Origin: Chloroflexota bacterium
GTDB lineage: Bacteria > Chloroflexota > Anaerolineae > Promineifilales > Promineifilaceae
DNA length: 64,000 nucleotides
NCBI GenBank assembly: GCA_018004935.1
Contig: JAGNBF010000014.1
Span: 35,015-99,014 of the forward strand
Reading direction: 5' to 3'
Below are positions 1-64,000 of the stretch, one piece after another (position 1 is the stretch's first letter; each line of letters starts with the position of its first letter). Under the pieces are notes generated by a model. The model saw only the letters and a program-made list of their open reading frames with translations. It was not told where the DNA came from and did not search any database. Position numbers and translations under genes: made by a program.

Positions 1-77
1 CTGATCAGCCCTTTCTGGTACATCAACTGGCCGATCTTCACAATTTCCTGGCGGAGATGGTATTCGTCTTGTTTCAT
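1..77 (-). CDS. Class II aldolase/adducin-like protein, N-terminal fragment
   Basis: The first 25 codons of a gene that runs off the left edge of the window. The peptide starts MKQDEYHLRQEIVKIGQLMY and continues QKGLI. This resembles the first helix of class II aldolases (fuculose- or ribulose-phosphate aldolases, typically REEIVEIGRRMYRRGL followed by a DGNIS motif). The diagnostic DGN and zinc-binding histidines would lie beyond the edge, so the family call is tentative. No strong ribosome binding site is visible before the ATG. Confidence 0.45.
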   Translation of the reverse strand, partial: MKQDEYHLRQEIVKIGQLMYQKGLI

Positions 78-121
78 AAGAGAGAGGAACTCTGGGAACT
101 CGTGGGAACTCAACCGCAATC

Positions 122-219
122 CTTAGTAATCGTCCAAGAATAAGTTCCGCGCAGACCTGACAGGTTTCCGAAAACCTGTCAGGTCTAAACCGGGAAGTTA
201 TTTTTAGATGTTCACTTAG
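122..219. repeat. Nested inverted repeat, AGACCTGACAGGTTT family, copy 1
   Basis: Perfect 15-bp arms AGACCTGACAGGTTT / AAACCTGTCAGGTCT at 153-186 with a 4-nt loop. They sit inside a longer imperfect inverted repeat whose outer arms begin CTTAGTAATCG and end TTCACTTAG. Other copies of the core are at 16286-16319, 18898-18931 (same outer arms, opposite orientation) and 49852-49884. Confidence 0.85.
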
Positions 220-277
220 TCATCGTTCGCAATTAGCTTAGCGATTGGCTGTGGCCGGTCTCCTGACCGTGCCACCC
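220..277. repeat. GGCCGGTCTCCTGACCG hairpin repeat family
   Basis: Quasi-palindrome (GGCCGGTC-TCCT-GACCGTGCC) preceded by a conserved 30-bp lead (CGTTCGCAATTAGCTTAGCG). The same 60-bp unit is at 46358-46415. The hairpin alone recurs near 2850-2877, 4369-4395, 16362-16388, 17927-17950, 36430-36455 and 58085-58112. Function is unknown. Confidence 0.75.
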
Positions 278-312
278 AACTTAATTTTGAGCGAACCCTT
301 AGTCCTTTGACC

Positions 313-1668
313 TCAGTCCTCATCTATCCAGGTCATATCAGCCCCTAATACTTGCATCACTTCAACGAAGCCGGGGAAGCTATCGGCGATGCAGTCCGCC
401 TGGTGGATGAGGGTGGGGCTGTCGGCCAGGAGGGCGGCCACGGCCAGGGACATGCCCAGCCGGTGATCGTCGTGGCTGTCTACGGTAGCCCCATGCAACC
501 GGGTCGGCCCTTTCACGCTGAAGCCATCGGCCTGCTCGGTGATGGCGACCCCCATTTTACGTAGTTCACCCGCCAACACGGCGATGCGATCCACCTCTTT
601 AACCCGTAATTCGCTGGCGTCACGCACGGTGCTGATTCCGGCAGACTGGCTGGCGGCGACGGCCCAGATGGGCATTTCGTCAATGGCGCGTACCACCAGC
701 GTACCGCCTATGTCGGTGCTGTGCAGTTCATGGAAGCGGATGGTCAGGTCGCCCACTGGCTCGCCGCCGGTGAGATGGGCGTTGGCAATTTCGGTGATGG
801 CTCCCATCTGGGTGAGAATGTCGAGCAGGCCGGTGCGGGTGTCGTTGAGGCCGACGTGGGTGATGGTGAGGTGAGAGTGGGGGACGCCCGCGGCCGCGAC
901 GAGCAAAAATGCCGCCGATGACATATCCGCTGGCACGATCAGGTCTACCGCCTGCAAATCAGAGCCAGGGCGCAAAATCACGGTGTCATCCTGCCGAGTC
1001 ACATCCACCCCCATCGCTGTGAGCAACCGCTCGGTGTGATCCCGGCTGGGGCCAGCTTCCAAAATGCGCGTCTCCCCGGTGGCATACAATCCGGCCAACA
1101 ATACCGCACTTTTTACCTGGGCACTGGCGACATTCATGGGCAGTTCGATGCCCTGAAGTGGTGACGGTGTAATGGTCAGCGGAGCGCGGCCATCGGTGTC
1201 GCTGATATTGGCCCCCATCTGGCGCAATGGCCCCACGATACGGCGCATAGGTCGCTTGCGTAACTGTTCGCTCCCATCCAGCACCGTGGCAAAATCCTGC
1301 CCGGCCATCAATCCCGCCAGGAGACGGATGCCGGTTCCCGCATGGCGCAGGTTAAGCGTGTGAGGGCTAAGGGCTGAGGGTAATTCGCCAGCGGCCCCTC
1401 CCGGTTTCAGCCCCCGCATCCCCTGTCCCTCAATCACCAAATCCCAGGCGGTGGGTTCGGTTTCGGTGATGTGGATGGGGACGCCGAGGGATTGCATGGC
1501 CCGCAAGGTGGCAAGGGGATCACCGGCAGGTAGCCAGCGGGAGACGTGGCTGGTTCCCTGGGCAATGGCTCCCAGCATGACAGCCCGGTGGCTAATGGAT
1601 TTGTCGCCAGGAACGGTGACGCGGCCGCGTAAGGGTGTGGTTTGGGGGTGGACAAGGAGTGAGGGCAT
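313..1668 (-). CDS. aroA: 3-phosphoshikimate 1-carboxyvinyltransferase (EPSP synthase)
   Basis: Sixth step of the shikimate pathway: transfers enolpyruvate from PEP to shikimate-3-phosphate in the cytosol. The 451-residue product has the N-terminal PGDKSISHR motif (residues 20-28), the HAGTGIRLL substrate loop, SAQVKSAVLLAGL, SRDHTERLL, LRVKEVDRI and DDHRLGMSLAV, in the usual order for the family. The frame stays open upstream to 1731, but that extension reads through the TATTGGTG inverted repeat. The start is therefore placed at the ATG at 1668, just before the conserved N-terminus. No other shikimate gene is adjacent. Contains GCGGCCGC at 890 and 1621. Confidence 0.95.
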   Translation of the reverse strand: MPSLLVHPQTTPLRGRVTVPGDKSISHRAVMLGAIAQGTSHVSRWLPAGDPLATLRAMQSLGVPIHITETEPTAWDLVIEGQGMRGLKPGGAAGELPSALSPHTLNLRHAGTGIRLLAGLMAGQDFATVLDGSEQLRKRPMRRIVGPLRQMGANISDTDGRAPLTITPSPLQGIELPMNVASAQVKSAVLLAGLYATGETRILEAGPSRDHTERLLTAMGVDVTRQDDTVILRPGSDLQAVDLIVPADMSSAAFLLVAAAGVPHSHLTITHVGLNDTRTGLLDILTQMGAITEIANAHLTGGEPVGDLTIRFHELHSTDIGGTLVVRAIDEMPIWAVAASQSAGISTVRDASELRVKEVDRIAVLAGELRKMGVAITEQADGFSVKGPTRLHGATVDSHDDHRLGMSLAVAALLADSPTLIHQADCIADSFPGFVEVMQVLGADMTWIDED

Positions 1669-1678
1669 GAATTGGGTT

Positions 1679-1739
1679 ATTAGTGTATTGGTGTATTGGT
1701 GTATTGGTGTATTAGTAAACCAATACACCAATACACTAA
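1679..1739. repeat. Inverted repeat of reiterated TATTGGTG words
   Basis: The sequence is ATTAGTGTATTGGTGTATTG repeated as tandem 8-mers, a short spacer, then the reverse complement ending ACACTAAT. It forms a long hairpin between aroA and the SEC-C gene, both on the minus strand. It extends the aroA frame artificially. Confidence 0.85.
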
Positions 1740-1748
1740 TGGACTCTT

Positions 1749-2603
1749 TTACCGACGGAAGCGGCGCAGTTGCTGTACAACCTTTTGCTGTTTGCGGTCG
1801 GGGCGGGTGGGGTCGAGGCGGGCCACTGGGGGGCGGCCTTGCAGTTTGGCTTGCTCCAGGGCGTGGTGGATGAGAATGATGTTATGGCGGCGCATAAAAT
1901 CTTCGTGGGTGGCGTTGGGGTGCTCGGCCAGGTAGGCTTCTTTGGCGGCGAGCAACTTTTGGGCCACATCACCGATTTCATCTTTGGGTAGATAGGCTCC
2001 GGTGGTGCTGTAGCTCCACGGGGCTTTGTCAGCATATTCGGTAGAGGGCAGGATGCGGATTAAAATCACTTCACCGATTTCAACCAGGCCGCGGCCGCCG
2101 CTGGTATACACTTCGTAATCTTCGCCGGTTACGATGTCGCGCAAGTTTAAGACCTGTCCTTCATACCCGCGTAATTCGTAACCACTGGCGGCCATGCCCA
2201 TTTGCCAGGCGGCGATAATGGGCTGTTGGGCGGTGGCTAAATCGTCCCCTTTTTCTTGGGCGTATTGGTTAATGAGGCGGGGTTCGGTTGAGCCATCGGT
2301 GTTGGTGTGACTGTAATCAAACAGATACCAGTCGAAAAAACGGAGGGCTTCGTCTTCGCTCATCTCATCAGCCGTTTCGAGGGTGTAGTAATCGTTCCAG
2401 TAGAGGGGCAACGCGGCCGCGAACCGTTCCGCAAACCGTTCATCACGAGCAAATTTTAGCAGGTCACGGCGTACAAACTGCACCGCCGCCGTGCGATTCA
2501 GTCGCTCTTTCAAAGAATCCTGATCTTGTTTCATGTGGCATTGTTTATATTTTTTGCCACTGCCACAGTAACAGGGGTCGTTTCGTCCGGGTAAGTCGCT
2601 CAT
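1749..2603 (-). CDS. SEC-C zinc-motif protein of unknown function
   Basis: 284 residues. The N-terminus is a textbook SEC-C metal-binding motif, GRNDPCYCGSGKKYKQCH, with C11, C13, C22 and H23 as likely zinc ligands. This motif is best known from the tail of SecA, where it contacts SecB and ribosomes, but here it is N-terminal and there is no SecA ATPase. The rest (about residues 35-280) is an acidic, Tyr/Trp-containing region not recognised, with LYWNDYYTLETADEMSEDEA and a basic C-terminus ending RRFRR. Lies downstream of no obvious operon partner; aroA follows on the same strand about 80 bp away across a hairpin repeat. Function not assigned. Confidence 0.8.
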   Translation of the reverse strand: MSDLPGRNDPCYCGSGKKYKQCHMKQDQDSLKERLNRTAAVQFVRRDLLKFARDERFAERFAAALPLYWNDYYTLETADEMSEDEALRFFDWYLFDYSHTNTDGSTEPRLINQYAQEKGDDLATAQQPIIAAWQMGMAASGYELRGYEGQVLNLRDIVTGEDYEVYTSGGRGLVEIGEVILIRILPSTEYADKAPWSYSTTGAYLPKDEIGDVAQKLLAAKEAYLAEHPNATHEDFMRRHNIILIHHALEQAKLQGRPPVARLDPTRPDRKQQKVVQQLRRFRR

Positions 2604-2943
2604 AAAAGGCCTCGATTAGTAGTCTCCAGTCTCTTAGTCTCTCAGTCTCCAGTCACAAAGGGGAGATTAAGAGACTGAAAGACTGGTTATGGATGGGTCA
2701 CGATTGTACCTGTTTTTGTGGTTTGGGGGAGAAGAGGGGGAGTTAAATTGTCAATGGTTAATAGCCAATGGTCAATGGTCAATGGTCAATGAGAAAGAGG
2801 GAGCGCGGCCGCGAACATTCGTTTGTTTCCTAATTCGTTGTTGTCAACTGGTGGCACGGTCAGGAGACCAGCCACAGTGGAAAACACGACGGCTTCAAAA
2901 CTGTACTCGTTGTGAACAACACCGTAGTTTGTCAATACTACAA
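2604..2943. other. Intergenic region with reiterated-word repeats
   Basis: No gene seen. 2618-2680 holds AGTCTC words (AGTCTCCAGTCTCTTAGTCT) and an inverted counterpart (GAGATTAAGAGACTGAAAGA). 2755-2790 holds tandem TGGTCAA units. A GCGGCCGC lies at 2805 and a GGTCAGGAGACC hairpin at 2850-2877. Confidence 0.7.
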
Positions 2944-3564
2944 TTATTCATTCAATGTTGGGAAGTCATCAGGTGGTAAGGTGGGGGATTTTGCAACGAT
3001 TTTCCAATCAGGTCGTTTGTCAAATTTTAATTGCCATTCGTATCGCCAGATGTTGATCCCGCGCCTACGTGACAAGCTATAAACCAACCTGTCATCAGCA
3101 GATTTTGCAATGATTAAGCCTCTCACCCTTTGCCCTGGTTTTGCAAGATGCGCTTTTACCCAGGCCATGTACCTATCAACTTGAGAAACAACCTTATCAG
3201 GAGCTTTGTCCCTTTTTAACTCGATGGTAACAAGTGCATCTTGAGGATCAATTGCCAGTATATCAATCTTGCCTGCACTGGTGTGGTATTGAATACCAGA
3301 TGGTCTACCATTATCCCCTGACTTGTTTTGGTTAGGCTCATCAAAGATTTTCCAACCAGGGAAGAGGGTAACAAAGTTATCAACTATAAAACTCTCCAAT
3401 TGAGCTTCGAGAATGCTGTCAAGCGTGATGGGTTGGTGCTTCTGTTGTTGGCTTGCCTTTTCTCGACGCCCTAATATGTAATCCAAAAGAACCCCCAAAG
3501 CGATTGCACCCACTACGCCTATAACGGTTCCAGCCAACGCACCTAAAAATGATGACCAGTCCAT
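2944..3564 (-). CDS. Membrane-anchored NucS-like PD-(D/E)xK nuclease
   Basis: 206 residues. Residues 7-30 form one hydrophobic membrane segment, then a charged linker (REKASQQQKHQ). A nuclease-like domain follows at about 48-180. It shows GKIDILAID (D101), VTIELKR (E115, K117) and SQVDRYMAWV (Q128, Y132), the pattern of the C-terminal domain of NucS/DUF91 endonucleases. NucS cuts branched or mismatched DNA, but this protein lacks the N-terminal DNA-binding half and is membrane-tethered, so the substrate is unknown. It starts one base after the stop of the upstream gene (3566-4255), so the two are almost certainly co-transcribed. Confidence 0.7.
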   Translation of the reverse strand: MDWSSFLGALAGTVIGVVGAIALGVLLDYILGRREKASQQQKHQPITLDSILEAQLESFIVDNFVTLFPGWKIFDEPNQNKSGDNGRPSGIQYHTSAGKIDILAIDPQDALVTIELKRDKAPDKVVSQVDRYMAWVKAHLAKPGQRVRGLIIAKSADDRLVYSLSRRRGINIWRYEWQLKFDKRPDWKIVAKSPTLPPDDFPTLNE

Positions 3565-3565
3565 T

Positions 3566-4255
3566 TTAGTCCTCTAGTAGTGCCTGATGAAAAAATGGGG
3601 TTTCATCGGCAATGGTAAACACCTCTACAATTCCATCAAAATTAATCCGGCCTATGGTTTCCTGACTGTAGCCAGCGGCCATTACTATCTGCTCAGATAC
3701 ATTGCCGTAGGCATCTCTGAGGGGAAACGTTCCCTGAATCGAAACATCTGTATAGGTCAGCCCGCTCTGGTCAATGACGTGAAGGATTGCGAATACATCA
3801 TTGGTCATTCCCTGCCGGATTGATCTGTTTGAAAAATTGTCCTGTATGGCAAATTTAATGAAGATCACACCATCCACCAGATCAACCGTCACACGTTGTA
3901 CCCCGGTGCGATTGCTGGCCCCTAGTTCATCTTTTAGAGCCTGCAACAACTGCCCTTCTGGGCTTAGTGTCCTGGTAGGTACGGGTGTCCTGGTTGGTCT
4001 TGGTGTGAAGGTCGGTTTTCTCGTGTTTACTGGAGTGTTGCCAGGGGTACTATCAGGGCTATTGCTGAATGGATCAGAAAGAATTGATTCACTGGTTACT
4101 GTCTGGTTTGCCACTATTTCACGGGTTGCCGTTTGTTCAGTTGTTTCAGATGAAGAATCATCTCTAGGAAGAAAAGCAGGACAGACACAACAAACCATAA
4201 TAAGGGTAAGGATAGCAAAAAGCCCCAACCGTAAGTTACGTTTACGCCTATTCAT
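3566..4255 (-). CDS. Secreted or membrane-anchored hypothetical protein with Thr/Pro linker
   Basis: 229 residues. The sequence begins with a basic patch (MNRRKRNLRLG) and one hydrophobic helix ending in CCVCPAFL, a signal anchor or lipoprotein-like signal. A disordered Ser/Thr/Pro linker covers about residues 33-105 (PTFTPRPTRTPVPTRT). A C-terminal alpha/beta domain follows (about 108-229; ALKDELGAS, VRVTVDLVDGVIFIKF-type strands, MTNDVFAILHVI). The C-terminal domain resembles a dimeric surface domain but is not recognised. First gene of a two-gene unit with the NucS-like nuclease. Function unknown. Confidence 0.65.
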   Translation of the reverse strand: MNRRKRNLRLGLFAILTLIMVCCVCPAFLPRDDSSSETTEQTATREIVANQTVTSESILSDPFSNSPDSTPGNTPVNTRKPTFTPRPTRTPVPTRTLSPEGQLLQALKDELGASNRTGVQRVTVDLVDGVIFIKFAIQDNFSNRSIRQGMTNDVFAILHVIDQSGLTYTDVSIQGTFPLRDAYGNVSEQIVMAAGYSQETIGRINFDGIVEVFTIADETPFFHQALLED

Positions 4256-4547
4256 TTTTCACACCCGTTTCTGTAAATTGCTGAACAACCTACAGAGGAA
4301 AAATGCTACTAATAACATATTATGGCACTTGCTGTGGTGAGGTATTCCCCCATTCGTAAAGAGACCCGCTGTGGCCGGTCTCCCGACCGTGCCACCTTTT
4401 GTGCTTCCACAATCAACAAGAGGTGTCACGCGGCCGCGACACCCTATGCCGAAGTCAATGTCATTCAACTGAATGCACCTGTTTTTACCTCTGGTCGGGC
4501 GGGTTGCCAAACTTGACCATTGCTTTGAATCACTCATAATTTGATAC
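4256..4547. other. Intergenic region between divergent genes
   Basis: Contains a GGCCGGTC-TCCC-GACCG hairpin (4369-4395), a GCGGCCGC (4430), and a short segment around 4440-4485 (ATTCAACTGAATG). That segment resembles sequence at 20375-20400 and, more weakly, 15590-15630. No gene is supported. Confidence 0.5.
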
Positions 4548-6245
4548 ATGATAAAACAAAGAATCTTGGGGTTGATATTGCTGTGGGGATTGGTAGCATG
4601 TGGGCAAAGGCCAGAGGCAACACCTACGCCAACGGTGGCGGCAACGGTAGCAGTCGCGGCCGCAACCCCCATCCCCCCTTCCGCCACCCCATCTCCTCTC
4701 CCCACGCCCACACCCATTCCCAGCGCCACACCGACCGCTACCCCCATCCCTCCCACCACCCTAAGTGCCGAACCCGGTGTACCAGAGGAGTTGATCGCGG
4801 CCGCGCAAACCCTCATCACCGCCCACCCCACCCAATTCACCTGGCTCACCGACCCCACCCAGGCCGATCTGGTTCTCGCGATCATCCCACCTGAGAATGC
4901 ATCACGCATCACGCATCACATCCTCGCCACCTGGATTTACGCCCTCGTAGCCCCCTTCCCCACCATCCCCGACGAACTCCCCCTGGCCGAGATACAGCAG
5001 GCGTGGCAAGATGGCACGCTCTCCGTAGACCCGGCCACCCAGGCCATGTTACAGGCATGGTGGGGTGAACCGAACGCGGCCGCGCCCCCCCTCCCTTCCA
5101 ATCAACTCATCATCGCCCTCTGGGAGAACCGCTCCGCGTGGGGCATTGTGCCTTTCCCGGCCCTCGATCCGCAACTCAAAGTGATGCGCCCCGATGGGCA
5201 GCCTTCCCCCATTGATCTGGAGTTTGACGCGGCGACCTACTCGTTGGCGGTGCAGATTGAGGTGAGGGGGGATGGGGATGCGGCCGCAACCTTCCTCTCT
5301 CTTTGGGATGGCCCCACCAGCAACCGGGACGACAGCCACATCACCCACCTGGCGATGACCGGCCCCGCCGGATTCAGCCGCGCCACCGCCGTGCGGATGG
5401 AACGGCACGGCATCCAATACCCCGGTGAAGAAGTCGCGCCCCTGCTCAACGCCGTAGATTTGGCCCACATGAGCCACGAAAACCCGTTCGTCACCGATTG
5501 CCCACCCCCGGAACCCACCGGTGGCACGACCTTTTGCGCCAACGACCGGTACATGGAACTGATGGCGTACATGGGTATAGACATCAACGAAATGACCGGC
5601 AACCACCTGAACGACTGGGGCGAACCCAATTTACAGCACACCTTCGACCTGTTTGAAAGTTATGGCATAGAGACGTTTGGTGGCGGCCGCGATCTGGAAG
5701 ATGCTCGTCAACCGTTGCTCATCGAACACAACGGCAACCGGCTGGCTTTTGTGGGCTGTAACCCCGTTGGGCCGTACTACGATTGGGCCAGAGAAGATTA
5801 TGGTGGCTCACTCCCCTGCGAGGATTACACCTACATCCATAACCTGATTGGGGAGTTGCAGGCCGAGGGGTATGTCGTTATTTCCACCCTGCAATTTCTG
5901 GAACATTTTATGTATGATGTGTGGGCAGAACAGCGGCAGGCGTTTGATGGTTTAGCCAACGCGGGCGCGGATGTGGTCAGCGGCAGTCAGGGGCATCATC
6001 CCCAGGCGTTTAACTTTATCAACGGGGGTTTTGTCCATTACGGCCTGGGCAATTTCATGGCCGACCAGATGTGGTCTATTCCTACGCGGCAGATGTTTAT
6101 AGACATTTATACCTTCTACGAGGGGCGGGTGCTCAGTGTGCAGTTGTGGACAGGGATGATAGAGGATTATGGGCGGCCGCGGCCCATGACCCCCACCGAG
6201 CGCGAAGAATTGCTCCGTCTCGTTTTTGAAGCCAGCGGCTGGTGA
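4548..6245 (+). CDS. CapA/PGA-cap family lipoprotein
   Basis: 565 residues. A lipoprotein signal with lipobox LVAC puts Cys18 at the mature N-terminus. A Thr/Pro/Ala linker follows (residues 22-75). A substrate-binding-like or spacer region covers about 75-235. A CapA-type (PGA_cap, metallophosphatase-fold) domain runs from about 240 to the end. Its signatures are GNHLNDWGE (N/H metal ligands), GGGRDLEDAR, FVGCNPVGP, GSQGHHPQAF and FVHYGLGNFMAD. Related proteins act in poly-gamma-glutamate capsule export or as cell-surface phosphoesterases; the actual substrate here is unknown. There are no capB/capC neighbours. It has seven GCGGCCGC copies, giving Ala-rich insertions. Confidence 0.85.
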   Translation: MIKQRILGLILLWGLVACGQRPEATPTPTVAATVAVAAATPIPPSATPSPLPTPTPIPSATPTATPIPPTTLSAEPGVPEELIAAAQTLITAHPTQFTWLTDPTQADLVLAIIPPENASRITHHILATWIYALVAPFPTIPDELPLAEIQQAWQDGTLSVDPATQAMLQAWWGEPNAAAPPLPSNQLIIALWENRSAWGIVPFPALDPQLKVMRPDGQPSPIDLEFDAATYSLAVQIEVRGDGDAAATFLSLWDGPTSNRDDSHITHLAMTGPAGFSRATAVRMERHGIQYPGEEVAPLLNAVDLAHMSHENPFVTDCPPPEPTGGTTFCANDRYMELMAYMGIDINEMTGNHLNDWGEPNLQHTFDLFESYGIETFGGGRDLEDARQPLLIEHNGNRLAFVGCNPVGPYYDWAREDYGGSLPCEDYTYIHNLIGELQAEGYVVISTLQFLEHFMYDVWAEQRQAFDGLANAGADVVSGSQGHHPQAFNFINGGFVHYGLGNFMADQMWSIPTRQMFIDIYTFYEGRVLSVQLWTGMIEDYGRPRPMTPTEREELLRLVFEASGW

Positions 6246-6882
6246 TTAGAGCCGCCATTCTCCTACGAAAATGTAGGGCGATTTTGTAAATCGCCCTACA
6301 AATTTTCATTCCACCTGGTGAGCACCCCGCTCATAGGGAACTCCTACGAAAATAGCCACTGATTAAAGAAACACGGATAGGAAAGAACACGGATGGGAAT
6401 GAAAACTTGTGGCGTTATTTTCATCCCTCTTGGTGTGCCAAAGGCACATGGGGAACTCCTGCGAAAATAAGTGGCGAGTGGCGAGTTTGCGAGTGGCGAG
6501 TTTGCGAGTGGCGAGGTAAGCGTTCAGTCCCTCTGGTGAGAAAGCCTTCCGAAGGTTTCGGGAAAGGTGTTGACCAGCGGAACAAACTTTCGGGAGGCTG
6601 AACGCTTACGTAGCGAGTGAACGCATACATCGCCGAGTGGACAATTTACCAAATTGTCCTACAGATTTTCATTCCTCTTGGTGAGCGACACGCTATAGTC
6701 AGATAATAGGGTTTTTCCCACCCCTAACCCCTTCCCCGCCGTAAAGTGCCGGGGGATGGGCGAATCAACTCATTGCCCGATTAATCATTTAATCAACAAT
6801 TGGCCTGGGGTTTTAGCCCGTAGGGTTGGGTATATTTAGCCCGGTGGGTTGACCATCGGGCGGGGTAATTGAACGCGTACCT
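6246..6882. other. Repeat-filled intergenic region
   Basis: No gene. In order: a GGGCGATTTTGTAAATCGCCC hairpin type (6271-6302; also near 11655 and 20774); a repeat with CACGGAT words and a GGGAATGAAAA/ATTTTCATCCC hairpin (6341-6460; also 20647-20775, 36476-36585); GCGAGTG tandem words (6470-6515); a 94-bp mobile repeat (6516-6609); a derivative of the hairpin element (6700-6800); and a reversed partial copy of the 158-bp element (6800-6880) ending beside the next stop codon. Confidence 0.7.
6516..6609. mobile_element. 94-bp MITE-like element with GTAAGCGTTCAGT ends
   Basis: Terminal inverted repeats GTAAGCGTTCAGT (6516-6528) and GCTGAACGCTTAC (6597-6609). The flanking octamers GTGGCGAG (left) and GTAGCGAG (right) match in 7 of 8 positions, read as a target duplication. 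The interior has its own fold-back (CCTTCCGAAGG, then CCGAAG/CTTTCGG arms) and differs from the 158-bp elements that share the same ends. Confidence 0.75.
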
Positions 6883-8118
6883 TTAATCTTCAACAAGACG
6901 ATACAACGTGCCGGTATTTAACCCCAGCACATACAATTCCCCTTGATAATCTGCGGCAAACGAGGCGAGATTAATGCCTTTGGCTAACAATACCCGTTCA
7001 CTACTAAACCCTGCCTCTTCTCTATGCAAAGCCCAGATGACGCCGGTGCAATAGTCACCATAGATATATTTACCCGCCAATGAGGCCACGCTTTCGCCCC
7101 GGTAAACAATCCCCCCAATGATAGAACACCCCCCCAGGGCCAGGTGATCATAGGTTGAAACGGGAAAGGTTAGCTCGCTTTCATTTGCGGCCGGGGGAAA
7201 ATAGCCCGTGGCTTTTTCGCCTTCGTACCAGGGCCAGCCATAATTTGTTCCGCCTACAGATCCGGCGGGCTGGAAGTTAATCTCTTCCCAACTACTTTCA
7301 CCGACATCGGCGATGTATAAATCACCGGTTTGGGCATCAAAGGCAAAACGCCAGGGGTTGCGCAAGCCATAAGCCCATATTTCTCCCCGGGCACTGTTCT
7401 GATTGGCAAAGGGGTTATCGGCAGGTATTTGGTAGGGGACAGAGGGATCGCTGACATCGAGCCGGAGAAGGCTACCTAAAGGGTCATTAACATCTTGGGC
7501 ACGGTCAGCTTCTGCTTTAATGCCGCCATCGCCTACACTCAAGTAGAGATAACCATCAGGTCCGAACAGGAGATGGCCGCCATTGTGGTGGGAAATATTT
7601 TGGGGCAGGTCGAGAATGATCGCGGCCGCGGCCGCGTCTACCTGATCCAGGGTGGCTTCGTACCGTTCCAAAACTGTCCCTTCATTTCGGGTGTAATACA
7701 CATAAAAATAGCCATTGCTGACAAAATCTGGGTGAAAAACCGCACTCAATAACCCTTGTTCCCCCCATTCCCCGGCTACCTTCCCGCTGAGATCCAAAAA
7801 GGGCGTTGCCTGTAACTCTCCCTCTATTACCACACGCACCTGACCCCCTTTCTCCAAAATGTACCATCGATCCGACCCATCGGGGGCAGGTAGGGCATAT
7901 GTCGGTTGTACCAGACCGGTGATAATCGGTTCCAATGTATAAGCCGACAAAATTACTTTGGTGTTGAAGTAGATATAACCGATGATTAATAGAGCTGTGA
8001 GCGTGATCAAACCATACAGACCATACCGTTGACGACGGCTCAGATAGCGATTAGCCAGAAAGGCAACAATAAGTGTGATTACAATGCCAATGGTACTGGT
8101 TAAGAGGCGAATATCCAT
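6883..8118 (-). CDS. Membrane-anchored PQQ-type glucose/sorbosone dehydrogenase
   Basis: 411 residues. Two N-terminal membrane segments (about 5-25 and 35-55) are followed by a six-bladed beta-propeller of the soluble aldose sugar dehydrogenase (GSDH/YliI) family. Motifs: LEKGGQVRV, GLLSAVFHPDF, HHNGGHLLFGPDGYLYLSVG, YGLRNPWRFAFD, LYIADVGESSWEEIN and GGTNYGWPWYEG. These contain the conserved His and Arg that bind PQQ or calcium in the family. It likely oxidises sugars outside the membrane. The ATG at 8118 is preferred over an upstream TTG because GAGG sits 8 bases before it. Stands alone between repeat regions. Confidence 0.88.
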   Translation of the reverse strand: MDIRLLTSTIGIVITLIVAFLANRYLSRRQRYGLYGLITLTALLIIGYIYFNTKVILSAYTLEPIITGLVQPTYALPAPDGSDRWYILEKGGQVRVVIEGELQATPFLDLSGKVAGEWGEQGLLSAVFHPDFVSNGYFYVYYTRNEGTVLERYEATLDQVDAAAAAIILDLPQNISHHNGGHLLFGPDGYLYLSVGDGGIKAEADRAQDVNDPLGSLLRLDVSDPSVPYQIPADNPFANQNSARGEIWAYGLRNPWRFAFDAQTGDLYIADVGESSWEEINFQPAGSVGGTNYGWPWYEGEKATGYFPPAANESELTFPVSTYDHLALGGCSIIGGIVYRGESVASLAGKYIYGDYCTGVIWALHREEAGFSSERVLLAKGINLASFAADYQGELYVLGLNTGTLYRLVED

Positions 8119-8213
8119 AAACAAACCTCGGCTTTTAGGGTGAAAGGATAACTCTTATGTAGGGCTGGTAATTAAGTGTAACCTTTATATTTCGGGTCAA
8201 CAATTGTATCTAT

Positions 8214-8300
8214 TAACCCCGCCCCAGGGGCGGGGAACTTTTTCTTGTGTCATTTTTCGCGGGCAGACGCCCGCGAAAAATGACACGAATGGGGTTTCCT
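8214..8300. repeat. Hairpin element, copy A
   Basis: The scaffold is CCCCGCCCCAGGGGCGGGGA plus ACTTTTTCT, then a perfect 18-bp stem (8247-8264 with 8269-8286) with loop AGAC, then GGGTTTCC. Stem arm: GTGTCATTTTTCGCGGGC. One of at least ten copies whose stems differ but stay paired. Confidence 0.85.
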
Positions 8301-8396
8301 TCTGGAAAGGCTGTGCTACAACACTGATCGCACCGATGATCAGGTATTGGATATGTGTACAGAGAGCGCACAGCCTGGAAAGGCTGTGCTACGCCC

Positions 8397-8536
8397 AGTT
8401 GACTGCCGGGCTATCAGTACCAGGCCCTACGGGCTAAAACTACAGGCCAACGGCCTTTGTAAACATAGCCCGGCCCGTTTTACGGCCAGGCGGCCTATAT
8501 ATTTGTAGACGTTCAGGCCAAATTGAGAATTGCTGA
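8397..8536. repeat. AGCCCGG/GGCCAACGGCC intergenic repeat, variant b
   Basis: Contains GGGCTA/TAGCCCGG fold-backs and ends TAGACGTTCAGGCCAAATTG then AGAATTGCTG. A reverse-oriented copy with the same end is at 28089-28235. It is related to the 158-bp mobile element but has different termini. The rest of 8125-8697 has no gene. Confidence 0.65.
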
Positions 8537-8697
8537 ATAGGGTATATTTTAATAGTCTATGGGGCTAACTCATGTTAAAATTATCGTTTGGCTTTTAGAA
8601 TATTTGTGCGAAAGATCCGCACTTAAATCCACCCTCTACCATCCGTTATTTGTGTTCTGTGGTCTGACTACGTCCACGCAACACACCCCACGCGATT

Positions 8698-11643
8698 ATG
8701 GCACTCGATAAAATCGTCGTTCGTGGCGCTCGCGAACACAACTTAAAAAACATTGATGTAGAAATCCCCCGCGATAAGCTGGTGGTTTTAACTGGTCTTT
8801 CTGGTTCAGGGAAGTCGTCGTTGGCTTTTGACACCATTTTTGCCGAAGGGCAGAGGCGGTATGTGGAATCCCTTTCGGCCTACGCCCGGCAATTTTTGGG
8901 GCAGATGGAAAAACCGGATGTAGACCAAATTGAAGGGTTGAGTCCGGCGGTTTCGATTGATCAAAAGGGGGTTAGCCATAACCCTCGCTCGACGGTGGGT
9001 ACGGTAACGGAGATTTATGATTATTTGCGGCTTCTGTATGCGCGAGTAGGCACACCCCATTGCCCTGTCTGCGGCCGCGCTGTCATGCCCCAATCTGCTG
9101 AGCAAATCGTGGATAGCGTCCAGCGTATGCCCAAAGGGAGCCGCGTGCAGGTTTTGGCCCCCCTGGTTAAAGACCGCAAAGGACAACACCAGAGCGTTTT
9201 TGAAGATATCCGCAAAGCCGGTTTTGTGCGCGTGCGTGTCAACGGAGAATTGCATCAGGTAGATGAACAAATCGAGCTAGATCGGTACAAAAACCACTCC
9301 ATCGAAGCGGTGGTAGACCGTCTGGTGATTCAGCATGCGCCACTGGATGAAGGCGAAGAGGCCCGCTCGGCCCGTACTCGCCTCACTGACTCCATTGAAA
9401 CTGCCCTACGGTTGGGTGAAGGTGTAGTCATCATCAACGATGTGACCAATAGCCAACAGTCACGAGATCACTTCTATTCCGAACATCTCTCCTGTGCTTA
9501 TGATGGCACGAGTATGCCTGCTATTGAACCACGTAGTTTTAGCTTCAATAACCCACATGGGGCATGTCCAGATTGTCAGGGTTTGGGTACACGCAAGGCG
9601 TTTGATCCAGACCTGGTTGTGCCTAATAAGGAGTTATCACTGGAAGCAGGGGCAATTGCCGGGTGGCCTACGGATGACAAACAGGGGTATTACTGGCAAC
9701 TTCTCAAGGCAACGGCCAACCATTTTGGTATTCCCACCAATCTGCCGGTGCGTCGTCTGACTGAAGCACAGATGCACGTTCTCCTCCATGGGAGCGGCAA
9801 AGAAACCATTGGTGTTCTTTATGTGAATCGGGAGGGGGCGCGTCGCGAGTATCGCACGCAGTATGAGGGGATCATTCCCAACCTGCAACGGCGGTATCAT
9901 GAATCTACTTCGGATTATGTGCGGCAGAAGTTGGAAGAGTTTATGGTGGATCAACCCTGTACGACATGCAATGGAACCCGTTTGAATCCGACGGCGCGGG
10001 CGGTAGAAATTGATGATATGCACATTCACACGCTGACGGCCCTGCCGGTGTTGCAGGTGTTAGAGTGGGTAGATCGGTTGCGGCCGCAACAAACCACCCC
10101 TCTCACCCACCGTGAACAAATCATCTCTGCCCCCATCCTCAAAGAAATCCATGACCGGCTGGAGTTCCTCATCAACGTCGGGCTGGATTACCTCACCCTG
10201 GGCCGTTCGGCTGGCTCACTCAGTGGCGGTGAAGCCCAACGCATCCGCCTGGCAACGCAGATTGGGAGCCGACTCATGGGGGTGTTGTATGTGTTGGACG
10301 AACCCAGCATTGGCCTGCACCAACGAGACAACGCCCGACTCATCCATACCCTCAAAGGAATGCGTGACCTGGGCAATACGGTGTTGGTGGTAGAGCATGA
10401 TGAAGACACCATGCGCGAGTCCGATTGGCTCATTGACCTGGGGCCAGGGGCGGGCATTCATGGCGGCGAAATTGTTGTTGCCGGAACACCAGAACAGGTG
10501 ATGGCCCATGACACCTCACTCACGGGCGGTTATCTGAGCGGCCGTTTGTTCATCGCTGTCCCACCCAAACGGCGAGATGGCACAGGACAAGCCCTCATCG
10601 TGCGCGGGGCACGGGAGAACAATCTGCAAAATGTGGATGTGTGCCTCCCGCTGGGTAAATTTGTTTGCATCACCGGCGTCAGCGGCAGTGGCAAAAGCTC
10701 CTTCCTGGTGGAAATTTTGGGTAAACGGCTCATGCAACATTTTTACCAGGCCAAGATGGTTCCCGGCAAACATGATCAGGTCGAAGGGTTGGAGCATCTG
10801 GACAAAGTGATCGAGATTGATCAAAGCCCCATTGGTCGCACCCCGCGTTCCAATCCGGCCACCTACGCCAACTTGTTTAACCCCATCCGTGACCTGTTTG
10901 CCAGCCTGCCGGAGAGCAAAATACGGGGGTACGAGCCAGGGCGGTTCAGCTTTAATGTGAAGGGGGGACGGTGTGAAGCGTGTGAAGGGCAGGGGCAAAA
11001 TCGGATCGAGATGCAGTTTTTGCCCGATATCTATGTCCCCTGTGAGGTATGTCATGGGGCGCGATATAACAAAGAGACGCTTCAGGTGACGTATCGGGGG
11101 TTGAATATTTCGCAGGTGTTAGATTTGACGATTGATGAGGCATTGGAATTTTTTACCAATCATCCACCTATTAAGCGGAAATTGGAGACATTGGTGGAAG
11201 TGGGGTTGGGGTATGTTCACCTGGGGCAACCGGCACCCACGTTGAGCGGTGGGGAAGCGCAACGAGTGAAGTTGAGCCGGGAACTGTCCAAAATTGCCAC
11301 CGGACGTACTATTTATATTTTGGATGAGCCGTCGGTGGGGTTGCATACTCATGACGTGGCTAAGTTGATTGATGCGTTGAACCGGCTGGTGGACAAAGGG
11401 AACACGGTGGTCATCATTGAGCACAACCTGGACATCATTAAGGTGGCGGATCATTTGATTGATATGGGGCCGGAAGGGGGGCATCGCGGCGGTCGCATCG
11501 TGGCCCAGGGCACGCCTGAGGAGATTGTGCAGGTAGAGGAGTCGTATACGGGGCAGTTTTTGCGGCCGCTACTGAATGGACATGAGCCGGTGCTGGAAGA
11601 TAAACCTAAACGGAAACGGAAAAAAGGGCATGGTTCAGGTTAG
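8698..11643 (+). CDS. uvrA: Excinuclease ABC subunit A
   Basis: DNA damage recognition ATPase of nucleotide excision repair; dimerises and hands damage to UvrB. 981 residues, near the usual 940-970. Two ABC ATPase halves: Walker [13 protein letters not shown] (about 32-43) and [15 protein letters not shown] (about 661), signature [12 protein letters not shown] and [15 protein letters not shown]. Zinc modules: [25 protein letters not shown] and CEACEGQG...[10 protein letters not shown]. The C-terminus is a basic tail ([11 protein letters not shown]). No clear ribosome binding site precedes the ATG; the start is fixed by the conserved [19 protein letters not shown]-type opening. Confidence 0.97.
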
Positions 11644-11829
11644 CTTTACAAATCTGTAGGACGATTTTGTAAATCGTCCCCTGGGCGATTTACAAAATCG
11701 CCCTACAAATTGTTAAGCATAGCTTGCCGACTTTTGAACCACGCCGAAAAAAGTTACCCCGCCCGGTGGTTAAACTATCGGGCTAAATATACCAGGCCAG
11801 CGGCTTTTGTATTGATAGCCCCGTTGGTT

Positions 11830-12029
11830 TTGTCGTTTAAAAAATTAATCAGGTAATGGAATCCCCCCACCCCTAATCCCGCCCCCAGGGGCGGGGAACT
11901 TTTCTAAGGGGCATTTTTCGGGGCATTCGCCCCGAAAAATGCCCCATGGGAATTCCCCCCTTCCCTCGGGAATCGGCAGGGGGGATGGGGTCAATGAAGG
12001 CGTTACCCGATTAAAAATTTAATGAACAA
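11830..12029. mobile_element. Hairpin element, copy B (about 200 bp, near full length)
   Basis: The ends look inverted: left TTGTCGTTTAAA...ATCAGGTAA; right, reverse complemented, TTGTTCATTAAA...ATCGGGTAA. The centre is a perfect 17-bp stem (11908-11924 with 11929-11945), arm GGGGCATTTTTCGGGGC, loop ATTC. No clear target duplication was found, so boundaries are approximate. Confidence 0.65.
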
Positions 12030-12160
12030 TTACGACCGGGTAGGCCATGTGCCTGCCCAGTGTGGGGCAACCACAAGGGTTGCCCGTACCCCGTGAGATC
12101 TCCAAGAACCAAAATATGATTAAGTTCAACGTTTATTAAGGAATGAGAACCCAATAACTT

Positions 12161-12270
12161 GGCTCTTTGGGAATTCAGGGGGTTGACACCAACTGTAGGG
12201 GCTGGCCTTGTGCCTGCCCCGTGTGGGCAAACATAAGGGTTGCCCGTGCCTCGCGAAATCCCCAAGACAC
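12161..12270. mobile_element. 110-bp MITE-like element with GGCTCTTTGGG end
   Basis: Left end GGCTCTTTGGGAATTCAGGG; right end, reverse complemented, GTGTCTTGGGGATTTCGCG. The interior has GGGGCTGGCCTTGTGCCTGC and GGGTTGCCCGT. Flanks AATAACTT and AATAGCTT match in 7 of 8 positions, consistent with an 8-bp target duplication. Confidence 0.75.
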
Positions 12271-12361
12271 AATAGCTTGTTCGCTGGGAGTAGCTCGGTT
12301 TGGAGACCGGCTCAATTACCTGAATAGTGACAAGTAAATTATCAAAATGCGGTGGTCTGCC

Positions 12362-15300
12362 ATGTCGAATGTTCTGGAAATCACCATTCAAAAGAGCTAC
12401 CGTCAGCGGTATCCGGTGACGGCTAATTTTTATCAAGAAGGTTCGTGGTTGGCCCCAGTTCGTAAAGATGGAAGTCTGATTATTAATCAGCACCAGGAAA
12501 CTGCGTTGCGAGCCGCCCAGCTTAACCCAGAGGCATATGGCACACTGTTGGGGAAAGCGCTTTTTCAGGAAAGTTTGCGGGATGTACTGATGCGGGCCGC
12601 GGCCGCGCCCTTGCGTTTGCTTCTCCTGGTAGAAGACCCTCGCCTTAAACAATTTCGTTGGGAACGACTTTGTGCCCCGATTGGCCCAAACGGGGCCTGG
12701 CAAATGTTGGCCTTTAGTCAACAAATTCTTTTTTCTTCCACCTTACCCAGCCGTGTCGAAAACAATTTCCCGCTCATTGGCCGACAAGATTTGCGGGCAC
12801 TCATTGTGATCGCCAATCCCCCGCCTGATAATCCTTACGGACTAAAACCATTTAGTGGTGAACTGATTGCCCAACGACTCCATGAAGCATTGCACCCGAT
12901 CCCGCATGATTTTTTAGCGACATTCGGAGATGATTTGCCTGTCGTGGGTTCGCCGACTTTGGACTGTTTATGTGAGCAACTGACGGTACAGCCCTACACC
13001 CTCTTACATCTGGTGGCGCATGGCGCGTTTAGCCAGGCACAAACTGAGCCAATTGTGTATTTGCTCGATGAGGCAGGCCAGGTGCAACCTGTTTTGGCCT
13101 CTAATTGGATAACCAGATTCGCTCCGCTCCGGCGGTTGCCGCACCTGGTTTGTCTCTCGGCCTGTGATACTGCCTCAACTCGTCTGGGACCCTCTGCTCA
13201 GGGGGATGGTGTCATGGAAGGGTTGGCGCAACAAATGGCCCAGGATTTAGGTTTACCGGCAGTTATTGGCATGGCGGGACGTGTTTCCATGACAACAGCC
13301 GATGATTTGATGGTACGGTTTTATCCTCGTTTATGGGAACACGGCGAGGTTAATCTGGCTTTGCGTGAGGCCGTTGCGCCTCTGGCCGCACGCCCGGATG
13401 TCACGGTTCCGATTCTGTATAGTCGTTTGGGTCGGCATCCGCTTTGGGCGGATACATTGGACCGGCCGTTGACTGGCCCAGAAATACGGCATGGTTTACA
13501 GGTGCTGGCAGGTTTAGTTGAGGAGCGTCTACCGGGATTACGCGGCCGCGTTACCCACCTCACCCATGGGTTACAGCAATATCTGGGCAGTCCAGAAAGT
13601 TTGCTTTCTGTTAGTGAACGACAACAACATGAGCAGATGTTGCATGATCTGGATCGCATTTGCCAGGAAACGCTTGATGTAACGTTTCAGGCTTTTTGTG
13701 TAGGCCGTGTGCCCCCCCTATATGATGTGCGGTGTCCATTTCGTGGTTTAGCCTCGTTTCGTCAGGAAGACAGCCCTTTTTTTTGCGGCCGCGAAAGCCT
13801 CACCGACACATTGGTAGCCCACATCCGGCAGGCCCACTTTCTGGCGGTTATCGGGCCAAGCGGCAGTGGCAAATCCTCTCTGGTGCAGGCTGGTCTGTTA
13901 CCCGCTTTACAAAAAGAAGACCCCTCTCTCCTGCCAATCATCATCCGCCCCGGACAGTACCCTGATGCAACCTTTAGAGCGAACGCGGCCGCGTTTCGTT
14001 CCCCACACGCGCTTATCGTCGTTGACCAATTTGAGGAGCTGTTCACCCAATGCACAGAAGAAGAGCGACGACAGTGGTTCATTGAAGAGCTTCTGAAATT
14101 ATTGCCCGAACGGCGTGTCATTTTGACCCTGCGCGAAGATTTTTTAGCGGAGTGTAATCGCTTCCCTGATTTGAAAAAATGGCTGGCAGAACAGAGACAA
14201 TTGATTGACCGCCTGGAATTGCCAGAGTTGCGCCGGGCCATTGAGGGGCAGGCGGCTTCGGTTGGATTACGCTTTGAATCAGACCTGGCGCAAAGGCTGG
14301 TGGAGGATGTAGAAGGGGAACCTGGGGCGATGATACTGTTGCAGGTGGCCCTAAAAATGTTGTGGCAACAACGGCATGGCAAATGGTTATCGGTAGCGGC
14401 TTACCGTGATTCAGGGGGCGTTCAGCAGTTAGCGGCGACGATAGCCGAAGATGTGTACCGGCTGTTGCCGCCGCAACAACAGGCGCAGGCCCGGTGGTTG
14501 TTTCTCCGGCTGGTGAAACCGGATGATGCACCAGTGTTGGGAACGCGGCCGCGTGACATACGTTTACGTTTGCCCTTCGCCGCTCTGGTATCGCCTGACG
14601 TATCGTTAGATGAGCTACGACGCCTGGCGCACCATTTAGCCGACAAAGGGCTTCTCGCTATTAGCGTCAATGATGTGACGGGCCAGGAACAGGTGGAATT
14701 GAGCCATGAAGCGTTGTTCTGGCAATGGCCCCGTTTACGGACATGGCTGAGTGAGGGGCGTATCTGGTTGGCTCTGTTGACACGCCTGCGCGAAAATGTG
14801 GCGCTCTGGGAGCGCAGTAACCGTGACGCCAGTTATTTGTGGTATGGCAGGCAACTGGCAGAAGTGCAACAGCAGATACCGGGGGAGTTTTTTGCGGCCG
14901 CAGAACAACAGTTTATTACCGCCTGCAAACAGGCCGAACAGGTGGAACAGCAAAAACACGCACAGGAAAAACGTCGGCAGACACGCCAGAAATATTTTCG
15001 CCGGGCGCTGGCTGGGGGTATCGTTATCCTGCTGGGCTATTGGTTTTACAGCTACCTGTGGACGCACTATCCGCTGATCCCCGCGGCCGCGCCATCTGTA
15101 AATACCCTGTCCGTCCAACTGCAATCGGTCAATCTGCCCGCCGCAGAGAGGGAACGACTAGAGCAAGCCATTGCTACCATCCCTCTAGCCGAGGGTCCCA
15201 CTCAGGGGGTTATGACTATCACCGCTCAGCCGGGTGACGCAGGGATGATGCACCTGACCATAACATTACCCATCACACCCGCTTACCGGTTGGACTTTTG

Positions 15301-16096
15301 GGAGGAGATTCGCACGCTAGAGGGGGACGTACCGGGAGAAAGGGTGGATGATGTGAGCGCGGCCGCGGCCGCGTATAGCCTTGGCGATTACCCAGAGGTG
15401 ATTAACCGGCTGGAACGTGCAACCCTGGCGGAGCAGGATGGCATCAGCCTGGTTTTATTGGCTCAGGCATATTTGTTTGAAGAGGTGTGGGAGCAGAGTC
15501 AGATGGCATATTTGGAGGCGATACGGGTTGCGGCCGCGGACGAAAGCCGTTTGCGCCTGGGCCTTGCCCTCGCCTACTGGCGGCCTGCCCTACGCCGAGG
15601 TGGAGCTGGTACAACTTTACGTGCCCAAACAACTACCCAAAATAATTGTGCGACAGCTAACACACAATATGAACTTATTCAAGAAGACATCGTTAGAAGA
15701 GACAAATTAAACATCCTGATCGATCTGGTAAACATGTTATGTAAGAAAGAGTACAACAATGCCAATAGTCGGTTAATCTGTTCAGAGCGAGACAAAACGT
15801 TAGTTGATTCTGAAACCCTTATTTATTGTGATTTCTTGACCCTAACCCATGCCATTTTTGTCTTTGACCCAACAAGTGACCTAACCCTTCTTCCTTCAAC
15901 ACGAATACAAAACCTGCTCACCATTCAATACACATATACCCTTTTACCGCTACTAAATAGTACTCAGCGTGACAAAATCCTGAATGATGTTCTAAACACA
16001 ACCTGTTCACAACTATACAAAATATCGCGAACACAGTTATATACCCGTTTAGATCGGTTGAATTATCAATGGCTACAAGCAAATGGATGCCGATAA
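12362..16096 (+). CDS. CHAT protease - nSTAND ATPase - membrane signalling protein
   Basis: 1244 residues from the ATG at 12362 (an upstream ATG at 12347 is possible). Residues about 1-385: CHAT caspase-like protease with the His/Cys dyad visible as HLVAHGAF (H220) and LSACDT (C268). About 475-870: nSTAND1-type ATPase beginning CPFRGLASFRQEDSPFFCGRE-like, Walker A GPSGSGKSS (K504), Walker B LIVVDQFEELF and winged-helix-like tail. About 881-900: one membrane helix (GGIVILLGYWFYSYLW). C-terminus: TPR-like helices. Such proteins sense a trigger with the C-terminal or STAND part and release the protease, as in bacterial abortive defence; the trigger is unknown. Ten GCGGCCGC copies lie upstream of 15540. 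The last 150 codons are AT-rich, Asn/Thr-rich and have none, suggesting a recombined tail. Confidence 0.85.
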   Translation: MSNVLEITIQKSYRQRYPVTANFYQEGSWLAPVRKDGSLIINQHQETALRAAQLNPEAYGTLLGKALFQESLRDVLMRAAAAPLRLLLLVEDPRLKQFRWERLCAPIGPNGAWQMLAFSQQILFSSTLPSRVENNFPLIGRQDLRALIVIANPPPDNPYGLKPFSGELIAQRLHEALHPIPHDFLATFGDDLPVVGSPTLDCLCEQLTVQPYTLLHLVAHGAFSQAQTEPIVYLLDEAGQVQPVLASNWITRFAPLRRLPHLVCLSACDTASTRLGPSAQGDGVMEGLAQQMAQDLGLPAVIGMAGRVSMTTADDLMVRFYPRLWEHGEVNLALREAVAPLAARPDVTVPILYSRLGRHPLWADTLDRPLTGPEIRHGLQVLAGLVEERLPGLRGRVTHLTHGLQQYLGSPESLLSVSERQQHEQMLHDLDRICQETLDVTFQAFCVGRVPPLYDVRCPFRGLASFRQEDSPFFCGRESLTDTLVAHIRQAHFLAVIGPSGSGKSSLVQAGLLPALQKEDPSLLPIIIRPGQYPDATFRANAAAFRSPHALIVVDQFEELFTQCTEEERRQWFIEELLKLLPERRVILTLREDFLAECNRFPDLKKWLAEQRQLIDRLELPELRRAIEGQAASVGLRFESDLAQRLVEDVEGEPGAMILLQVALKMLWQQRHGKWLSVAAYRDSGGVQQLAATIAEDVYRLLPPQQQAQARWLFLRLVKPDDAPVLGTRPRDIRLRLPFAALVSPDVSLDELRRLAHHLADKGLLAISVNDVTGQEQVELSHEALFWQWPRLRTWLSEGRIWLALLTRLRENVALWERSNRDASYLWYGRQLAEVQQQIPGEFFAAAEQQFITACKQAEQVEQQKHAQEKRRQTRQKYFRRALAGGIVILLGYWFYSYLWTHYPLIPAAAPSVNTLSVQLQSVNLPAAERERLEQAIATIPLAEGPTQGVMTITAQPGDAGMMHLTITLPITPAYRLDFWEEIRTLEGDVPGERVDDVSAAAAAYSLGDYPEVINRLERATLAEQDGISLVLLAQAYLFEEVWEQSQMAYLEAIRVAAADESRLRLGLALAYWRPALRRGGAGTTLRAQTTTQNNCATANTQYELIQEDIVRRDKLNILIDLVNMLCKKEYNNANSRLICSERDKTLVDSETLIYCDFLTLTHAIFVFDPTSDLTLLPSTRIQNLLTIQYTYTLLPLLNSTQRDKILNDVLNTTCSQLYKISRTQLYTRLDRLNYQWLQANGCR

Positions 16097-16570
16097 ATTC
16101 GCACAACCCGACTGCATTTGCGCCGTGTCGCTTTATCGCCGCGTTGGGTTTATCCGAGGCTACCCCCACCCCTAATCCCGCCCCCAAACCGCGCCGGTGG
16201 GTTTCTCCCCTTTCCTCTGGAATCGCCGGGGGATGGGTCTTCCGCCGTTCCGCTTAGGGTTCGTAAAAATATAACTTCACGGTTTAGACCTGACAGGTTT
16301 CCCAAAACCTGTCAGGTCTTGACGGAACTTAATCTTTTACCGGCCCTTAGGACTTACGGGATGGCTCGGTGAGGACACCGGCCACAGCGCGTAAGTCCTG
16401 AGCTAATCCATCCGACGGTCAAACCGCCAGGCTAAATGTACTTGGCCCTACAGGCGAGAACAGCAGGCCAATAGCCTTCGTAACCATAACCCGGCCCATT
16501 TTACAGCCGGGTGGTCTGACTTCAGCCACGGTTAAACGGATACATTTTTGCCCACCGATCCCCTACAAAT
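16097..16570. other. Intergenic repeats between convergent genes
   Basis: Holds a collapsed hairpin element (16165-16250) in which the left scaffold and left stem arm are missing (CCCGCCCC joins CAAACCGCGCC). Also a nested inverted repeat (core 16286-16319), a GGTGAGGACACCGGCC hairpin and a partial AGCCCGG-type repeat (16420-16520). No gene. Confidence 0.65.
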
Positions 16571-17869
16571 CTAAATCTCCTCAAGATAGGCGAACAAACC
16601 TTTTACCAAGTGCCCAGTTCCCGGATAAGTTACCTGACCATTAACGAGAAAATCGTTTTCTGATAGCGCACACCTGGACGAGATCAAAAACTCATGCAAG
16701 GGTTCATCTTGATTGTGATGTAACAATTGACTAATCGCCTCTAAAGTTTGTTTCTCTGTTTTACTACGTTGACCGTTAATCCAGTGTACAACATCAGGCG
16801 CGAGATCAGGGGTTGTTAGATCAGGGCGATTTTCTATAGCAGAAAGGATCTCCCGTTTCACCGGGTTATCCTGTGCCTGGGGATGGGTTGGCAATATTCC
16901 CTGTATTTGTAACAACTCCGCCGTATTTTGTGCCACAATTGCCAGATCGGGATAATCCTGCTGTAAATCAGTTGGAATAGGTTCGGCGCGATTTAATAGA
17001 TACCGGGCAAACCAAAGACGCATAGCCACAGGGGGATGCCCCACATCCCCTATCTCGTTGTATCGCCCTAGAATACGTGCAAATGGGGTAAGGAATTTGT
17101 CACCAAAGCTCAAAACAGTACAGCCATCTTCGAAAAGTTCTTGAATCCATTTGGCTGACCAGCCGTATTTGACAGGAACTGCTTCCAGTTTTTCCCCACC
17201 GGCTATTAACGATGCTGGTTTTATCGCTCCCCCTGCGGTTGTCGCGGAATCTCGGTCTACTACGGACTTTTTGAGTACCGTGACAAATGGATCATCCTGA
17301 CCCACCTGGCGTGCTTGCTTTTTCAGGTTCGACACTTTACGACCCGCAATTTCATGCCAGATGACAGTTTGTTCCCAGGGTGTATCCAGATTAAAAACAG
17401 GGATGCACAACACGGAAAAATGGGGGGCATAGTTGAACTGGGTTAAGGCAAAACGTTGCCCAGGGTGGGGTAAAATGACAAGATGCTGTAACAACACCCC
17501 AATTTCCTGGCGAGCCACCGTAACAATGGGACTAATGTCTTCAAGGAAGCTACCGCTCAAGTAGTCCATAGCCACAATTGAATTGATTTGATGCCATTCG
17601 CCAGTCAACTTCATGACACCCTTGTGGAGAATGCGGCGGATATCGTTATCCGTTCCTGCCGCATCACAAGCTACACTTGCCGCATAAGCGCTATAAAAAT
17701 CGTGTGCCATAACCGCATAGGCACGAAGTAGAGGAACAGGTTCTTGAGACGCGGTACGTGATTTTTTGATACGGGTCAGTGTAAACCTAACGAAACGAAG
17801 CAGACTGTTCATATGGGCGTTAGCGTCACTGGCTAATTCATTAAATGGTAGTTTTCTATTATTTGACAT
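16571..17869 (-). CDS. Hypothetical protein with degenerate zincin-like HExxG motif
   Basis: 432 residues from an ATG with AGGAG 8 bases upstream. Mostly helical and soluble. TVIWHEIAGRKVS (H172, E173) looks like a gluzincin HExxH motif whose second His is Gly. It is followed by WIQELFEDGCTVLSFG, where zincins of this type carry the third ligand Glu, and GDVGHPPVAMRLWFARYL. The fold may therefore be peptidase-derived with an altered or lost metal site. It has no GCGGCCGC in 1.3 kb and lower GC than its neighbours, suggesting recent acquisition. Convergent with the CHAT-nSTAND gene; a role as its partner or substrate is only a hypothesis. Confidence 0.6.
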   Translation of the reverse strand: MSNNRKLPFNELASDANAHMNSLLRFVRFTLTRIKKSRTASQEPVPLLRAYAVMAHDFYSAYAASVACDAAGTDNDIRRILHKGVMKLTGEWHQINSIVAMDYLSGSFLEDISPIVTVARQEIGVLLQHLVILPHPGQRFALTQFNYAPHFSVLCIPVFNLDTPWEQTVIWHEIAGRKVSNLKKQARQVGQDDPFVTVLKKSVVDRDSATTAGGAIKPASLIAGGEKLEAVPVKYGWSAKWIQELFEDGCTVLSFGDKFLTPFARILGRYNEIGDVGHPPVAMRLWFARYLLNRAEPIPTDLQQDYPDLAIVAQNTAELLQIQGILPTHPQAQDNPVKREILSAIENRPDLTTPDLAPDVVHWINGQRSKTEKQTLEAISQLLHHNQDEPLHEFLISSRCALSENDFLVNGQVTYPGTGHLVKGLFAYLEEI

Positions 17870-17926
17870 GGCGGAAACTCCTACTGGCTTAAGGGGTAAG
17901 TGCAAATAACGTTAGATTTGGCGGTG

Positions 17927-18010
17927 GCTGGTTCTCCTGACCATGCTACCCAAGGACGCATCGGCTGATCTTGTCGAAGGCTGGCTCCGTCTTCGGCAAG
18001 CTCAGCCATT
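17927..18010. repeat. GGTTCTCCTGACC hairpin plus CTTGTCGAAGG/CTTCGGCAAG inverted repeat
   Basis: A diverged copy of the GGTCTCCTGACC hairpin is followed by GATCTTGTCGAAGGC...GTCTTCGGCAAGCTCAG. The latter family (GAGCTTGTCGAAGGC / GCCTTCGACAAGCTCAG) recurs at 20448-20495, 23546-23585, 24537-24575, 50855-50905 and 56183-56235. The rest of 17870-18196 shows nothing further. Confidence 0.65.
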
Positions 18011-18196
18011 GTGTATAGATACATTGCCTTCATTCAATAAACGAGAAAGAACTTATTTTTAGTTTAAACGAACACCTATTTGGGGGAAAGTGGGGATAAG
18101 CAAGCGGGATCAGTCATTCTCAATTTGGGTTGACCGTCAAGGCAGGATTCCGCTTGCCGCTTTGCGAAAACATTGCACTGCGTTAAAGTTACACAT

Positions 18197-18844
18197 ATGC
18201 GACGCACCTATTTTTGGCTTTTGCTCCTGTTCCTGTGGCCTCTGGCCTGTGCTGAGTCGGTGGAAAATAGTGGAGGGGGAAACGCGGCCGCGTTCCTCCC
18301 CAACGGTGATCACGGCATCGTCATTGACGTGATTGATGGTGACACAGTAGACGTAGACCTCAATGGCGAACTGTACCGGGTACGCTACATCGGTGTGGAT
18401 ACCCCAGAGCGGGGCGATTTCTATTACGCGGAAGCCCAATCCGCCAACGCTGACCTCGTTCTCGACCAGGAAGTCATCCTCGTCATAGACGTATCCGAGA
18501 CGGATCAGTTTGGCCGGTTGTTGCGCTACGTCTACCTCACCGACGGCACATTTGTCAACGCCGAACTGGTGCGCCAGGGTTACGCCCGCCAATCCACCTT
18601 CCCCCCGGATGTGGCCCAGGCCGACACTTTTAGCCAGCTAGAACAAGAAGCCCGCGAGGCTGGCGTTGGTTTGTGGGCCGACCCCGCCCCCTGCACCTGT
18701 AGCAAAAATAATTATAACTGTGGCGATTTTATCACCCAGGTTGATGCTCAGGCCTGTTTTGATTACTGCCTGGCTCAAGTAGGCGAAGATGTGCATAGTC
18801 TGGACGGTGGTGGCGATGGGGTCGTTTGTGAATCTCTTCCCTGA
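18197..18844 (+). CDS. Thermonuclease (SNase) lipoprotein with Excalibur domain
   Basis: 215 residues from the ATG at 18197, chosen because it gives a clean lipoprotein signal (MRRTYFWLLLLFLWPLAC, Cys18). SNase/TNase domain at about 38-163. By alignment to staphylococcal nuclease, D48, R63 (YRVRYIGVDTPE), D68, E71 and R110 (GRLLRYVY) match its metal and catalytic residues. Residues about 174-215 form an Excalibur calcium-binding domain (YNCGDF, C-terminal DGGGDGVVCE). It is predicted to be a surface-anchored calcium-dependent nuclease that degrades extracellular DNA or RNA. Confidence 0.9.
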   Translation: MRRTYFWLLLLFLWPLACAESVENSGGGNAAAFLPNGDHGIVIDVIDGDTVDVDLNGELYRVRYIGVDTPERGDFYYAEAQSANADLVLDQEVILVIDVSETDQFGRLLRYVYLTDGTFVNAELVRQGYARQSTFPPDVAQADTFSQLEQEAREAGVGLWADPAPCTCSKNNYNCGDFITQVDAQACFDYCLAQVGEDVHSLDGGGDGVVCESLP

Positions 18845-18864
18845 TTGACGTTTGACGCTGGTAA

Positions 18865-18962
18865 CTAAGTGAACATCTAAAAATAACTTCCCGATTTAGA
18901 CCTGACAGGTTTCCGAAAACCTGTCAGGTCTGTGCGGAACTTATTTTTGGACGATTACTAAG
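18865..18962. repeat. Nested inverted repeat, AGACCTGACAGGTTT family, copy 3
   Basis: Core arms at 18898-18931. Outer arms CTAAGTGAACATCTAAAAAT and ATTTTTGGACGATTACTAAG pair imperfectly. This is the same unit as 122-219 in opposite orientation. Confidence 0.8.
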
Positions 18963-19112
18963 CGGCCGCGCTCGATAACCCGCACAGGAGAAAATTCCCC
19001 GCTCCTGGGGGCGGGGTTAGAGGTAGGGGAAACCCTATTACCTGACTATTTTTTTAATCAACAAAAACCACCGGACGGATTCGACGGATAAACTGCATGA
19101 CTGAACGGTTAC
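18957..19112. repeat. Reversed hairpin-element fragment and mobile-repeat end
   Basis: GCGGCCGCGCTCGATAACC followed by AGGAGAAAATTCCCCGCTCC and the scaffold read in reverse, ending CAGGTAAT-type/TTTTTTTAATCAACAA at about 19068. Then a lone CTGAACGGTTAC end at 19101-19112, matching the terminal repeat of the 158-bp element, 11 bp from the next stop codon. Confidence 0.6.
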
Positions 19113-19122
19113 ATATCTTACC

Positions 19123-20337
19123 TCATCCCTCTCCCTTCCACAGCAACTTCAGCACCCCCCACCAGGAAAAATTATCAATCGTTTCCTGATTGCCTAGCGC
19201 AATATTGATCACCAATCGGCGCAGACGCACCGGTAAACCCGCCGGTTTCGCCAGCCAATTGAGCATAGGTCGGTTCAGGCACAATTGGCGTGCACGCATG
19301 CTAAAAGTGAAGAGCTTTTGGAAATGAGACCGCAGTTTTTGGTCATATTGGTGATAACGGGTCAACGCAAAATCACCCGTCTGGAACATTTCGATGAGAT
19401 GATGGGCGGCGATATGGCCCGATTCTAAAGCGTAATCAATCCCTTCACCGGTGATAGGGTTTACCAACCCGGCCGCTTCGCCTGCGAGCAAGATGTGCTC
19501 CCCAAAAGTAGGGGCGGTGGCAAAATCCATCCGTAATGGGTAGCCCTTGATGGGACCTATTTGTCGGGCCTGCTTGAGGATAGCTTGAAGCGGCCGCGAC
19601 CGTATAAACGCTTCCATCACCGAACGCGGTGAGGGTGGTTTCTTTTTGCCCCCCCGTTCGCTCACTACAACCCCCGCCCCAATGTTGGCCGATGTGGCCG
19701 ATAAGGGAAACACCCAGCCATAACCGGGCAAGGGTACCCCTTCAAAATAAAATTGCACTGCCGGGGGAACCGGAGCTATCTCCTCAAAGTACGTACGGGC
19801 GTCCACTGCGGGCACGATACGGTAATTATCTAAGATGCCAGTCTGGGTTAACAAAGCCGTATTAGCCCCGGTAGCAATAACGGCCATCTTCGCCGTAACC
19901 GTGGATCCATTGGCCCGAACCGTTACCTGTCCATTCTGCCGTTCAATATCTCTCACCAACGCCTGCCGGAAGGTAGCTCCAGCCGTGAGGGCTTGTTCAC
20001 GAATGATGTTGTCCAGCGTAAACCGGGGTACGATAGTGGCAAAGGCAGGCGCCTCTTTAAGCTGAGGAATTGGCTCCAGAAAACCATCACCACTGGGTGC
20101 GGAGAGGCCCATATGTGTGATCCGGTAGCCTACTGTTTGAATCTGGGATAACAGACCCATGTCCTGTAACACGGCCAGAGCACGTGGACTGAGACCATCA
20201 CCACAGGTTTTGTCACGGGGGAACTCGGCTTTGTCAAAAAGAATGGTTTTAAGACCGGCGCGTGCGAGATAGGTCGCGGCCGCGGAGCCGCCCGGTCCTG
20301 CTCCTACCACCGCCACATCATATTGTTGAGTAGCCAT
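19123..20337 (-). CDS. Geranylgeranyl reductase family FAD oxidoreductase
   Basis: 404 residues. Rossmann FAD motif VVGAGPGGSAAATYLARAG (about 10-28), then the family signature DKAEFPRDKTCGDGLSP, and a central GYGWVFPLS...NIGAGV motif and LLAGEAAGLVNPITGEGIDYAL (second FAD motif). The family reduces isoprenoid double bonds (BchP/ChlP chlorophyll side chain, archaeal lipid GGR, menaquinone side chain). No bacteriochlorophyll genes are nearby, so menaquinone or lipid isoprenoid saturation is the more likely role. The frame is open to 20484, but those 49 codons are repeat-derived; the ATG at 20337 opens the conserved domain. Confidence 0.87.
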   Translation of the reverse strand: MATQQYDVAVVGAGPGGSAAATYLARAGLKTILFDKAEFPRDKTCGDGLSPRALAVLQDMGLLSQIQTVGYRITHMGLSAPSGDGFLEPIPQLKEAPAFATIVPRFTLDNIIREQALTAGATFRQALVRDIERQNGQVTVRANGSTVTAKMAVIATGANTALLTQTGILDNYRIVPAVDARTYFEEIAPVPPAVQFYFEGVPLPGYGWVFPLSATSANIGAGVVVSERGGKKKPPSPRSVMEAFIRSRPLQAILKQARQIGPIKGYPLRMDFATAPTFGEHILLAGEAAGLVNPITGEGIDYALESGHIAAHHLIEMFQTGDFALTRYHQYDQKLRSHFQKLFTFSMRARQLCLNRPMLNWLAKPAGLPVRLRRLVINIALGNQETIDNFSWWGVLKLLWKGEG

Positions 20338-21148
20338 AGTTTTCTCAAAATGAACACAAAACCCACTAAACAGGTAATCGTTCAATTGAATCACGTTCTG
20401 CCCGCCCGGTCGTAATTGAGCTTTAACGTAACGACTAAACCTCTCGAGGGCTGAACTTGTCAAAGCCCGTTTTGTCTTCGACAAACTCAGACAACAGGCT
20501 TAATAGTTACGATTCAACAAATTAATACCGGTACAGAGCTTCCCTCACCTCTAACCCCACCGCAGGGGTGGGGAACTTTTTCTCCTGTCCGGGCGGACGC
20601 TCGTGAAAAATGACAGGAGTTCCCCATGCGCCTACGGCGCCCCAAGATGAATGAAAATGACGCCACAATTTTCATCCCCCTCCGTGTTTCTCCCTATCCG
20701 TGTTCTCCTTATCCATAGCTATTTTCGTAGGAGTTCCCCATGGGCGAGACGTGCACCAAGAGGGATGAAAATCTGTAGGACGATTTGATAAATCGTCCGG
20801 GCGATTTACAAAATCGCCCTACATTTTCGTAGGGGCAGGCAGACTGTGGGCCTGGCGTTTTAGTCCGTAGGCTTTCGTCCCTTGAGCCTGGCGGTTTGAC
20901 CGCCGGGCGAAATAACTGGACGCTTATGTAAACAGACAAGATCATACAACCGACAATTGACAATTGGCAATTGTCCCCCGACAATTGTGCGCATTCTGGC
21001 TCTTTGGCAATTCAGGGGTTGACACCATATGTACGGGCTGGCCTTATGCCTGCCCAGTGTGGGGCAACCACAAGGGTTGCCCGTACTCCCCGAAATCCCG
21101 AAGACCCTGCCTTCTCAAGCACCCCTCATTTGCCCATAAGGAGATGTT
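20338..21148. other. Repeat-filled intergenic region
   Basis: Contains a segment with ATTCAATTGAACG (20375-20400), a CTTGTCAAAGC/CTTCGACAA repeat (20448-20495), degenerate hairpin element copy C (20540-20640; the left arm has lost its ATTTTT part while the right keeps GAAAAATGACAGGAG), a CACGGAT/CATTTTC repeat reversed (20647-20775), a GATTTGATAAATCG hairpin (20774-20826), a partial 158-bp element reversed (20846-20935) and a 110-bp element (20998-21107). Confidence 0.7.
20998..21107. mobile_element. 110-bp MITE-like element, second copy
   Basis: Left end GGCTCTTTGGCAATTCAGGG, right end CGAAATCCCGAAGACCC. The interior GGGCTGGCCTTATGCCTGCC and GGGTTGCCCGTA matches 12161-12270. Flanks CGCATTCT and TGCCTTCT match in 6 of 8 positions, an eroded target duplication. 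Confidence 0.7.
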
Positions 21149-22345
21149 ATGACCTCTTTACCCCTTTTGGCTGGCGTGCGTGTCATAGACCTGACACGGG
21201 TGCTGGCTGGCCCCTACTGTACCATGATGCTTGGCGACCTGGGGGCCGATGTGATCAAAATTGAAAACCCTGAGAGCGGTGATGACACCCGCCACTGGGG
21301 GCCGCCCTATACTGGTGGAGAAGCGGCCTATTTTCTCAGTGCTAACCGCAACAAACGTAGTCTCACCCTTAACCTCAAAAGCTCGCAGGGCATCCACATT
21401 CTTAAAGAGTTGATTCGTCAGGGCGATGTATTAGTGGAAAACTTCCGTACCGGTACCCTGGCTCGTTGGGGACTGACCTACGATGCTTTGCAGGAACTCC
21501 GGCCTGGTTTGATTTATGCCACCATTACCGGCTATGGCACGACTGGCCCTGATGCAGACCGGGCGGGTTATGATTTTATGGCCCAGGCACGGGGCGGTTT
21601 TATGAGTCTGACCGGCCCCGTAACCGGGGAACCGACGCGTGCCGGTATTGCCATTACCGATTTGACCACCGGTATGTTTGCCTGTAATGCCATTTTAGCG
21701 GCTCTGGTAGCCCGCGGCCGCAGTGGGGAAGGGCAATATATTGACATGGCTCTACTTGATACTCAAGTCGCCTTACTCTCCTATGCCGCCAGCAATTACC
21801 TGATTTCCGGAAACGTGCCCCAACGATACGGCAACGGCCACCCTAATATCGTACCCTATCAGGAATTTAGGGCGCGGGACGGTTACTTCGCTTTTGCCTG
21901 CGGCAATGATGGCCAATGGCGCAAATTCTGTGAAGCCGTTGGTCGGCCAGAATGGACAACCGACGAACGATATGCCACCAATACCGCCAGAGTCCAACAC
22001 CGTACTGAAGTCGTCGCCCTCTTGAGTGAGTTGTTATGCACCCGGGACAAAGTCGAGTGGATGGCCTTGTGCGACCAAATCGGTATTCCTAACGGCCCAA
22101 TTAACGATGTGGCGCAAGTATTTGTAGACCCCCAGGTGCAGGCGCGAGAAATGGTCATTACCACTGTGCATCCCACTGTGGGTGACTTGCCTCTGGTTGC
22201 CTCGCCGATGAAAATACCCACCAATCCAGTCACGGTTCGTCAGGCTCCCCCCTTATTGGGTCAGCATACAGCCGAAATTTTAGGTGAGTTCCTGGGGTAT
22301 GACGCGGCTCGGATTGAACAATTACGCACCGAGGGGGTTATCTAA
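21149..22345 (+). CDS. CaiB/BaiF (class III) CoA-transferase
   Basis: 398 residues, the usual family length. AAGGAG lies 6 bases before the ATG. Motifs: LTRVLAGPYCTMMLGDLGAD, KIENPESGDDTRHWGPPY, NRNKRSLTLNLK, ENFRTGTLARWGL, GTTGPDADRAGYDFMAQARG and GQYIDMALLDTQVALL, which holds the catalytic Asp of formyl-CoA transferases. Moves CoA between carboxylic acids; the acid cannot be read from sequence. Other class III enzymes use formate/oxalate, carnitine, mesaconate or succinate/malate. Stands alone, so no pathway context. Confidence 0.88.
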   Translation: MTSLPLLAGVRVIDLTRVLAGPYCTMMLGDLGADVIKIENPESGDDTRHWGPPYTGGEAAYFLSANRNKRSLTLNLKSSQGIHILKELIRQGDVLVENFRTGTLARWGLTYDALQELRPGLIYATITGYGTTGPDADRAGYDFMAQARGGFMSLTGPVTGEPTRAGIAITDLTTGMFACNAILAALVARGRSGEGQYIDMALLDTQVALLSYAASNYLISGNVPQRYGNGHPNIVPYQEFRARDGYFAFACGNDGQWRKFCEAVGRPEWTTDERYATNTARVQHRTEVVALLSELLCTRDKVEWMALCDQIGIPNGPINDVAQVFVDPQVQAREMVITTVHPTVGDLPLVASPMKIPTNPVTVRQAPPLLGQHTAEILGEFLGYDAARIEQLRTEGVI

Positions 22346-22375
22346 ATAACCGTTCAAAAAGGATCGGTTTGTCTG

Positions 22376-22510
22376 GGGCCACCCCCACCCCTAACCCCGC
22401 CCCCGGGGGCGGGGAACTTTTCTCGGCACGGTTTAGGGGGCAGACGCCCCCAAACCGTGCGGGTGGGTTTCCCCCCTTCCCTCGGGGAAGGGGGAAGGGT
22501 CTTCAGCTTC
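22376..22510. repeat. Hairpin element, copy D
   Basis: ACCCCTAACCCCGCCCCCGG scaffold. Stem GCACGGTTTAGGGGGC (22426-22441) with GCCCCCAAACCGTGC (22446-22460), one bulged A, loop AGAC. Followed by GGGTTTCCCCCCTTCCCTCG. Confidence 0.85.
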
Positions 22511-22810
22511 CCAGAGCGTGGCGATTTAGGTCGTTCAATAATCGCCACCCGCTCAACCATCATAGCGGGAATGAGACCCTGTTTTTGTGACCCGTCTCAG
22601 GATCGGTTTGTCTGGGGCCACCCCTAACCCCGCCCCCGGGGGCGGGGAACTTTTCTCGGCACGGTTTGGGGGCAGACGCCCCCAAACCGTGCGGGTGGGT
22701 TTCCCCCCTTCCCTCGGGGAAGGGGAAGGGGGATGGGTCTTTAGCCCAAACCTACCCAGGCTGTGGCCGCAAACAAAATGTCACTTTATGATCGTGATAA
22801 ATATAAATAC
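22503..22810. repeat. Hairpin element, copy E, with long flanks
   Basis: A 300-bp unit shared with 36080-36405. Left part CCCAGAGCGTGGCG...TTCAATAATCGCCAC; centre the scaffold with a perfect 15-bp stem GCACGGTTTGGGGGC (22659-22673 with 22678-22692); tail CAAAATGTCACTTTATGATC. The same tail reads in reverse at 28690-28795. No gene lies in 22346-22897. Confidence 0.8.
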
Positions 22811-22897
22811 ATGGGCATAAGTTTTGTAGGGTACGAAAGAAACGCGTAAGCACTTAAGGAAATAAGGAAAACGCATTACTGTTATAGGAGAAGTAGA

Positions 22898-23461
22898 ATG
22901 GGAACGGGAACCGTGATCGATTGGGAAATTGTGGGCAAAACATTGGGCGGAATATTGATCGCCTTATGGGGGATTCGCTTTTTTGATGCAATGGTGTTTA
23001 AAGGCAAACTCAACAACAGTTTCAGCATCATTCCTCGCACATCCTTTGGCGTAACACGCATTTTATTCTCGCCCCTGGTTCACTCCGATGTGGCTCATTT
23101 GCGGGCGAATACAGTACCTCTGCTCGTATTAGCCGCGCTGTTACTCCTGAATCACTATGATCAATTCTGGCTGGTTACAATTCTGATTATTGTGGTAGAT
23201 GGTCTGGGAACCTGGCTGTTTGGGTCGAAGGCCAAACATTTGGGCGCCAGCGGTTTGGTGTTGGGGTATTTTGGTTTTACTCTGGCACAACTGTACTTTA
23301 ATATGAACCCTGTATCATTGCTGGTGGCGGGGTTTGTGGCGGTATTTTATCGGGGGCTCTTTCTGGAGATTTTTCCCTGGCGGCAAGGTACATCGAACGT
23401 CGGCCATTTGTTTGGCTTTTTAGGTGGCCTCGCGGCCGCGTACTTTCTCGCCGGTCAATAG
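22898..23461 (+). CDS. Rhomboid family intramembrane serine protease
   Basis: 187 residues with about six membrane helices. AGGAG sits before the ATG. Catalytic signature HLGASGLVLGYFGF (GASG, Ser118) and SNVGHLFGFLGG (His170) form the rhomboid Ser-His dyad. The HSDVAHLRANT segment (63-71) matches the HLxxN region of rhomboids. Cleaves membrane proteins within the bilayer; substrate unknown. The small size indicates a core six-helix rhomboid without an accessory domain. Stands alone. Confidence 0.88.
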   Translation: MGTGTVIDWEIVGKTLGGILIALWGIRFFDAMVFKGKLNNSFSIIPRTSFGVTRILFSPLVHSDVAHLRANTVPLLVLAALLLLNHYDQFWLVTILIIVVDGLGTWLFGSKAKHLGASGLVLGYFGFTLAQLYFNMNPVSLLVAGFVAVFYRGLFLEIFPWRQGTSNVGHLFGFLGGLAAAYFLAGQ

Positions 23462-23635
23462 CATCATCACAGCAAAAAGGCCACCCGCATTACCCAGATC
23501 CGGCAACCCTGGCAGGTATCTTCTCCATAAAACGCGGTGTCATTGGTTGAGCTTGTCGAAACCAGCGGCCTTCGACAAGCTCAGGGCACGTTTTTCCCGC
23601 ACTATTGAGAAGATACTCCACAGCAATTAAAATCG

Positions 23636-23755
23636 GTGTCATACAACGAGGCCGACATTCGCACCCATTTGGAGCAAGAATACCGGCCTGGGGAAGAGCA
23701 TAGCGAGGCGTTGTTTATTCGACTCTGGCGAAATCGCATGCTACTTTGGACATAG
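23636..23755 (+). other. 39-codon open frame, possible small protein or gene remnant
   Basis: GTG start, peptide MSYNEADIRTHLEQEYR then PGEEHSEALFIRLWRN and stop. The composition looks protein-like (charged, amphipathic, no repeat words), unlike the surrounding intergenic repeats, but there is no ribosome binding site and no recognised family. It may be a decayed 5-prime end of a gene. The rest of 23462-23818 holds a GAGCTTGTCGAA/TTCGACAAGCTC repeat (23546-23585). Confidence 0.3.
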
Positions 23756-23818
23756 CACACTCTTTTCAGGCTGTGTGTTTTCTGGTGAAAATGAAAAACG
23801 CCAATGTCAAGTAATTTA

Positions 23819-24190
23819 TTAGAGTGCGCCGGTTACAAGTAAAAGCCCCACACCCACCAGGCACAAGTCCACGACAAAGAAGAGGGCAATAATGAGCCGT
23901 TGGGGGGGAGTCATCCGGCTGAAAAAATTACTACTACCATCATTTTCCGGGCTGTTAGCTGAAGCTGGAGCGTCTGAGGCCATTTCATCATCCATCGCGA
24001 CAGCGCGGGCACTCTTTTGGCGCAGACGATCCAGATCTATTCCGGTGCTGGCAGGTGGGGCGGGTGCAGGGGGAGGCGCGGCCGCGGGAGGGGCCTTATC
24101 GCCTCGTTCATCATCCATTTCTCGCAACCAGTCCGGTGCCGGAGCGGGTTCGTCTTCGTCAAAATCAAAATCATCAAACAAGTTGCTCAT
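23819..24190 (-). CDS. Small tail-anchored acidic protein, unknown function
   Basis: 123 residues from an ATG with AGGAG upstream. Very acidic N-terminus (FDDFDFDEDEPAPAPDW), Ala/Pro-rich disordered middle (APPPAPAPPAS), and a single C-terminal membrane helix (about 98-120, LIIALFFVVDLCLVGVGLLL). It looks like a cytoplasmic disordered domain anchored to the membrane by its tail. No family recognised. GCGGCCGC at 24078 encodes part of the Ala run. Confidence 0.65.
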   Translation of the reverse strand: MSNLFDDFDFDEDEPAPAPDWLREMDDERGDKAPPAAAPPPAPAPPASTGIDLDRLRQKSARAVAMDDEMASDAPASANSPENDGSSNFFSRMTPPQRLIIALFFVVDLCLVGVGLLLVTGAL

Positions 24191-24432
24191 ACAATTTCTC
24201 CTGGGGGGCACTCAGGGGCACGGGGAGAATTTATTCAGGTGGTCGCCCGCCTCATTAGTCATCCGCATGAGCAACATTTGGTGTAAACTTTGAGGCTAAA
24301 GAACAACCACTTTTTTGCCAATTGACCATTGCCCTAAAAAAACATTTGTTGTAGAACTACATCACTAGGCTACTCCTATTCGGCATAAAAGTCAACTGTA
24401 ATGCATATTACTTTTTCTGTTTTTACTTGTGT

Positions 24433-24457
24433 TACAATAGTTAGATAATTATCTAAC
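24433..24457 (+). promoter_or_regulatory. Putative -10 box and 18-bp operator palindrome
   Basis: TACAAT (24433-24438) is followed at once by GTTAGATAATTATCTAAC (24440-24457), a perfect 18-bp palindrome. The position over the expected start site and the TTAGATAA half-site resemble MarR-type operators. The candidate target is the tricorn-like gene 170 bp downstream. No convincing -35 box. Confidence 0.5.
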
Positions 24458-24530
24458 GCCTTGTCGTCCAACTAACTGTATTCCGCCTCTAAAAACGCTA
24501 TCAAGCATCTTCTCAATATTTCGGGAGAAA

Positions 24531-24600
24531 CGTATCCTGAGCTTGTCGAAGGCGGTTGGTTGCGACAGGTTCAACCCTCGTCCCCACACTATATTGATAA
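24531..24600. repeat. GAGCTTGTCGAAGGC repeat in the tricorn leader
   Basis: ATCTTCTCAATATTTCGGGA (from 24508) followed by CTGAGCTTGTCGAAGGCGG and GCGACAGGTTCAACC. The same composite is at 50823-50925. It creates a spurious upstream start at 24543. Confidence 0.6.
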
Positions 24601-24629
24601 GGTACCCCATCACCATGAAAGGAACTCTC

Positions 24630-27600
24630 ATGCCATCAGGATACTATCGTTACCCCACTATCCATGAAAATAATGTCGTTTTTGTATGTGAGGATGATCT
24701 GTGGACCGTACCTGCCTCAGGTGGTCTGGCCCGCCGCTTAACTTCTGGCCTGGGTGAAGTGACATACCCCGTTCTTTCGCCTGATGGGCAATTTATTGCC
24801 TATGTAGGGCGCGATGAAGGTCAGGCTGATGTTTATGTCATGTCGGCCACTGGTGGCCCTACACGGCGTTTAACCTATCTAGGCGGTACATGGTATCGCG
24901 TAGTGGGATGGACTCCTGAAGGGAAAATCCTCTTCGCCAGTAACGGGCAACAGCCCCATAATGCCCTGGCGCATCTGTACACAGTAGACCTGGATAGTAA
25001 CCCACCCGAACAGTTGAATGTTGGTCCGGCGCGGACAATCACCTATGGGCCGGAAGGCATTGTGGTGATAGGGCGAAATACGGGTAACCCGGCTTATTGG
25101 AAACGGTACCGTGGAGGTACAGCGGGCAAACTATGGGTAGATGCTGAAGGGGATGGGCAGTTTCGGCCATTGGTGGATGTGAAAGGAAACCTGGAATCCC
25201 CTAATTGGATTGGTGGCCGCCTCTATTTCCTTTCTGATCATGAGGGGGTAGGTAATTTGTACTCCTGCCTGGTAACAGGTGGGGATATTCGGCGGCATAC
25301 AGATCATGAGGATTTTTATGCGCGTAGTGCCTCCAGTGATGGGCGGCGGATTGTATATCATGCGGGAGGCGATTTATACCTGTTTGATCCGCTGACGGAT
25401 GAATATAGCCGGATTGAGATAGCCTTCCATTCGCCCCAAACTCAACGCAACCGGAAATTCGTCGCGGCCGCGAAGTACATCCAAAGCTCTGCCCTGCACC
25501 CCCAGGGCCACTCTCTGGCCCTCACCGCCCGGGGTAAAGCCTTTACCCTCGGCAATTGGGAAGGTGCTGTCCGTCAGCACGGCCAACCCGATCAGTCTCG
25601 TTATCGCCTGCTCACCTGGCTCAACGACCCAGAACGCCTCATTGCCGTAACCGATAGTCAGGGCGAAGAGAATTTCGTCATTCTCCACACCGATGGCATC
25701 GGTGAACCAGAATTATTTACCGACCTGGATATTGGTCGAGTGCTCTCATTGGCCGTCAATCCTAAAAAAGACGAGATCATTTTTAGCAACCACCGTTTTG
25801 AATTATGCTGGCTAGACTTATCAACCAAGACGCTAAAAGTTATTGATCGGGGTAATAGCAACCGGATCAATGGGTTTGATTGGTCACCAGATGGCGAATG
25901 GGTAGTTTATAGTGCCTCCATTAACCTTCAGATAACCATTCTTAAACTATGGCAGGTTAGTACGGCCACCAGCTACCCCCTCACACAGCCTGTTTTGCAG
26001 GATGTCGCTCCCGCTTTTGATCCCCAGGGTAAATATATTTACTTTCTCTCCTACCGGGTTTTTAACCCGGTGTATGATCATATCCAGTTCGATCTAAACT
26101 TCCCCCGGGCCGTGAAGCCATACTTGATCACCTTACAAAAAGATACGCCCTCACCCTTTGTGCCTGAGCCGCGGCCGCTTTCAGGCAACAATAACACGAC
26201 CAAGAAGAAAGATGAGGAAAAGAAGGAAACGAAGGAAGGGGATAACGAAGCCAAAAGCGAGAAAACTGAGGAGAAAAAACTTCAAATTGATCTGGAAGGC
26301 ATTCAAAATCGCATGGTGGCCTTTCCGGTTGAGGAAGGACGTTATGGACGCATCTTGGGTTTAAAGGATGGTAAAGCATTGTATTCCGTTTATCCCGTAG
26401 AAGGTGCTATCCAACAAACCCCCATAGACCCCAACACCCCAGGCCGAGGCAATTTGGTGCTCTACACCCTGGATGAGCAAAAGGAAGAGGTTCTTTTTGG
26501 GGGCATCAACGGGTTTGCCCTTTCCCGGGATGTCAGCACCTTGTTGGTGCGGGCGAATAATCGTTTGCGCGTTTTGAAGGCTGGCGTTAAGCCAGAAAAT
26601 GGCGGAGATACACCTGGGCGAAAGAGTGGCTGGGTTGATCTAGCCCGGATAAAAGTTTCTGTGTTGCCAGGTCAAGAATGGCGACAAATGCTTCGTGAAG
26701 CCTGGCGTTTACAACGAGATCATTTTTGGACACCAGATATGTCACAGGTGAACTGGGTGCAGGTCTTGGAACGTTATCTCCCGTTGGTGGATCGCGTAGC
26801 CAGCCGGTCCGAATTTTCTGACCTGGTGTGGGAGATGCAAGGGGAATTAGGCACATCACACACCTATGAAATGGGTGGTGATCATCGGAACCCGCCCCAT
26901 TATGCTCAGGGTTATCTGGGGGCTGATTTTGTCTATGATGCGGCCGCGAACCACTGGCGCATCACCCATATTGTCATCGGGGACGGGTGGGATGAGAATA
27001 GCGATTCACCCTTAAACCGGCCAGGTGCCAATATACAAGTTGGAGATTGGCTTCTGGCAATTAACGGGCGGAAACTAAGCCGTGAATATTCCGTCGCGGC
27101 CGCGTTGGTGAATCAGGCCAGTCAGGAAGTCGTCTTGACCCTGGCCCGTGATGGCGAAGACAAACCACGCCAACTGACCGTTAAAACCTTACGCACCGAA
27201 CAACCGGCCCGTTACCGGGAATGGGTAGAACGCAACCGCGCTTATGTGCATGAAAAATCCGCGGGCAAAATCGGCTACGTCCATATCCCCAACATGATGG
27301 CCTGGGGTTACGCTGAGTTTCATCGCGGATACCTGGCGGAAGTAGTCTATGAGGGTTTGATTGTGGACGTGCGCTACAACGGTGGGGGACACGTATCGCC
27401 ACTTATCCTGGAAAAACTCGCCCGCAAACGTGTGGGATACGATCAACCTCGTTGGGGTCAGGAACCAGTTCCCTTTCCTTATGAATCCGTATTAGGACCG
27501 ATTGTCGCTCTGACCAATGAACACGCTGGTTCTGATGGAGATATTTTCTCTCACTGCTTTAAGCTGATGAAACTTGGTCCATTAGTGGGTAAACGCACCT

Positions 27601-27893
27601 GGGGTGGCGTGGTAGGTATCAGCCCCAGTCACCCCCTGGCCGATGGTACCCTGACTACCCAGCCAGAGTATTCATTTTGGTTCAATGATGTAGCCTGGGG
27701 AGTAGAAAATTATGGCACGGATCCTGATATTGAGGTAGAGAACACACCCCAGGATCATGCGCAGGGAGTAGATGCGCAATTGAACCGGGCCATCCAGGAA
27801 GCTTTGCAGGCGTTGGCTCAAAACCCCCCAGCGCGGCCGCAATTTGGTAATCGCCCCTCCTTGGCCTTGCCTAAACTACCACCCCGAGGGTAA
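24630..27893 (+). CDS. Tricorn-like protease
   Basis: 1087 residues from the ATG at 24630 (AAAGGA 7 bases upstream). About 1-280: beta-propeller of WD40-like repeats (VSPDGQFIAYVGR, MSATGGPTRRLT). About 300-520: second propeller. A Lys/Glu linker follows (KKKDEEKKETKEGDNEAKSE). About 675-1060: helical segment, PDZ and C-terminal serine protease. Catalytic residues by analogy to Thermoplasma tricorn: H744 (GTSHTYEMGG) and S968-D969 (NEHAGSDGD). Degrades oligopeptides downstream of larger proteases. Size and order match the archaeal enzyme, and no separate interacting-factor gene is nearby. Possibly controlled by the palindrome at 24440. Confidence 0.92.
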   Translation: MPSGYYRYPTIHENNVVFVCEDDLWTVPASGGLARRLTSGLGEVTYPVLSPDGQFIAYVGRDEGQADVYVMSATGGPTRRLTYLGGTWYRVVGWTPEGKILFASNGQQPHNALAHLYTVDLDSNPPEQLNVGPARTITYGPEGIVVIGRNTGNPAYWKRYRGGTAGKLWVDAEGDGQFRPLVDVKGNLESPNWIGGRLYFLSDHEGVGNLYSCLVTGGDIRRHTDHEDFYARSASSDGRRIVYHAGGDLYLFDPLTDEYSRIEIAFHSPQTQRNRKFVAAAKYIQSSALHPQGHSLALTARGKAFTLGNWEGAVRQHGQPDQSRYRLLTWLNDPERLIAVTDSQGEENFVILHTDGIGEPELFTDLDIGRVLSLAVNPKKDEIIFSNHRFELCWLDLSTKTLKVIDRGNSNRINGFDWSPDGEWVVYSASINLQITILKLWQVSTATSYPLTQPVLQDVAPAFDPQGKYIYFLSYRVFNPVYDHIQFDLNFPRAVKPYLITLQKDTPSPFVPEPRPLSGNNNTTKKKDEEKKETKEGDNEAKSEKTEEKKLQIDLEGIQNRMVAFPVEEGRYGRILGLKDGKALYSVYPVEGAIQQTPIDPNTPGRGNLVLYTLDEQKEEVLFGGINGFALSRDVSTLLVRANNRLRVLKAGVKPENGGDTPGRKSGWVDLARIKVSVLPGQEWRQMLREAWRLQRDHFWTPDMSQVNWVQVLERYLPLVDRVASRSEFSDLVWEMQGELGTSHTYEMGGDHRNPPHYAQGYLGADFVYDAAANHWRITHIVIGDGWDENSDSPLNRPGANIQVGDWLLAINGRKLSREYSVAAALVNQASQEVVLTLARDGEDKPRQLTVKTLRTEQPARYREWVERNRAYVHEKSAGKIGYVHIPNMMAWGYAEFHRGYLAEVVYEGLIVDVRYNGGGHVSPLILEKLARKRVGYDQPRWGQEPVPFPYESVLGPIVALTNEHAGSDGDIFSHCFKLMKLGPLVGKRTWGGVVGISPSHPLADGTLTTQPEYSFWFNDVAWGVENYGTDPDIEVENTPQDHAQGVDAQLNRAIQEALQALAQNPPARPQFGNRPSLALPKLPPRG

Positions 27894-27926
27894 CCCACTT
27901 CTGAGCCTTGTTACAGCCCCAGAGAA

Positions 27927-27958
27927 AAAAAAACACCTGCCAAAGCAGGTGTTTTTTT
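27927..27958. terminator. Bidirectional intrinsic terminator
   Basis: AAAAAAACACCTGC / GCAGGTGTTTTTTT, 14-bp stem including A/T tracts, loop CAAA. Serves the tricorn-like gene on plus and tRNA-Val on minus. Confidence 0.9.
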
Positions 27959-27961
27959 AGG

Positions 27962-28035
<74 letters not shown>

Positions 28036-28514
28036 ATAAGCGGATAAAATTATAACATTGAGCCAAGCCAGTAGCAAATCCCCTCTTTTAAGGTCAGCAA
28101 TTCGCAATTTGGCCTGAACGTCTAAAAATGGTGAGGCCGCCCGGCCATAAAACGAGCCGGGCTATGATTACGAAGGCCGTTGGCCTACCGTTTTAGCCCG
28201 TAGGGCCTGGTATTGATAGCCCGGCGGTCAACTGGGCTACGGGTTGGGCTATTTTCGAGCGTGCTTTTGGCGGGCAACGGTTTTAATCGTTGGTTAAATT
28301 GAGAATTGCTGTTTTAAGGTTCACGGCTTTTCCAAAATTAATTGGCTATGTTGCTCATCGGAAATGCCCATCCCCCTAACGATTCCCGGGGGGAAAGGGG
28401 AACCCATTTGTGTCGTTTTTTGAGGGCGTACGCCCTCAAAAAACGACACATTATCATATTCCCCGCCCCTGGGGGCAGGGTTAGGGGTGGGGGAAAGCAG
28501 TCACTGGTATAGGC
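28036..28514. other. Intergenic repeats downstream of rex promoter, part 1
   Basis: No gene. Reversed variant-b AGCCCGG repeat at 28089-28235 and a reversed hairpin element, copy F, at 28370-28510. Copy F has a perfect 19-bp stem TGTGTCGTTTTTTGAGGGC (28409-28427 with 28432-28450), loop GTAC. Confidence 0.75.
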
Positions 28515-28519
28515 CAGGG

Positions 28520-28677
28520 GTAAGTGTTCAGTTATCCCGCCCGGTGGTCAAACCACCGGGCTAAACATACGGAGCTTTGCGGGCCAAAACCCCAGGCCAG
28601 CGGCCTTTGTAACCATAGCCCGGTCGTTTTCCGTCGGGGCGGGTCTGGCGGATGAATTTATATGACTGAACGCTTAC
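28520..28677. mobile_element. 158-bp MITE-like element with perfect 8-bp target duplication
   Basis: Ends GTAAGTGTTCAGTT and GACTGAACGCTTAC. Flanked on both sides by GGCCAGGG (28512-28519 and 28678-28685), a perfect 8-bp duplication. The interior has GGTGGTCAAACCACC and TAGCCCGG/CCGTCGGGGCGGG fold-backs. Full copies also at 57759-57914 and 63463-63621. GTAA ends with 8-bp duplications are typical of IS66-family transposition. Confidence 0.88.
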
Positions 28678-28689
28678 GGCCAGGGTTAA

Positions 28690-28795
28690 GAAAACGGCCC
28701 CAATTAATATACTTACCACGGTCATAAAGTGACATTTTGTTAGCGGCAACAGATTGGTAGGTTTGGACTGAAGACCCATCCCCTTTAACGTGACG
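28690..28795. repeat. Reversed tail of the hairpin element long form
   Basis: Reads in reverse the CAAAATGTCACTTTATGACC and GGGTCTTCAG tail seen at 22700-22810 and 36330-36405. Confidence 0.65.
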
Positions 28796-28843
28796 CACAC
28801 CCCTTTTCTCATCCTGCCTTGCAGAGACTAAATTGTTACTTTA

Positions 28844-28890
28844 TTGCTACTCATTTTTGCTTATGTTAGAATTGTGAAAAGTTACACGAA
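28844..28890 (+). promoter_or_regulatory. rex promoter with Rex-box-like site
   Basis: TTGCTA (28844-28849), 17-bp spacer, TAGAAT (28867-28872). Overlapping the -10 and start is TTGTGAAAAGTTACACGAA (28872-28890), close to the Rex operator TTGTGAAnnnnTTCACAA in its left half and weaker in the right. Suggests NADH/NAD-dependent autoregulation. Confidence 0.5.
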
Positions 28891-28914
28891 CAAAACTATT
28901 AAAGGATCCCAGGT

Positions 28915-29547
28915 GTGTCTGAGGAAATACCCGATATTGTCATTGGGCGCTTACCAGTTTATTTACGCGCCCTCACCAACATGGCCGAAACTGGCGACAA
29001 ATTTACAACCTCATCCCATGAGTTAGGGGAACGATTAGGCATTAGTTCCGCTCAAATCCGGAAAGATTTATCCCATTTTGGTGAATTCGGTAAACAAGGT
29101 ACGGGCTATCACATCAACTACCTGATCGTGCAATTGCGCCAAATTTTGCACCTTGATCGAGAGTGGCCGGTGGCGCTCATTGGTGCAGGCCATATTGGTC
29201 ATGCTTTGGCCAGTTACAACGGCTTTCAGCATCGCGGTTTCCGCATTGCCCACCTCTTTGATAATGATACGGCAAAAATAGGCACACAAATCGGTAAACT
29301 CACCATCCAGCCGATTGTAGAAATGATTGATGTCCTTAAGCGAGAGAAGACGCAAGTAGCTATTTTGGCCGTGCCTGCGGCCGCGGCACAAAATATTGCC
29401 GACAAAATTGCCCAGACTTATGTGCGGGCCATTCTTAATTACGCCCCCGTTCACCTCAACGTACCTCCACACATACATGTGCGCCATAATGATCCGGTGA
29501 TTCAGATGCAACGTATGGCCTTTTATTTGGATACGGAGTTAAAATAA
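28915..29547 (+). CDS. rex: Redox-sensing transcriptional repressor Rex
   Basis: 210 residues, GTG start. N-terminal winged helix (about 5-80; IGRLPVYLRAL, SAQIRKDLSHFGEFGKQGTGY) and a C-terminal Rossmann domain with NAD motif VALIGAGHIGHALASY (about 85-100), plus FDNDTAKIG and AILAVPAAAAQ. Senses the NADH/NAD ratio and represses respiration and fermentation genes when NAD is high. Single gene closed by a strong terminator. GCGGCCGC at 29377 encodes the Ala run in VPAAAAQ, a place where homologues also have small residues. Confidence 0.95.
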   Translation: MSEEIPDIVIGRLPVYLRALTNMAETGDKFTTSSHELGERLGISSAQIRKDLSHFGEFGKQGTGYHINYLIVQLRQILHLDREWPVALIGAGHIGHALASYNGFQHRGFRIAHLFDNDTAKIGTQIGKLTIQPIVEMIDVLKREKTQVAILAVPAAAAQNIADKIAQTYVRAILNYAPVHLNVPPHIHVRHNDPVIQMQRMAFYLDTELK

Positions 29548-29602
29548 AGAACCGACATCACTTTGGTTTGGCTCCGAAAAATTCATTACCCAAGCCAGAA
29601 TT

Positions 29603-29635
29603 AAAAAGCCCGTTCAATTACTGAACGGGCTTTTT
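29603..29635 (+). terminator. Intrinsic terminator of rex
   Basis: AAAAAGCCCGTTCA / TGAACGGGCTTTTT, 14-bp stem, loop ATTAC, then TGTTTT. Also usable for the convergent mreB end. Confidence 0.92.
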
Positions 29636-29716
29636 GTTTTATTCCCTAACCTGTCTCTTCTCAATATGCCGGGGAAAACATGGCCTGAGCTTGCCGAAGC
29701 GGTGTTGCCATAGACA

Positions 29717-30733
29717 TTATAAATCAGGGATACTCCGTTGGAGAATAGGCAATTCGGCCAAGGCCTTCCCTGCGCCCAAAGCCGTACAGGCGATAGGATT
29801 GTCAGCAATGTAAGCGGGTACACCCGTTTCTCGAGTAAGCAGAGTATCCATTTCCCGTAAGAGAGCGCCCCCACCGGTTAGAGCCATTCCTCGGTCTATA
29901 ATGTCTGAGGAAAGCTCCGGGGGTGTTTTGGCCAGCACGGCTCGCACTACATTGACCATCGCTCCGAGTGGTTCGCTAATAGCCTCAGCCACTTCGCCCG
30001 AAGTGATGGTAATGGTACGGGGTAAACCAGCCACCTGATCACGCCCTTGTACTTGCATTTCCAGCGGTTCATCCAGGGGCATGGCCGCCCCAATTTTGAT
30101 TTTGATCTCTTCCGCTGTCGGTTCGCCAATGATCAAATTGTATTTGCGGCGTATGTAAGCCATAATGGCTTCATCCAGGCGCACTCCCCCTACACGGACT
30201 GATTCGGCACAGACAATACCATTCATCGAGACAACGGCGGCTTCTGTAGATCCGCCTCCCAGGTCTACGACCATATTGCCTGTGGGTGTACCAACTGGCA
30301 GACCCGCACCAATCGCGGCCGCAAGCGGTTCATGAATCAAATGCACTTCCCGTGCTCCCGCTGTCAGGCTGGCTTCACGCACAGCCCGTTTTTCCACACT
30401 GGTTACCCCATACGGAACCGTCACCATCACTATGGGACGGCGTAAATTAATGCGTCCAGACACCTTGTCAATGAAGTAACGGAGCATTGCTTCCGTAACA
30501 AAGTAGTCAGCAATAACGCCTTCGCGTAGCGGGCGCATTACCTCAATCTCTTCTGGCGTGCGACCATACATTTCCCGGGCGGCACGACCAACTTCCACAA
30601 TTACCGTGCGTGTGCCATCGTCCCGAATTGCCACAACCGAGGGTTCTTGAAGGACAACCCCCCGGCCCTGCAAATGGACTAACACATTAACGGTGCCTAA
30701 ATCAATCGCAATATACGGCGTAAAAAGAGCCAT
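29717..30733 (-). CDS. mreB: Rod-shape actin homologue MreB
   Basis: 338 residues, standard length. Actin-fold motifs: [18 protein letters not shown] (phosphate 1), [32 protein letters not shown] (connect 1), [15 protein letters not shown] (phosphate 2), [18 protein letters not shown] (adenosine). Forms membrane-associated filaments that guide cell-wall synthesis in elongated or filamentous cells. mreC/mreD are not adjacent. Upstream, across a 223-bp gap with a 20-bp hairpin, lies atpC on the same strand. Confidence 0.95.
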
Positions 30734-30856
30734 AAGTAACTAGCAATAGATGTCAAGATAATGATTTTGGTGGTGACGCTTTAGCGGACAAACCTTGACT
30801 CACTGAAGCTTCAATTTAGATCACAAAACATTTTCTTAAAGTCTATAAAAAGAAAA

Positions 30857-30909
30857 GACCAAAGACGAATGACAAGAGAATAAACATATCTTGTCATTCG
30901 TCTTTGGTC
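30857..30909 (-). terminator. 20-bp perfect hairpin after atpC
   Basis: GACCAAAGACGAATGACAAG / CTTGTCATTCGTCTTTGGTC, 13-nt loop, between atpC and mreB. Minus-strand reading continues into TTTTCTTTTTATAG, so it may terminate the atp operon. Its word-like sequence belongs with other reiterated-word inverted repeats in this window. Confidence 0.6.
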
Positions 30910-30956
30910 AACTGTTAAACGTTGGGCAAAGGATCCAGAAAGAAACCTCTTATCGG

Positions 30957-31403
30957 TTATTCATGGTCACTAGATAGATGCGACATTGCCCGCCGACGTT
31001 GCCGTTTACCGGCTACATCAATACGGATTTGCGCCTTTTGCAGAGCGATCTGGATTTGCTGGTAGTGCATGGGATCCGCCGGAACACCTTCTTTCATCAT
31101 CTGTTCCGCTTTTTGTCGTGCCTTCTGCGCCCGGTCAATATCAATCTCTTCGGCATGTTCTGCTGAATCTGCCAAAATGATGACATGATCCGGTTGAACC
31201 TCAGCAAAGCCACCCCCTACGGCGAAATACTCTTCTTTACCGTGGGAGCGTACCATTATTTCGCCAAAACTCAACGCCGTCAGCAAGGCTGAATGATTGG
31301 GGAGAATACCCATCACACCCTCAACACCGGGCAGACTCACATAGTCAACGTCATTGCTATAAGCAACGCGCTCCTGGGTCACAATTTCACAACGAAGGGG
31401 CAT
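30957..31403 (-). CDS. atpC: ATP synthase F1 epsilon subunit
   Basis: 148 residues from the ATG at 31403 (AGGTG upstream); the frame is open to 31442. N-terminal beta-sandwich (CEIVTQERVAYSNDVDYVSL, PGVEGVMGILPNHSALLTAL, FAVGGGFAEVQPDHVIILAD) and a C-terminal two-helix domain (EEIDIDRAQKARQKAEQMM). Central-stalk subunit that couples and inhibits F1. Last gene of the atpAGDC cluster. Confidence 0.93.
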   Translation of the reverse strand: MPLRCEIVTQERVAYSNDVDYVSLPGVEGVMGILPNHSALLTALSFGEIMVRSHGKEEYFAVGGGFAEVQPDHVIILADSAEHAEEIDIDRAQKARQKAEQMMKEGVPADPMHYQQIQIALQKAQIRIDVAGKRQRRRAMSHLSSDHE

Positions 31404-31491
31404 AAACACACCTGATAAGCGTAGTGGGTAGGGGGTAAACACCCCATAATAACTGGGTTTACCGCTTACATACCACGCGCTACATTTCTGA

Positions 31492-32904
<1,413 letters not shown>

Positions 32905-32944
32905 CTAAGTAAGGATGAGTGGTGTTACATACAGCCACAAAATC

Positions 32945-33850
32945 CTAACGTTTAATTGCTTCTGCCCCGCCAACGATGTCTAGGATTTCGTTGGTGATAC
33001 TAGTTTGGCGGGCTTTATTTCGTTCAAGGGTAAGGATGTCAATCAACTCCGCCGCATTATCGGTCGCATTATTCATGGCTACCATACGGGCGCTATGTTC
33101 GCTCGCCAGGGCTTCCAGAACCGATTGATAAATCTGTAACTCGGTAAAACGGGGCAAAACGATGTTGAGCAGGGCGGTAGGCTCTGGTTCATAATCATAT
33201 ACCCGTTCATTGACTCCGGTCAGGGTTACCTTGTTAACATATTCAGAAACGGCCATACCCTCAAAATCAAGCGGTTTGAGGGGTAGGAGTTGTTTGACTC
33301 GCGGCACACGAGTGATCAGGTTCACAAAGTCGGTATAACCAATAAAAACCTGGTCCACTTTACCAGACAGGTAATCATCGGTGACGATCTGGGCAATGGG
33401 TGTTACATCCAGGATGGAAGGGGGATCCGGCATCTTATCGAAAGCGGCGATAACGTTGTGCCCTCGGCGGATCAATAGGTCTCGCCCTTTGCGCCCAACG
33501 GTGATCAATTGCACGGGTGTACCCACAACACGGATAAAAGCTTCAGCGCGGCTTACAATATTAGTGTTATAGGCCCCAGCAAGACCCCGGTCACCGGAGA
33601 TAAGGATAAGGGCTGTATTTTTGAGTTGCGGCCGCACCGTCAATAGCGGATGAGCATTATTGCCTACCCCTGGCTGAGAGGCCAGGTTGTTCAAAATCTC
33701 AAACGCCTTCCCCGCATAAGCCCGTGTCGCCTCCACCTGCTTCTGTGCCCGGCTGGCCTTCGAGGCCGATACCGCCGCCAGGGCACTCGTCACCTGGGAG
33801 ATATTTTTGACACTGCGGATTCGTTTGTTTAGCTCGCGTTCACTGGCCAC
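32945..33850 (-). CDS. atpG: ATP synthase F1 gamma subunit
   Basis: 301 residues, GTG start with GAGGAG upstream. N-terminal coiled-coil helix (ELNKRIRSVKNISQVTSALA), central Rossmann-like part (ALILISGDRGLAGAYNTNIV) and C-terminal helix (MVAMNNATDNAAELIDILTL, NKARQTSITNEILDIVGGAEA). The rotating shaft in F1. Sits between atpA and atpD. Confidence 0.96.
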   Translation of the reverse strand: MASERELNKRIRSVKNISQVTSALAAVSASKASRAQKQVEATRAYAGKAFEILNNLASQPGVGNNAHPLLTVRPQLKNTALILISGDRGLAGAYNTNIVSRAEAFIRVVGTPVQLITVGRKGRDLLIRRGHNVIAAFDKMPDPPSILDVTPIAQIVTDDYLSGKVDQVFIGYTDFVNLITRVPRVKQLLPLKPLDFEGMAVSEYVNKVTLTGVNERVYDYEPEPTALLNIVLPRFTELQIYQSVLEALASEHSARMVAMNNATDNAAELIDILTLERNKARQTSITNEILDIVGGAEAIKR

Positions 33851-33862
33851 GAGTTTCTCCTC

Positions 33863-33945
33863 TCATGCAGTAAACAGTGCGCAGTAAACCGTAAACAGTC
33901 TCTTTACTTTGTTGCTGTTCACTGTTCACTGTTCACTGTTGACTT
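33863..33945. repeat. Reiterated-word inverted repeat in atpA-atpG spacer
   Basis: CAGTAAACAGTGCGCAGTAA and CCGTAAACAGT oppose ACTGTTCACTGTTCACTG and TTGACTTTAC. A mid-operon hairpin that could lower expression of distal genes or protect message ends. Confidence 0.7.
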
Positions 33946-35612
33946 TACGCTGACCAACTGGCGTTAAAATCTTGAATCGCCTGTTTTAACATACCTTCAA
34001 CCTGATCATTCCAGGCTCCGGTCTCCAGGATAGGACGCCCCACATGAGCTTGTGCTGTATCCATATAACGGACGAAGGCATCACGCCACTCATGGACCTT
34101 ATTTGCGGCTATGCTATCCAGAAAACCCCGTGAAACGGCATAAATAAGCATAACCTGGTGATCCAATCGCCAGGGGCGATACTGGGGTTGTTTGAGCATT
34201 TCCATCGTCCGTTCCCCACGGGAAAGTTGCCGTTGCGTGGCCGCGTCCAGGTCTGAACCGAACTGGGCAAAGGCGGCCAGTTCCCGGTATTGGGAAAGGT
34301 CGGCCTTCAGACCACCAGACACCTTACTCATGGCGCGTTTCTGCGCCGCCGAACCCACACGGGACACTGAGAGGCCAGTATTGATAGCCGGACGTTGACC
34401 AGCGTTGAACAAATCTGTTTCCAGGAAAATCTGACCATCAGTGATGGAGATCACGTTGGTGGGGATATAGGCCGATACGTCACCCAGCAGGGTTTCAATA
34501 ATAGGTAACGCCGTGAGAGAACCGCCAGAACCCGGTACTTTTTTGGCCTCGTATTTTTCCGGGTCTTCCATTTGTTTCAGGTCTTCCTGAATGTGGTCGT
34601 GAGCCAGATTACCAAAATACAGTTTGCCATTCACGCCTTTGGTCTGGCTTGTGACTTCGGTACCTTTGGCAACGATGACAAACTCATCACGTAGACGCAC
34701 AGATCGTTCGAGTAGGCGGCTATGTAAGGAGAAAATGTCGCCAGGATAAGCTTCACGACCAGGGGGGCGGCGCAGAATGAGCGACATCTGGCGGTAAGCC
34801 CAGGCGTGTTTGGAAAGGTCGTCGTAAATAACCAGGGCGTCTTTCCCCTGGTGCATAAACTCTTCACCAATAGCACAGCCAGCATAAGGAGCGAAATATT
34901 GCATGGGGGCGGGGTCGGAAGCACCAGCAACAACAACAACGGTGTAATCCATGGCCCCGTATTTTTCTAGCGTAGAAACGACTTGGGCAACCTGACCAAT
35001 ACGTTGACCAATGGCGACATAGATGCACACCATGTCGTTCCCTTTTTGGTTGATGATTGTGTCCAGGCAGATAGCGGTTTTGCCCGTCTGGCGGTCACCA
35101 ATGATGAGTTCACGCTGGCCGCGCCCGATGGCGAACATGGAGTCAATGGCCATGATGCCAGTTTGCACAGGTGTATCTACCCCTTTACGTTCAATGACAC
35201 CAGGGGCAATACGTTCCAGGGGTTGTGTTCTGGTGGTACGGATGGGGCCTTTGCCGTCAATGGGATTTCCCAAAGCATCCACCACTCGACCAATCAACGC
35301 GTCACCCACAGGTACTGAAGCGATGCGTCCGGTGGCGCGAACTTCGTTACCGACTTCAATGCCGGAATAGTCACCCATGACAACGATACCCACGTTGTCG
35401 GGTTCCAGGTTCAGGGCTAGACCGGTGACGCCGTTGCTGAACTCCACCAATTCCATTGATTTTACATCGGCCAGGCCATCTGCCAGGGCGATACCGTCAT
35501 ACACGGAGATGACGGTGCCCACACTTTGGGTGGCAAGGGTGGGTTTGAACTCCTGAATTTGTTTCAGGAAGGATTCGGCAATATTTGTAAATTCGGGGGC
35601 AATTGACGCCAT
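33945..35612 (-). CDS. atpA: ATP synthase F1 alpha subunit
   Basis: 555 residues, slightly longer than the usual 500-510 because of the C-terminus. GAGGAGG precedes the ATG. P-loop [14 protein letters not shown] (about 170), MEYTVVV-type strand, [32 protein letters not shown] (contains the conserved region near the catalytic Arg) and [12 protein letters not shown]. Non-catalytic nucleotide-binding subunit. First gene of atpAGDC; atpH and the Fo genes are missing upstream, where 1.2 kb of repeats intervene. No GCGGCCGC in the whole gene. Confidence 0.97.
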
Positions 35613-36079
35613 GCACCAACCTCCTCTGAGGAATTATGAAGGATGAATCAGGCAGGACGTAAAGTTTGCGTGACACACGATACGTGATGCGTGACCAATT
35701 TATAAAGTCCGTTCACGTTGACCATTGTACGTTTTACTTTTGTCCATCCTGTAGTTTTTGAGATTTAGGCAAGTGTAACGGGTCAGACACCGCCTGACAG
35801 TCTTGCCGATATTACCTTACCGTTGCCCTTTTGTCCAACAATTCACAAATGGGTCGTAGGTTATATAGAGATTATGGGGAAGGGATAGTTACATTGGGAA
35901 AGAGCTACTGGTCAACTTGTGCATTTTATCACAAGTTGAAAGGGAACGTCAAAGGCTGTGAATGATTTTCAGTAATTGGTAATTTGAGTATTTCGCTGAT
36001 TTTGCCAATGGGTATAAACTGGAGTTTGGAGTGAGCGGGTTTACTTCTCCTCTCTATACTGTGAAAGGGCACGATCTGA
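35613..36079. other. Upstream region of the atp operon
   Basis: No gene. A GTGACACACGATACGTGATG imperfect palindrome lies near 35670-35697, and the atp promoter is presumably here, but no convincing -35/-10 pair was identified. Composition is AT-richer than the flanks. Confidence 0.4.
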
Positions 36080-36405
36080 CATTTTCCCAGAGAGTGGCGG
36101 TTCAGGTCATTTAATAATCACCACACGCCTGATTATCAGGGCGGGAATGGGGCCATGTTTTTGTGCCTGGTCTCATGATCGGTTTGTCCGAGGCGGCCCC
36201 CACCCCTAACCCCGCTCCCAGGGGCGGGGAACTATTTCTGGTATGGTTTGGCGGGTGGACGTCCGCCAAACCGCACCATTGGTTTTCCCCCCTTCCCTTT
36301 GGGAAGAGGGGTAGGGGGATGGGTCTTCTGCCCAGGCTTACTCAGCAGTTGCCGCCAACAAAATGTCATTTTATGACCGTGGTAAGTATAGTTCTTGTGC
36401 TCTTT
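36080..36405. repeat. Hairpin element, copy G, long form
   Basis: Matches 22503-22810 along its length. Central stem TGGTATGGTTTGGCGG (36239-36254) with CCGCCAAACCGCACCA (36263-36278), one mismatch and G-T pairs, loop region GGAC. Tail CAAAATGTCATTTTATGACC. Confidence 0.8.
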
Positions 36406-36641
36406 TCTTGGTCTAAACTTCAGGTTAGGGTTTACGGGCTGTGGCTGGTGTTCTCACCGAAGCCCAACGAGTATGGCAGGAGTTCCCCATGAGCATGTCG
36501 CTCACCAAGTGGAATGAAAATAACGCCACCATTTTTCATTCCTATCCGTGTTTCCACTATCCGTGGATATTTTCGCAAGAGACCGGCTACAGCGTAAAAG
36601 CGCAATAACTGATCACGAACAGTATATTTGACAAAGATGTT

Positions 36642-36750
36642 GGTTCTTGGGGGTTTCGTGGGGTGCGGGCAACCCTTGTGGTTGCTTATACGGGCAGGCA
36701 CAAGGCCAGCCCCTACATCTGGTGTCAACCCCCTGAATTCTCAAAGAACC
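36642..36750. mobile_element. 110-bp MITE-like element, reversed copy
   Basis: Left end GGTTCTTGGGGGTTTCGTGG, right end CTGAATTCTCAAAGAACC. Flanks AAGATGTT and AAAATGTT match in 7 of 8 positions. 36430-36585 upstream holds a GCTGTGGCTGGTGTTCTCACC hairpin relic and the CACGGAT/CATTTTC repeat. Confidence 0.78.
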
Positions 36751-36800
36751 AAAATGTTTTTTAAACTACTGACAGTAAGGCAGTAAAGGGGGGATTCAAT

Positions 36801-39224
36801 TTGTACGCACCCCGAAAAGTTGGGTTACAATTTTGGCTTATGGGTGGACAAGAAGACCGTCGTACTCGTTGGGTATTAGGCATCATTCTCCTGGCATATC
36901 TGGTAGTGACTATTGGTTATGGTATTGTGAACCCTCTTTTTGAAGCGCCGGATGAGAACTGGCATTATTTTACGGTGCAGTATGTGGCGGAGATGGGTCG
37001 TCTGCCCGTTGTTATGGCGGAATATGATGAATTTATGAGTCAGGAGGCGGCCCAGCCGCCTCTTTATTATATGTTGGGGGCTTTGCTTATTGCGCCTATT
37101 GATACGGCGGCCGCACGGGAGCAGGTGTGGCCGAATCCGTTTGGCGGAACTGGGAACGCGGCCGCGCTTACTAACCGCAATCAATTTATTCATACGGTAC
37201 AGGAAGAGTGGCCCTGGCGAGGGTATGTCCTGGCGGGACACATCTTGCGTTTGTTTTCTACGTTCCTGGGCTTGGGAACATTAATTTGTGTTTATTATTG
37301 TGTGGATTTCTTTTTTGGTCCCGCAGTGGGCTATCCCCAATCTAGAGTCACTATTTATTACCCGCTTTTGGCGACGGCAATGGTGGCCTTTTGGCCTCAG
37401 TTTAATTTTGTTCATGCTTCGGTGACGAATGATGGGCTAATAACGTTTTTGTGTGCGGCCGCGCTTGGTCAACTTCTGGCGCTTAGCCAACGATTTGGGG
37501 CAACGTCGAGTGGGGACATATCGTTGACTGGGAGTGGTCTTTTGCCCTTTGTCCGTTGCTCGTTATCTGTTCCTTATAAGGGGCGGCTATTGCTGTTAGG
37601 GTTGACGGTTGCGGCCGCGGTGCTAAGCAAAAATGCAGGAACATTATTGTTACTGTTCTGTCTGGGGTTTTTTGTGGTTATGGCCTGGTGGAAACGAGAG
37701 GTGAAGGTATTGGGCGCGGCCGCGATTTATACCCTTCTCCCTGTTTTACTCCTGAGTGGCTGGTTATGGTGGCGTAATTGGCTACTTTACGGCGATCCCA
37801 CAGCCGCCACTGTTTTTGTGCGTATTGCTGGGGGAGATAGGGGTTACACTCTCTGGCAAGTTTTGGCGGAAACACCCGGTTTGTGGGCTTCACTGTTTGC
37901 TATTTTTGGCTGGTTTAATGTACGTGCTTCGGAAAGTGTGTTTTGGGTCTGGTATACGTTGGTAGCCGTAGCCCTGATCGGTTGGGGTATTCGATTTGTT
38001 AGCCGGGGGCAAAGGAATAAGGTTATAGATGCGAACATGGGTTGGCCAGATCGAACCCTCACCCTCTTGTCGCTTTTGTTGATGGGATGGGTTTTGCTAG
38101 TTTATGTAGGGCTGGTTTCTTTTATGTTGAAGACTCCCGCGGCACAGGGGCGCTTACTTTTCCCGGCTCTTGTCCCCCTGGTGTTAGGGTTGGTAGGGGG
38201 GTGGCAAGGTTGGGAGTACCTGTTGGCTTACCGTGATGAAGGTTTGCCCAAAGGGGGTATCGCACACCGGAACTATGCGCGGCATAGGGTAGTTTGGCGT
38301 GTGCCTTACGTTTTGTATACGTTTCCGGGATTGGCGCTTTTGACGACGCTGGTTTGCCTGGGTTTTGTCATTCCTGAGGCCTATGCGCGGCCGCAAACCA
38401 TTCCTCAACTTCCTGCCACAGTTATGCCTCTAAACGAAATGATCGGTGATGGGTTACATCTAATAGGGGCACAAATAGAAACCCTAGAGACCTGGCCTGG
38501 TGAACCGGTATGGCTAACTTTGTACTGGCAGGCGCAACCCGTGCCTGTGGAAGCACCAGAAATAATGGTGGAGTTTTTTGGTCTGGATTTGACGACACCC
38601 GTAGCCCGGTTACATAGTTATCATGGGCGCGGATTATTCCCCGCCTCTTTATGGCCGGAGGGTGTGATAATAGCGGACCGGACGGCTTTACGCCTCACAG
38701 AAGAGGCGGATGTTCCTGTTGTGGCGCGGGGGTTTGTGCGTGTTGTGGATGATGTTGATGGTGTGTACTTTGGCAAGGTAAAGGTTATTCCCGCCCAATG
38801 GCCGGTAGCTCCACAAACAATTCTGGCCACGGTGGGTGAAGAGATTGAGTTACGGCAGGTGAATTTTGCTCCAGAGGTGGTTGAACCGGGGGATGTGGTG
38901 GTTATACAGGTGATATGGAGGGCCGCGGCCGCGACAGCTACCGATTTAACCACCTTTATTCACCTGGGGGATCCTGCCGAATCGCCCCTGGCTACAGGAG
39001 ATAACCAGCCACGTCAGGGGCATTACCCTACCTCAGCCTGGGCTGTAGGTGAAGTCATTGAGGATGAATACTATTTAACAATACCCCTCAATCTTCCTGC
39101 TGGTAAATACCCTTTAGTAATTGGCATGTATGATGCGGCCGCGGACATTCGTCTATCGCTTATGGTTGCCGGGCAACGCCAACTCAATGATGCTTACCTG
39201 GTGGGTTATCTGGTGGTGGAATAA
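36801..39224 (+). CDS. Multi-pass glycosyltransferase-like membrane protein
   Basis: 807 residues if the TTG at 36801 (after AAAGGGGGG) is used; ATG at 36840 is an alternative. About ten membrane helices to residue 560. The first periplasmic loop reads NPLFEAPDENWHY and then QEAAQPPLYYMLGALL. This is the acidic (DE) and QPPLYY signature of GT-C/DUF2142-like enzymes that use polyprenyl-phosphate sugars. About 570-807: two beta-sandwich domains (WLTLYWQAQPV, TTFIHLGDPAESPLATGDNQ) seen in Chloroflexota GT-C proteins. Probably glycosylates a surface polymer or protein. Eight GCGGCCGC copies. Confidence 0.75.
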   Translation: MYAPRKVGLQFWLMGGQEDRRTRWVLGIILLAYLVVTIGYGIVNPLFEAPDENWHYFTVQYVAEMGRLPVVMAEYDEFMSQEAAQPPLYYMLGALLIAPIDTAAAREQVWPNPFGGTGNAAALTNRNQFIHTVQEEWPWRGYVLAGHILRLFSTFLGLGTLICVYYCVDFFFGPAVGYPQSRVTIYYPLLATAMVAFWPQFNFVHASVTNDGLITFLCAAALGQLLALSQRFGATSSGDISLTGSGLLPFVRCSLSVPYKGRLLLLGLTVAAAVLSKNAGTLLLLFCLGFFVVMAWWKREVKVLGAAAIYTLLPVLLLSGWLWWRNWLLYGDPTAATVFVRIAGGDRGYTLWQVLAETPGLWASLFAIFGWFNVRASESVFWVWYTLVAVALIGWGIRFVSRGQRNKVIDANMGWPDRTLTLLSLLLMGWVLLVYVGLVSFMLKTPAAQGRLLFPALVPLVLGLVGGWQGWEYLLAYRDEGLPKGGIAHRNYARHRVVWRVPYVLYTFPGLALLTTLVCLGFVIPEAYARPQTIPQLPATVMPLNEMIGDGLHLIGAQIETLETWPGEPVWLTLYWQAQPVPVEAPEIMVEFFGLDLTTPVARLHSYHGRGLFPASLWPEGVIIADRTALRLTEEADVPVVARGFVRVVDDVDGVYFGKVKVIPAQWPVAPQTILATVGEEIELRQVNFAPEVVEPGDVVVIQVIWRAAAATATDLTTFIHLGDPAESPLATGDNQPRQGHYPTSAWAVGEVIEDEYYLTIPLNLPAGKYPLVIGMYDAAADIRLSLMVAGQRQLNDAYLVGYLVVE

Positions 39225-39313
39225 GGGGCGGTTTGTGAGCCGCCCCCTATCCGATATACCGATTGCTGGGCGAAAGGCTCAAGAGCCGAAGTAACTGTAT
39301 AGGCGAAGCCGTC

Positions 39314-39412
39314 TTAATTGTTCTTCTTTTCTTTGCGCTCTTTCTTCTCTTTTTTATTTAACTTTGGCTTGTTGGTTTTACCATTCTTGCCTTTTTCTTG
39401 TCCTTTTGCCAT
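39314..39412 (-). CDS. 32-residue highly basic small protein
   Basis: Sequence starts MAKGQEKGKNGKTNKPKL and ends KEKKERKEKKNN; half the residues are Lys or Arg. AAAGGAG is spaced 7 bases before the ATG, a better binding site than most genes here. Short MAKGQ-type Lys-rich proteins are found in many bacteria without known function, and RNA or ribosome binding is plausible. It follows the FHA kinase gene (39468-41174) on the same strand, 55 bp downstream, and may share its transcript. Confidence 0.65.
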   Translation of the reverse strand: MAKGQEKGKNGKTNKPKLNKKEKKERKEKKNN

Positions 39413-39467
39413 TTTTATTCTCCTTTTGATGAGCACATCCAGGCCCGTAAATCCTATACGTCTAACC

Positions 39468-41174
39468 TCATCGGGAGCCATACTCACTTTCCAGGGACAC
39501 GGCAAACGAACCGACAATAAGTGGGGTTGTACCATCCCAAAGGACAGGCGAATTCGCAGGTAGACGGCGGTTTTGGAGGAATGTGCCGTTTGTACTATTA
39601 AGATCGATCACTTCAATAAGATTCCCGCGTCGTTGGACTTTGCAATGATGACGCGATGTACGCGGCCCATCCAACACCATGGTTGCATCTGGAGCGCGTC
39701 CAATCAAGATAGGTTCACTGGCAATTACCACACGATCGGGAATTCCTTGCGGACAGGTGAGAAAATGTTTCACTGAAACCTGGGTCGTGCCGATAGACGG
39801 TTTGGCTGGTGGTGCGACGGGTGACGACGAAGGTATTTGTGCCGGGAGCGGTTGCCCTTTCGCCGGTGAAGAGGTGGGAGCGGGTGTGGCCGGACGATTA
39901 TCAACCAGGGTTAAGGAGAAAGGGCCAAAACGCACCAGAGTATTTGGCAACCATTGGTAATACTTATCTGGTTCAAGTTTGACTTCGCCTAAAAAAGTGC
40001 CGTTCATGCTACGCAAATCACGGATGAGAACCTGGTTGTTACGCAACAATATTTCGCAGTGCCGTTTAGAGACATACCGTTCATTAGGCTTATCTAAAAT
40101 AATATCGGCCGGGGATTGTCGGCCAACGACAAGCGGTTGATCGCCCAAAGGTTGGGTTTTGGGTTCCCATTTGTCTTGATACGCTACGCGAATAAAGTAA
40201 GGTTCACGAATGCCTGAGGCGGGCGGTGTGCCTGCTTCTTCCAGCGGAGGAGGGGGGGGTGGCTCGTTGGCAATGGGTGTGGAGATGGTGGAGCGCCCAA
40301 CCTTGTTTTCCTGGAGTAAAGCGTCCAAACTCTGGACAACTTCACCGGCATTGGCGGGACGGCGATGCAGTTCTACGGCCATGAGGCGGCGGACGAGGTT
40401 ATCTAATTGGACAGGTACAGTGGGCAGATGGGCTTTGAGGGAAACGGGTGTCCCAGAACGGTGATATTGCACGGCATCGAACAAGTTGCGAATCGGAAAG
40501 GGACGCTGGCCAGTGCAGGCTTCGTAGATCATGACCCCCAAGGAGTACAGGTCAGTGCGGCCATCCACTTCTTTGCCCAGGCATTGTTCTGGAGACATGT
40601 AGGCAGGTGTGCCCACGCTGACCCCTTTTTGTGTTTCCAGGATACTGTTGTTAACCAGTTTTACTAAACCAAAATCGGTGACAACGGCCCGGTAAGGAAT
40701 GTGGGGTTCAATGCTTTGAGTGAGTAGAATGTTATCTGGTTTGAGGTCGCGGTGATAAACACCTTGTTTATGGGAAAAATCTAACACCTGGGCGATCTGG
40801 ATGAAGATTTGTAGGACTTCGTATAAGGGCAGGCCCGATTTGTGTTCGCGCAGGAGTTGCCGCATGCTAGGGCCTTCAATGCAATCCATCATCAGGTAAA
40901 AACTTTCTTCAAAGGCACCAAAATTGAAGACGTTGGCGATGTTGGGGTGTTTGAGGCGGGCGGCGATACGGGCTTCCTGGAGAAATCGTTCGTAGAAGCC
41001 AGGCTGACGGGCCAATTCAGGGCGCATGATCTTGATGGCGGCGTAGCTTTGTAGTTCAGGATGAAAAGCACGCAGAACGATACCCATACCACCTTGACCG
41101 ATGAGTTCTTGAATTTGAAAATTATTGATGACTTTGCCAATAAAGGCTTCGTTCTCGGGAGTGGTTGTGCTCAT
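39468..41174 (-). CDS. Serine/threonine protein kinase with two FHA domains
   Basis: 568 residues, no membrane helix. Kinase domain about 17-280: IGQGGMGIVLRA loop, AIKIM Lys, HRDLKPDNILL catalytic loop, TDFGLVKL (DFG), GTPAYMSPEQ. Two forkhead-associated domains follow: about 340-425 (LVVGRQSPADIIL, SKRHCEI, DLRSMNGTFL) and about 465-560 (ILIGRAPDATMVL, TSRHHCKV, DLNSTNGTFLQN). FHA domains bind phosphothreonine, so it can read its own or another kinase output. Pro-rich linkers separate the domains. Substrates unknown. Confidence 0.95.
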   Translation of the reverse strand: MSTTTPENEAFIGKVINNFQIQELIGQGGMGIVLRAFHPELQSYAAIKIMRPELARQPGFYERFLQEARIAARLKHPNIANVFNFGAFEESFYLMMDCIEGPSMRQLLREHKSGLPLYEVLQIFIQIAQVLDFSHKQGVYHRDLKPDNILLTQSIEPHIPYRAVVTDFGLVKLVNNSILETQKGVSVGTPAYMSPEQCLGKEVDGRTDLYSLGVMIYEACTGQRPFPIRNLFDAVQYHRSGTPVSLKAHLPTVPVQLDNLVRRLMAVELHRRPANAGEVVQSLDALLQENKVGRSTISTPIANEPPPPPPLEEAGTPPASGIREPYFIRVAYQDKWEPKTQPLGDQPLVVGRQSPADIILDKPNERYVSKRHCEILLRNNQVLIRDLRSMNGTFLGEVKLEPDKYYQWLPNTLVRFGPFSLTLVDNRPATPAPTSSPAKGQPLPAQIPSSSPVAPPAKPSIGTTQVSVKHFLTCPQGIPDRVVIASEPILIGRAPDATMVLDGPRTSRHHCKVQRRGNLIEVIDLNSTNGTFLQNRRLPANSPVLWDGTTPLIVGSFAVSLESEYGSR

Positions 41175-41350
41175 AAGGTGTTTTTGTTACTGTTCAGTGC
41201 TTGAATGACGTTTGTTGATTATGATTGTATGTTAGTTAAAACGTCGGAACATCTCTGGTGTTTTATGAGGTTAATCAGTACTAGTATACACAAATCTACT
41301 ACTTTTGTGCGTTTTCCTGGTTTACATTTTCACGTAAAAGTGGGGTACCA

Positions 41351-41779
41351 ATGAGTCAGATGATGGATTTTCCTTATCAGTATGAATTGGATGTCGTTTT
41401 TCGCGATTTGGATGCGATGGGGCATGTGAATAATGCTGTTTATTTCACGTATCTGGAAACAGCCCGGTTACGTTATTTGAAGTATTTGTTGTCGTTGGAT
41501 GATCTTTTGCAGTTACCGGTTATTATGGCGGATGCGAGTTGTGCCTATAAATCGCCGACGTTTTATGGCGAGAGATTGGTGATAGGGGTAGGGATTAGCC
41601 GGTTTGGGGGGAAGAGTTTTGACATGGTGTATCAGGTGGAAACGGATCGCGGCCGCGTTGTGGCTGTAGCGAAAACAGTGCAGGTTATGTATGACTATGC
41701 CGCCGGTGCTACCATACCGGTGCCGGACTGGTTCAAAACGCGTGTGCACGAAGTCCAGGGAGAATGGTCACCATCATAA
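41351..41779 (+). CDS. Acyl-CoA thioesterase, 4HBT/YbgC-FadM type hotdog
   Basis: 142 residues. Signature VVFRDLDAMGHVNNAVYFTYLETAR (conserved D at DLDAMGHVNN) and a hotdog fold of about 135 residues. Hydrolyses acyl-CoA thioesters; chain-length preference cannot be told. Divergent from the kinase gene and convergent with aconitase X, whose stop is 3 bp away from its own. Confidence 0.88.
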   Translation: MSQMMDFPYQYELDVVFRDLDAMGHVNNAVYFTYLETARLRYLKYLLSLDDLLQLPVIMADASCAYKSPTFYGERLVIGVGISRFGGKSFDMVYQVETDRGRVVAVAKTVQVMYDYAAGATIPVPDWFKTRVHEVQGEWSPS

Positions 41780-41782
41780 AGT

Positions 41783-43522
41783 CTATACCAATGGGCGCAG
41801 AGTTACTTGCTCTCCTTGTCGGCGCAATTCAACCCGATCTCCAGAGAAAATCGTTTGGAAAATATGGGTTGGGAAGTTATAAGCATAAGGGATACCTTCT
41901 AAAGAGCAAGCGGGCGCACTTTGCTGATCCAGGTCTGTGTTGACAATAGCCACAGGCGCAACCCCTTTGTAATATAGTTCTAAAAGTACGTAGGGAGCAA
42001 CCGTAGAACCACTGCCTTTGGGGAAAATGGCAATTTTCCCGGCCATGCTTTGCCCGTTGGCTGGATGTCCTTCTTCTTCAATGACTCCATTGTCTCGATT
42101 TACGAAACCCAAAAAGGTGATAGGTGTTTCGGTAATAAATGCTTCACCGGTGATAATAAAATCACCCTGAGAGGGGAGACCGGAACCCGTGAAAGTGGAG
42201 GGGGTGGTTGGGGTAGGGGGAATGGGAGGTGGGGAATGGTGAAGTGCAGTGGTTTTGGGTGGGCGGACTGAGCCGGAGGGGCTGGTGGGCGTTTCTGGGG
42301 CAAGGGTTTGTGTGCCCGTGGCCAGGGCAAGGCAATCTGATAGGCGCATGACTGAGGTAGGGATGCCGTTGAGGCCAGATTTGATGTAATGTTCGGCTTT
42401 CATGGAGTTGGTGAGGATGTGTTTTACCCAGGTGGGGTCATAAGGCACAACTTCGGGGCAGGTGTTTTCGAGCAGGAGTGCGCCGCTGTCGCGGATGATG
42501 TCGGCCAGCCCTAGTTTTTCGGCGATGGTTTTGTTTTGGCTGGAGGTGAAGACCCAGAGGGGAATAGCCTCGACTCTGCGGCCGCGTAGTTGTTCTGCCA
42601 CAGCTTTGATTTCGCCGATGCTGGCCTGGGGGCAACCGATGACAATGAGGGAGATGGGTTGTTGCGGCCGCAAGGCCGTGTACCGCTCTTGTAGTTCCTT
42701 TTCGCCAAATAACAGCCGGTCCTGGAACTCCGCCGGGGGTCGTGGCCCACTGTTGTCCAGGTAGAGCAAGGGGCAACCATAGTTTGCGGCCGCGGCCGTC
42801 AGCGCTTTCTTTTGCTCATGACTCAATTCGGTGGGTAAACCTTTGATGGCCGGAATAGGGCCATACGGCATCCGCCAGGATGATTGCCGCTGTTTGCCAA
42901 TCCAATCCCCTAACAGAGAAAAATCGGTGGGATCTTCCAACTTTGTGGTGACAATAACCGCCAGGTTGGGGTGGCGATGGGTTTCATCAAGCAGGCCATA
43001 ACGAGGGGTATAACCGGTCAGGGCGGAGGCCAGGGCCGAAAGCCCGGACTCACGGTTAGTGAGCAAACCGGTGTAGGAATTGCCATAACAGATGGCATTG
43101 GATTCTGCCCAGGCGGCATTACCACTGATGACGACACCATCCCATTCATAAGGGGTACATGATTGAGTCGGTCGCACGCCTAATTTAACATAAGCCGCCA
43201 CAATCTCTTCACTTTGGGCCTTGAAATCGGGCACGGCAATCCGCATCAGGTCAAACTGGTTTAGATCACACCCTGCTGAATTTAGGGTAGTGGGTACAGC
43301 TACCTGGGCCTGGGTATCCTGGATGAGTTTCTGAAGAAAGAGGCGCAGGCCCAGCCCGCCAGTAAGAGGAGAAACGCCGGAAAGATGGGCGCTTTGAATA
43401 GGGATAAGTTCGGTAGCATTTGCGGCCGCGGCCAGGTCTAGTATCAGGCGCATAGCCATTTGCCGGGCAACCCCTTGTTCCCCGGCTAACATGGCTGACT
43501 GTGCATTATTTAAAGAGATCAT
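41783..43522 (-). CDS. Aconitase X, fused large and small domains
   Basis: 579 residues. Large domain about 1-400: GVRPTQSCTPYEWDG, GNAAWAESNAICYGNSY, MPYGPIPAIKG, LIVIGCPQASIGEI, LLENTCPEV and NSMKAEHYIKSGL. C122, C297 and C355 are the likely iron-sulfur ligands. A Pro/Thr linker (about 405-452) leads to the small DUF126-type domain, 453-579 (GEAFITETPITFLGFVNR, GQSMAGKIAIFPKGSGST with S492). Characterised aconitase X enzymes are cis-3-hydroxy-L-proline dehydratase (fused type) and phosphomevalonate dehydratase (archaeal two-subunit type). The start overlaps the kinase stop (ATGA), so translation is coupled to the sensor kinase. A UbiD-type decarboxylase lies 4 kb upstream. Confidence 0.88.
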   Translation of the reverse strand: MISLNNAQSAMLAGEQGVARQMAMRLILDLAAAANATELIPIQSAHLSGVSPLTGGLGLRLFLQKLIQDTQAQVAVPTTLNSAGCDLNQFDLMRIAVPDFKAQSEEIVAAYVKLGVRPTQSCTPYEWDGVVISGNAAWAESNAICYGNSYTGLLTNRESGLSALASALTGYTPRYGLLDETHRHPNLAVIVTTKLEDPTDFSLLGDWIGKQRQSSWRMPYGPIPAIKGLPTELSHEQKKALTAAAANYGCPLLYLDNSGPRPPAEFQDRLLFGEKELQERYTALRPQQPISLIVIGCPQASIGEIKAVAEQLRGRRVEAIPLWVFTSSQNKTIAEKLGLADIIRDSGALLLENTCPEVVPYDPTWVKHILTNSMKAEHYIKSGLNGIPTSVMRLSDCLALATGTQTLAPETPTSPSGSVRPPKTTALHHSPPPIPPTPTTPSTFTGSGLPSQGDFIITGEAFITETPITFLGFVNRDNGVIEEEGHPANGQSMAGKIAIFPKGSGSTVAPYVLLELYYKGVAPVAIVNTDLDQQSAPACSLEGIPYAYNFPTHIFQTIFSGDRVELRRQGEQVTLRPLV

Positions 43523-46029
43523 GGTTTTTCCTCAACTGCTGGCAAAATAAAACCAAACCGGCTCCCCTGCCCTGGTTCACTTTCGACAAACACCTGCCCA
43601 CCCAATTTTTCAATGATCCGCTGAACAATGGAAAGCCCCAACCCATGGCCCCTGGCGCGGCCGCGGTCTAAACGGGTGAAAGGGTGGAAGATACGAGCCT
43701 TTTGTTCGGCGGATAAACCTTGCCCATTATCTTGTAACCAAAAGGCTAACAGACCATCATCCCGCCAGGTTACTCCAAATTCCAGAGATGGGGGATGCCC
43801 ACCATACTTCAGGGCATTACTGACATAATTGATCCATACTTCTTCTAACCACGGCGAATACCCTAAAGCCAGGGGCCACTTTTCGGGCAAGGAGATGATA
43901 GCCTTTGTATCCGTGATCATAGGGGATAGGCGTGATAGGGTTTCACGAATAACCGTACCCATGGGTATGGCTTCCCGATATACCTCTTCACGGCGCACAC
44001 TAGACAAAATGAGCAACTCATTGATGATGTTATTCATTTTCTGGCCGCCCCGGAGAATCATATCCAAAAAGGTAAAACGTTCTTCTTCACTCAACAAGGC
44101 AAAATCGGCCACTAACATTTCACTATACCCCATGATCTGGGCTAAAGGGTTTTTCAGATCATGGGCGACAGTATGACCAAACGCATCTAGCTCTTCATTT
44201 TTTTCTCGGAGAAGGTTTGTTTGTTGTTCCAGGGATTGTTGGGCGTTCTTTTGGGCGGTAATATCGTGGAAAACCAGCACACCAACCTGTAATCCCTCGT
44301 TTAAACTTTTAGGTAAAGGGGAAGCATTATAGAGTAACCAGGTATCTTGGGACTTATCGCGGCCGCGGAGCCGCAACTCCATCCCTCTTATCACCCTCCC
44401 CTTAAGCGACTGAATCAACGGACTCTGCTCTGCCGGGCACAAGGTCTTCCCATCCGGTAAATAAAGACCATAATAATAGGTGCGTTCATCCAGACGAATG
44501 TGAGCCGCCTTTCCCCCTAACAACTTTTCCGCCGCCGGATTAAAAAGCAAATAACGCCCCGTCTCATCCGTCACAATAACACCTTCAGCCATACTATTCA
44601 AAATGGCTTCCAAAATCTGCGTTTGTTGGCGCAATGTTTGCTCCGAATGGGCTAGTTCGGCCGTTCGTTCCGCAACCCGTTGTTCCAATGATTCCGCATA
44701 ATCCTGCACCTGCCGTTCCGCCACCTTGCGCCGACTAATATCAGTAAACATCGCCAATGTGCCAATCGTTGTTCCTTCGGCATTCTTTTGCGGCAAGGTG
44801 TGCAACATCGTCACAATATGACGACCATCCCGTGTCACCAGAACACGTTCCTCATCCACCGGCTTACCCTGCAAAGCCATCTCGTAACCACCCCGCTGTA
44901 GTCGTTCCCGCGATTCCGGTGTGTAAAAATTACTCAGTGGCTGACCAATCAATTCTTCCGGTTGATACCCCAATACCTGGCTAAAGAGCCGATTGCAATT
45001 AAGAATCTCTGGCTGATTGAGCACATTTTTCGTCACAACAGACATAACGGGAGCGGCCTCAAAAAGCTCCTGATAGCGAATCTCCGTCTCTTTTTGACTA
45101 GTGATATCCTGATTAAAGGCGACCACACTAATCGGTTCCCCTTTCTCATTCCGTAAAAGCGTAACCGACGAAGTAACATAGCGACGTAAACCATGACGAT
45201 CTTGTTGCGCCAAGTCACCATACCAGAAACCAGCCGAGTGAAGCTGATATAAAAATTGTTGCCGTTTATCCGGCAATAAAACTGTATGAAGTATCTCATC
45301 AATCTGTTTGCCCATAACTTCATGACTGTGCCAGCCATAAATAGCCTCAGCCCCTTTATTCCAACTGGTAATATGGAAATTTAAATCGGTAGCGATTACA
45401 GCATCAGACACCTGTTGTAAAAGATTCGCCTGATACGTTGTTTGGGCCTGGGCAACCTCGGCTTCACGCAAAGCCTGAGTCAGAGTGCGTAAAGCCAGAT
45501 GTAAAACAACCGACAGAATGATGAGATTACTGACAATGCCTACCCAATAGGTCCATGGTGTTTCCTGATAAACGGGAACGAAACCCCCTTTCCAGGCCCA
45601 AAGTGCGGTGATAAAAGCACTTAGCACAATAAAGAGAAAACTGGCCCTGGCACTGAGAAGTAAGCCTGTGATTAAGGCGACAAGCAAATAACTGGGCAAT
45701 ACAGGACTATTCAGCCCCCCCTGCCAATGCACCAGAGCCGAAATACTAATCCACATAATGCTGACGAAAGCCCAACTGGCTAAATGGAGATACCCCCGGC
45801 GCAAAAGTTCCGCCCCCAACCCCAAGGGTAGCAACACAACAAGCATAGTCGCCAGACGTAGAAACCTGTTTTCACCTGGGTCAAAAAAAACAGCGATGAT
45901 ATTAGAAATAATGACGGTGAAAAAAGTAGCCCGTAAAATAAAATGAAACATCGCCGAACGACGTGCGTCTTCGTGAGCGTTATAGACACTTGCAGGCAAA
46001 CTCAGGAGAGAAAATAACCAACGAAACAT
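43519..46029 (-). CDS. Membrane PAS histidine kinase
   Basis: 836 residues from the ATG at 46029; the frame is open to 46167 but those codons come from a mobile repeat. Six or seven N-terminal membrane helices (about 25-190), then three PAS domains (about 205-325 ISDAVIATDLNFHITSWNKG; 330-450; 480-600 ILNSMAEGVIVTDETGRYLL). HisKA follows at about 630 (FGHTVAHDLKNPLAQIMGYS, phospho-acceptor His), and HATPase_c with VWINYVSNALKYGG, DNGQGLS and GHGLGLSIVQRIIEKLGG. No response regulator is adjacent, so it is an orphan. It overlaps aconitase X by four bases. Confidence 0.93.
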   Translation of the reverse strand: MFRWLFSLLSLPASVYNAHEDARRSAMFHFILRATFFTVIISNIIAVFFDPGENRFLRLATMLVVLLPLGLGAELLRRGYLHLASWAFVSIMWISISALVHWQGGLNSPVLPSYLLVALITGLLLSARASFLFIVLSAFITALWAWKGGFVPVYQETPWTYWVGIVSNLIILSVVLHLALRTLTQALREAEVAQAQTTYQANLLQQVSDAVIATDLNFHITSWNKGAEAIYGWHSHEVMGKQIDEILHTVLLPDKRQQFLYQLHSAGFWYGDLAQQDRHGLRRYVTSSVTLLRNEKGEPISVVAFNQDITSQKETEIRYQELFEAAPVMSVVTKNVLNQPEILNCNRLFSQVLGYQPEELIGQPLSNFYTPESRERLQRGGYEMALQGKPVDEERVLVTRDGRHIVTMLHTLPQKNAEGTTIGTLAMFTDISRRKVAERQVQDYAESLEQRVAERTAELAHSEQTLRQQTQILEAILNSMAEGVIVTDETGRYLLFNPAAEKLLGGKAAHIRLDERTYYYGLYLPDGKTLCPAEQSPLIQSLKGRVIRGMELRLRGRDKSQDTWLLYNASPLPKSLNEGLQVGVLVFHDITAQKNAQQSLEQQTNLLREKNEELDAFGHTVAHDLKNPLAQIMGYSEMLVADFALLSEEERFTFLDMILRGGQKMNNIINELLILSSVRREEVYREAIPMGTVIRETLSRLSPMITDTKAIISLPEKWPLALGYSPWLEEVWINYVSNALKYGGHPPSLEFGVTWRDDGLLAFWLQDNGQGLSAEQKARIFHPFTRLDRGRARGHGLGLSIVQRIIEKLGGQVFVESEPGQGSRFGFILPAVEEKP

Positions 46030-46054
46030 GGATACCCATCCGTAACAAAAAAGA

Positions 46055-46165
46055 GGGTCTTTGGGGATTTGTGGGGTACGGGCAACCCTTGTGGTTGCCC
46101 CACACGGGGCTGGCACAAGGCCAGCCCCTACATCTGGTGTTAACCCCCTGAATTCCCAAAGAACC
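46055..46165. mobile_element. 111-bp MITE-like element with perfect 8-bp target duplication
   Basis: Ends GGGTCTTTGGGGATTTGTGG and CTGAATTCCCAAAGAACC. Flanked by AAAAAAGA on both sides (46047-46054 and 46166-46173). Same family as 12161-12270, 20998-21107 and 36642-36750. Confidence 0.85.
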
Positions 46166-46357
46166 AAAAAAGATTATTGTTTTAAGCGGGATACTACTTT
46201 AGCACTATGTTACAACAGAATAGCTGGGGTTGGGTAAAGATAGGGAAATAAGTAAGGGATCTTGTTTAGATAACCAGCAAGTATGCCCCAGATTGAATTT
46301 AAGAATCCAGGAATTGGTACCAAATAAGGCGTGATTCAAAAGTTGGCAAACGGTGCT

Positions 46358-46500
46358 TAGTAATTGTTCGCAATTAACTTAGCGATTTGCTGTGGCCAGT
46401 CTCCTGACCGAGCCACAGCAGGTTATCAAGCGCGGCCGCGCTCGATAACCTGCACAGGAGAAAGTTCCCCGCCCCTGAGGTTAGGGTTCGGGGAACTCCG
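46358..46500. repeat. Composite intergenic repeat
   Basis: The 60-bp CGCAATTAACTTAGCG plus GGCCAGTCTCCTGACCG unit (as at 220-277), then GGTTATCAAGCGCGG / CCGCGCTCGATAACC, a 30-bp palindrome with one mismatch (46421-46450) centred on GCGGCCGC. This runs into AGGAGAAAGTTCCCCGCCCC, the reversed hairpin-element scaffold. The rest of 46166-46531 shows nothing. Confidence 0.7.
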
Positions 46501-46531
46501 AGTATACAATCGCCCTGGCGTCCGCCACAGA

Positions 46532-47521
46532 TCAACGCTCAAGAAGTGGGGGAATTACGTGTTGGGCTGAGGATGGGGGATCCTCATTGCTTTGGCGCCG
46601 TAATGATGCCGGTTTGCCCTCCCGCCAATGGACAAATTCCCGTACCGTATCATAGGCAAAATCAATATCGGTATGGGCGGCAAAGGTACGCAAAATCGCT
46701 TCCCAAATTTGTTGCTCATTGTTGCGCACCTGCCGGGGATCAATAAGATACCGTAAAGTCAGTAACACCCCATTGCTTACAACCTTGGTGTATACCGTGG
46801 GTCGGGTGTTGCCGTAGGAAATAACAAAACGTTGATCCGGTTCCAGCGCCTGTCGCCTGATGAGATCATCTACATCTGGTGCATATTCGGTCAAAATCGT
46901 CCCCAGCAGGGTTTTAGCCTTTTCCCAGGCACTTTCAAAGGTCAAAACAATAGGGATTTCATGCCAGATTAGCGGTAGCCCCTGAGTGTAATTGACAAAC
47001 ACATCACTAAAAACTTTGCCGTTGGGGACATGAATGATGCGTCCGGTGCTTTGTTCCGCCTGAATACGTTTACCAATCTCTAGTAGAGCAAACTCAAACA
47101 GGCGAATGTCAATCACATCACCGGCAAAGCCTTCGATCTCAATGCGATCCCCTACCTGAAACGGCTTCCGCCAGATGATGAAGAACCAGCCCGCCAGGTT
47201 TACGAGTACATCTTGTAAGGCAATGGCCAGACCCGCTGAGACCAGCCCTAGGTAGGTGGCGATGGTATGTACGCCGACTAACCAGATGCGCCCTACCAGA
47301 ATGAGACCTAAGATTGCCAGGGTGTATTGTGTTCCTTTGCGCCAGTTATAAAGGGCACGGGTATCTTGAGCATAGCGGCGGTGCACCAGGCGCATGATAA
47401 GCACCCGGGCCAGCCAGAGTAGTAAAAGGATTGCCAGAGAGTTCAGCAAATGGCTGAAGGTTTCGGCATTGATGTCTATACCAGAAAATCGGAAGAATAG
47501 TGCACGTAATGTTTCTGACAT
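46532..47521 (-). CDS. Small-conductance mechanosensitive channel, MscS family
   Basis: 329 residues from the ATG at 47521; the longer frame to 47581 is repeat-derived. Three or four membrane helices to about residue 130, with the pore helix and beta-domain signature GLVSAGLAIALQDVLVNLAGWFFIIWRKPFQVGDRIEI, then GDVIDIRLFEFALLEIG and a cytoplasmic alpha/beta tail. Protects against osmotic downshock. Same strand as ubiD but 214 bp away across repeats. Confidence 0.92.
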   Translation of the reverse strand: MSETLRALFFRFSGIDINAETFSHLLNSLAILLLLWLARVLIMRLVHRRYAQDTRALYNWRKGTQYTLAILGLILVGRIWLVGVHTIATYLGLVSAGLAIALQDVLVNLAGWFFIIWRKPFQVGDRIEIEGFAGDVIDIRLFEFALLEIGKRIQAEQSTGRIIHVPNGKVFSDVFVNYTQGLPLIWHEIPIVLTFESAWEKAKTLLGTILTEYAPDVDDLIRRQALEPDQRFVISYGNTRPTVYTKVVSNGVLLTLRYLIDPRQVRNNEQQIWEAILRTFAAHTDIDFAYDTVREFVHWREGKPASLRRQSNEDPPSSAQHVIPPLLER

Positions 47522-47551
47522 GGTGTAAATAAAATAAACCCTTAGACTGGT

Positions 47552-47725
47552 AATGTAGGGACAACCCTTGTGGTTGTCCACAGGGCAGGTATGAAGTCAG
47601 CCCCTACCCCATGAAATCCCCAGCCAGTGGAAAGGGGAGAAACCCACGGCGCGGTTCGGGGGCGGCCGCCCCCGAACCGCGCCGGAAAAAGTTCCCTGTC
47701 CCTGAGGCGGGGTTAGGGGTGGGGT
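47552..47725. repeat. Partial 110-bp element and reversed hairpin element, copy H
   Basis: 47552-47625: GGACAACCCTTGTGGTTGTC and CAGCCCCTACC piece. Then the scaffold in reverse with a perfect 16-bp stem GGCGCGGTTCGGGGGC (47648-47663 with 47668-47683) whose loop GGCC makes a GCGGCCGC. It ends in GGGGTTAGGGGTGGGG. A lone ACTGAACGCTTAC end follows at 47727-47739, overlapping the ubiD stop. Confidence 0.8.
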
Positions 47726-47735
47726 AACTGAACGC

Positions 47736-49046
47736 TTACAAATATTGTTTTAAGTCAACGACCCCATATGCACCACGGATAAATTTGCTCTTTTCTCCGC
47801 CCCAGGGAATGGTGCAATCTAGACCCATCTTGGCGGTCAGGCTCTTTTGTCCTGGCGCATGAATCCCTGACGGATCCAGGGAACTCCCTGGCTGGCACTC
47901 CAGGATCAGTAAATCTTTGTCTGCCTGGAAACGTGTGGCTACGGCCCACTCTACATCGGCGGGGTTGTAAATATCTACATCAGTATCTACTACCCAGACA
48001 TGTTTTAGGGAGCTATGTCCGCGAAAAGCCGCCTCAATGGCCAACCGGCCATCGTCTGGCCCTTGTTTCTCAATTTGTACTACGGCATGAAGCCAGGATG
48101 TGCCCCCTGGGGTAATGGCTACGCCGGTACAATGTGTTACTTTATTGACCTCAGCCCAAATAGTGGGTTCACGAGGCATTCCCATGAGTAATTTGTGTTC
48201 TAACCCACCGGGTAACAAAGCATGGTAGATGGGGTTGTGCCTGTGGGTGATGAGGTCAATTTCAATGACCGGTTCCTGGCGCACAAAATCCATTGTTTCG
48301 GTTAAATCCATGAATGGCCCTTCGGTGGCCCGTCGTCGGGTGATGCGGCCTTCCAGTACAATTTCTGCATCTGCTGGGACTTCTAAATCTTTGGTCAGGC
48401 ATTTGACCAAAGGGGTAGGTTGGAGAGCGTGGGCCACGCTCAGTTCATCTACCTCTGGGGGGGGTGACATGGATGCGGCCAGGTGGGTGGCTAAGGAGAC
48501 GCCAATACAGATGGCGACGGGCAAGTCACCTTCAACTTTACTCATGGCGGTGTGGGTTCCGCGCCGTTCAACGATGCGTGCGGCCAAATGTTTTTCGTCC
48601 AGGCGGAGGAGGCGGTGATAGCACATATTGCGCCCGAAGTCTGGGTCTTTGGTGATAACGACGTTGCTGGCGCAGTAGTAACCTCCATCTTGGGGGAGAT
48701 GAAATAGGAAGGGCAGGGTCATCAGGTTGACGTTTTCGATGATGATTTCCTGGCAGGGGGCTTCTTTGACTAGTGGGGGTGTTTGCGGCCGCGCCAGGGC
48801 CTGGGCCAAATGCTGAGTCAATTGGTTGATGGGCACACCCAAATCCAGGCTGAAATATTTGCGGTCTGCACAGGGGCCGGAGTTGACTTGCCAGCCGGGA
48901 TGTCCTACCACGTTGGTAAAGGTGACGGTTTTGCCCTCTAGCGCGTGGGCCACATTGGCTAATTCAAAATGGGGGCTGACGGGTTTATGAATGGTGATGA
49001 GGTCGCCTGAAGCGACGGCTTTTTCGAGAAAGGTACGGTAACTCAT
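47736..49046 (-). CDS. UbiD-family decarboxylase, archaeal AMPD-like
   Basis: 436 residues, shorter than classic UbiD (about 490) and close to archaeal members. prFMN-dependent decarboxylase fold: CQEIIIENVNLMTLPFL, DGGYYCASNVVITKDP, MCYHRLLRLDEKHLAARIV (R145), VPADAEIVLEGRI, EGPFMDLTE (E242, D247), HRHNPIYHALLPGGLEHKLL and SSLKHVWVVDTDVDIYNP. R145, E242 and D247 fit the Arg-Glu-Glu/Asp triad of the family. Candidate substrates include anhydromevalonate phosphate or an aromatic/quinone acid. The enzyme needs UbiX-made prFMN; ubiX is not in the window. Four bases downstream of tetR, so co-transcribed. Confidence 0.88.
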   Translation of the reverse strand: MSYRTFLEKAVASGDLITIHKPVSPHFELANVAHALEGKTVTFTNVVGHPGWQVNSGPCADRKYFSLDLGVPINQLTQHLAQALARPQTPPLVKEAPCQEIIIENVNLMTLPFLFHLPQDGGYYCASNVVITKDPDFGRNMCYHRLLRLDEKHLAARIVERRGTHTAMSKVEGDLPVAICIGVSLATHLAASMSPPPEVDELSVAHALQPTPLVKCLTKDLEVPADAEIVLEGRITRRRATEGPFMDLTETMDFVRQEPVIEIDLITHRHNPIYHALLPGGLEHKLLMGMPREPTIWAEVNKVTHCTGVAITPGGTSWLHAVVQIEKQGPDDGRLAIEAAFRGHSSLKHVWVVDTDVDIYNPADVEWAVATRFQADKDLLILECQPGSSLDPSGIHAPGQKSLTAKMGLDCTIPWGGEKSKFIRGAYGVVDLKQYL

Positions 49047-49050
49047 ACGT

Positions 49051-49668
49051 TCAATTTCCCTTATGACCGGCTGAACGCAGGGCGAAGGCGGTCATTTCTT
49101 GGATGATCGCGGCCGCAACCGCCGCTGGTTCCGGTAAACTGAGTAAATGCAACACAATCTCATCAAATGCCCCAGATAACCCCTCAGCGGTAATGCGAGT
49201 ATTTTGGGGGGGGATTTCCCCTTTTTCCAGGGCTTCATCCAGGGCGTCCTGCCACAAATCGGCTATATCGTTACGGAAGCGGCCGCGGCTTTCCACCAGT
49301 GCTGGGACGGCCCCTACACCTCCAACCAGGAGAAGTTGTACCACAGCCGGTTCGTAGGTAGCGACATTAACAAAGGAATGCAACGCGGCCGCGATCCGTC
49401 CTGGTAACTGGTCGCTTCGACGTAACCCTTGCTCAATTGCCCGCAGAAGAAAGTCTGCCGTTTCTTCATATAAATAGACAAACAGTGTCTCTTTGTCGGG
49501 AAAATAGAAATAAAAAGTGCCAATCGCCACTTCGGCCGCATTGACAATGTCCCGTACGGTGGCGGCATGGAAACCTTTCTCGGCAAATACACGCACCGCC
49601 GCCTGCATCATGGCTGTACGTTTGGCATCTTTTTTTTCGCGAGTTCGGTCAGTGGTGCGGTAGGGCAT
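49051..49668 (-). CDS. TetR-family transcriptional regulator
   Basis: 205 residues. Helix-turn-helix at about 17-65: MMQAAVRVFAEKGFHAATVR, then DIVNAAEVAIGTFYFYFPDKETL. The C-terminal ligand domain is helical and not assigned. Lies 4 bp ahead of the UbiD-type gene in the same orientation, so it likely regulates that gene and itself. Many TetR proteins of this layout sense acyl-CoA or isoprenoid-like ligands, but the ligand here is unknown. Three GCGGCCGC copies in 620 bp. Confidence 0.92.
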   Translation of the reverse strand: MPYRTTDRTREKKDAKRTAMMQAAVRVFAEKGFHAATVRDIVNAAEVAIGTFYFYFPDKETLFVYLYEETADFLLRAIEQGLRRSDQLPGRIAAALHSFVNVATYEPAVVQLLLVGGVGAVPALVESRGRFRNDIADLWQDALDEALEKGEIPPQNTRITAEGLSGAFDEIVLHLLSLPEPAAVAAAIIQEMTAFALRSAGHKGN

Positions 49669-49824
49669 ATGGTATTGCGAGCTGGCCGGGGCAGATGATT
49701 ACCGGGTCCCTGCTGGTTATGAGCAAATGGATGGATTCTTGACTGGTGGCTGGCGCATTCGGATGATAACGCCAGGGTTTAGTCAGTATATGAAAGTTGG
49801 GGCAAAAGGTAAAGCCGCCGTGAT

Positions 49825-49912
49825 AAGGTGAGTATATCCACGTTTTGTGGGAGACCTGACAGGTTTCTAAAACCTGTCAGGTCTGTGCCCCACGATTTAT
49901 GGGTATACTCTG
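49825..49912. repeat. Nested inverted repeat, AGACCTGACAGGTTT family, copy 4
   Basis: Core at 49852-49884 with 15-bp arms and CTA loop. Outer arms AGTATATCCACGTTTTGTGG and CCCCACGATTTATGGGTATA pair imperfectly. The outer arms differ from copies 1 and 3, yet are again inverted. Nothing else was seen in 49669-50013. Confidence 0.8.
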
Positions 49913-50013
49913 ATAAGGTAGGTATGTATCAGCGTCAAATCTGTGGTTGACCAAAGAATCGTTGGGGCGGTGGGTTCATTTGTGAGGCATCTTTCGCCAA
50001 AGGGAGGAAACCT

Positions 50014-50757
50014 TTATGAGGCAAGTTGGTGTAATGCCCGTAAGGCAATCTGGATTTCGGCCGTGACCGCGGCCGCGACAACATCCTGGTGCGGATCATA
50101 ACTGGCGATGCTTTCGCCACTATGCAACACATTCCCATCTACGGCCAGAATTGCCCCGGCCTGCACATCACGCACGTTTGCCACATGAAAAAGAGCCGCG
50201 CATTCCATTTCAACGGCCAAAACACGTGCCTGGGCCAGAATTTGGTAATCAGGGGTATAGGGAGTGACAACACCCCCATAAAAATTGTCGCGAGTAATAA
50301 TGAGGCCGGTGAAGGTACGGGGATAGGCCGCGGCCGCGGTCTGATGTAATTGATAGGCGATTAACATATCCGCCACGGCCGGATACCCTGGGGGAACCGT
50401 CTCTCGGCCATAACCGGTGACATCCACGGCCGCTGTGACTACCACCAGGTCGCCTGACTGCATATCTGGCTGAATGCCACCGCAGGTTCCCACCCGAATA
50501 ATCTGTTTAGCCCCGGCGGCAATTAGCTCCTCAAAAGCGACCGCCGCTCCTGGAGCACCGACTCCATGAGAACAGACCGTTATAGGGGTGTCCATAAATT
50601 CGCCCCGGTATGCCCGATATTCACGCTGGTCGGAAAGACGTATTGCCCCGGTTAATAAACCCGCAATTTTACTAGCGCGTGCCGGATCACCACAAACAAT
50701 AACCGCTGGACTCACCTCGCCAACAGGCAAACCAGTGATGGGTAAATATCGTTTCAT
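50014..50757 (-). CDS. Nucleoside phosphorylase (uridine phosphorylase-like)
   Basis: 247 residues from the ATG at 50757 (GAGGT upstream). NP-I family: VCGDPARASKIAGLL (phosphate-binding GDPxR), SHGVGAPGAAVAFEELIAAGA, IIRVGTCGGIQPDMQSGDLV (phosphate/ribose motif) and VLAVEMECAALFHVANV (ribose-binding MEC). Phosphorolysis of uridine or a purine nucleoside for salvage; the VTPYTPDYQ specificity region fits uridine phosphorylase better than adenosine-type. Three GCGGCCGC copies, one making AAAAYP. Confidence 0.9.
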   Translation of the reverse strand: MKRYLPITGLPVGEVSPAVIVCGDPARASKIAGLLTGAIRLSDQREYRAYRGEFMDTPITVCSHGVGAPGAAVAFEELIAAGAKQIIRVGTCGGIQPDMQSGDLVVVTAAVDVTGYGRETVPPGYPAVADMLIAYQLHQTAAAAYPRTFTGLIITRDNFYGGVVTPYTPDYQILAQARVLAVEMECAALFHVANVRDVQAGAILAVDGNVLHSGESIASYDPHQDVVAAAVTAEIQIALRALHQLAS

Positions 50758-50822
50758 CTGTACCTCTGTCAGTGATTGGATAGGTGGCTTATGCTTTCGA
50801 CTCTTACATTTATACGGCACTT

Positions 50823-50925
50823 TAGCATCTTCTCAATATTTGGGGAAAAATGAGGCCTGAGCTTGCCGGAGGCCGTTGGTTTCGACAGGCTCAACCAACG
50901 ACACCGCGTTTTCTTGAGAAGATAG
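50823..50925. repeat. AGCATCTTCTCAATATTTGG / GAGCTTGCCGGAGGC composite repeat
   Basis: AGCATCTTCTCAATATTTGG, CCTGAGCTTGCCGGAGGCCG, GGTTTCGACAGGCTCAACC, then TTCTTGAGAAGATA, the inverted counterpart of the first word. Same composite as 24508-24575; partial forms near 23585-23625, 29650-29700 and 56183-56245. Confidence 0.7.
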
Positions 50926-50930
50926 GTACT

Positions 50931-51665
50931 TTACTTCTGTCGTGGCGTCAAAATGTAATATCCACTTTCCGCCGTCCGCACAAAATCGGTGATCTGGTAG
51001 CCTTGGGCAAAAAGGTCTGTAAAGGTTTGCCGTGACTGGTATCGCCATTGGTGGGCCAGGGGGGGATCGGTATGGCACAAGGTCAGATAATCAGGCGGAA
51101 CAGAGACGAGAGGGGTGTGCGGGAATGGCGTAGCAGTAGAGGTACGCGGCCGCGTACCCCCTTCCAGCCGTGCCTTTACTCGTTCACTTTGTAGCCACCA
51201 CTCCACATGAAACCGGTCCTCCGCTTCACCGTAAAAATCAGCCAGGTAGCGGCCGCAAACCACCCCCAACTTGCCCACATTCAGCCAGGCATTACGCGCC
51301 AACAGCGGATCATACGTCCACGTCACCAGCCCCACACCTCTTTCTAAGGCCCACGCTCGTTGCGCTAACTTCAGTTGAAAACCCACCCCGTAACTTTGAT
51401 ATGCTGGCATAACCCCCATCGTCGCCGAATACAACTGCAAAACCGGCTCCGTCAACCAGTATGCCCAGCCCAAAATACCAAAAACAAAGCCAACAATCTG
51501 TTCCCCCGCATATGCACCCAGAAGCAGGTCCCCATTCACGCTGGCCCCACGCAACAAGTGCGAGGGAATTAATTCCCGATCAGGCAAAGCGGCCCAGGCC
51601 GCTCGCTGTAAATCGGCTAGTTTATGAACCTCATCTAACGTTTCCACCGGGCGAATCGTTATCAT
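50931..51665 (-). CDS. GNAT acetyltransferase, COG3375-like
   Basis: 244 residues. GNAT fold with LADLQRAAWA, LLLGAYAGEQIVGFVFGILG, YSATMGVMPAYQSYGVGFQL (acetyl-CoA binding region, with the usual RGxG altered to QSYGVG), LVTWTYDPLLARNAWLNVGK and DRFHVEWWLQSERVKARLEG. These match the predicted GNAT family COG3375, whose substrate is unknown. Starts 14 bases after the stop of the upstream S2P-like gene, so the two form an operon. Confidence 0.82.
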   Translation of the reverse strand: MITIRPVETLDEVHKLADLQRAAWAALPDRELIPSHLLRGASVNGDLLLGAYAGEQIVGFVFGILGWAYWLTEPVLQLYSATMGVMPAYQSYGVGFQLKLAQRAWALERGVGLVTWTYDPLLARNAWLNVGKLGVVCGRYLADFYGEAEDRFHVEWWLQSERVKARLEGGTRPRTSTATPFPHTPLVSVPPDYLTLCHTDPPLAHQWRYQSRQTFTDLFAQGYQITDFVRTAESGYYILTPRQK

Positions 51666-51678
51666 AACCCCAACTCAG

Positions 51679-52209
51679 TTAACGTTGCCGCCAGTAGCGC
51701 AACAACGTACTGCCATCTGTAAACCCCAGAGGTAAAAATGCCCCCAGGAAAAAGATAAAGAAGTTTTGGATGAAGAAAAGGATGCTCACCCACCAGAATG
51801 GGCCATTCAGGATATTGCGGGCAATCAGGGTGATGATCAGTGCGATCAGGCTAATGCCTAAACTCACCGGGGGTCCCCCCATCGCCCGGCGGATGTGGAT
51901 ACGGGCAGGTAGAACAGGCTCATTAGAGGGGTAGAGTGTCGTTACCAGAAAGCCGCGAAAACGGATTTCTTTCATGGGATAGCCCACCTGCCGGGCGACC
52001 CAGGCATGACCCAATTGGTGCAAAAAATCGCCCAGCCAAAATAGGGGTACGGCTATCAACCCGGCAGTGAAGGCTTCATCGAGAGGTGCTTTTAATAGCA
52101 AGTAAGCCAGAGCCACATGCCCCAACCACAAGAAGATGGACCCTGGCAGAGCCGATCTTTCCGCCACAATGGCGATCTCCCAAAACTTACCCAGGTGAAC
52201 TTTCCCCAT
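51679..52209 (-). CDS. S2P/M50-like membrane protein with HQLGH motif
   Basis: 176 residues, four or five membrane helices. GDFLHQLGHAWVARQVGYPM aligns with the HExxH zinc motif of site-2 proteases, but the catalytic Glu is Gln. FLPLGFTDGSTLLRYW aligns with the family NPxPPLDG motif and keeps the Asp. The Glu to Gln change predicts zinc binding without proteolysis, so a pseudoprotease. Next gene downstream is a GNAT. The reading was checked directly at the CAA/CAG codon position implied by the translation. Confidence 0.7.
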   Translation of the reverse strand: MGKVHLGKFWEIAIVAERSALPGSIFLWLGHVALAYLLLKAPLDEAFTAGLIAVPLFWLGDFLHQLGHAWVARQVGYPMKEIRFRGFLVTTLYPSNEPVLPARIHIRRAMGGPPVSLGISLIALIITLIARNILNGPFWWVSILFFIQNFFIFFLGAFLPLGFTDGSTLLRYWRQR

Positions 52210-52249
52210 CTTTCACCTCTTTTATACCTACACAGGTGAGTCTACTGCA

Positions 52250-52309
52250 AAAAGCCCGGTTTCTGACTAATCTAACCGTCGCTTCCAGAGAGAAAGAAAC
52301 CGGGCTTTT
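52250..52309 (-). terminator. AGAAACCGGGCTTTT inverted repeat after typA
   Basis: AAAAGCCCGGTTTCT (52250-52264) and AGAAACCGGGCTTTT (52295-52309) with a 30-nt loop. T-rich on both sides, so it could terminate typA. A related pair is at 63394-63451. Confidence 0.55.
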
Positions 52310-52399
52310 AACTGCTTTGACCTTTTTTCAGTGGAGTCACAGGTATCTTCTCAATAACTTTGGCGTTTTCCCTAGAGAGGGAACAGCTTCTCTGGCCGT

Positions 52400-54244
52400 T
52401 TAGCGGACTTCGGCCCCTTTCTTATTGCGTTTAATTGTTTTCAGGCGAATTTCATGCCGGAGTTCTCTCTTGCGCAAGCGCAAAGAAAGAGGTGTCACTT
52501 CCAGCAAATCATCATCATTCAGATACTCAATGCAATCATCCAGAGACATCTGGCGGGCTACATTCAGCCCCTCTTCCAAACCACTTTGCCCTGCCCGGTG
52601 ATTGGTCAGATGTTTGGTTTTACAGACATTTACCACCAGGTCTTCATCGCGGGGGTTTTCGCCCACAATTTGTCCAGAATAGACCTCATCTCCTGGCCGC
52701 ACAAAGAAGGCGCCGCGTTGTTGCAGATTAGTGAGGGCGTAAGCACTGACTGGCCCGGTTTCCATTGAGACGAGGGAGCCAGTATCAATGGTATCTATTT
52801 CCCCCTGGAATGGTTCGTAATCTTGGAAGAGGGTATGGTAAATGCCGGTTCCGCGTGTGGCGGTTAGGAATGGCTGGCGGAAACCTAATACACCTCGTGT
52901 GGGTACAAGGTATTCCACGTATACGGTATTATCATCACCATAACGAATGTTGATGACGCGGCCGCGCCTTCTCCCCAACATCTCACTCACCGCCCCTAAA
53001 TAATCATTGTGAACTTCCAGGAAAAGATGTTCGATAGGTTCCAATACTTCCCCTAACTCTCCAGACTTAAAAATGACCTCTGGTCGGCTCACGGAAAACT
53101 CATACCCTTCTCGCCGCATCGTTTCAATCAATATAGCCAGGTGCAATTCCCCACGCCCGGAAATCACGAACTCTCCTGCCCGGTCCGTTTCTTCCATCTG
53201 CATCGCCACATTACTTTCCAATTCCCGAATGAAACGGTCTCGTAACTGGCGTGAGGTCACAAACTGCCCTTCCCGACCGGCAAAGGGGCTGTCATTGATA
53301 CGAAATGTCATCCGTACGGTAGGCTCTTCCACCGTAATGGGGGGTAAAGCATGGGGATCATCTGGGTCGGCAATGGTGTCGCCGATGCCCACTTCAGGAA
53401 TACCGGCAATTGCTACGATGTCACCGGCATACGCTTCATTTTGGGGAACGCGTTGCAGATCACGGAAGGTATAAAGTTGGGTGATTTTACCCATCTCCAA
53501 CTGCCCATCGGCATGGATATGGGCCACCGATTGACCGGCACGTATATTGCCGCTAGACAACCGTCCAATGGCGATTTTTCCTACGTAATTGCTATATTCC
53601 AACATCGTGACCAGCAATTGGGTAGGGCCATTGGCTTTGATGGTAGGTGGGGGCAGGTGGGTGAGAATGGTGTCAAACAGCGGCCGCAAATCATCCGCCA
53701 TCGTTTCAGGGGTGAGGCCTGCCCGCCCTTCTAAAGCCCGCGTATAAATAACCGGGAAATCCGCCTGTTCATCCGTGGCCCCCAAATCAATAAACAGGTC
53801 AAAGGTAGCATTGACAACATACTCTGGCCGGGCGGCCGGACGGTCAATCTTATTTACGACCACAATCGCTTTATGGCCTTTCTGTAACGCCTGGCGCAAA
53901 ACAAAGCGTGTTTGGGGCATGGGACCTTCTACCGCATCCACGAGGAGCAAAACACCATCTACCATGTTCATTACCCGCTCCACTTCCCCACCAAAATCAG
54001 CATGGCCTGGTGTATCTACAATATTAATCGTTACATTGTCATACATCACACCGGTATTTTTAGCCAAAATTGTGATGCCCCGCTCTCGTTCCAGGTCATT
54101 AGAATCCAATATCCGTTCTGTCATGGCCTGATTACTACGAAACACATTGGTTTGGCGGAGCATGCCGTCTACCAGAGTGGTTTTGCCATGATCTACATGG
54201 GCGATAATAGCGATATTACGAATGTCAGTACGCAGTTGAGTCAT
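52400..54244 (-). CDS. typA: Ribosome-associated GTPase TypA/BipA
   Basis: 614 residues, standard length. G1 [10 protein letters not shown]2 ERGITI, G3 [16 protein letters not shown]4 VNKID, then domain 2, the EF-G-like domains III and V ([20 protein letters not shown]) and the TypA-specific C-terminus ([31 protein letters not shown]). Acts on the ribosome in large-subunit assembly and stress or cold growth. The ATG at 54244 is used; a TTG at 54250 is less likely. No clear ribosome binding site. Confidence 0.96.
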
Positions 54245-54320
54245 AAACAAGCAATTCTTATTCTTTAGGAAAACTTTACCGTTTGGATGTTTCCGTGAAT
54301 GAGCGATAGACGCAAAAAAC

Positions 54321-54344
54321 GCCCAGCCAATGTTTTGACTGGGC
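54321..54344 (-). promoter_or_regulatory. Terminator-like hairpin in the typA leader
   Basis: On minus: GCCCAGTCAA-AACA-TTGGCTGGGC then GTTTTTTGCG, a 10-bp stem with one mismatch and a T-run, 77 bases before the typA start and with no minus-strand gene upstream. It could be an attenuator. Confidence 0.4.
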
Positions 54345-54686
54345 TTAGGTGACTGTCTGTTATTAACTTCGGCTAAGAATGAGGTTCATTTGAGGCAACA
54401 ATGTCTCAAATTCCGAGATTGTTTTAGGGCAGTCACTAAGAAGGCTCAATTGTATGTCAGGATTCGGCAGTGAGCAACCCCCTTGCCGCTTACAAAAGGG
54501 GATATTTTCCTGATTATAGGATGAGGTGGGAAGCATAAGTAAGCCCGCAAAAGGGTGATTTTGCTCTGCGTGCAGGAGAGATAACTATTCGCTACGTTCA
54601 CAAATGAAGCCTTCTATTGGTTGTTTCCAGAGAAAAAAGGGTATAAAAATATTAAATGTTCATTTAACGAAATTTTAACGACCCTC

Positions 54687-54716
54687 TTGACTTTAATATT
54701 TGAAATATGTTAGACT
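54687..54716 (+). promoter_or_regulatory. Sigma-70 promoter of sigA
   Basis: TTGACT (54687-54692), 18-bp spacer, TAGACT (54711-54716). AT-rich upstream (TTCATTTAACGAAATTTTAA). 130-nt leader to the start codon. Confidence 0.7.
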
Positions 54717-54735
54717 GCTCCCGCGTGGACAGTTA

Positions 54736-54780
54736 AACTGTACTTTAAATTGCATTTAAAGTGTAAAGTATTTTACAGTT
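54736..54780 (+). promoter_or_regulatory. Nested palindromes in the sigA leader
   Basis: ACTTTAAAT-TGC-ATTTAAAGT (54742-54762) is a perfect 9-bp inverted repeat. It sits inside AACTGT (54736) and ACAGTT (54775-54780). Placed just after the promoter, so an operator or leader hairpin. Confidence 0.5.
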
Positions 54781-54848
54781 TTCTGCCTGGTGGGAGTCGC
54801 CTCAGTTGTCTACGCAAAACTTATGTAAAGAGGAGTTAAGAACATCCT

Positions 54849-56135
54849 ATGAATACCATCGTGCCCCCGGAACAGATGGATATTTTCACCACGCTCTTAG
54901 CTGAGGCTAAACAGAGAGGGTACATTACGTACGATCATATCTTAGAAGCGTTTCCTGAAGTTGAAAATAATTTGCAATCTTTGGATGCTTTATTAGAAGA
55001 AGTTCAATCTGCTGGTGTTCAGGTTTATGAAAGTGAAGATGATATTGACCTGGATCATTTAGAACTTAATGGCCCGTTAGATGACGTTATTGATGATGCG
55101 GATCTAGACCTTACTTTAGAACTGGATTTGGAACTGGAGTTAGAAGAAGAATTAAAGCATTATCGAGGTAAACACCGGCGTAATAGTTCAGATCCTCATG
55201 CCGCCCCACTTTTTGATTTAAGCACAGTGCCGATTGATGATTCTGTTGGCCTCTATTTCCGGGAAATGGGGCAACAGCCTTTGCTTTCGGCAGATGAAGA
55301 AGTGCAACTGGCTAAGGCGATTGAAGCAGGGCGTGCGGCCGCGATTCAGATGGATCGAGGTGGTTTGAATGATGAGGATTGGCAGGAAAGTTACCGGATG
55401 AAAGACCGGGGAGATGCGGCCCGTGCTCATCTTATTCGGGCAAATACCCGGTTGGTGGTGAGTATTGCCAAGAAATATCGCGGCCGCGGTCTGCAATTTC
55501 TTGATTTAATTCAAGAAGGTAATGTCGGTCTCATGAAGGCTGTCGAAAAATACGACTATCGCCGGGGCAACCGCTTCAGTACCTATGCTACCTGGTGGAT
55601 TCGTCAGGCTGTTACCCGTGCCCTGGCCAATCATGGCCGTACTATTCGTATCCCTGCTCATCTTGGCGGTCGTATCAGCAAACTATATCAAGTAGCACAG
55701 GAGCTGGAACAAGAGTATGGTCGCCAGCCCACGGCTGAAGAAATCGCTGTCCATATGGATTTACCAGCTGATCGGGTACGATGGATGCTTCGTACCAGCC
55801 GCCAACCCGTCCATCTAGAACGCCCCGTAGGTGATGAATCTGACGCGGAATTGGGGGATTTTATCGAAGATGTGGAAGCACCTCCCCCAGCGGAGACGGT
55901 GGCGTACAATATGCTTACGGAAGAAATTGGTGAAATATTAGACCAACTAACCCCCCGGGAAGCTCGTATTTTGCGTCTGCGCTATGGGTTACAGGATGGT
56001 GAGTCTCGTACTTTGAAGGAAGTGGGTGAGATGTTTGGCCTTTCCCGGGAACGGATTCGCCAATTAGAAAAAGAAGCCCTACGTAAACTCCGTCACCCCA
56101 ATTTTGCCGGTCATTTGCGCCAGTATCTCAACTGA
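54849..56135 (+). CDS. sigA: Primary sigma factor, sigma-70 family (RpoD/SigA)
   Basis: 428 residues. Region 1.1 about 1-75, acidic stretch about 76-115 (DLDLTLELDLELELEEEL), region 1.2/2 (DSVGLYFREMGQQPLLSADE; ANTRLVVSIAKKYRGRGLQF; DLIQEGNVGLMKAVEKYDYR; FSTYATWWIRQAVTRALANH), region 3, and region 4 helix-turn-helix (LKEVGEMFGLSRERIRQLEK). Features of the housekeeping sigma that reads -35/-10 promoters. AGGAG lies 13 bases before the ATG, longer than usual. Followed by repeats and a terminator. Confidence 0.96.
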   Translation: MNTIVPPEQMDIFTTLLAEAKQRGYITYDHILEAFPEVENNLQSLDALLEEVQSAGVQVYESEDDIDLDHLELNGPLDDVIDDADLDLTLELDLELELEEELKHYRGKHRRNSSDPHAAPLFDLSTVPIDDSVGLYFREMGQQPLLSADEEVQLAKAIEAGRAAAIQMDRGGLNDEDWQESYRMKDRGDAARAHLIRANTRLVVSIAKKYRGRGLQFLDLIQEGNVGLMKAVEKYDYRRGNRFSTYATWWIRQAVTRALANHGRTIRIPAHLGGRISKLYQVAQELEQEYGRQPTAEEIAVHMDLPADRVRWMLRTSRQPVHLERPVGDESDAELGDFIEDVEAPPPAETVAYNMLTEEIGEILDQLTPREARILRLRYGLQDGESRTLKEVGEMFGLSRERIRQLEKEALRKLRHPNFAGHLRQYLN

Positions 56136-56182
56136 GTAACTATAGCATTTAGAGTAAAAAATTTGGCAACTATACACGTTCT

Positions 56183-56245
56183 CGAGGGCTGAGCTTGTCG
56201 AAGCCCGACTCTGCCTTCGACAAGCTCAGGCCACGTTTTCCCCGA
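56183..56245. repeat. GAGCTTGTCGAAGCC / GCCTTCGACAAGCTC inverted repeat
   Basis: CTCGAGGGCTGAGCTTGTCG and TGCCTTCGACAAGCTCAGG oppose each other over a short spacer, then ATTGAGAAGATA. Same family as 17965-18008 and 20448-20495. Confidence 0.7.
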
Positions 56246-56271
56246 AATTGAGAAGATATAAATTAAGTAAC

Positions 56272-56303
56272 AAAAAGGCCCCTCAATATTGAGGGGCCTT
56301 TTT
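56272..56303. terminator. Bidirectional intrinsic terminator
   Basis: AAAAAGGCCCCTCA / TGAGGGGCCTTTTT, 14-bp stem, loop ATAT, between convergent sigA and the NYN gene. Confidence 0.93.
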
Positions 56304-56329
56304 GTTGTCGGGTAAAAGAGTCTTACTGA

Positions 56330-57325
56330 CTACATCATTTCCTCTTCTTCCTCGTCTTCTTCCAGATGTTCAATGATACGTTGTTCCATCATGTACCGTT
56401 CGTGGCGGTCAGCCAGGGATTCTGGCGTTTTTTCTACTCGGTCAGAGAGGGATGGTGAGGTGGCTGTGGCTCCAGGATTACGCCAAAGACGTGGGCTAAC
56501 CAGTTGAATGAAATTAGCCTGATACCCATTTTCACGCCCTTCCGCGGCCGCGAGTTCAAACTCGAAAATGTAATTCCGGCTGGGTAGTTCTGATACATCC
56601 ACATTATCAGGCAAGCGTGAATTGTGGAAAAACACACTGATATAGGGAGAATCGGGCTGGCGAGAGTCAATTCGGCCCAAACCAGGGCTGATATTCTTGA
56701 GCACCCGCATAAAACCATAACCCTTTTCCGCGTTGTGACTGTAACAAACACCCCGCACCCGCGACCCAATTTCCCCCCAACCGGGACCACTGCGTGAACC
56801 ACTGGTAGGTAATAAATTGGGAATCAAATAACCAGACATGAACATATCCGCTTCTTGCCGTAAATCGGTAGAGACATTTTCGAAGGCCACAATTTCTACT
56901 CGACACCCCCGATTTTGTAAGGCACGGACGACCTGAACAAAGTCCCCATCTCCTGTCGCGAGCAAAACCCGGTCTAAATTCTCTGATTGTAATAAAGCAT
57001 CTACCGCCAGATCCAGGTCAGCGTTGGCCTTTCCGAAACGATTGCCGTTTTCATCGGTATACCATTTCACATTTTTTTCAATTACCTTGTAGCCAAAGTC
57101 GCGTAGTAGGGAGAAAAAACCTTCTTGAGAGTGGCGATAATAAGAATCTCGGTCTGCTCGATCAACATCATATCCTACATATGCATTCAGACGGATAGCT
57201 TCCGCAGTGCCGCGACAGGCAAAATCGCGTAGGACATCATAGCGCATACCATAGCCACCATTGCGGGCCAGATTGGCCACATCAATATAAACACCAACTC
57301 GTAACCCCGGTTTTGTTTCGTTCAT
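56330..57325 (-). CDS. NYN-domain ribonuclease fused to a cold-shock-like domain
   Basis: 331 residues. NYN/LabA (PIN-like) domain about 8-170 with acidic metal-site candidates D15 (VGVYIDVANLA), FGKANADLDLAVDALL and LLATGDGDFVQVV. About 190-285 reads as an OB-fold cold-shock domain: GVCYSHNAEKGYGFMRVL, ISVFFHNSRLPDNVDVSEL, NYIFEFELAAAEGRENGYQA. Acidic C-terminal tail EHLEEDEEEEEMM. The combination suggests an RNA-cleaving enzyme with its own nucleic-acid-binding module. The CSD call rests on the GYGF and VFFHNS motifs and spacing. Confidence 0.82.
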   Translation of the reverse strand: MNETKPGLRVGVYIDVANLARNGGYGMRYDVLRDFACRGTAEAIRLNAYVGYDVDRADRDSYYRHSQEGFFSLLRDFGYKVIEKNVKWYTDENGNRFGKANADLDLAVDALLQSENLDRVLLATGDGDFVQVVRALQNRGCRVEIVAFENVSTDLRQEADMFMSGYLIPNLLPTSGSRSGPGWGEIGSRVRGVCYSHNAEKGYGFMRVLKNISPGLGRIDSRQPDSPYISVFFHNSRLPDNVDVSELPSRNYIFEFELAAAEGRENGYQANFIQLVSPRLWRNPGATATSPSLSDRVEKTPESLADRHERYMMEQRIIEHLEEDEEEEEMM

Positions 57326-57758
57326 AATAAATTTGTCTCCTTATTGGCCTTGAGATGTGAGATGAGTTCTGCGTTGCTGAGACAGTGTGTCACCGTTTCA
57401 GGATTTAGAGGATGTAGATTTGCAGGAGCCCAACATAATTTGGATCGTTGAAAAAAAAGGACTCTTATAAGAGCACCTCAGTATTAGGATGGGATAAAAA
57501 CTATGTTAGTCCTGATTGGGTAAATCACGGGCTTTAAGTCATTCGGAGCGAACCGGCAACAGAGTGCCAACTACTCGGTTAATCTAAATCTTGTGGCAAT
57601 GGGAAAAGCGGGCCATTAAGACAAACCTCATGAATATGGTTTGTCGAAGGACAAATAGGCAATTACCAACGATTGAATAGATGATTGGCCTTGGCAATAA
57701 TTAAATGACACGACTAGGCATTACCTGATTCGTTCCTGAAATTGCAAAACCTATGTGG
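57326..57758. other. Intergenic region, part 1
   Basis: No gene. No repeat of the families described was recognised here. The NYN promoter should lie in the first 100 bp, but no clear boxes were found. Confidence 0.4.
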
Positions 57759-57914
57759 TAAGCGTTCAGTTATCCTGCCTGATGATCAAAATACCGGGCT
57801 AAATGTACGAAGCCCTATGGGCTAAAACGCCAGGCCAGCGGCCTTTGTCGTGATAGCCCGGTCGTTTTATGGCCGGGCGGGCCTGCCGAATGAATTGAGC
57901 GGCTGAACGCTTAT
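57759..57914. mobile_element. 156-bp MITE-like element, second full copy
   Basis: Ends GTAAGCGTTCAGTT and GGCTGAACGCTTAT. Flanks CCTATGTG and CCTATGTT match in 7 of 8 positions. Interior GGCCAGCGGCC and TAGCCCGGTCGTTTTATGGC as in 28520-28677. Confidence 0.85.
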
Positions 57915-58490
57915 CCTATGTTGTTAATTGGTGAAGAGTTTACACGGTGACTTTAAATTCTGCCTTTATATGGTTTGATGTATGAAACCCGTAAACCCAA
58001 CAGTTTTCACTATCTTTACCCTTGGCGGAGTGACAGGTTTGTTTTCTGGTTATTATTCCCATCAAGTTATCAAGTTACATATTGGTGGCTCGGTCAGGAG
58101 ACCGACCACAGCCCTGAAATATTGATGAGTTACCCCAATGGGTATTAAAGCCTGTCAGATCCTCTGGTCACAACAAAATTGGCAAAGATAGGGCAATTTT
58201 TGTCTACCCTAAAGTTTAGAACCAAAGGAAGAGCCACCGGATGAGTAGAGTGATGTTTCTTTGCTCTTACCTTAGAATCTAAACCAAAGATTTTATAGAT
58301 AGTGTGAATGATACCAAATGCTATGTTATTTGCCACGTTGATCAAGGTATAAAAGGCAAATATTAAGTTTTTTCTATGTCCTTGTCCAAACCGGGGAAGG
58401 TTCAGAGTTCTCCGGCAAGTAAGGCCTTGTGGGGACAAGTTAAGGCATTGGGCAACGGTGTTGTAATAAAGAAGAAAAAGTTGATAAAAA
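57915..58490. other. Intergenic region, part 2
   Basis: Holds a GGCTCGGTCAGGAGACCGACC hairpin (58085-58112). Open frames here (for example 58145-58438 minus) lack coding character and were not accepted. Confidence 0.4.
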
Positions 58491-58519
58491 TTGACATGGC
58501 TATGTCTTATTGCTACAAT
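58491..58519 (+). promoter_or_regulatory. Consensus sigma-70 promoter
   Basis: TTGACA (58491-58496), exact 17-bp spacer, TACAAT (58514-58519), 66 bp before the IscA-type start. The best promoter match seen in the window. Confidence 0.85.
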
Positions 58520-58585
58520 CTTCTGGCTATTGCATTATCAAACATGCCTCATCGTGTGACGATGAGCGGGAGAACGGAGAGAATT

Positions 58586-58987
58586 ATGAGCACCATTGAA
58601 ATGATGGATGTGGCAACGATTGAAATTACTGACGCGGCCGCGGCAACAGTCAAAAACCTGTTGGTGCAGAAAAGTGTTCCCAACTATGGTCTGCGTGTTT
58701 TCGTCAGTGGTGGTGGTTGCTCTGGGATGCAGTATGGTATGGCCCTGGAAGCGGAGGCCCGTCCTTACGATCATGTTATTGATGCCGCCGGGGTAAAGAT
58801 TTTTGTAGACCCCACCAGCATGATGTACCTACAGGGAGCTACAATTGATTACGAAGATAGCATTATGGGGGGTGGCTTCAAGATTGATAACCCTAATGCG
58901 GTTTCTAGCTGTGGTTGTGGGCATTCCTTCAAAACATCTGGAAGCGAAGGCGCGGCCGCGGGTGGCGGTTGCAGTTGCGGTCACTAA
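58586..58987 (+). CDS. IscA/ErpA/HesB-type iron-sulfur carrier
   Basis: 133 residues from the ATG at 58586 (GGAGAG upstream, after the promoter at 58491). A-type carrier fold with the three conserved cysteines C45 (SGGGCSGMQYG), C109 and C111 (SSCGCGHSF). Delivers iron-sulfur clusters to apo-enzymes. Unusual C-terminal extension with a second Cys-rich end, GGGCSCGH. GCGGCCGC at 58634 and 58952 encode the Ala runs, the second one in that extension. Which client it serves cannot be told; aconitase X and the radical SAM enzyme in this window are iron-sulfur proteins. Confidence 0.92.
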   Translation: MSTIEMMDVATIEITDAAAATVKNLLVQKSVPNYGLRVFVSGGGCSGMQYGMALEAEARPYDHVIDAAGVKIFVDPTSMMYLQGATIDYEDSIMGGGFKIDNPNAVSSCGCGHSFKTSGSEGAAAGGGCSCGH

Positions 58988-58995
58988 TCAAACCC

Positions 58996-59066
58996 GTTAT
59001 TGGTTATTCGTTATGCCCTTTTCCAGGCCAACAACCACGAAACCCCTTAACCAATAACAAATAACC
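58996..59066. repeat. Reiterated-word inverted repeat (GTTATTGGTTATTCG)
   Basis: GTTATTGGTTATTCGTTATG opposes AACCAATAACAAATAACC. Located directly after the IscA-type stop. Confidence 0.65.
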
Positions 59067-59072
59067 ACAAAC

Positions 59073-59106
59073 AAACAGCGGGGTCGCAACGGCAACCCCG
59101 CTGTTT
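59073..59106 (+). terminator. Hairpin ending next to the DUF2203 start
   Basis: AAACAGCGGGGT / ACCCCGCTGTTT, perfect 12-bp stem, 10-nt loop, then CTATG. It ends 6 bases before the next start codon, leaving no room for a ribosome binding site or promoter. Confidence 0.75.
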
Positions 59107-59112
59107 CTATGT

Positions 59113-59496
59113 ATGGTCATGACGCCACACTACTTCACCCTCCCCGAAGCCAATACCATTATCCGCCACATTCGCCCCCTCATGGCTGAGCTCTTAAAGC
59201 GCCGTGCTCGTGTCGTCAGTTGCCGCCCTTATTTGCATAACGTGCTTGAAAACCTGCACAACAATACCGGTAATGCCCTGGCCACAACCGTCGCTCAAGA
59301 TTTTGTGGTAATGGAACGCCTTCTAGAGCAGATTAAAGGGTACGGCTGTGTTATAAAAGATATCAACGTAGGTCTGGTAGATTTCCTCACAGAACGAGAC
59401 GGTCGGGAAGTTTATCTGTGTTGGCGTTATGGTGAAGACGAAATATCCTTTTATCACGAATTACATAACGGTTTCAACGGTCGCCGCCCCGTGTAG
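59113..59496 (+). CDS. DUF2203 family protein
   Basis: 127 residues (or from the second Met at 59119). Matches the pattern of DUF2203: FTLPEANTIIRHIRPLMAEL at the N-terminus, a central helix (VVMERLLEQIKGYGCVIKD) and the conserved NVGLVDFLTERDGREVYLCW then YGEDEISFYHELHNGFNGRR end. Function of the family is unknown. Followed 17 bp later by a B12-radical SAM gene, so probably co-transcribed. Confidence 0.88.
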   Translation: MVMTPHYFTLPEANTIIRHIRPLMAELLKRRARVVSCRPYLHNVLENLHNNTGNALATTVAQDFVVMERLLEQIKGYGCVIKDINVGLVDFLTERDGREVYLCWRYGEDEISFYHELHNGFNGRRPV

Positions 59497-59513
59497 GCAA
59501 AATAAGGTGTCCC

Positions 59514-60923
59514 ATGAGATTTCTCTGGCCTCGCGTCAGCAAAAAAGATAATGAAGTAAAACGACTCTGGTTAGACCTGGGCGATCTGGGGGACCTGGTA
59601 AACCCCTCAGGCCCGCATGAGCAATGGCAAGATCATGGCTTGGGGTTACTACGTACCCTCATGCACCAAAACGGCCTCATGACCGACATCGCCTCTACCC
59701 GTGCTGTGACCAGTTGGAACCAACTCAAGCGGCAGTTACAAGGGTATGACATGGTGCTTATGAATGTTCGCAGTTATACCTACCCGGTAGCCCGCAAAGC
59801 CGCAGAACTGTTCAAAGAAGTGAACCCCAAGGGGCTAGTGCTGGCGGGGGGAATGCATGCTACCGTGGCCCTGGATGAAATGTTAGAAGTAGCGGCTTTT
59901 GACAAAATTTGCCAGGGACCCGGAGAAAACATCATCTTGGACCTGGTGCGTAATCCAGAGGCCTTTCCCCGTGTCGTTTTGGGGCAAGGTAGTAAATCTA
60001 TGGCCGAATGGCCGATGATCGATCGTACCCTCTGGCCGAAACCAGCCAGTCGGCACCTGGCTAAAAAATTCAACTGGCCGCTGGAACCAGAATGTGGTTG
60101 GGGGCCACCCCCAGTTGCTACGATTATTACCAGCCGGGTATGCCCCTGGCAATGTGTTTTTTGTAATGAAAATTCCTACATTCCCAACATGGGGCGTCGC
60201 CCGGTGGAGATGGTGATTGAGGAACTGAATTACCTGGACAATAAGTATGGGGTGGGGTCTATTGTCATCCACGACTCCATGTTTTTTCAGAACCCAAGCT
60301 GGTTGGAAGAGTGGATTGAGAAATACCCCCGTAAAGCTAATAAAATATGGCCGTACTGGGCGGCCGCACGCTCTGATACAGTACGCCAATGGCCGGAACT
60401 GTTTACGGCTCTGATCAAGGAAACGAACTGGAATATTGTTTCCATTGGTTTTGAATCAGGTAGTGACCGTATTCTGCGTTTGCTCAATAAAGAATGTACT
60501 GAGGAAGATAATTACTTCGCCATTAACCTGCTGGATCAGATAGGGGATGAGATGGAAGCTCAAGGGCGAGAAGCCCCTAAATTTTGGGCTAATATTATGC
60601 TAGGGGTGCCTGGTGAGACATCGGAAGATGCGTTTAAGACGATGCGCATGTTGAAATATATGAAACGCGTTTACCCTTCTATTTCTTACTATGCGCCTTA
60701 TCCTGGTTCGGCTTTGGGGTATCAGTTAATTGCTGAAGGGAAAAGCATGATGTCGAAAGAGAATTATCATCGTTTCCCAGGAGACGAGAAGGTAAAAGGG
60801 GTTGACTATGCCTTTTACCGGGAGCTATTGGCCGGGAAATTTGATCAACAAATTAACCAGGGACTTTCTCCCTATGCCCAACGACGTAGTGGTGTGTTTA
60901 CGGAAGCATTAATAAAGGCTTGA
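59514..60923 (+). CDS. B12-binding radical SAM protein
   Basis: 469 residues, AAGGTG before the ATG. N-terminal cobalamin-binding-like Rossmann domain about 40-150 (QGYDMVLMNVRSYTYPVAR, LVLAGGMHATVALDEML, KICQGPGENI). Radical SAM core from about 200 with RVCPWQCVFCNE (C210, C214, C217, CxxxCxxC cluster motif), then VEMVIEELNYLDNKYGVGSI, IVSIGFESGSDRILRLLNK and FWANIMLGVPGETSEDAFKT. Such enzymes methylate or rearrange unactivated carbons. Immediately followed by a 68-residue gene with one base between. Substrate unknown. Confidence 0.9.
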   Translation: MRFLWPRVSKKDNEVKRLWLDLGDLGDLVNPSGPHEQWQDHGLGLLRTLMHQNGLMTDIASTRAVTSWNQLKRQLQGYDMVLMNVRSYTYPVARKAAELFKEVNPKGLVLAGGMHATVALDEMLEVAAFDKICQGPGENIILDLVRNPEAFPRVVLGQGSKSMAEWPMIDRTLWPKPASRHLAKKFNWPLEPECGWGPPPVATIITSRVCPWQCVFCNENSYIPNMGRRPVEMVIEELNYLDNKYGVGSIVIHDSMFFQNPSWLEEWIEKYPRKANKIWPYWAAARSDTVRQWPELFTALIKETNWNIVSIGFESGSDRILRLLNKECTEEDNYFAINLLDQIGDEMEAQGREAPKFWANIMLGVPGETSEDAFKTMRMLKYMKRVYPSISYYAPYPGSALGYQLIAEGKSMMSKENYHRFPGDEKVKGVDYAFYRELLAGKFDQQINQGLSPYAQRRSGVFTEALIKA

Positions 60924-60924
60924 T

Positions 60925-61131
60925 ATGAGTAGTTTTAGCAGTCCTCACTATATGTATCTGTTTGAAATGAAGAATGGCAAACAGAAGTTGGCGTATGGGG
61001 CCTCACCCGAAGATGCTCTAAATATTTTGCGGGTTCGGCTGACAGAAGAAGAGATGGCGATGATTGTGCCAGATAAGTACATCAAAATTTCTCAGCGGCG
61101 TATGCAAGAGCATATTGGCAATTTGGGCTGA
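60925..61131 (+). CDS. 68-residue protein coupled to the radical SAM gene
   Basis: Starts one base after the radical SAM stop, so translation is coupled. The sequence is mixed charged and looks folded, for example MYLFEMKNGKQKLAYGASPE then DALNILRVRLTEEEM and a C-terminus ending EHIGNLG. Not recognised. It could be an accessory or substrate-binding subunit; a peptide substrate is less likely because there is no obvious leader/core split. Ends before a terminator at 61194. Confidence 0.7.
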   Translation: MSSFSSPHYMYLFEMKNGKQKLAYGASPEDALNILRVRLTEEEMAMIVPDKYIKISQRRMQEHIGNLG

Positions 61132-61193
61132 TGCTTTTATGCTGATGATTGGCACCTGGTCAGATGATAGGGAAACCGATAGGACGACAAGAT

Positions 61194-61241
61194 GACACGG
61201 CGACATAGCGATTTTTTTGCTGTTCGCCGTGTCTTGTTTTT
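61194..61241 (+). terminator. Intrinsic terminator after the radical SAM operon
   Basis: GACACGGCGA (61194-61203) and TCGCCGTGTC (61224-61233), perfect 10-bp stem with a GCGATTTTTTTGC loop, then TTGTTTTTAG. Confidence 0.8.
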
Positions 61242-61257
61242 AGGCTGAGTTGTGCTC

Positions 61258-61584
61258 ATGCTAACGCTCACACAGGCCAGAATTATTCGGGGGTTGGCTC
61301 AGGGGTGGCCCCTGAAATCGCACCGTTATTTGAACGGGGTGAAGGTGTTTAAACTGTATCACCCTGATGGGACGAAGGAAACGGTGCGCCGTACCACGAT
61401 GGCGGTGTTGACGCGGGACTGGCTCATTTATAGCAATCACAAATTTCCCGCGGCCGCGTACACCCTCACGGATAAAGGTAAAGAGGTTGCGGCCGCGTTA
61501 GGAGAGCCGGTTCAGGGGTTATCTAATATCGTTCACTTTGATACCCGCTGGGAAGGTAGTGACTCACCACTTGATCTATGCTGA
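61258..61584 (+). CDS. Hypothetical 108-residue protein, possible winged helix
   Basis: Starts at ATG 61258 (a GTG two codons upstream is possible). The sequence has a helix (LTLTQARIIRGLAQGWPLKS), two strands (VKVFKLYHPDG, KETVRRTTMAVLTRD) and a turn-rich YTLTDKGKEVAAALGE, a pattern common in winged-helix DNA-binding proteins where the last part is the TDKG-type helix end. Two GCGGCCGC copies. No family named. Plus-strand end of the radical SAM cluster; convergent with the BY-kinase. Confidence 0.6.
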   Translation: MLTLTQARIIRGLAQGWPLKSHRYLNGVKVFKLYHPDGTKETVRRTTMAVLTRDWLIYSNHKFPAAAYTLTDKGKEVAAALGEPVQGLSNIVHFDTRWEGSDSPLDLC

Positions 61585-61600
61585 ATGACAGTAACGATGA

Positions 61601-63268
61601 CTAATTTGGGGTTTTTTCTTTGTTTTTAGCGCGGCCGCGCCAGGGAAATGGTATCGTCAGCCGCGATTTACCATTAGCAGATACACCCCTTTCCCCTGTC
61701 GGTTGTAAGGGATAATCGTAATAGTAATAACTATTGAGGGTTCCAGGCGACCAACGATTTAATATCAGACCAATGATATTAACTTTCATTTTAGATAGCC
61801 GCTCAATGACCTGCTGTAATTGCCCGCGCCGTGTTTGCCCCGAGCGTGTTACCAAAATGATGTTATCTACCTGTGTACTAAGAACCAACGCATCGGTGAC
61901 TGCCAAAACGGGGGTTGAGTCAAAAACGAGGAAATCAAACTCACTGGTGAGGGCGGTGAGGGTGATCTGCATTTTGGTAGAACCCAGAAGTTCTGAGGGG
62001 TTAGGGGGAAGAGGCCCACTGGTCAACACAAATAGACCTGGTACATGGGTATCCTGAATGAAGGATAAGACCAACTGTCCGATTGCTTCGATACTGTCAT
62101 CTACCTTGGCTTCCAGCAGATAACTGGTAATGCCTCGGTCGTTGGGAATCTTAAAAATGATATGTTGTCGCGGCCGCCTTAAATCAGCATCAATGAGCAA
62201 TACTTTGGCCCCGGTTTGGGCTAAGACGACGGCCAGATTGGCGGCTGTCGTGCTCTTGCCCTCGTCGGGTGCACCGCTGGTGATCAGAATAGAAACATGA
62301 GATTTGTCCAACGAGGCAAATTGAACGGCGGTGCGTAACACCCGAAAGGACTCGGCTACGTGGGAACGGGGCTGATGAAAAGTAATCAGTTCGTTTTGTT
62401 CTGCGTCACTTTTGAAGGGGGGCAGGTTTACGAGCAGAGGGATGTTGGTCAGTTGGGTTACTTCTTCAGGGGTTTTGATGGTGTCATCAATAAATTCAAG
62501 CAGGAACGCGGCCGCGACGGCCAACACCCCCCCAATTACGGAGGCCATCACAATAATCACCAACTTGTTAGGGCCAATAGGAAGCGAAGGAAAATTAGCC
62601 GGAGCAATGACATGTAAGGAGTTAATCGCTCCTCGGTCTGTGGAAGCCGCCAGGTTAGCATAAGTAGCCTGCAACGTGGACATTTTGGTTTCCAGGATAA
62701 CGATTTCCCCTTGCAAATCGGCAATTTCAGCCGCACTAAACAACTGGCCTAACGATTCTTGTTTGAGATCGATTTCTTCCTGTGTAGCCGTGATATCCGT
62801 CTGTAGCTCTAATAATTGGGCATCAATAAAAGCCTGCCGCTGATCATTTTGTTCTGAACCCGAAGGACTCCGGTAAATGAGTTGCTGAGCCAGCTCTTCC
62901 GCTACACGTTGAGCCCGTTCTTGGTTGGTGTCAATTACGCTGATCTCGATCAGATGGCTTTGGGTTAAGGCTCTGGCAGAATGATCCGGGAGCCACTCCA
63001 ACCCCAGGGCATTTTTGGTATCCTCATCAATGAGGCCGGTATTCAAAATTTCCGCATACGTAACGGTGAGTTGTGCCCCTACCTGGAAGCCAACACTGTC
63101 GGGATTCGATTCGGTAATGGTGCTCCCTACCATTAAGATGACTCTGGATTGATAAACAGGGGGTAGCGGCCGCGTTACCAGAAAGCTAGAAATACCTGCC
63201 AGCAAAGTTGCCGCCAGGATAAGCCACCACCATTTTTGCACTGGAGCGATATATTGCCTGAAGTTCAT
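61601..63268 (-). CDS. Polysaccharide co-polymerase and BY-tyrosine kinase
   Basis: 555 residues. Wzz-type N-terminus with membrane helices at about 15-35 and 225-250 (KLVIIVMASVIGGVLAVAAA) flanking a periplasmic coiled-coil region (TDITATQEEIDLKQESLGQL). Cytoplasmic BY-kinase from about 300: Walker A GAPDEGKSTTAANLAVVLAQ, Walker A-prime VLLIDADLRRPRQH, Walker B FLVFDSTPVLAVTD, and a C-terminal Tyr cluster (NSYYYYDYPLQ) that is the autophosphorylation site. Controls chain length and export of exopolysaccharide. Next gene upstream is a GmhA-like sugar isomerase, which fits a surface-polysaccharide locus continuing off the window. Confidence 0.93.
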   Translation of the reverse strand: MNFRQYIAPVQKWWWLILAATLLAGISSFLVTRPLPPVYQSRVILMVGSTITESNPDSVGFQVGAQLTVTYAEILNTGLIDEDTKNALGLEWLPDHSARALTQSHLIEISVIDTNQERAQRVAEELAQQLIYRSPSGSEQNDQRQAFIDAQLLELQTDITATQEEIDLKQESLGQLFSAAEIADLQGEIVILETKMSTLQATYANLAASTDRGAINSLHVIAPANFPSLPIGPNKLVIIVMASVIGGVLAVAAAFLLEFIDDTIKTPEEVTQLTNIPLLVNLPPFKSDAEQNELITFHQPRSHVAESFRVLRTAVQFASLDKSHVSILITSGAPDEGKSTTAANLAVVLAQTGAKVLLIDADLRRPRQHIIFKIPNDRGITSYLLEAKVDDSIEAIGQLVLSFIQDTHVPGLFVLTSGPLPPNPSELLGSTKMQITLTALTSEFDFLVFDSTPVLAVTDALVLSTQVDNIILVTRSGQTRRGQLQQVIERLSKMKVNIIGLILNRWSPGTLNSYYYYDYPLQPTGERGVSANGKSRLTIPFPWRGRAKNKEKTPN

Positions 63269-63393
63269 TTGTGTTTAGATAATAAAACCACGGTACTACT
63301 CCTGATACATTATACTGTACTATGAGCAAAGACAGAAACATCTGCCGCAGGCTAGTAGTTCGACAAATATTCGTAACTATATAGTCTCGCTGG

Positions 63394-63451
63394 AGAAACC
63401 GGGTTTTTGCTTAGGCCAGCTCATACCCTACCAAAGAAAAACCCGGTTTCT
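63394..63451. repeat. AGAAACCGGGTTTTT inverted repeat
   Basis: AGAAACCGGGTTTTT (63394-63408) and AAAAACCCGGTTTCT (63437-63451), perfect 15-bp arms, 28-nt loop. Same design as 52250-52309. Located in the 429-bp gap upstream of the BY-kinase. Confidence 0.8.
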
Positions 63452-63462
63452 GATGTGTATAG

Positions 63463-63621
63463 GTAAGCGTTCAGTTACCCCACCCGGCGGGTCAAACCGC
63501 CGGGCTAAATCTACGGAGCTTTGCGGGCTAAAAGCCCAGGCCAGCGGCCGTTGTAAAAATAGCCCGGTCGTTTTACGACCGGGCGGGCCTGGCAGATGAA
63601 TGAATTCAACTGAACGGTTAC
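63463..63621. mobile_element. 159-bp MITE-like element, third full copy
   Basis: Ends GTAAGCGTTCAGTT and AACTGAACGGTTAC. Fold-backs GGCGGGTCAAACCGCCGGGC and TAGCCCGGTCG/CGACCGGGCGG. Flanks GTGTATAG and TGGCATAG agree in 5 of 8 positions, an eroded duplication. Confidence 0.82.
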
Positions 63622-63697
63622 TGGCATAGTTACGAATATTCTTTGTCAAATGTAGGAACCTATTCCCTAGGGTGATTGCTTGATCCCCCCAATGAAC

Positions 63698-64000
63698 CTA
63701 TCCCTCATTGGCTTGTTTCCTGGCCCGCTCCCGCAAGGCCCGGGTAATCAGATGACCCAGCATCAAATGAATGTCTTCCATACACTCAATATGCTGGCCT
63801 GTTACATGAAGTTCCACGTCTACCATTGGCCCCAATTTGCCGTGCTGAAAGCCAGTGAAGCCAATTGTTTTAGCCCCAGATTCTTGGGCTAAAGTCATCG
63901 CATTAACGACATTAGGGGAATTACCACTACAAGACACGCCAATGACGACATCACCAGGCTCAACCAGGTTGGCTAGTTGGTATTTGAACACATTTTCGTA
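63698..64000 (-). CDS. SIS-domain sugar isomerase, GmhA-like, C-terminal part
   Basis: The last 100 residues; the gene continues off the right edge. Reads YENVFKYQLANLVEPGDVVI, GVSCSGNSPNVVNAMTLAQE (SIS phosphate-binding loop SCSGNSPN), SGAKTIGFTGF, then VDVELHVTGQHIECMEDIHL and MLGHLITRALRE. Typical of sedoheptulose-7-phosphate isomerases or related SIS isomerases that start heptose-nucleotide synthesis. Suggests a polysaccharide locus with the BY-kinase. Confidence 0.88.
   Translation of the reverse strand, partial: YENVFKYQLANLVEPGDVVIGVSCSGNSPNVVNAMTLAQESGAKTIGFTGFQHGKLGPMVDVELHVTGQHIECMEDIHLMLGHLITRALRERARKQANEG

Follow-up and report, generated by a model that had tools for sequence, protein, structure and literature searches.

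Five genes follow one another on the minus strand of the window (the whole stretch of 64,000 nucleotides of Chloroflexota DNA that was analysed). In the direction of transcription, they encode a TetR-family regulator (49051..49668; PF00440), a UbiD-family decarboxylase (47736..49046), an MscS-type channel (46532..47581; PF00924), a PAS histidine kinase (43519..46167) and a single-chain aconitase X, or AcnX (41783..43522). A first-pass annotation of the same DNA had reported a fused aconitase X and a UbiD-type reading frame with two genes between them. Their coordinates and shared strand were confirmed, and the intervening genes are those of the channel and the kinase. The regulator gene lies 4 bp upstream of the UbiD gene and is possibly its operon partner. 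The kinase, judged by its Pfam domains and coordinates, is not a pathway enzyme; the stop codon of its gene overlaps the start codon of the AcnX gene (ATGA). The MscS channel gene directly precedes the equivalent of the AcnX gene in five close relatives (L105, L106, L109, L110 and L112). Elsewhere in the window (19123-20484, minus strand) a geranylgeranyl reductase family protein is encoded, which is isoprenoid-linked and scored 198 bits with TIGR02032, above the cut-off.

The AcnX and UbiD proteins

The AcnX protein (579 aa) is a predicted (R)-5-phosphomevalonate dehydratase (PMDh), on the basis of its Pfam domains, residue set, position in a tree and structural model. PF04412 matches residues 3-398 (E 2.5e-93), and residues 468-545 match the swivel domain PF01989. 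The large part (domains 1-2-3, approximately residues 1-403; 42314..43522) is followed by a linker (approximately residues 404-443; 42194..42313) and the small swivel part (domain 4, approximately residues 444-579; 41786..42193). This order, 1-2-3-4, is the opposite of that in the characterised fused AcnX enzymes, which act on hydroxyproline and carry the small domain at the N-terminus in the order 4-1-2-3 (PMC10040528). The best NCBIfam AcnX model was LhpI, whose score of 226 bits falls well short of the cut-off of 700. An AlphaFold2 model of the protein had a mean pLDDT of 90.6, with a low-confidence linker around residues 414-439 (pLDDT below 50 at 414-431 and 436-439). The model matched the large chain of the Thermococcus kodakarensis enzyme TkAcnX (7cnr_A) with a Z of 49.1 and an rmsd of 1.9 over 379 residues, against a Z of 36 for the hydroxyproline enzyme.

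Residues were mapped onto the TkAcnX/MVA5P structure (PMC8184944). C122, C297 and C355, singled out in the first-pass annotation, are indeed the three cluster cysteines of the AcnX family and occupy sites A, 1 and B; site C holds a Glu and no cysteine, as is characteristic of type IIb AcnX. E140, K375 and Y379 are the catalytic or substrate residues. The catalytic serine of the small domain had been placed at S492, which was in error; the correct residue is S506, within S506-T507-V508. The match to the MVA5P site of TkAcnX extends over Cys297 at site 1, the phosphate loop G49-V50-S51, N81, E140, S141, K375, Y379 and S506-T507-V508. Two MVA5P-contact positions are unlike TkAcnX (N53 to T54 and S131 to N142), and the same changes occur in a related Marine Group III enzyme. 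The feature set of type I AcnX comprises a single chain ordered 4-1-2-3, a serine at site 1, a cysteine at site C and hydroxyproline-binding residues, and it was not found in the protein. The two-subunit organisation of type IIb was not found either, as the large and small parts of the window PMDh are joined, in that order, in one chain; the protein is a single-chain variant of the type IIb family rather than a plain member. The earlier objection that characterised fused AcnX enzymes act on cis-3-hydroxyproline falls because those enzymes differ in domain order, which is small-large, and in residue set.

A second AcnX is encoded on contig 50 of the same genome (237-1963). It consists of separate subunits, scored 431 bits with LhpI and carries the hydroxyproline-type set of a site-1 Ser, a DGCL loop and a Trp. 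Its counterpart in other genomes of the family (L103 and L104) has the large part followed by the small part in one chain, apparently an independent fusion.

The UbiD protein (436 aa) is a predicted prFMN decarboxylase, specifically a trans-anhydromevalonate 5-phosphate decarboxylase (AMPD), as judged by its domains, the motif EGPFMD and its clade. All three UbiD Pfam domains (PF20695, PF01977 and PF20696) scored above the cut-off, and TIGR00148 scored 331 bits. R145, E242 and D247, named in the first-pass annotation, are invariant among relatives; they provide the R-E-(D/E) catalytic residues of the family, and UbiX is encoded in the genome. The EGPFxD motif is present in 51 of 54 relatives and was not found in the other three. 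In the tree, the protein grouped with UbiDs of archaeal mevalonate operons, the deepest split from other UbiDs being weakly supported (69/99). It is the single UbiD detected by a profile search of the genome.

Isoprenoid genes and the proposed pathway

The inventory was taken from the window's genome, a 96.6% complete assembly in 229 contigs, by profile searches that detect profile-recognisable genes only. A 3-hydroxy-3-methylglutaryl (HMG)-CoA synthase of the archaeal type (TIGR00748, 545 against a cut-off of 353) lies in a row with a class II HMG-CoA reductase, a thiolase and a ChsH2-type OB-fold protein. Mevalonate kinase (248 against 163), isopentenyl phosphate kinase (IPK; 165 against 120) and UbiX were also found. 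A second HMG-CoA reductase homologue, on contig 134 (L008:988-2625), is class I-like and carries HMG-CoA_red_N. Treating the two reductase matches as equals was rejected on these grounds; the class II enzyme in the synthase row is likely the pathway enzyme, and the class I-like protein may be FcrA, the fatty acyl-CoA reductase of 'Candidatus Promineifilum breve' (PMC11948995).

GcpE/IspG, which here stands for the whole MEP pathway, was not found by the profile search, and neither was a diphosphomevalonate or phosphomevalonate decarboxylase (MVD/PMD)-type domain, although in an assembly of this completeness a missed MVD is conceivable. No phosphomevalonate kinase was found among the GHMP kinases of the genome, as the remaining members are ThrB, a galactokinase by sequence and an HddA-like kinase. 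The pathway genes are scattered across several contigs. The components of the archaeal modified mevalonate pathway, namely PMDh, UbiD, UbiX, IPK, HMG-CoA synthase, HMG-CoA reductase and mevalonate kinase, are thus all encoded in the genome. The first-pass annotation had proposed an archaeal-style mevalonate shunt with a one-chain aconitase X in a bacterium. The presence of the four genes that it named for checking (mevalonate kinase, HMG-CoA reductase, IPK and ubiX), the absence of MVD/PMD and, as far as IspG represents them, of the DXP genes, and the residues, phylogeny and operon context described here all support this reading.

The two genes very probably encode the signature enzymes of the archaeal mevalonate route inside a Chloroflexota bacterium. 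We hold with high confidence that the AcnX and UbiD proteins are the predicted PMDh and AMPD of the archaeal modified mevalonate pathway, which is the only isopentenyl diphosphate (IPP) route recognised in this genome. In this pathway, the single-chain, iron-sulphur PMDh would convert mevalonate 5-phosphate to trans-anhydromevalonate 5-phosphate, AMPD would use prFMN supplied by UbiX to convert the latter to isopentenyl phosphate, and IPK would form IPP from isopentenyl phosphate. We infer the reactions, the cluster type and the use of the predicted pathway in vivo from sequence.

Distribution, gene histories and rival explanations

Among 400 Chloroflexota genomes sampled, 55 belong to the class of the window's genome. 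IspG was found in none of these 55, and a strong MVD/PMD was found in 49. The remaining six, from four families (the window's genome, G144, G372, G136, G184 and G361), all contain an AMPD-like UbiD and an AcnX; the complementarity has a p of 7e-6, calculated ignoring relatedness. Outside the class, G011 (8% contamination) also lacks MVD/PMD and contains UbiD and AcnX. Four genomes of the class contain both MVD and the pair (G072, G397, G200 and G232). The UbiD and AcnX genes are adjacent in many relatives, sister genomes included. Locus L114 encodes proteins identical to those of G144, and by family code G144 and the window's genome belong together. At five loci (L131, L127, L090, L097 and L099) the pair occurs with mevalonate kinase, UbiX or IPK, as in the following operons of other Chloroflexota: MK-UbiD-AcnX L-AcnX S-IPK with one kinase gene inserted (L131), UbiX-UbiD-AcnX L-AcnX S-IPK (L127) and UbiD-AcnX L-AcnX S-IPK (L090).

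In genomes of families f2, f5 and f11, a phosphomevalonate decarboxylase was observed together with a UbiD-AcnX L-AcnX S-UbiX set, the two being close together in L093 (7435-12295) and L124. Such genomes may run the two routes side by side or be in the course of switching between them. The Firmicutes MAG HGW-Firmicutes-14 (L128:8004-9650) also encodes a PMDh-like AcnX pair, with UbiX in the vicinity; this pair is basal in the PMDh clade and is a possible bacterial case outside Chloroflexota.

The window AcnX fell inside the archaeal PMDh clade, separated from hydroxyproline-type AcnX with support of 100/100. Chloroflexota occupy four places in the PMDh tree. The Promineifilum family groups first with Marine Group III (100/100) and next with Heimdallarchaeota, families f7, f8 and f14 with a Culexarchaeota sequence (100/98), families f2, f5 and f11 with Asgard archaea (98/86), and G011 with Micrarchaeota (99/94). 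The AMPD tree differs in placing the Promineifilum family with f7, f8 and f14 (100/99). Single-chain PMDh was found in every Promineifilum-family locus examined and, confirmed by Pfam, in the Marine Group III euryarchaeote CG-Bathy1. A second archaeal-titled fused PMDh is found on a 4-kb contig (L121), although its identity is less certain.

AU tests rejected a single origin of all Chloroflexota PMDh (p 9e-4) and of all Chloroflexota AMPD (p 1e-77), the joining of Promineifilum PMDh with the f7, f8 and f14 group (p 8e-12) and the placement of Promineifilum-family AMPD as sister of Marine Group III AMPD (p 2.5e-4); the groups were in part defined once the trees were known, which makes these p-values optimistic, and long branches are present. 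The AMPD and PMDh of the Promineifilum family therefore appear to have different histories, as the two trees join them to different partners. Two archaeal sequences suggest that transfer ran from archaea to bacteria. We favour, with some reserve, the reading that Chloroflexota gained the archaeal mevalonate route several times, with about four PMDh entries (the closest archaeal relatives being Marine Group III/Heimdall, Culexarchaeota, Asgard and Micrarchaeota), and that it replaced phosphomevalonate decarboxylase in several lineages. The Promineifilum lineage would then be a mosaic, its AMPD common to other Chloroflexota and its PMDh exchanged for the single-chain (1-2-3-4) form of a Marine Group III-like archaeon.

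It could be argued that the two are unrelated neighbours, with the fused AcnX acting as a cis-3-hydroxyproline dehydratase and the UbiD as an aromatic acid decarboxylase: LhpI is the best NCBIfam model, TIGR00148 describes the general UbiD family and two unrelated genes separate the pair. We consider this very improbable. The LhpI score is far below the cut-off, the domain order, residues and tree are all unlike LhpI, and the genome has a separate LhpI-like paralogue on contig 50. Moreover, the two genes stand side by side in sister genomes and are accompanied by mevalonate kinase, UbiX or IPK in other families, while the UbiD is the sole one in a genome in which another IPP route was not found. 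Equally improbable is that IPP is made through phosphomevalonate decarboxylase and IPK, with the pair as an accessory, despite the strong MVD/PMD of most of the class and the four genomes with both. The window's genome and two other genomes from the family, one of them 99% complete in three contigs, yielded no MVD-like domain.

The position of both proteins inside archaeal clades and the many MAGs among the relatives could also point to archaeal contamination or a binning artefact. This is the least credible of the alternatives, as the same contig carries bacterial-kind F-ATP synthase, MreB, TypA and sigma-factor genes, the contigs that bear the pair measure 3.99 Mb in G372 and 412 kb in L116, and over a dozen Chloroflexota MAGs concur. 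Assignment of the pair to the archaeal modified mevalonate pathway is the reading that we retain.

Relation to known systems

A 2023 paper described the archaeal pathway as exclusive to archaea (PMC10040528). Some Chloroflexota have since been described as encoding it (PMC13001223), and it is reported in 'Candidatus Promineifilum breve' by Kanno et al. (2024, Appl Environ Microbiol 90:e0110624), as cited in PMC13001223 (reference 64). Going by this citation, the pathway is already known in Chloroflexota and the window is a further case. What may be new are several further families with the pathway, its multiple origins, the single-chain link to Marine Group III and the split histories of AMPD and PMDh. 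The literature examined, which did not extend to Kanno et al. (2024), mentions neither the domain order of the single chain nor its link to Marine Group III nor the multiple origins, and no priority is claimed. If the distribution holds, archaeal isoprenoid chemistry would be a recurrent option in a bacterial class, acquired more than once, and the genomes containing both routes may represent an intermediate state. As a compact protein, the single-chain PMDh is a candidate for engineering; it would also mark a transfer of genes that links bacteria with a group of marine archaea.

'Ca. Promineifilum breve', as cited in PMC13001223, shares its phylum and pathway with the window's genome and probably its family. 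By taxonomy codes, the window's genome is of another genus than G144 and G372, and its pair is split by two genes. Other Chloroflexota have a phosphomevalonate decarboxylase and IPK pathway (Dellas et al., 2013, cited in PMC13001223), which has mevalonate kinase and IPK in common with the window's genome; the latter lacks PMD/MVD. LhpI, the type I cis-3-hydroxyproline dehydratase, shares the AcnX family and a single chain with the window protein but differs in domain order, in the hydroxyproline-binding residues, which are missing here, and in its weaker structural match. The type IIb PMDh enzymes of Aeropyrum pernix and T. kodakarensis (PMC10040528; PMC8184944) are like the window protein in the three cluster cysteines, most MVA5P-site residues and the fold, whereas they consist of two subunits and it is one chain. 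The fused PMDh of CG-Bathy1 (L119; MIYU01000001) has the same single-chain order and 50% identity to the window PMDh over the full length. At that locus UbiD and mevalonate kinase genes lie directly upstream of the PMDh gene, although the CG-Bathy1 AMPD, unlike the PMDh, is not sister to that of the Promineifilum family.
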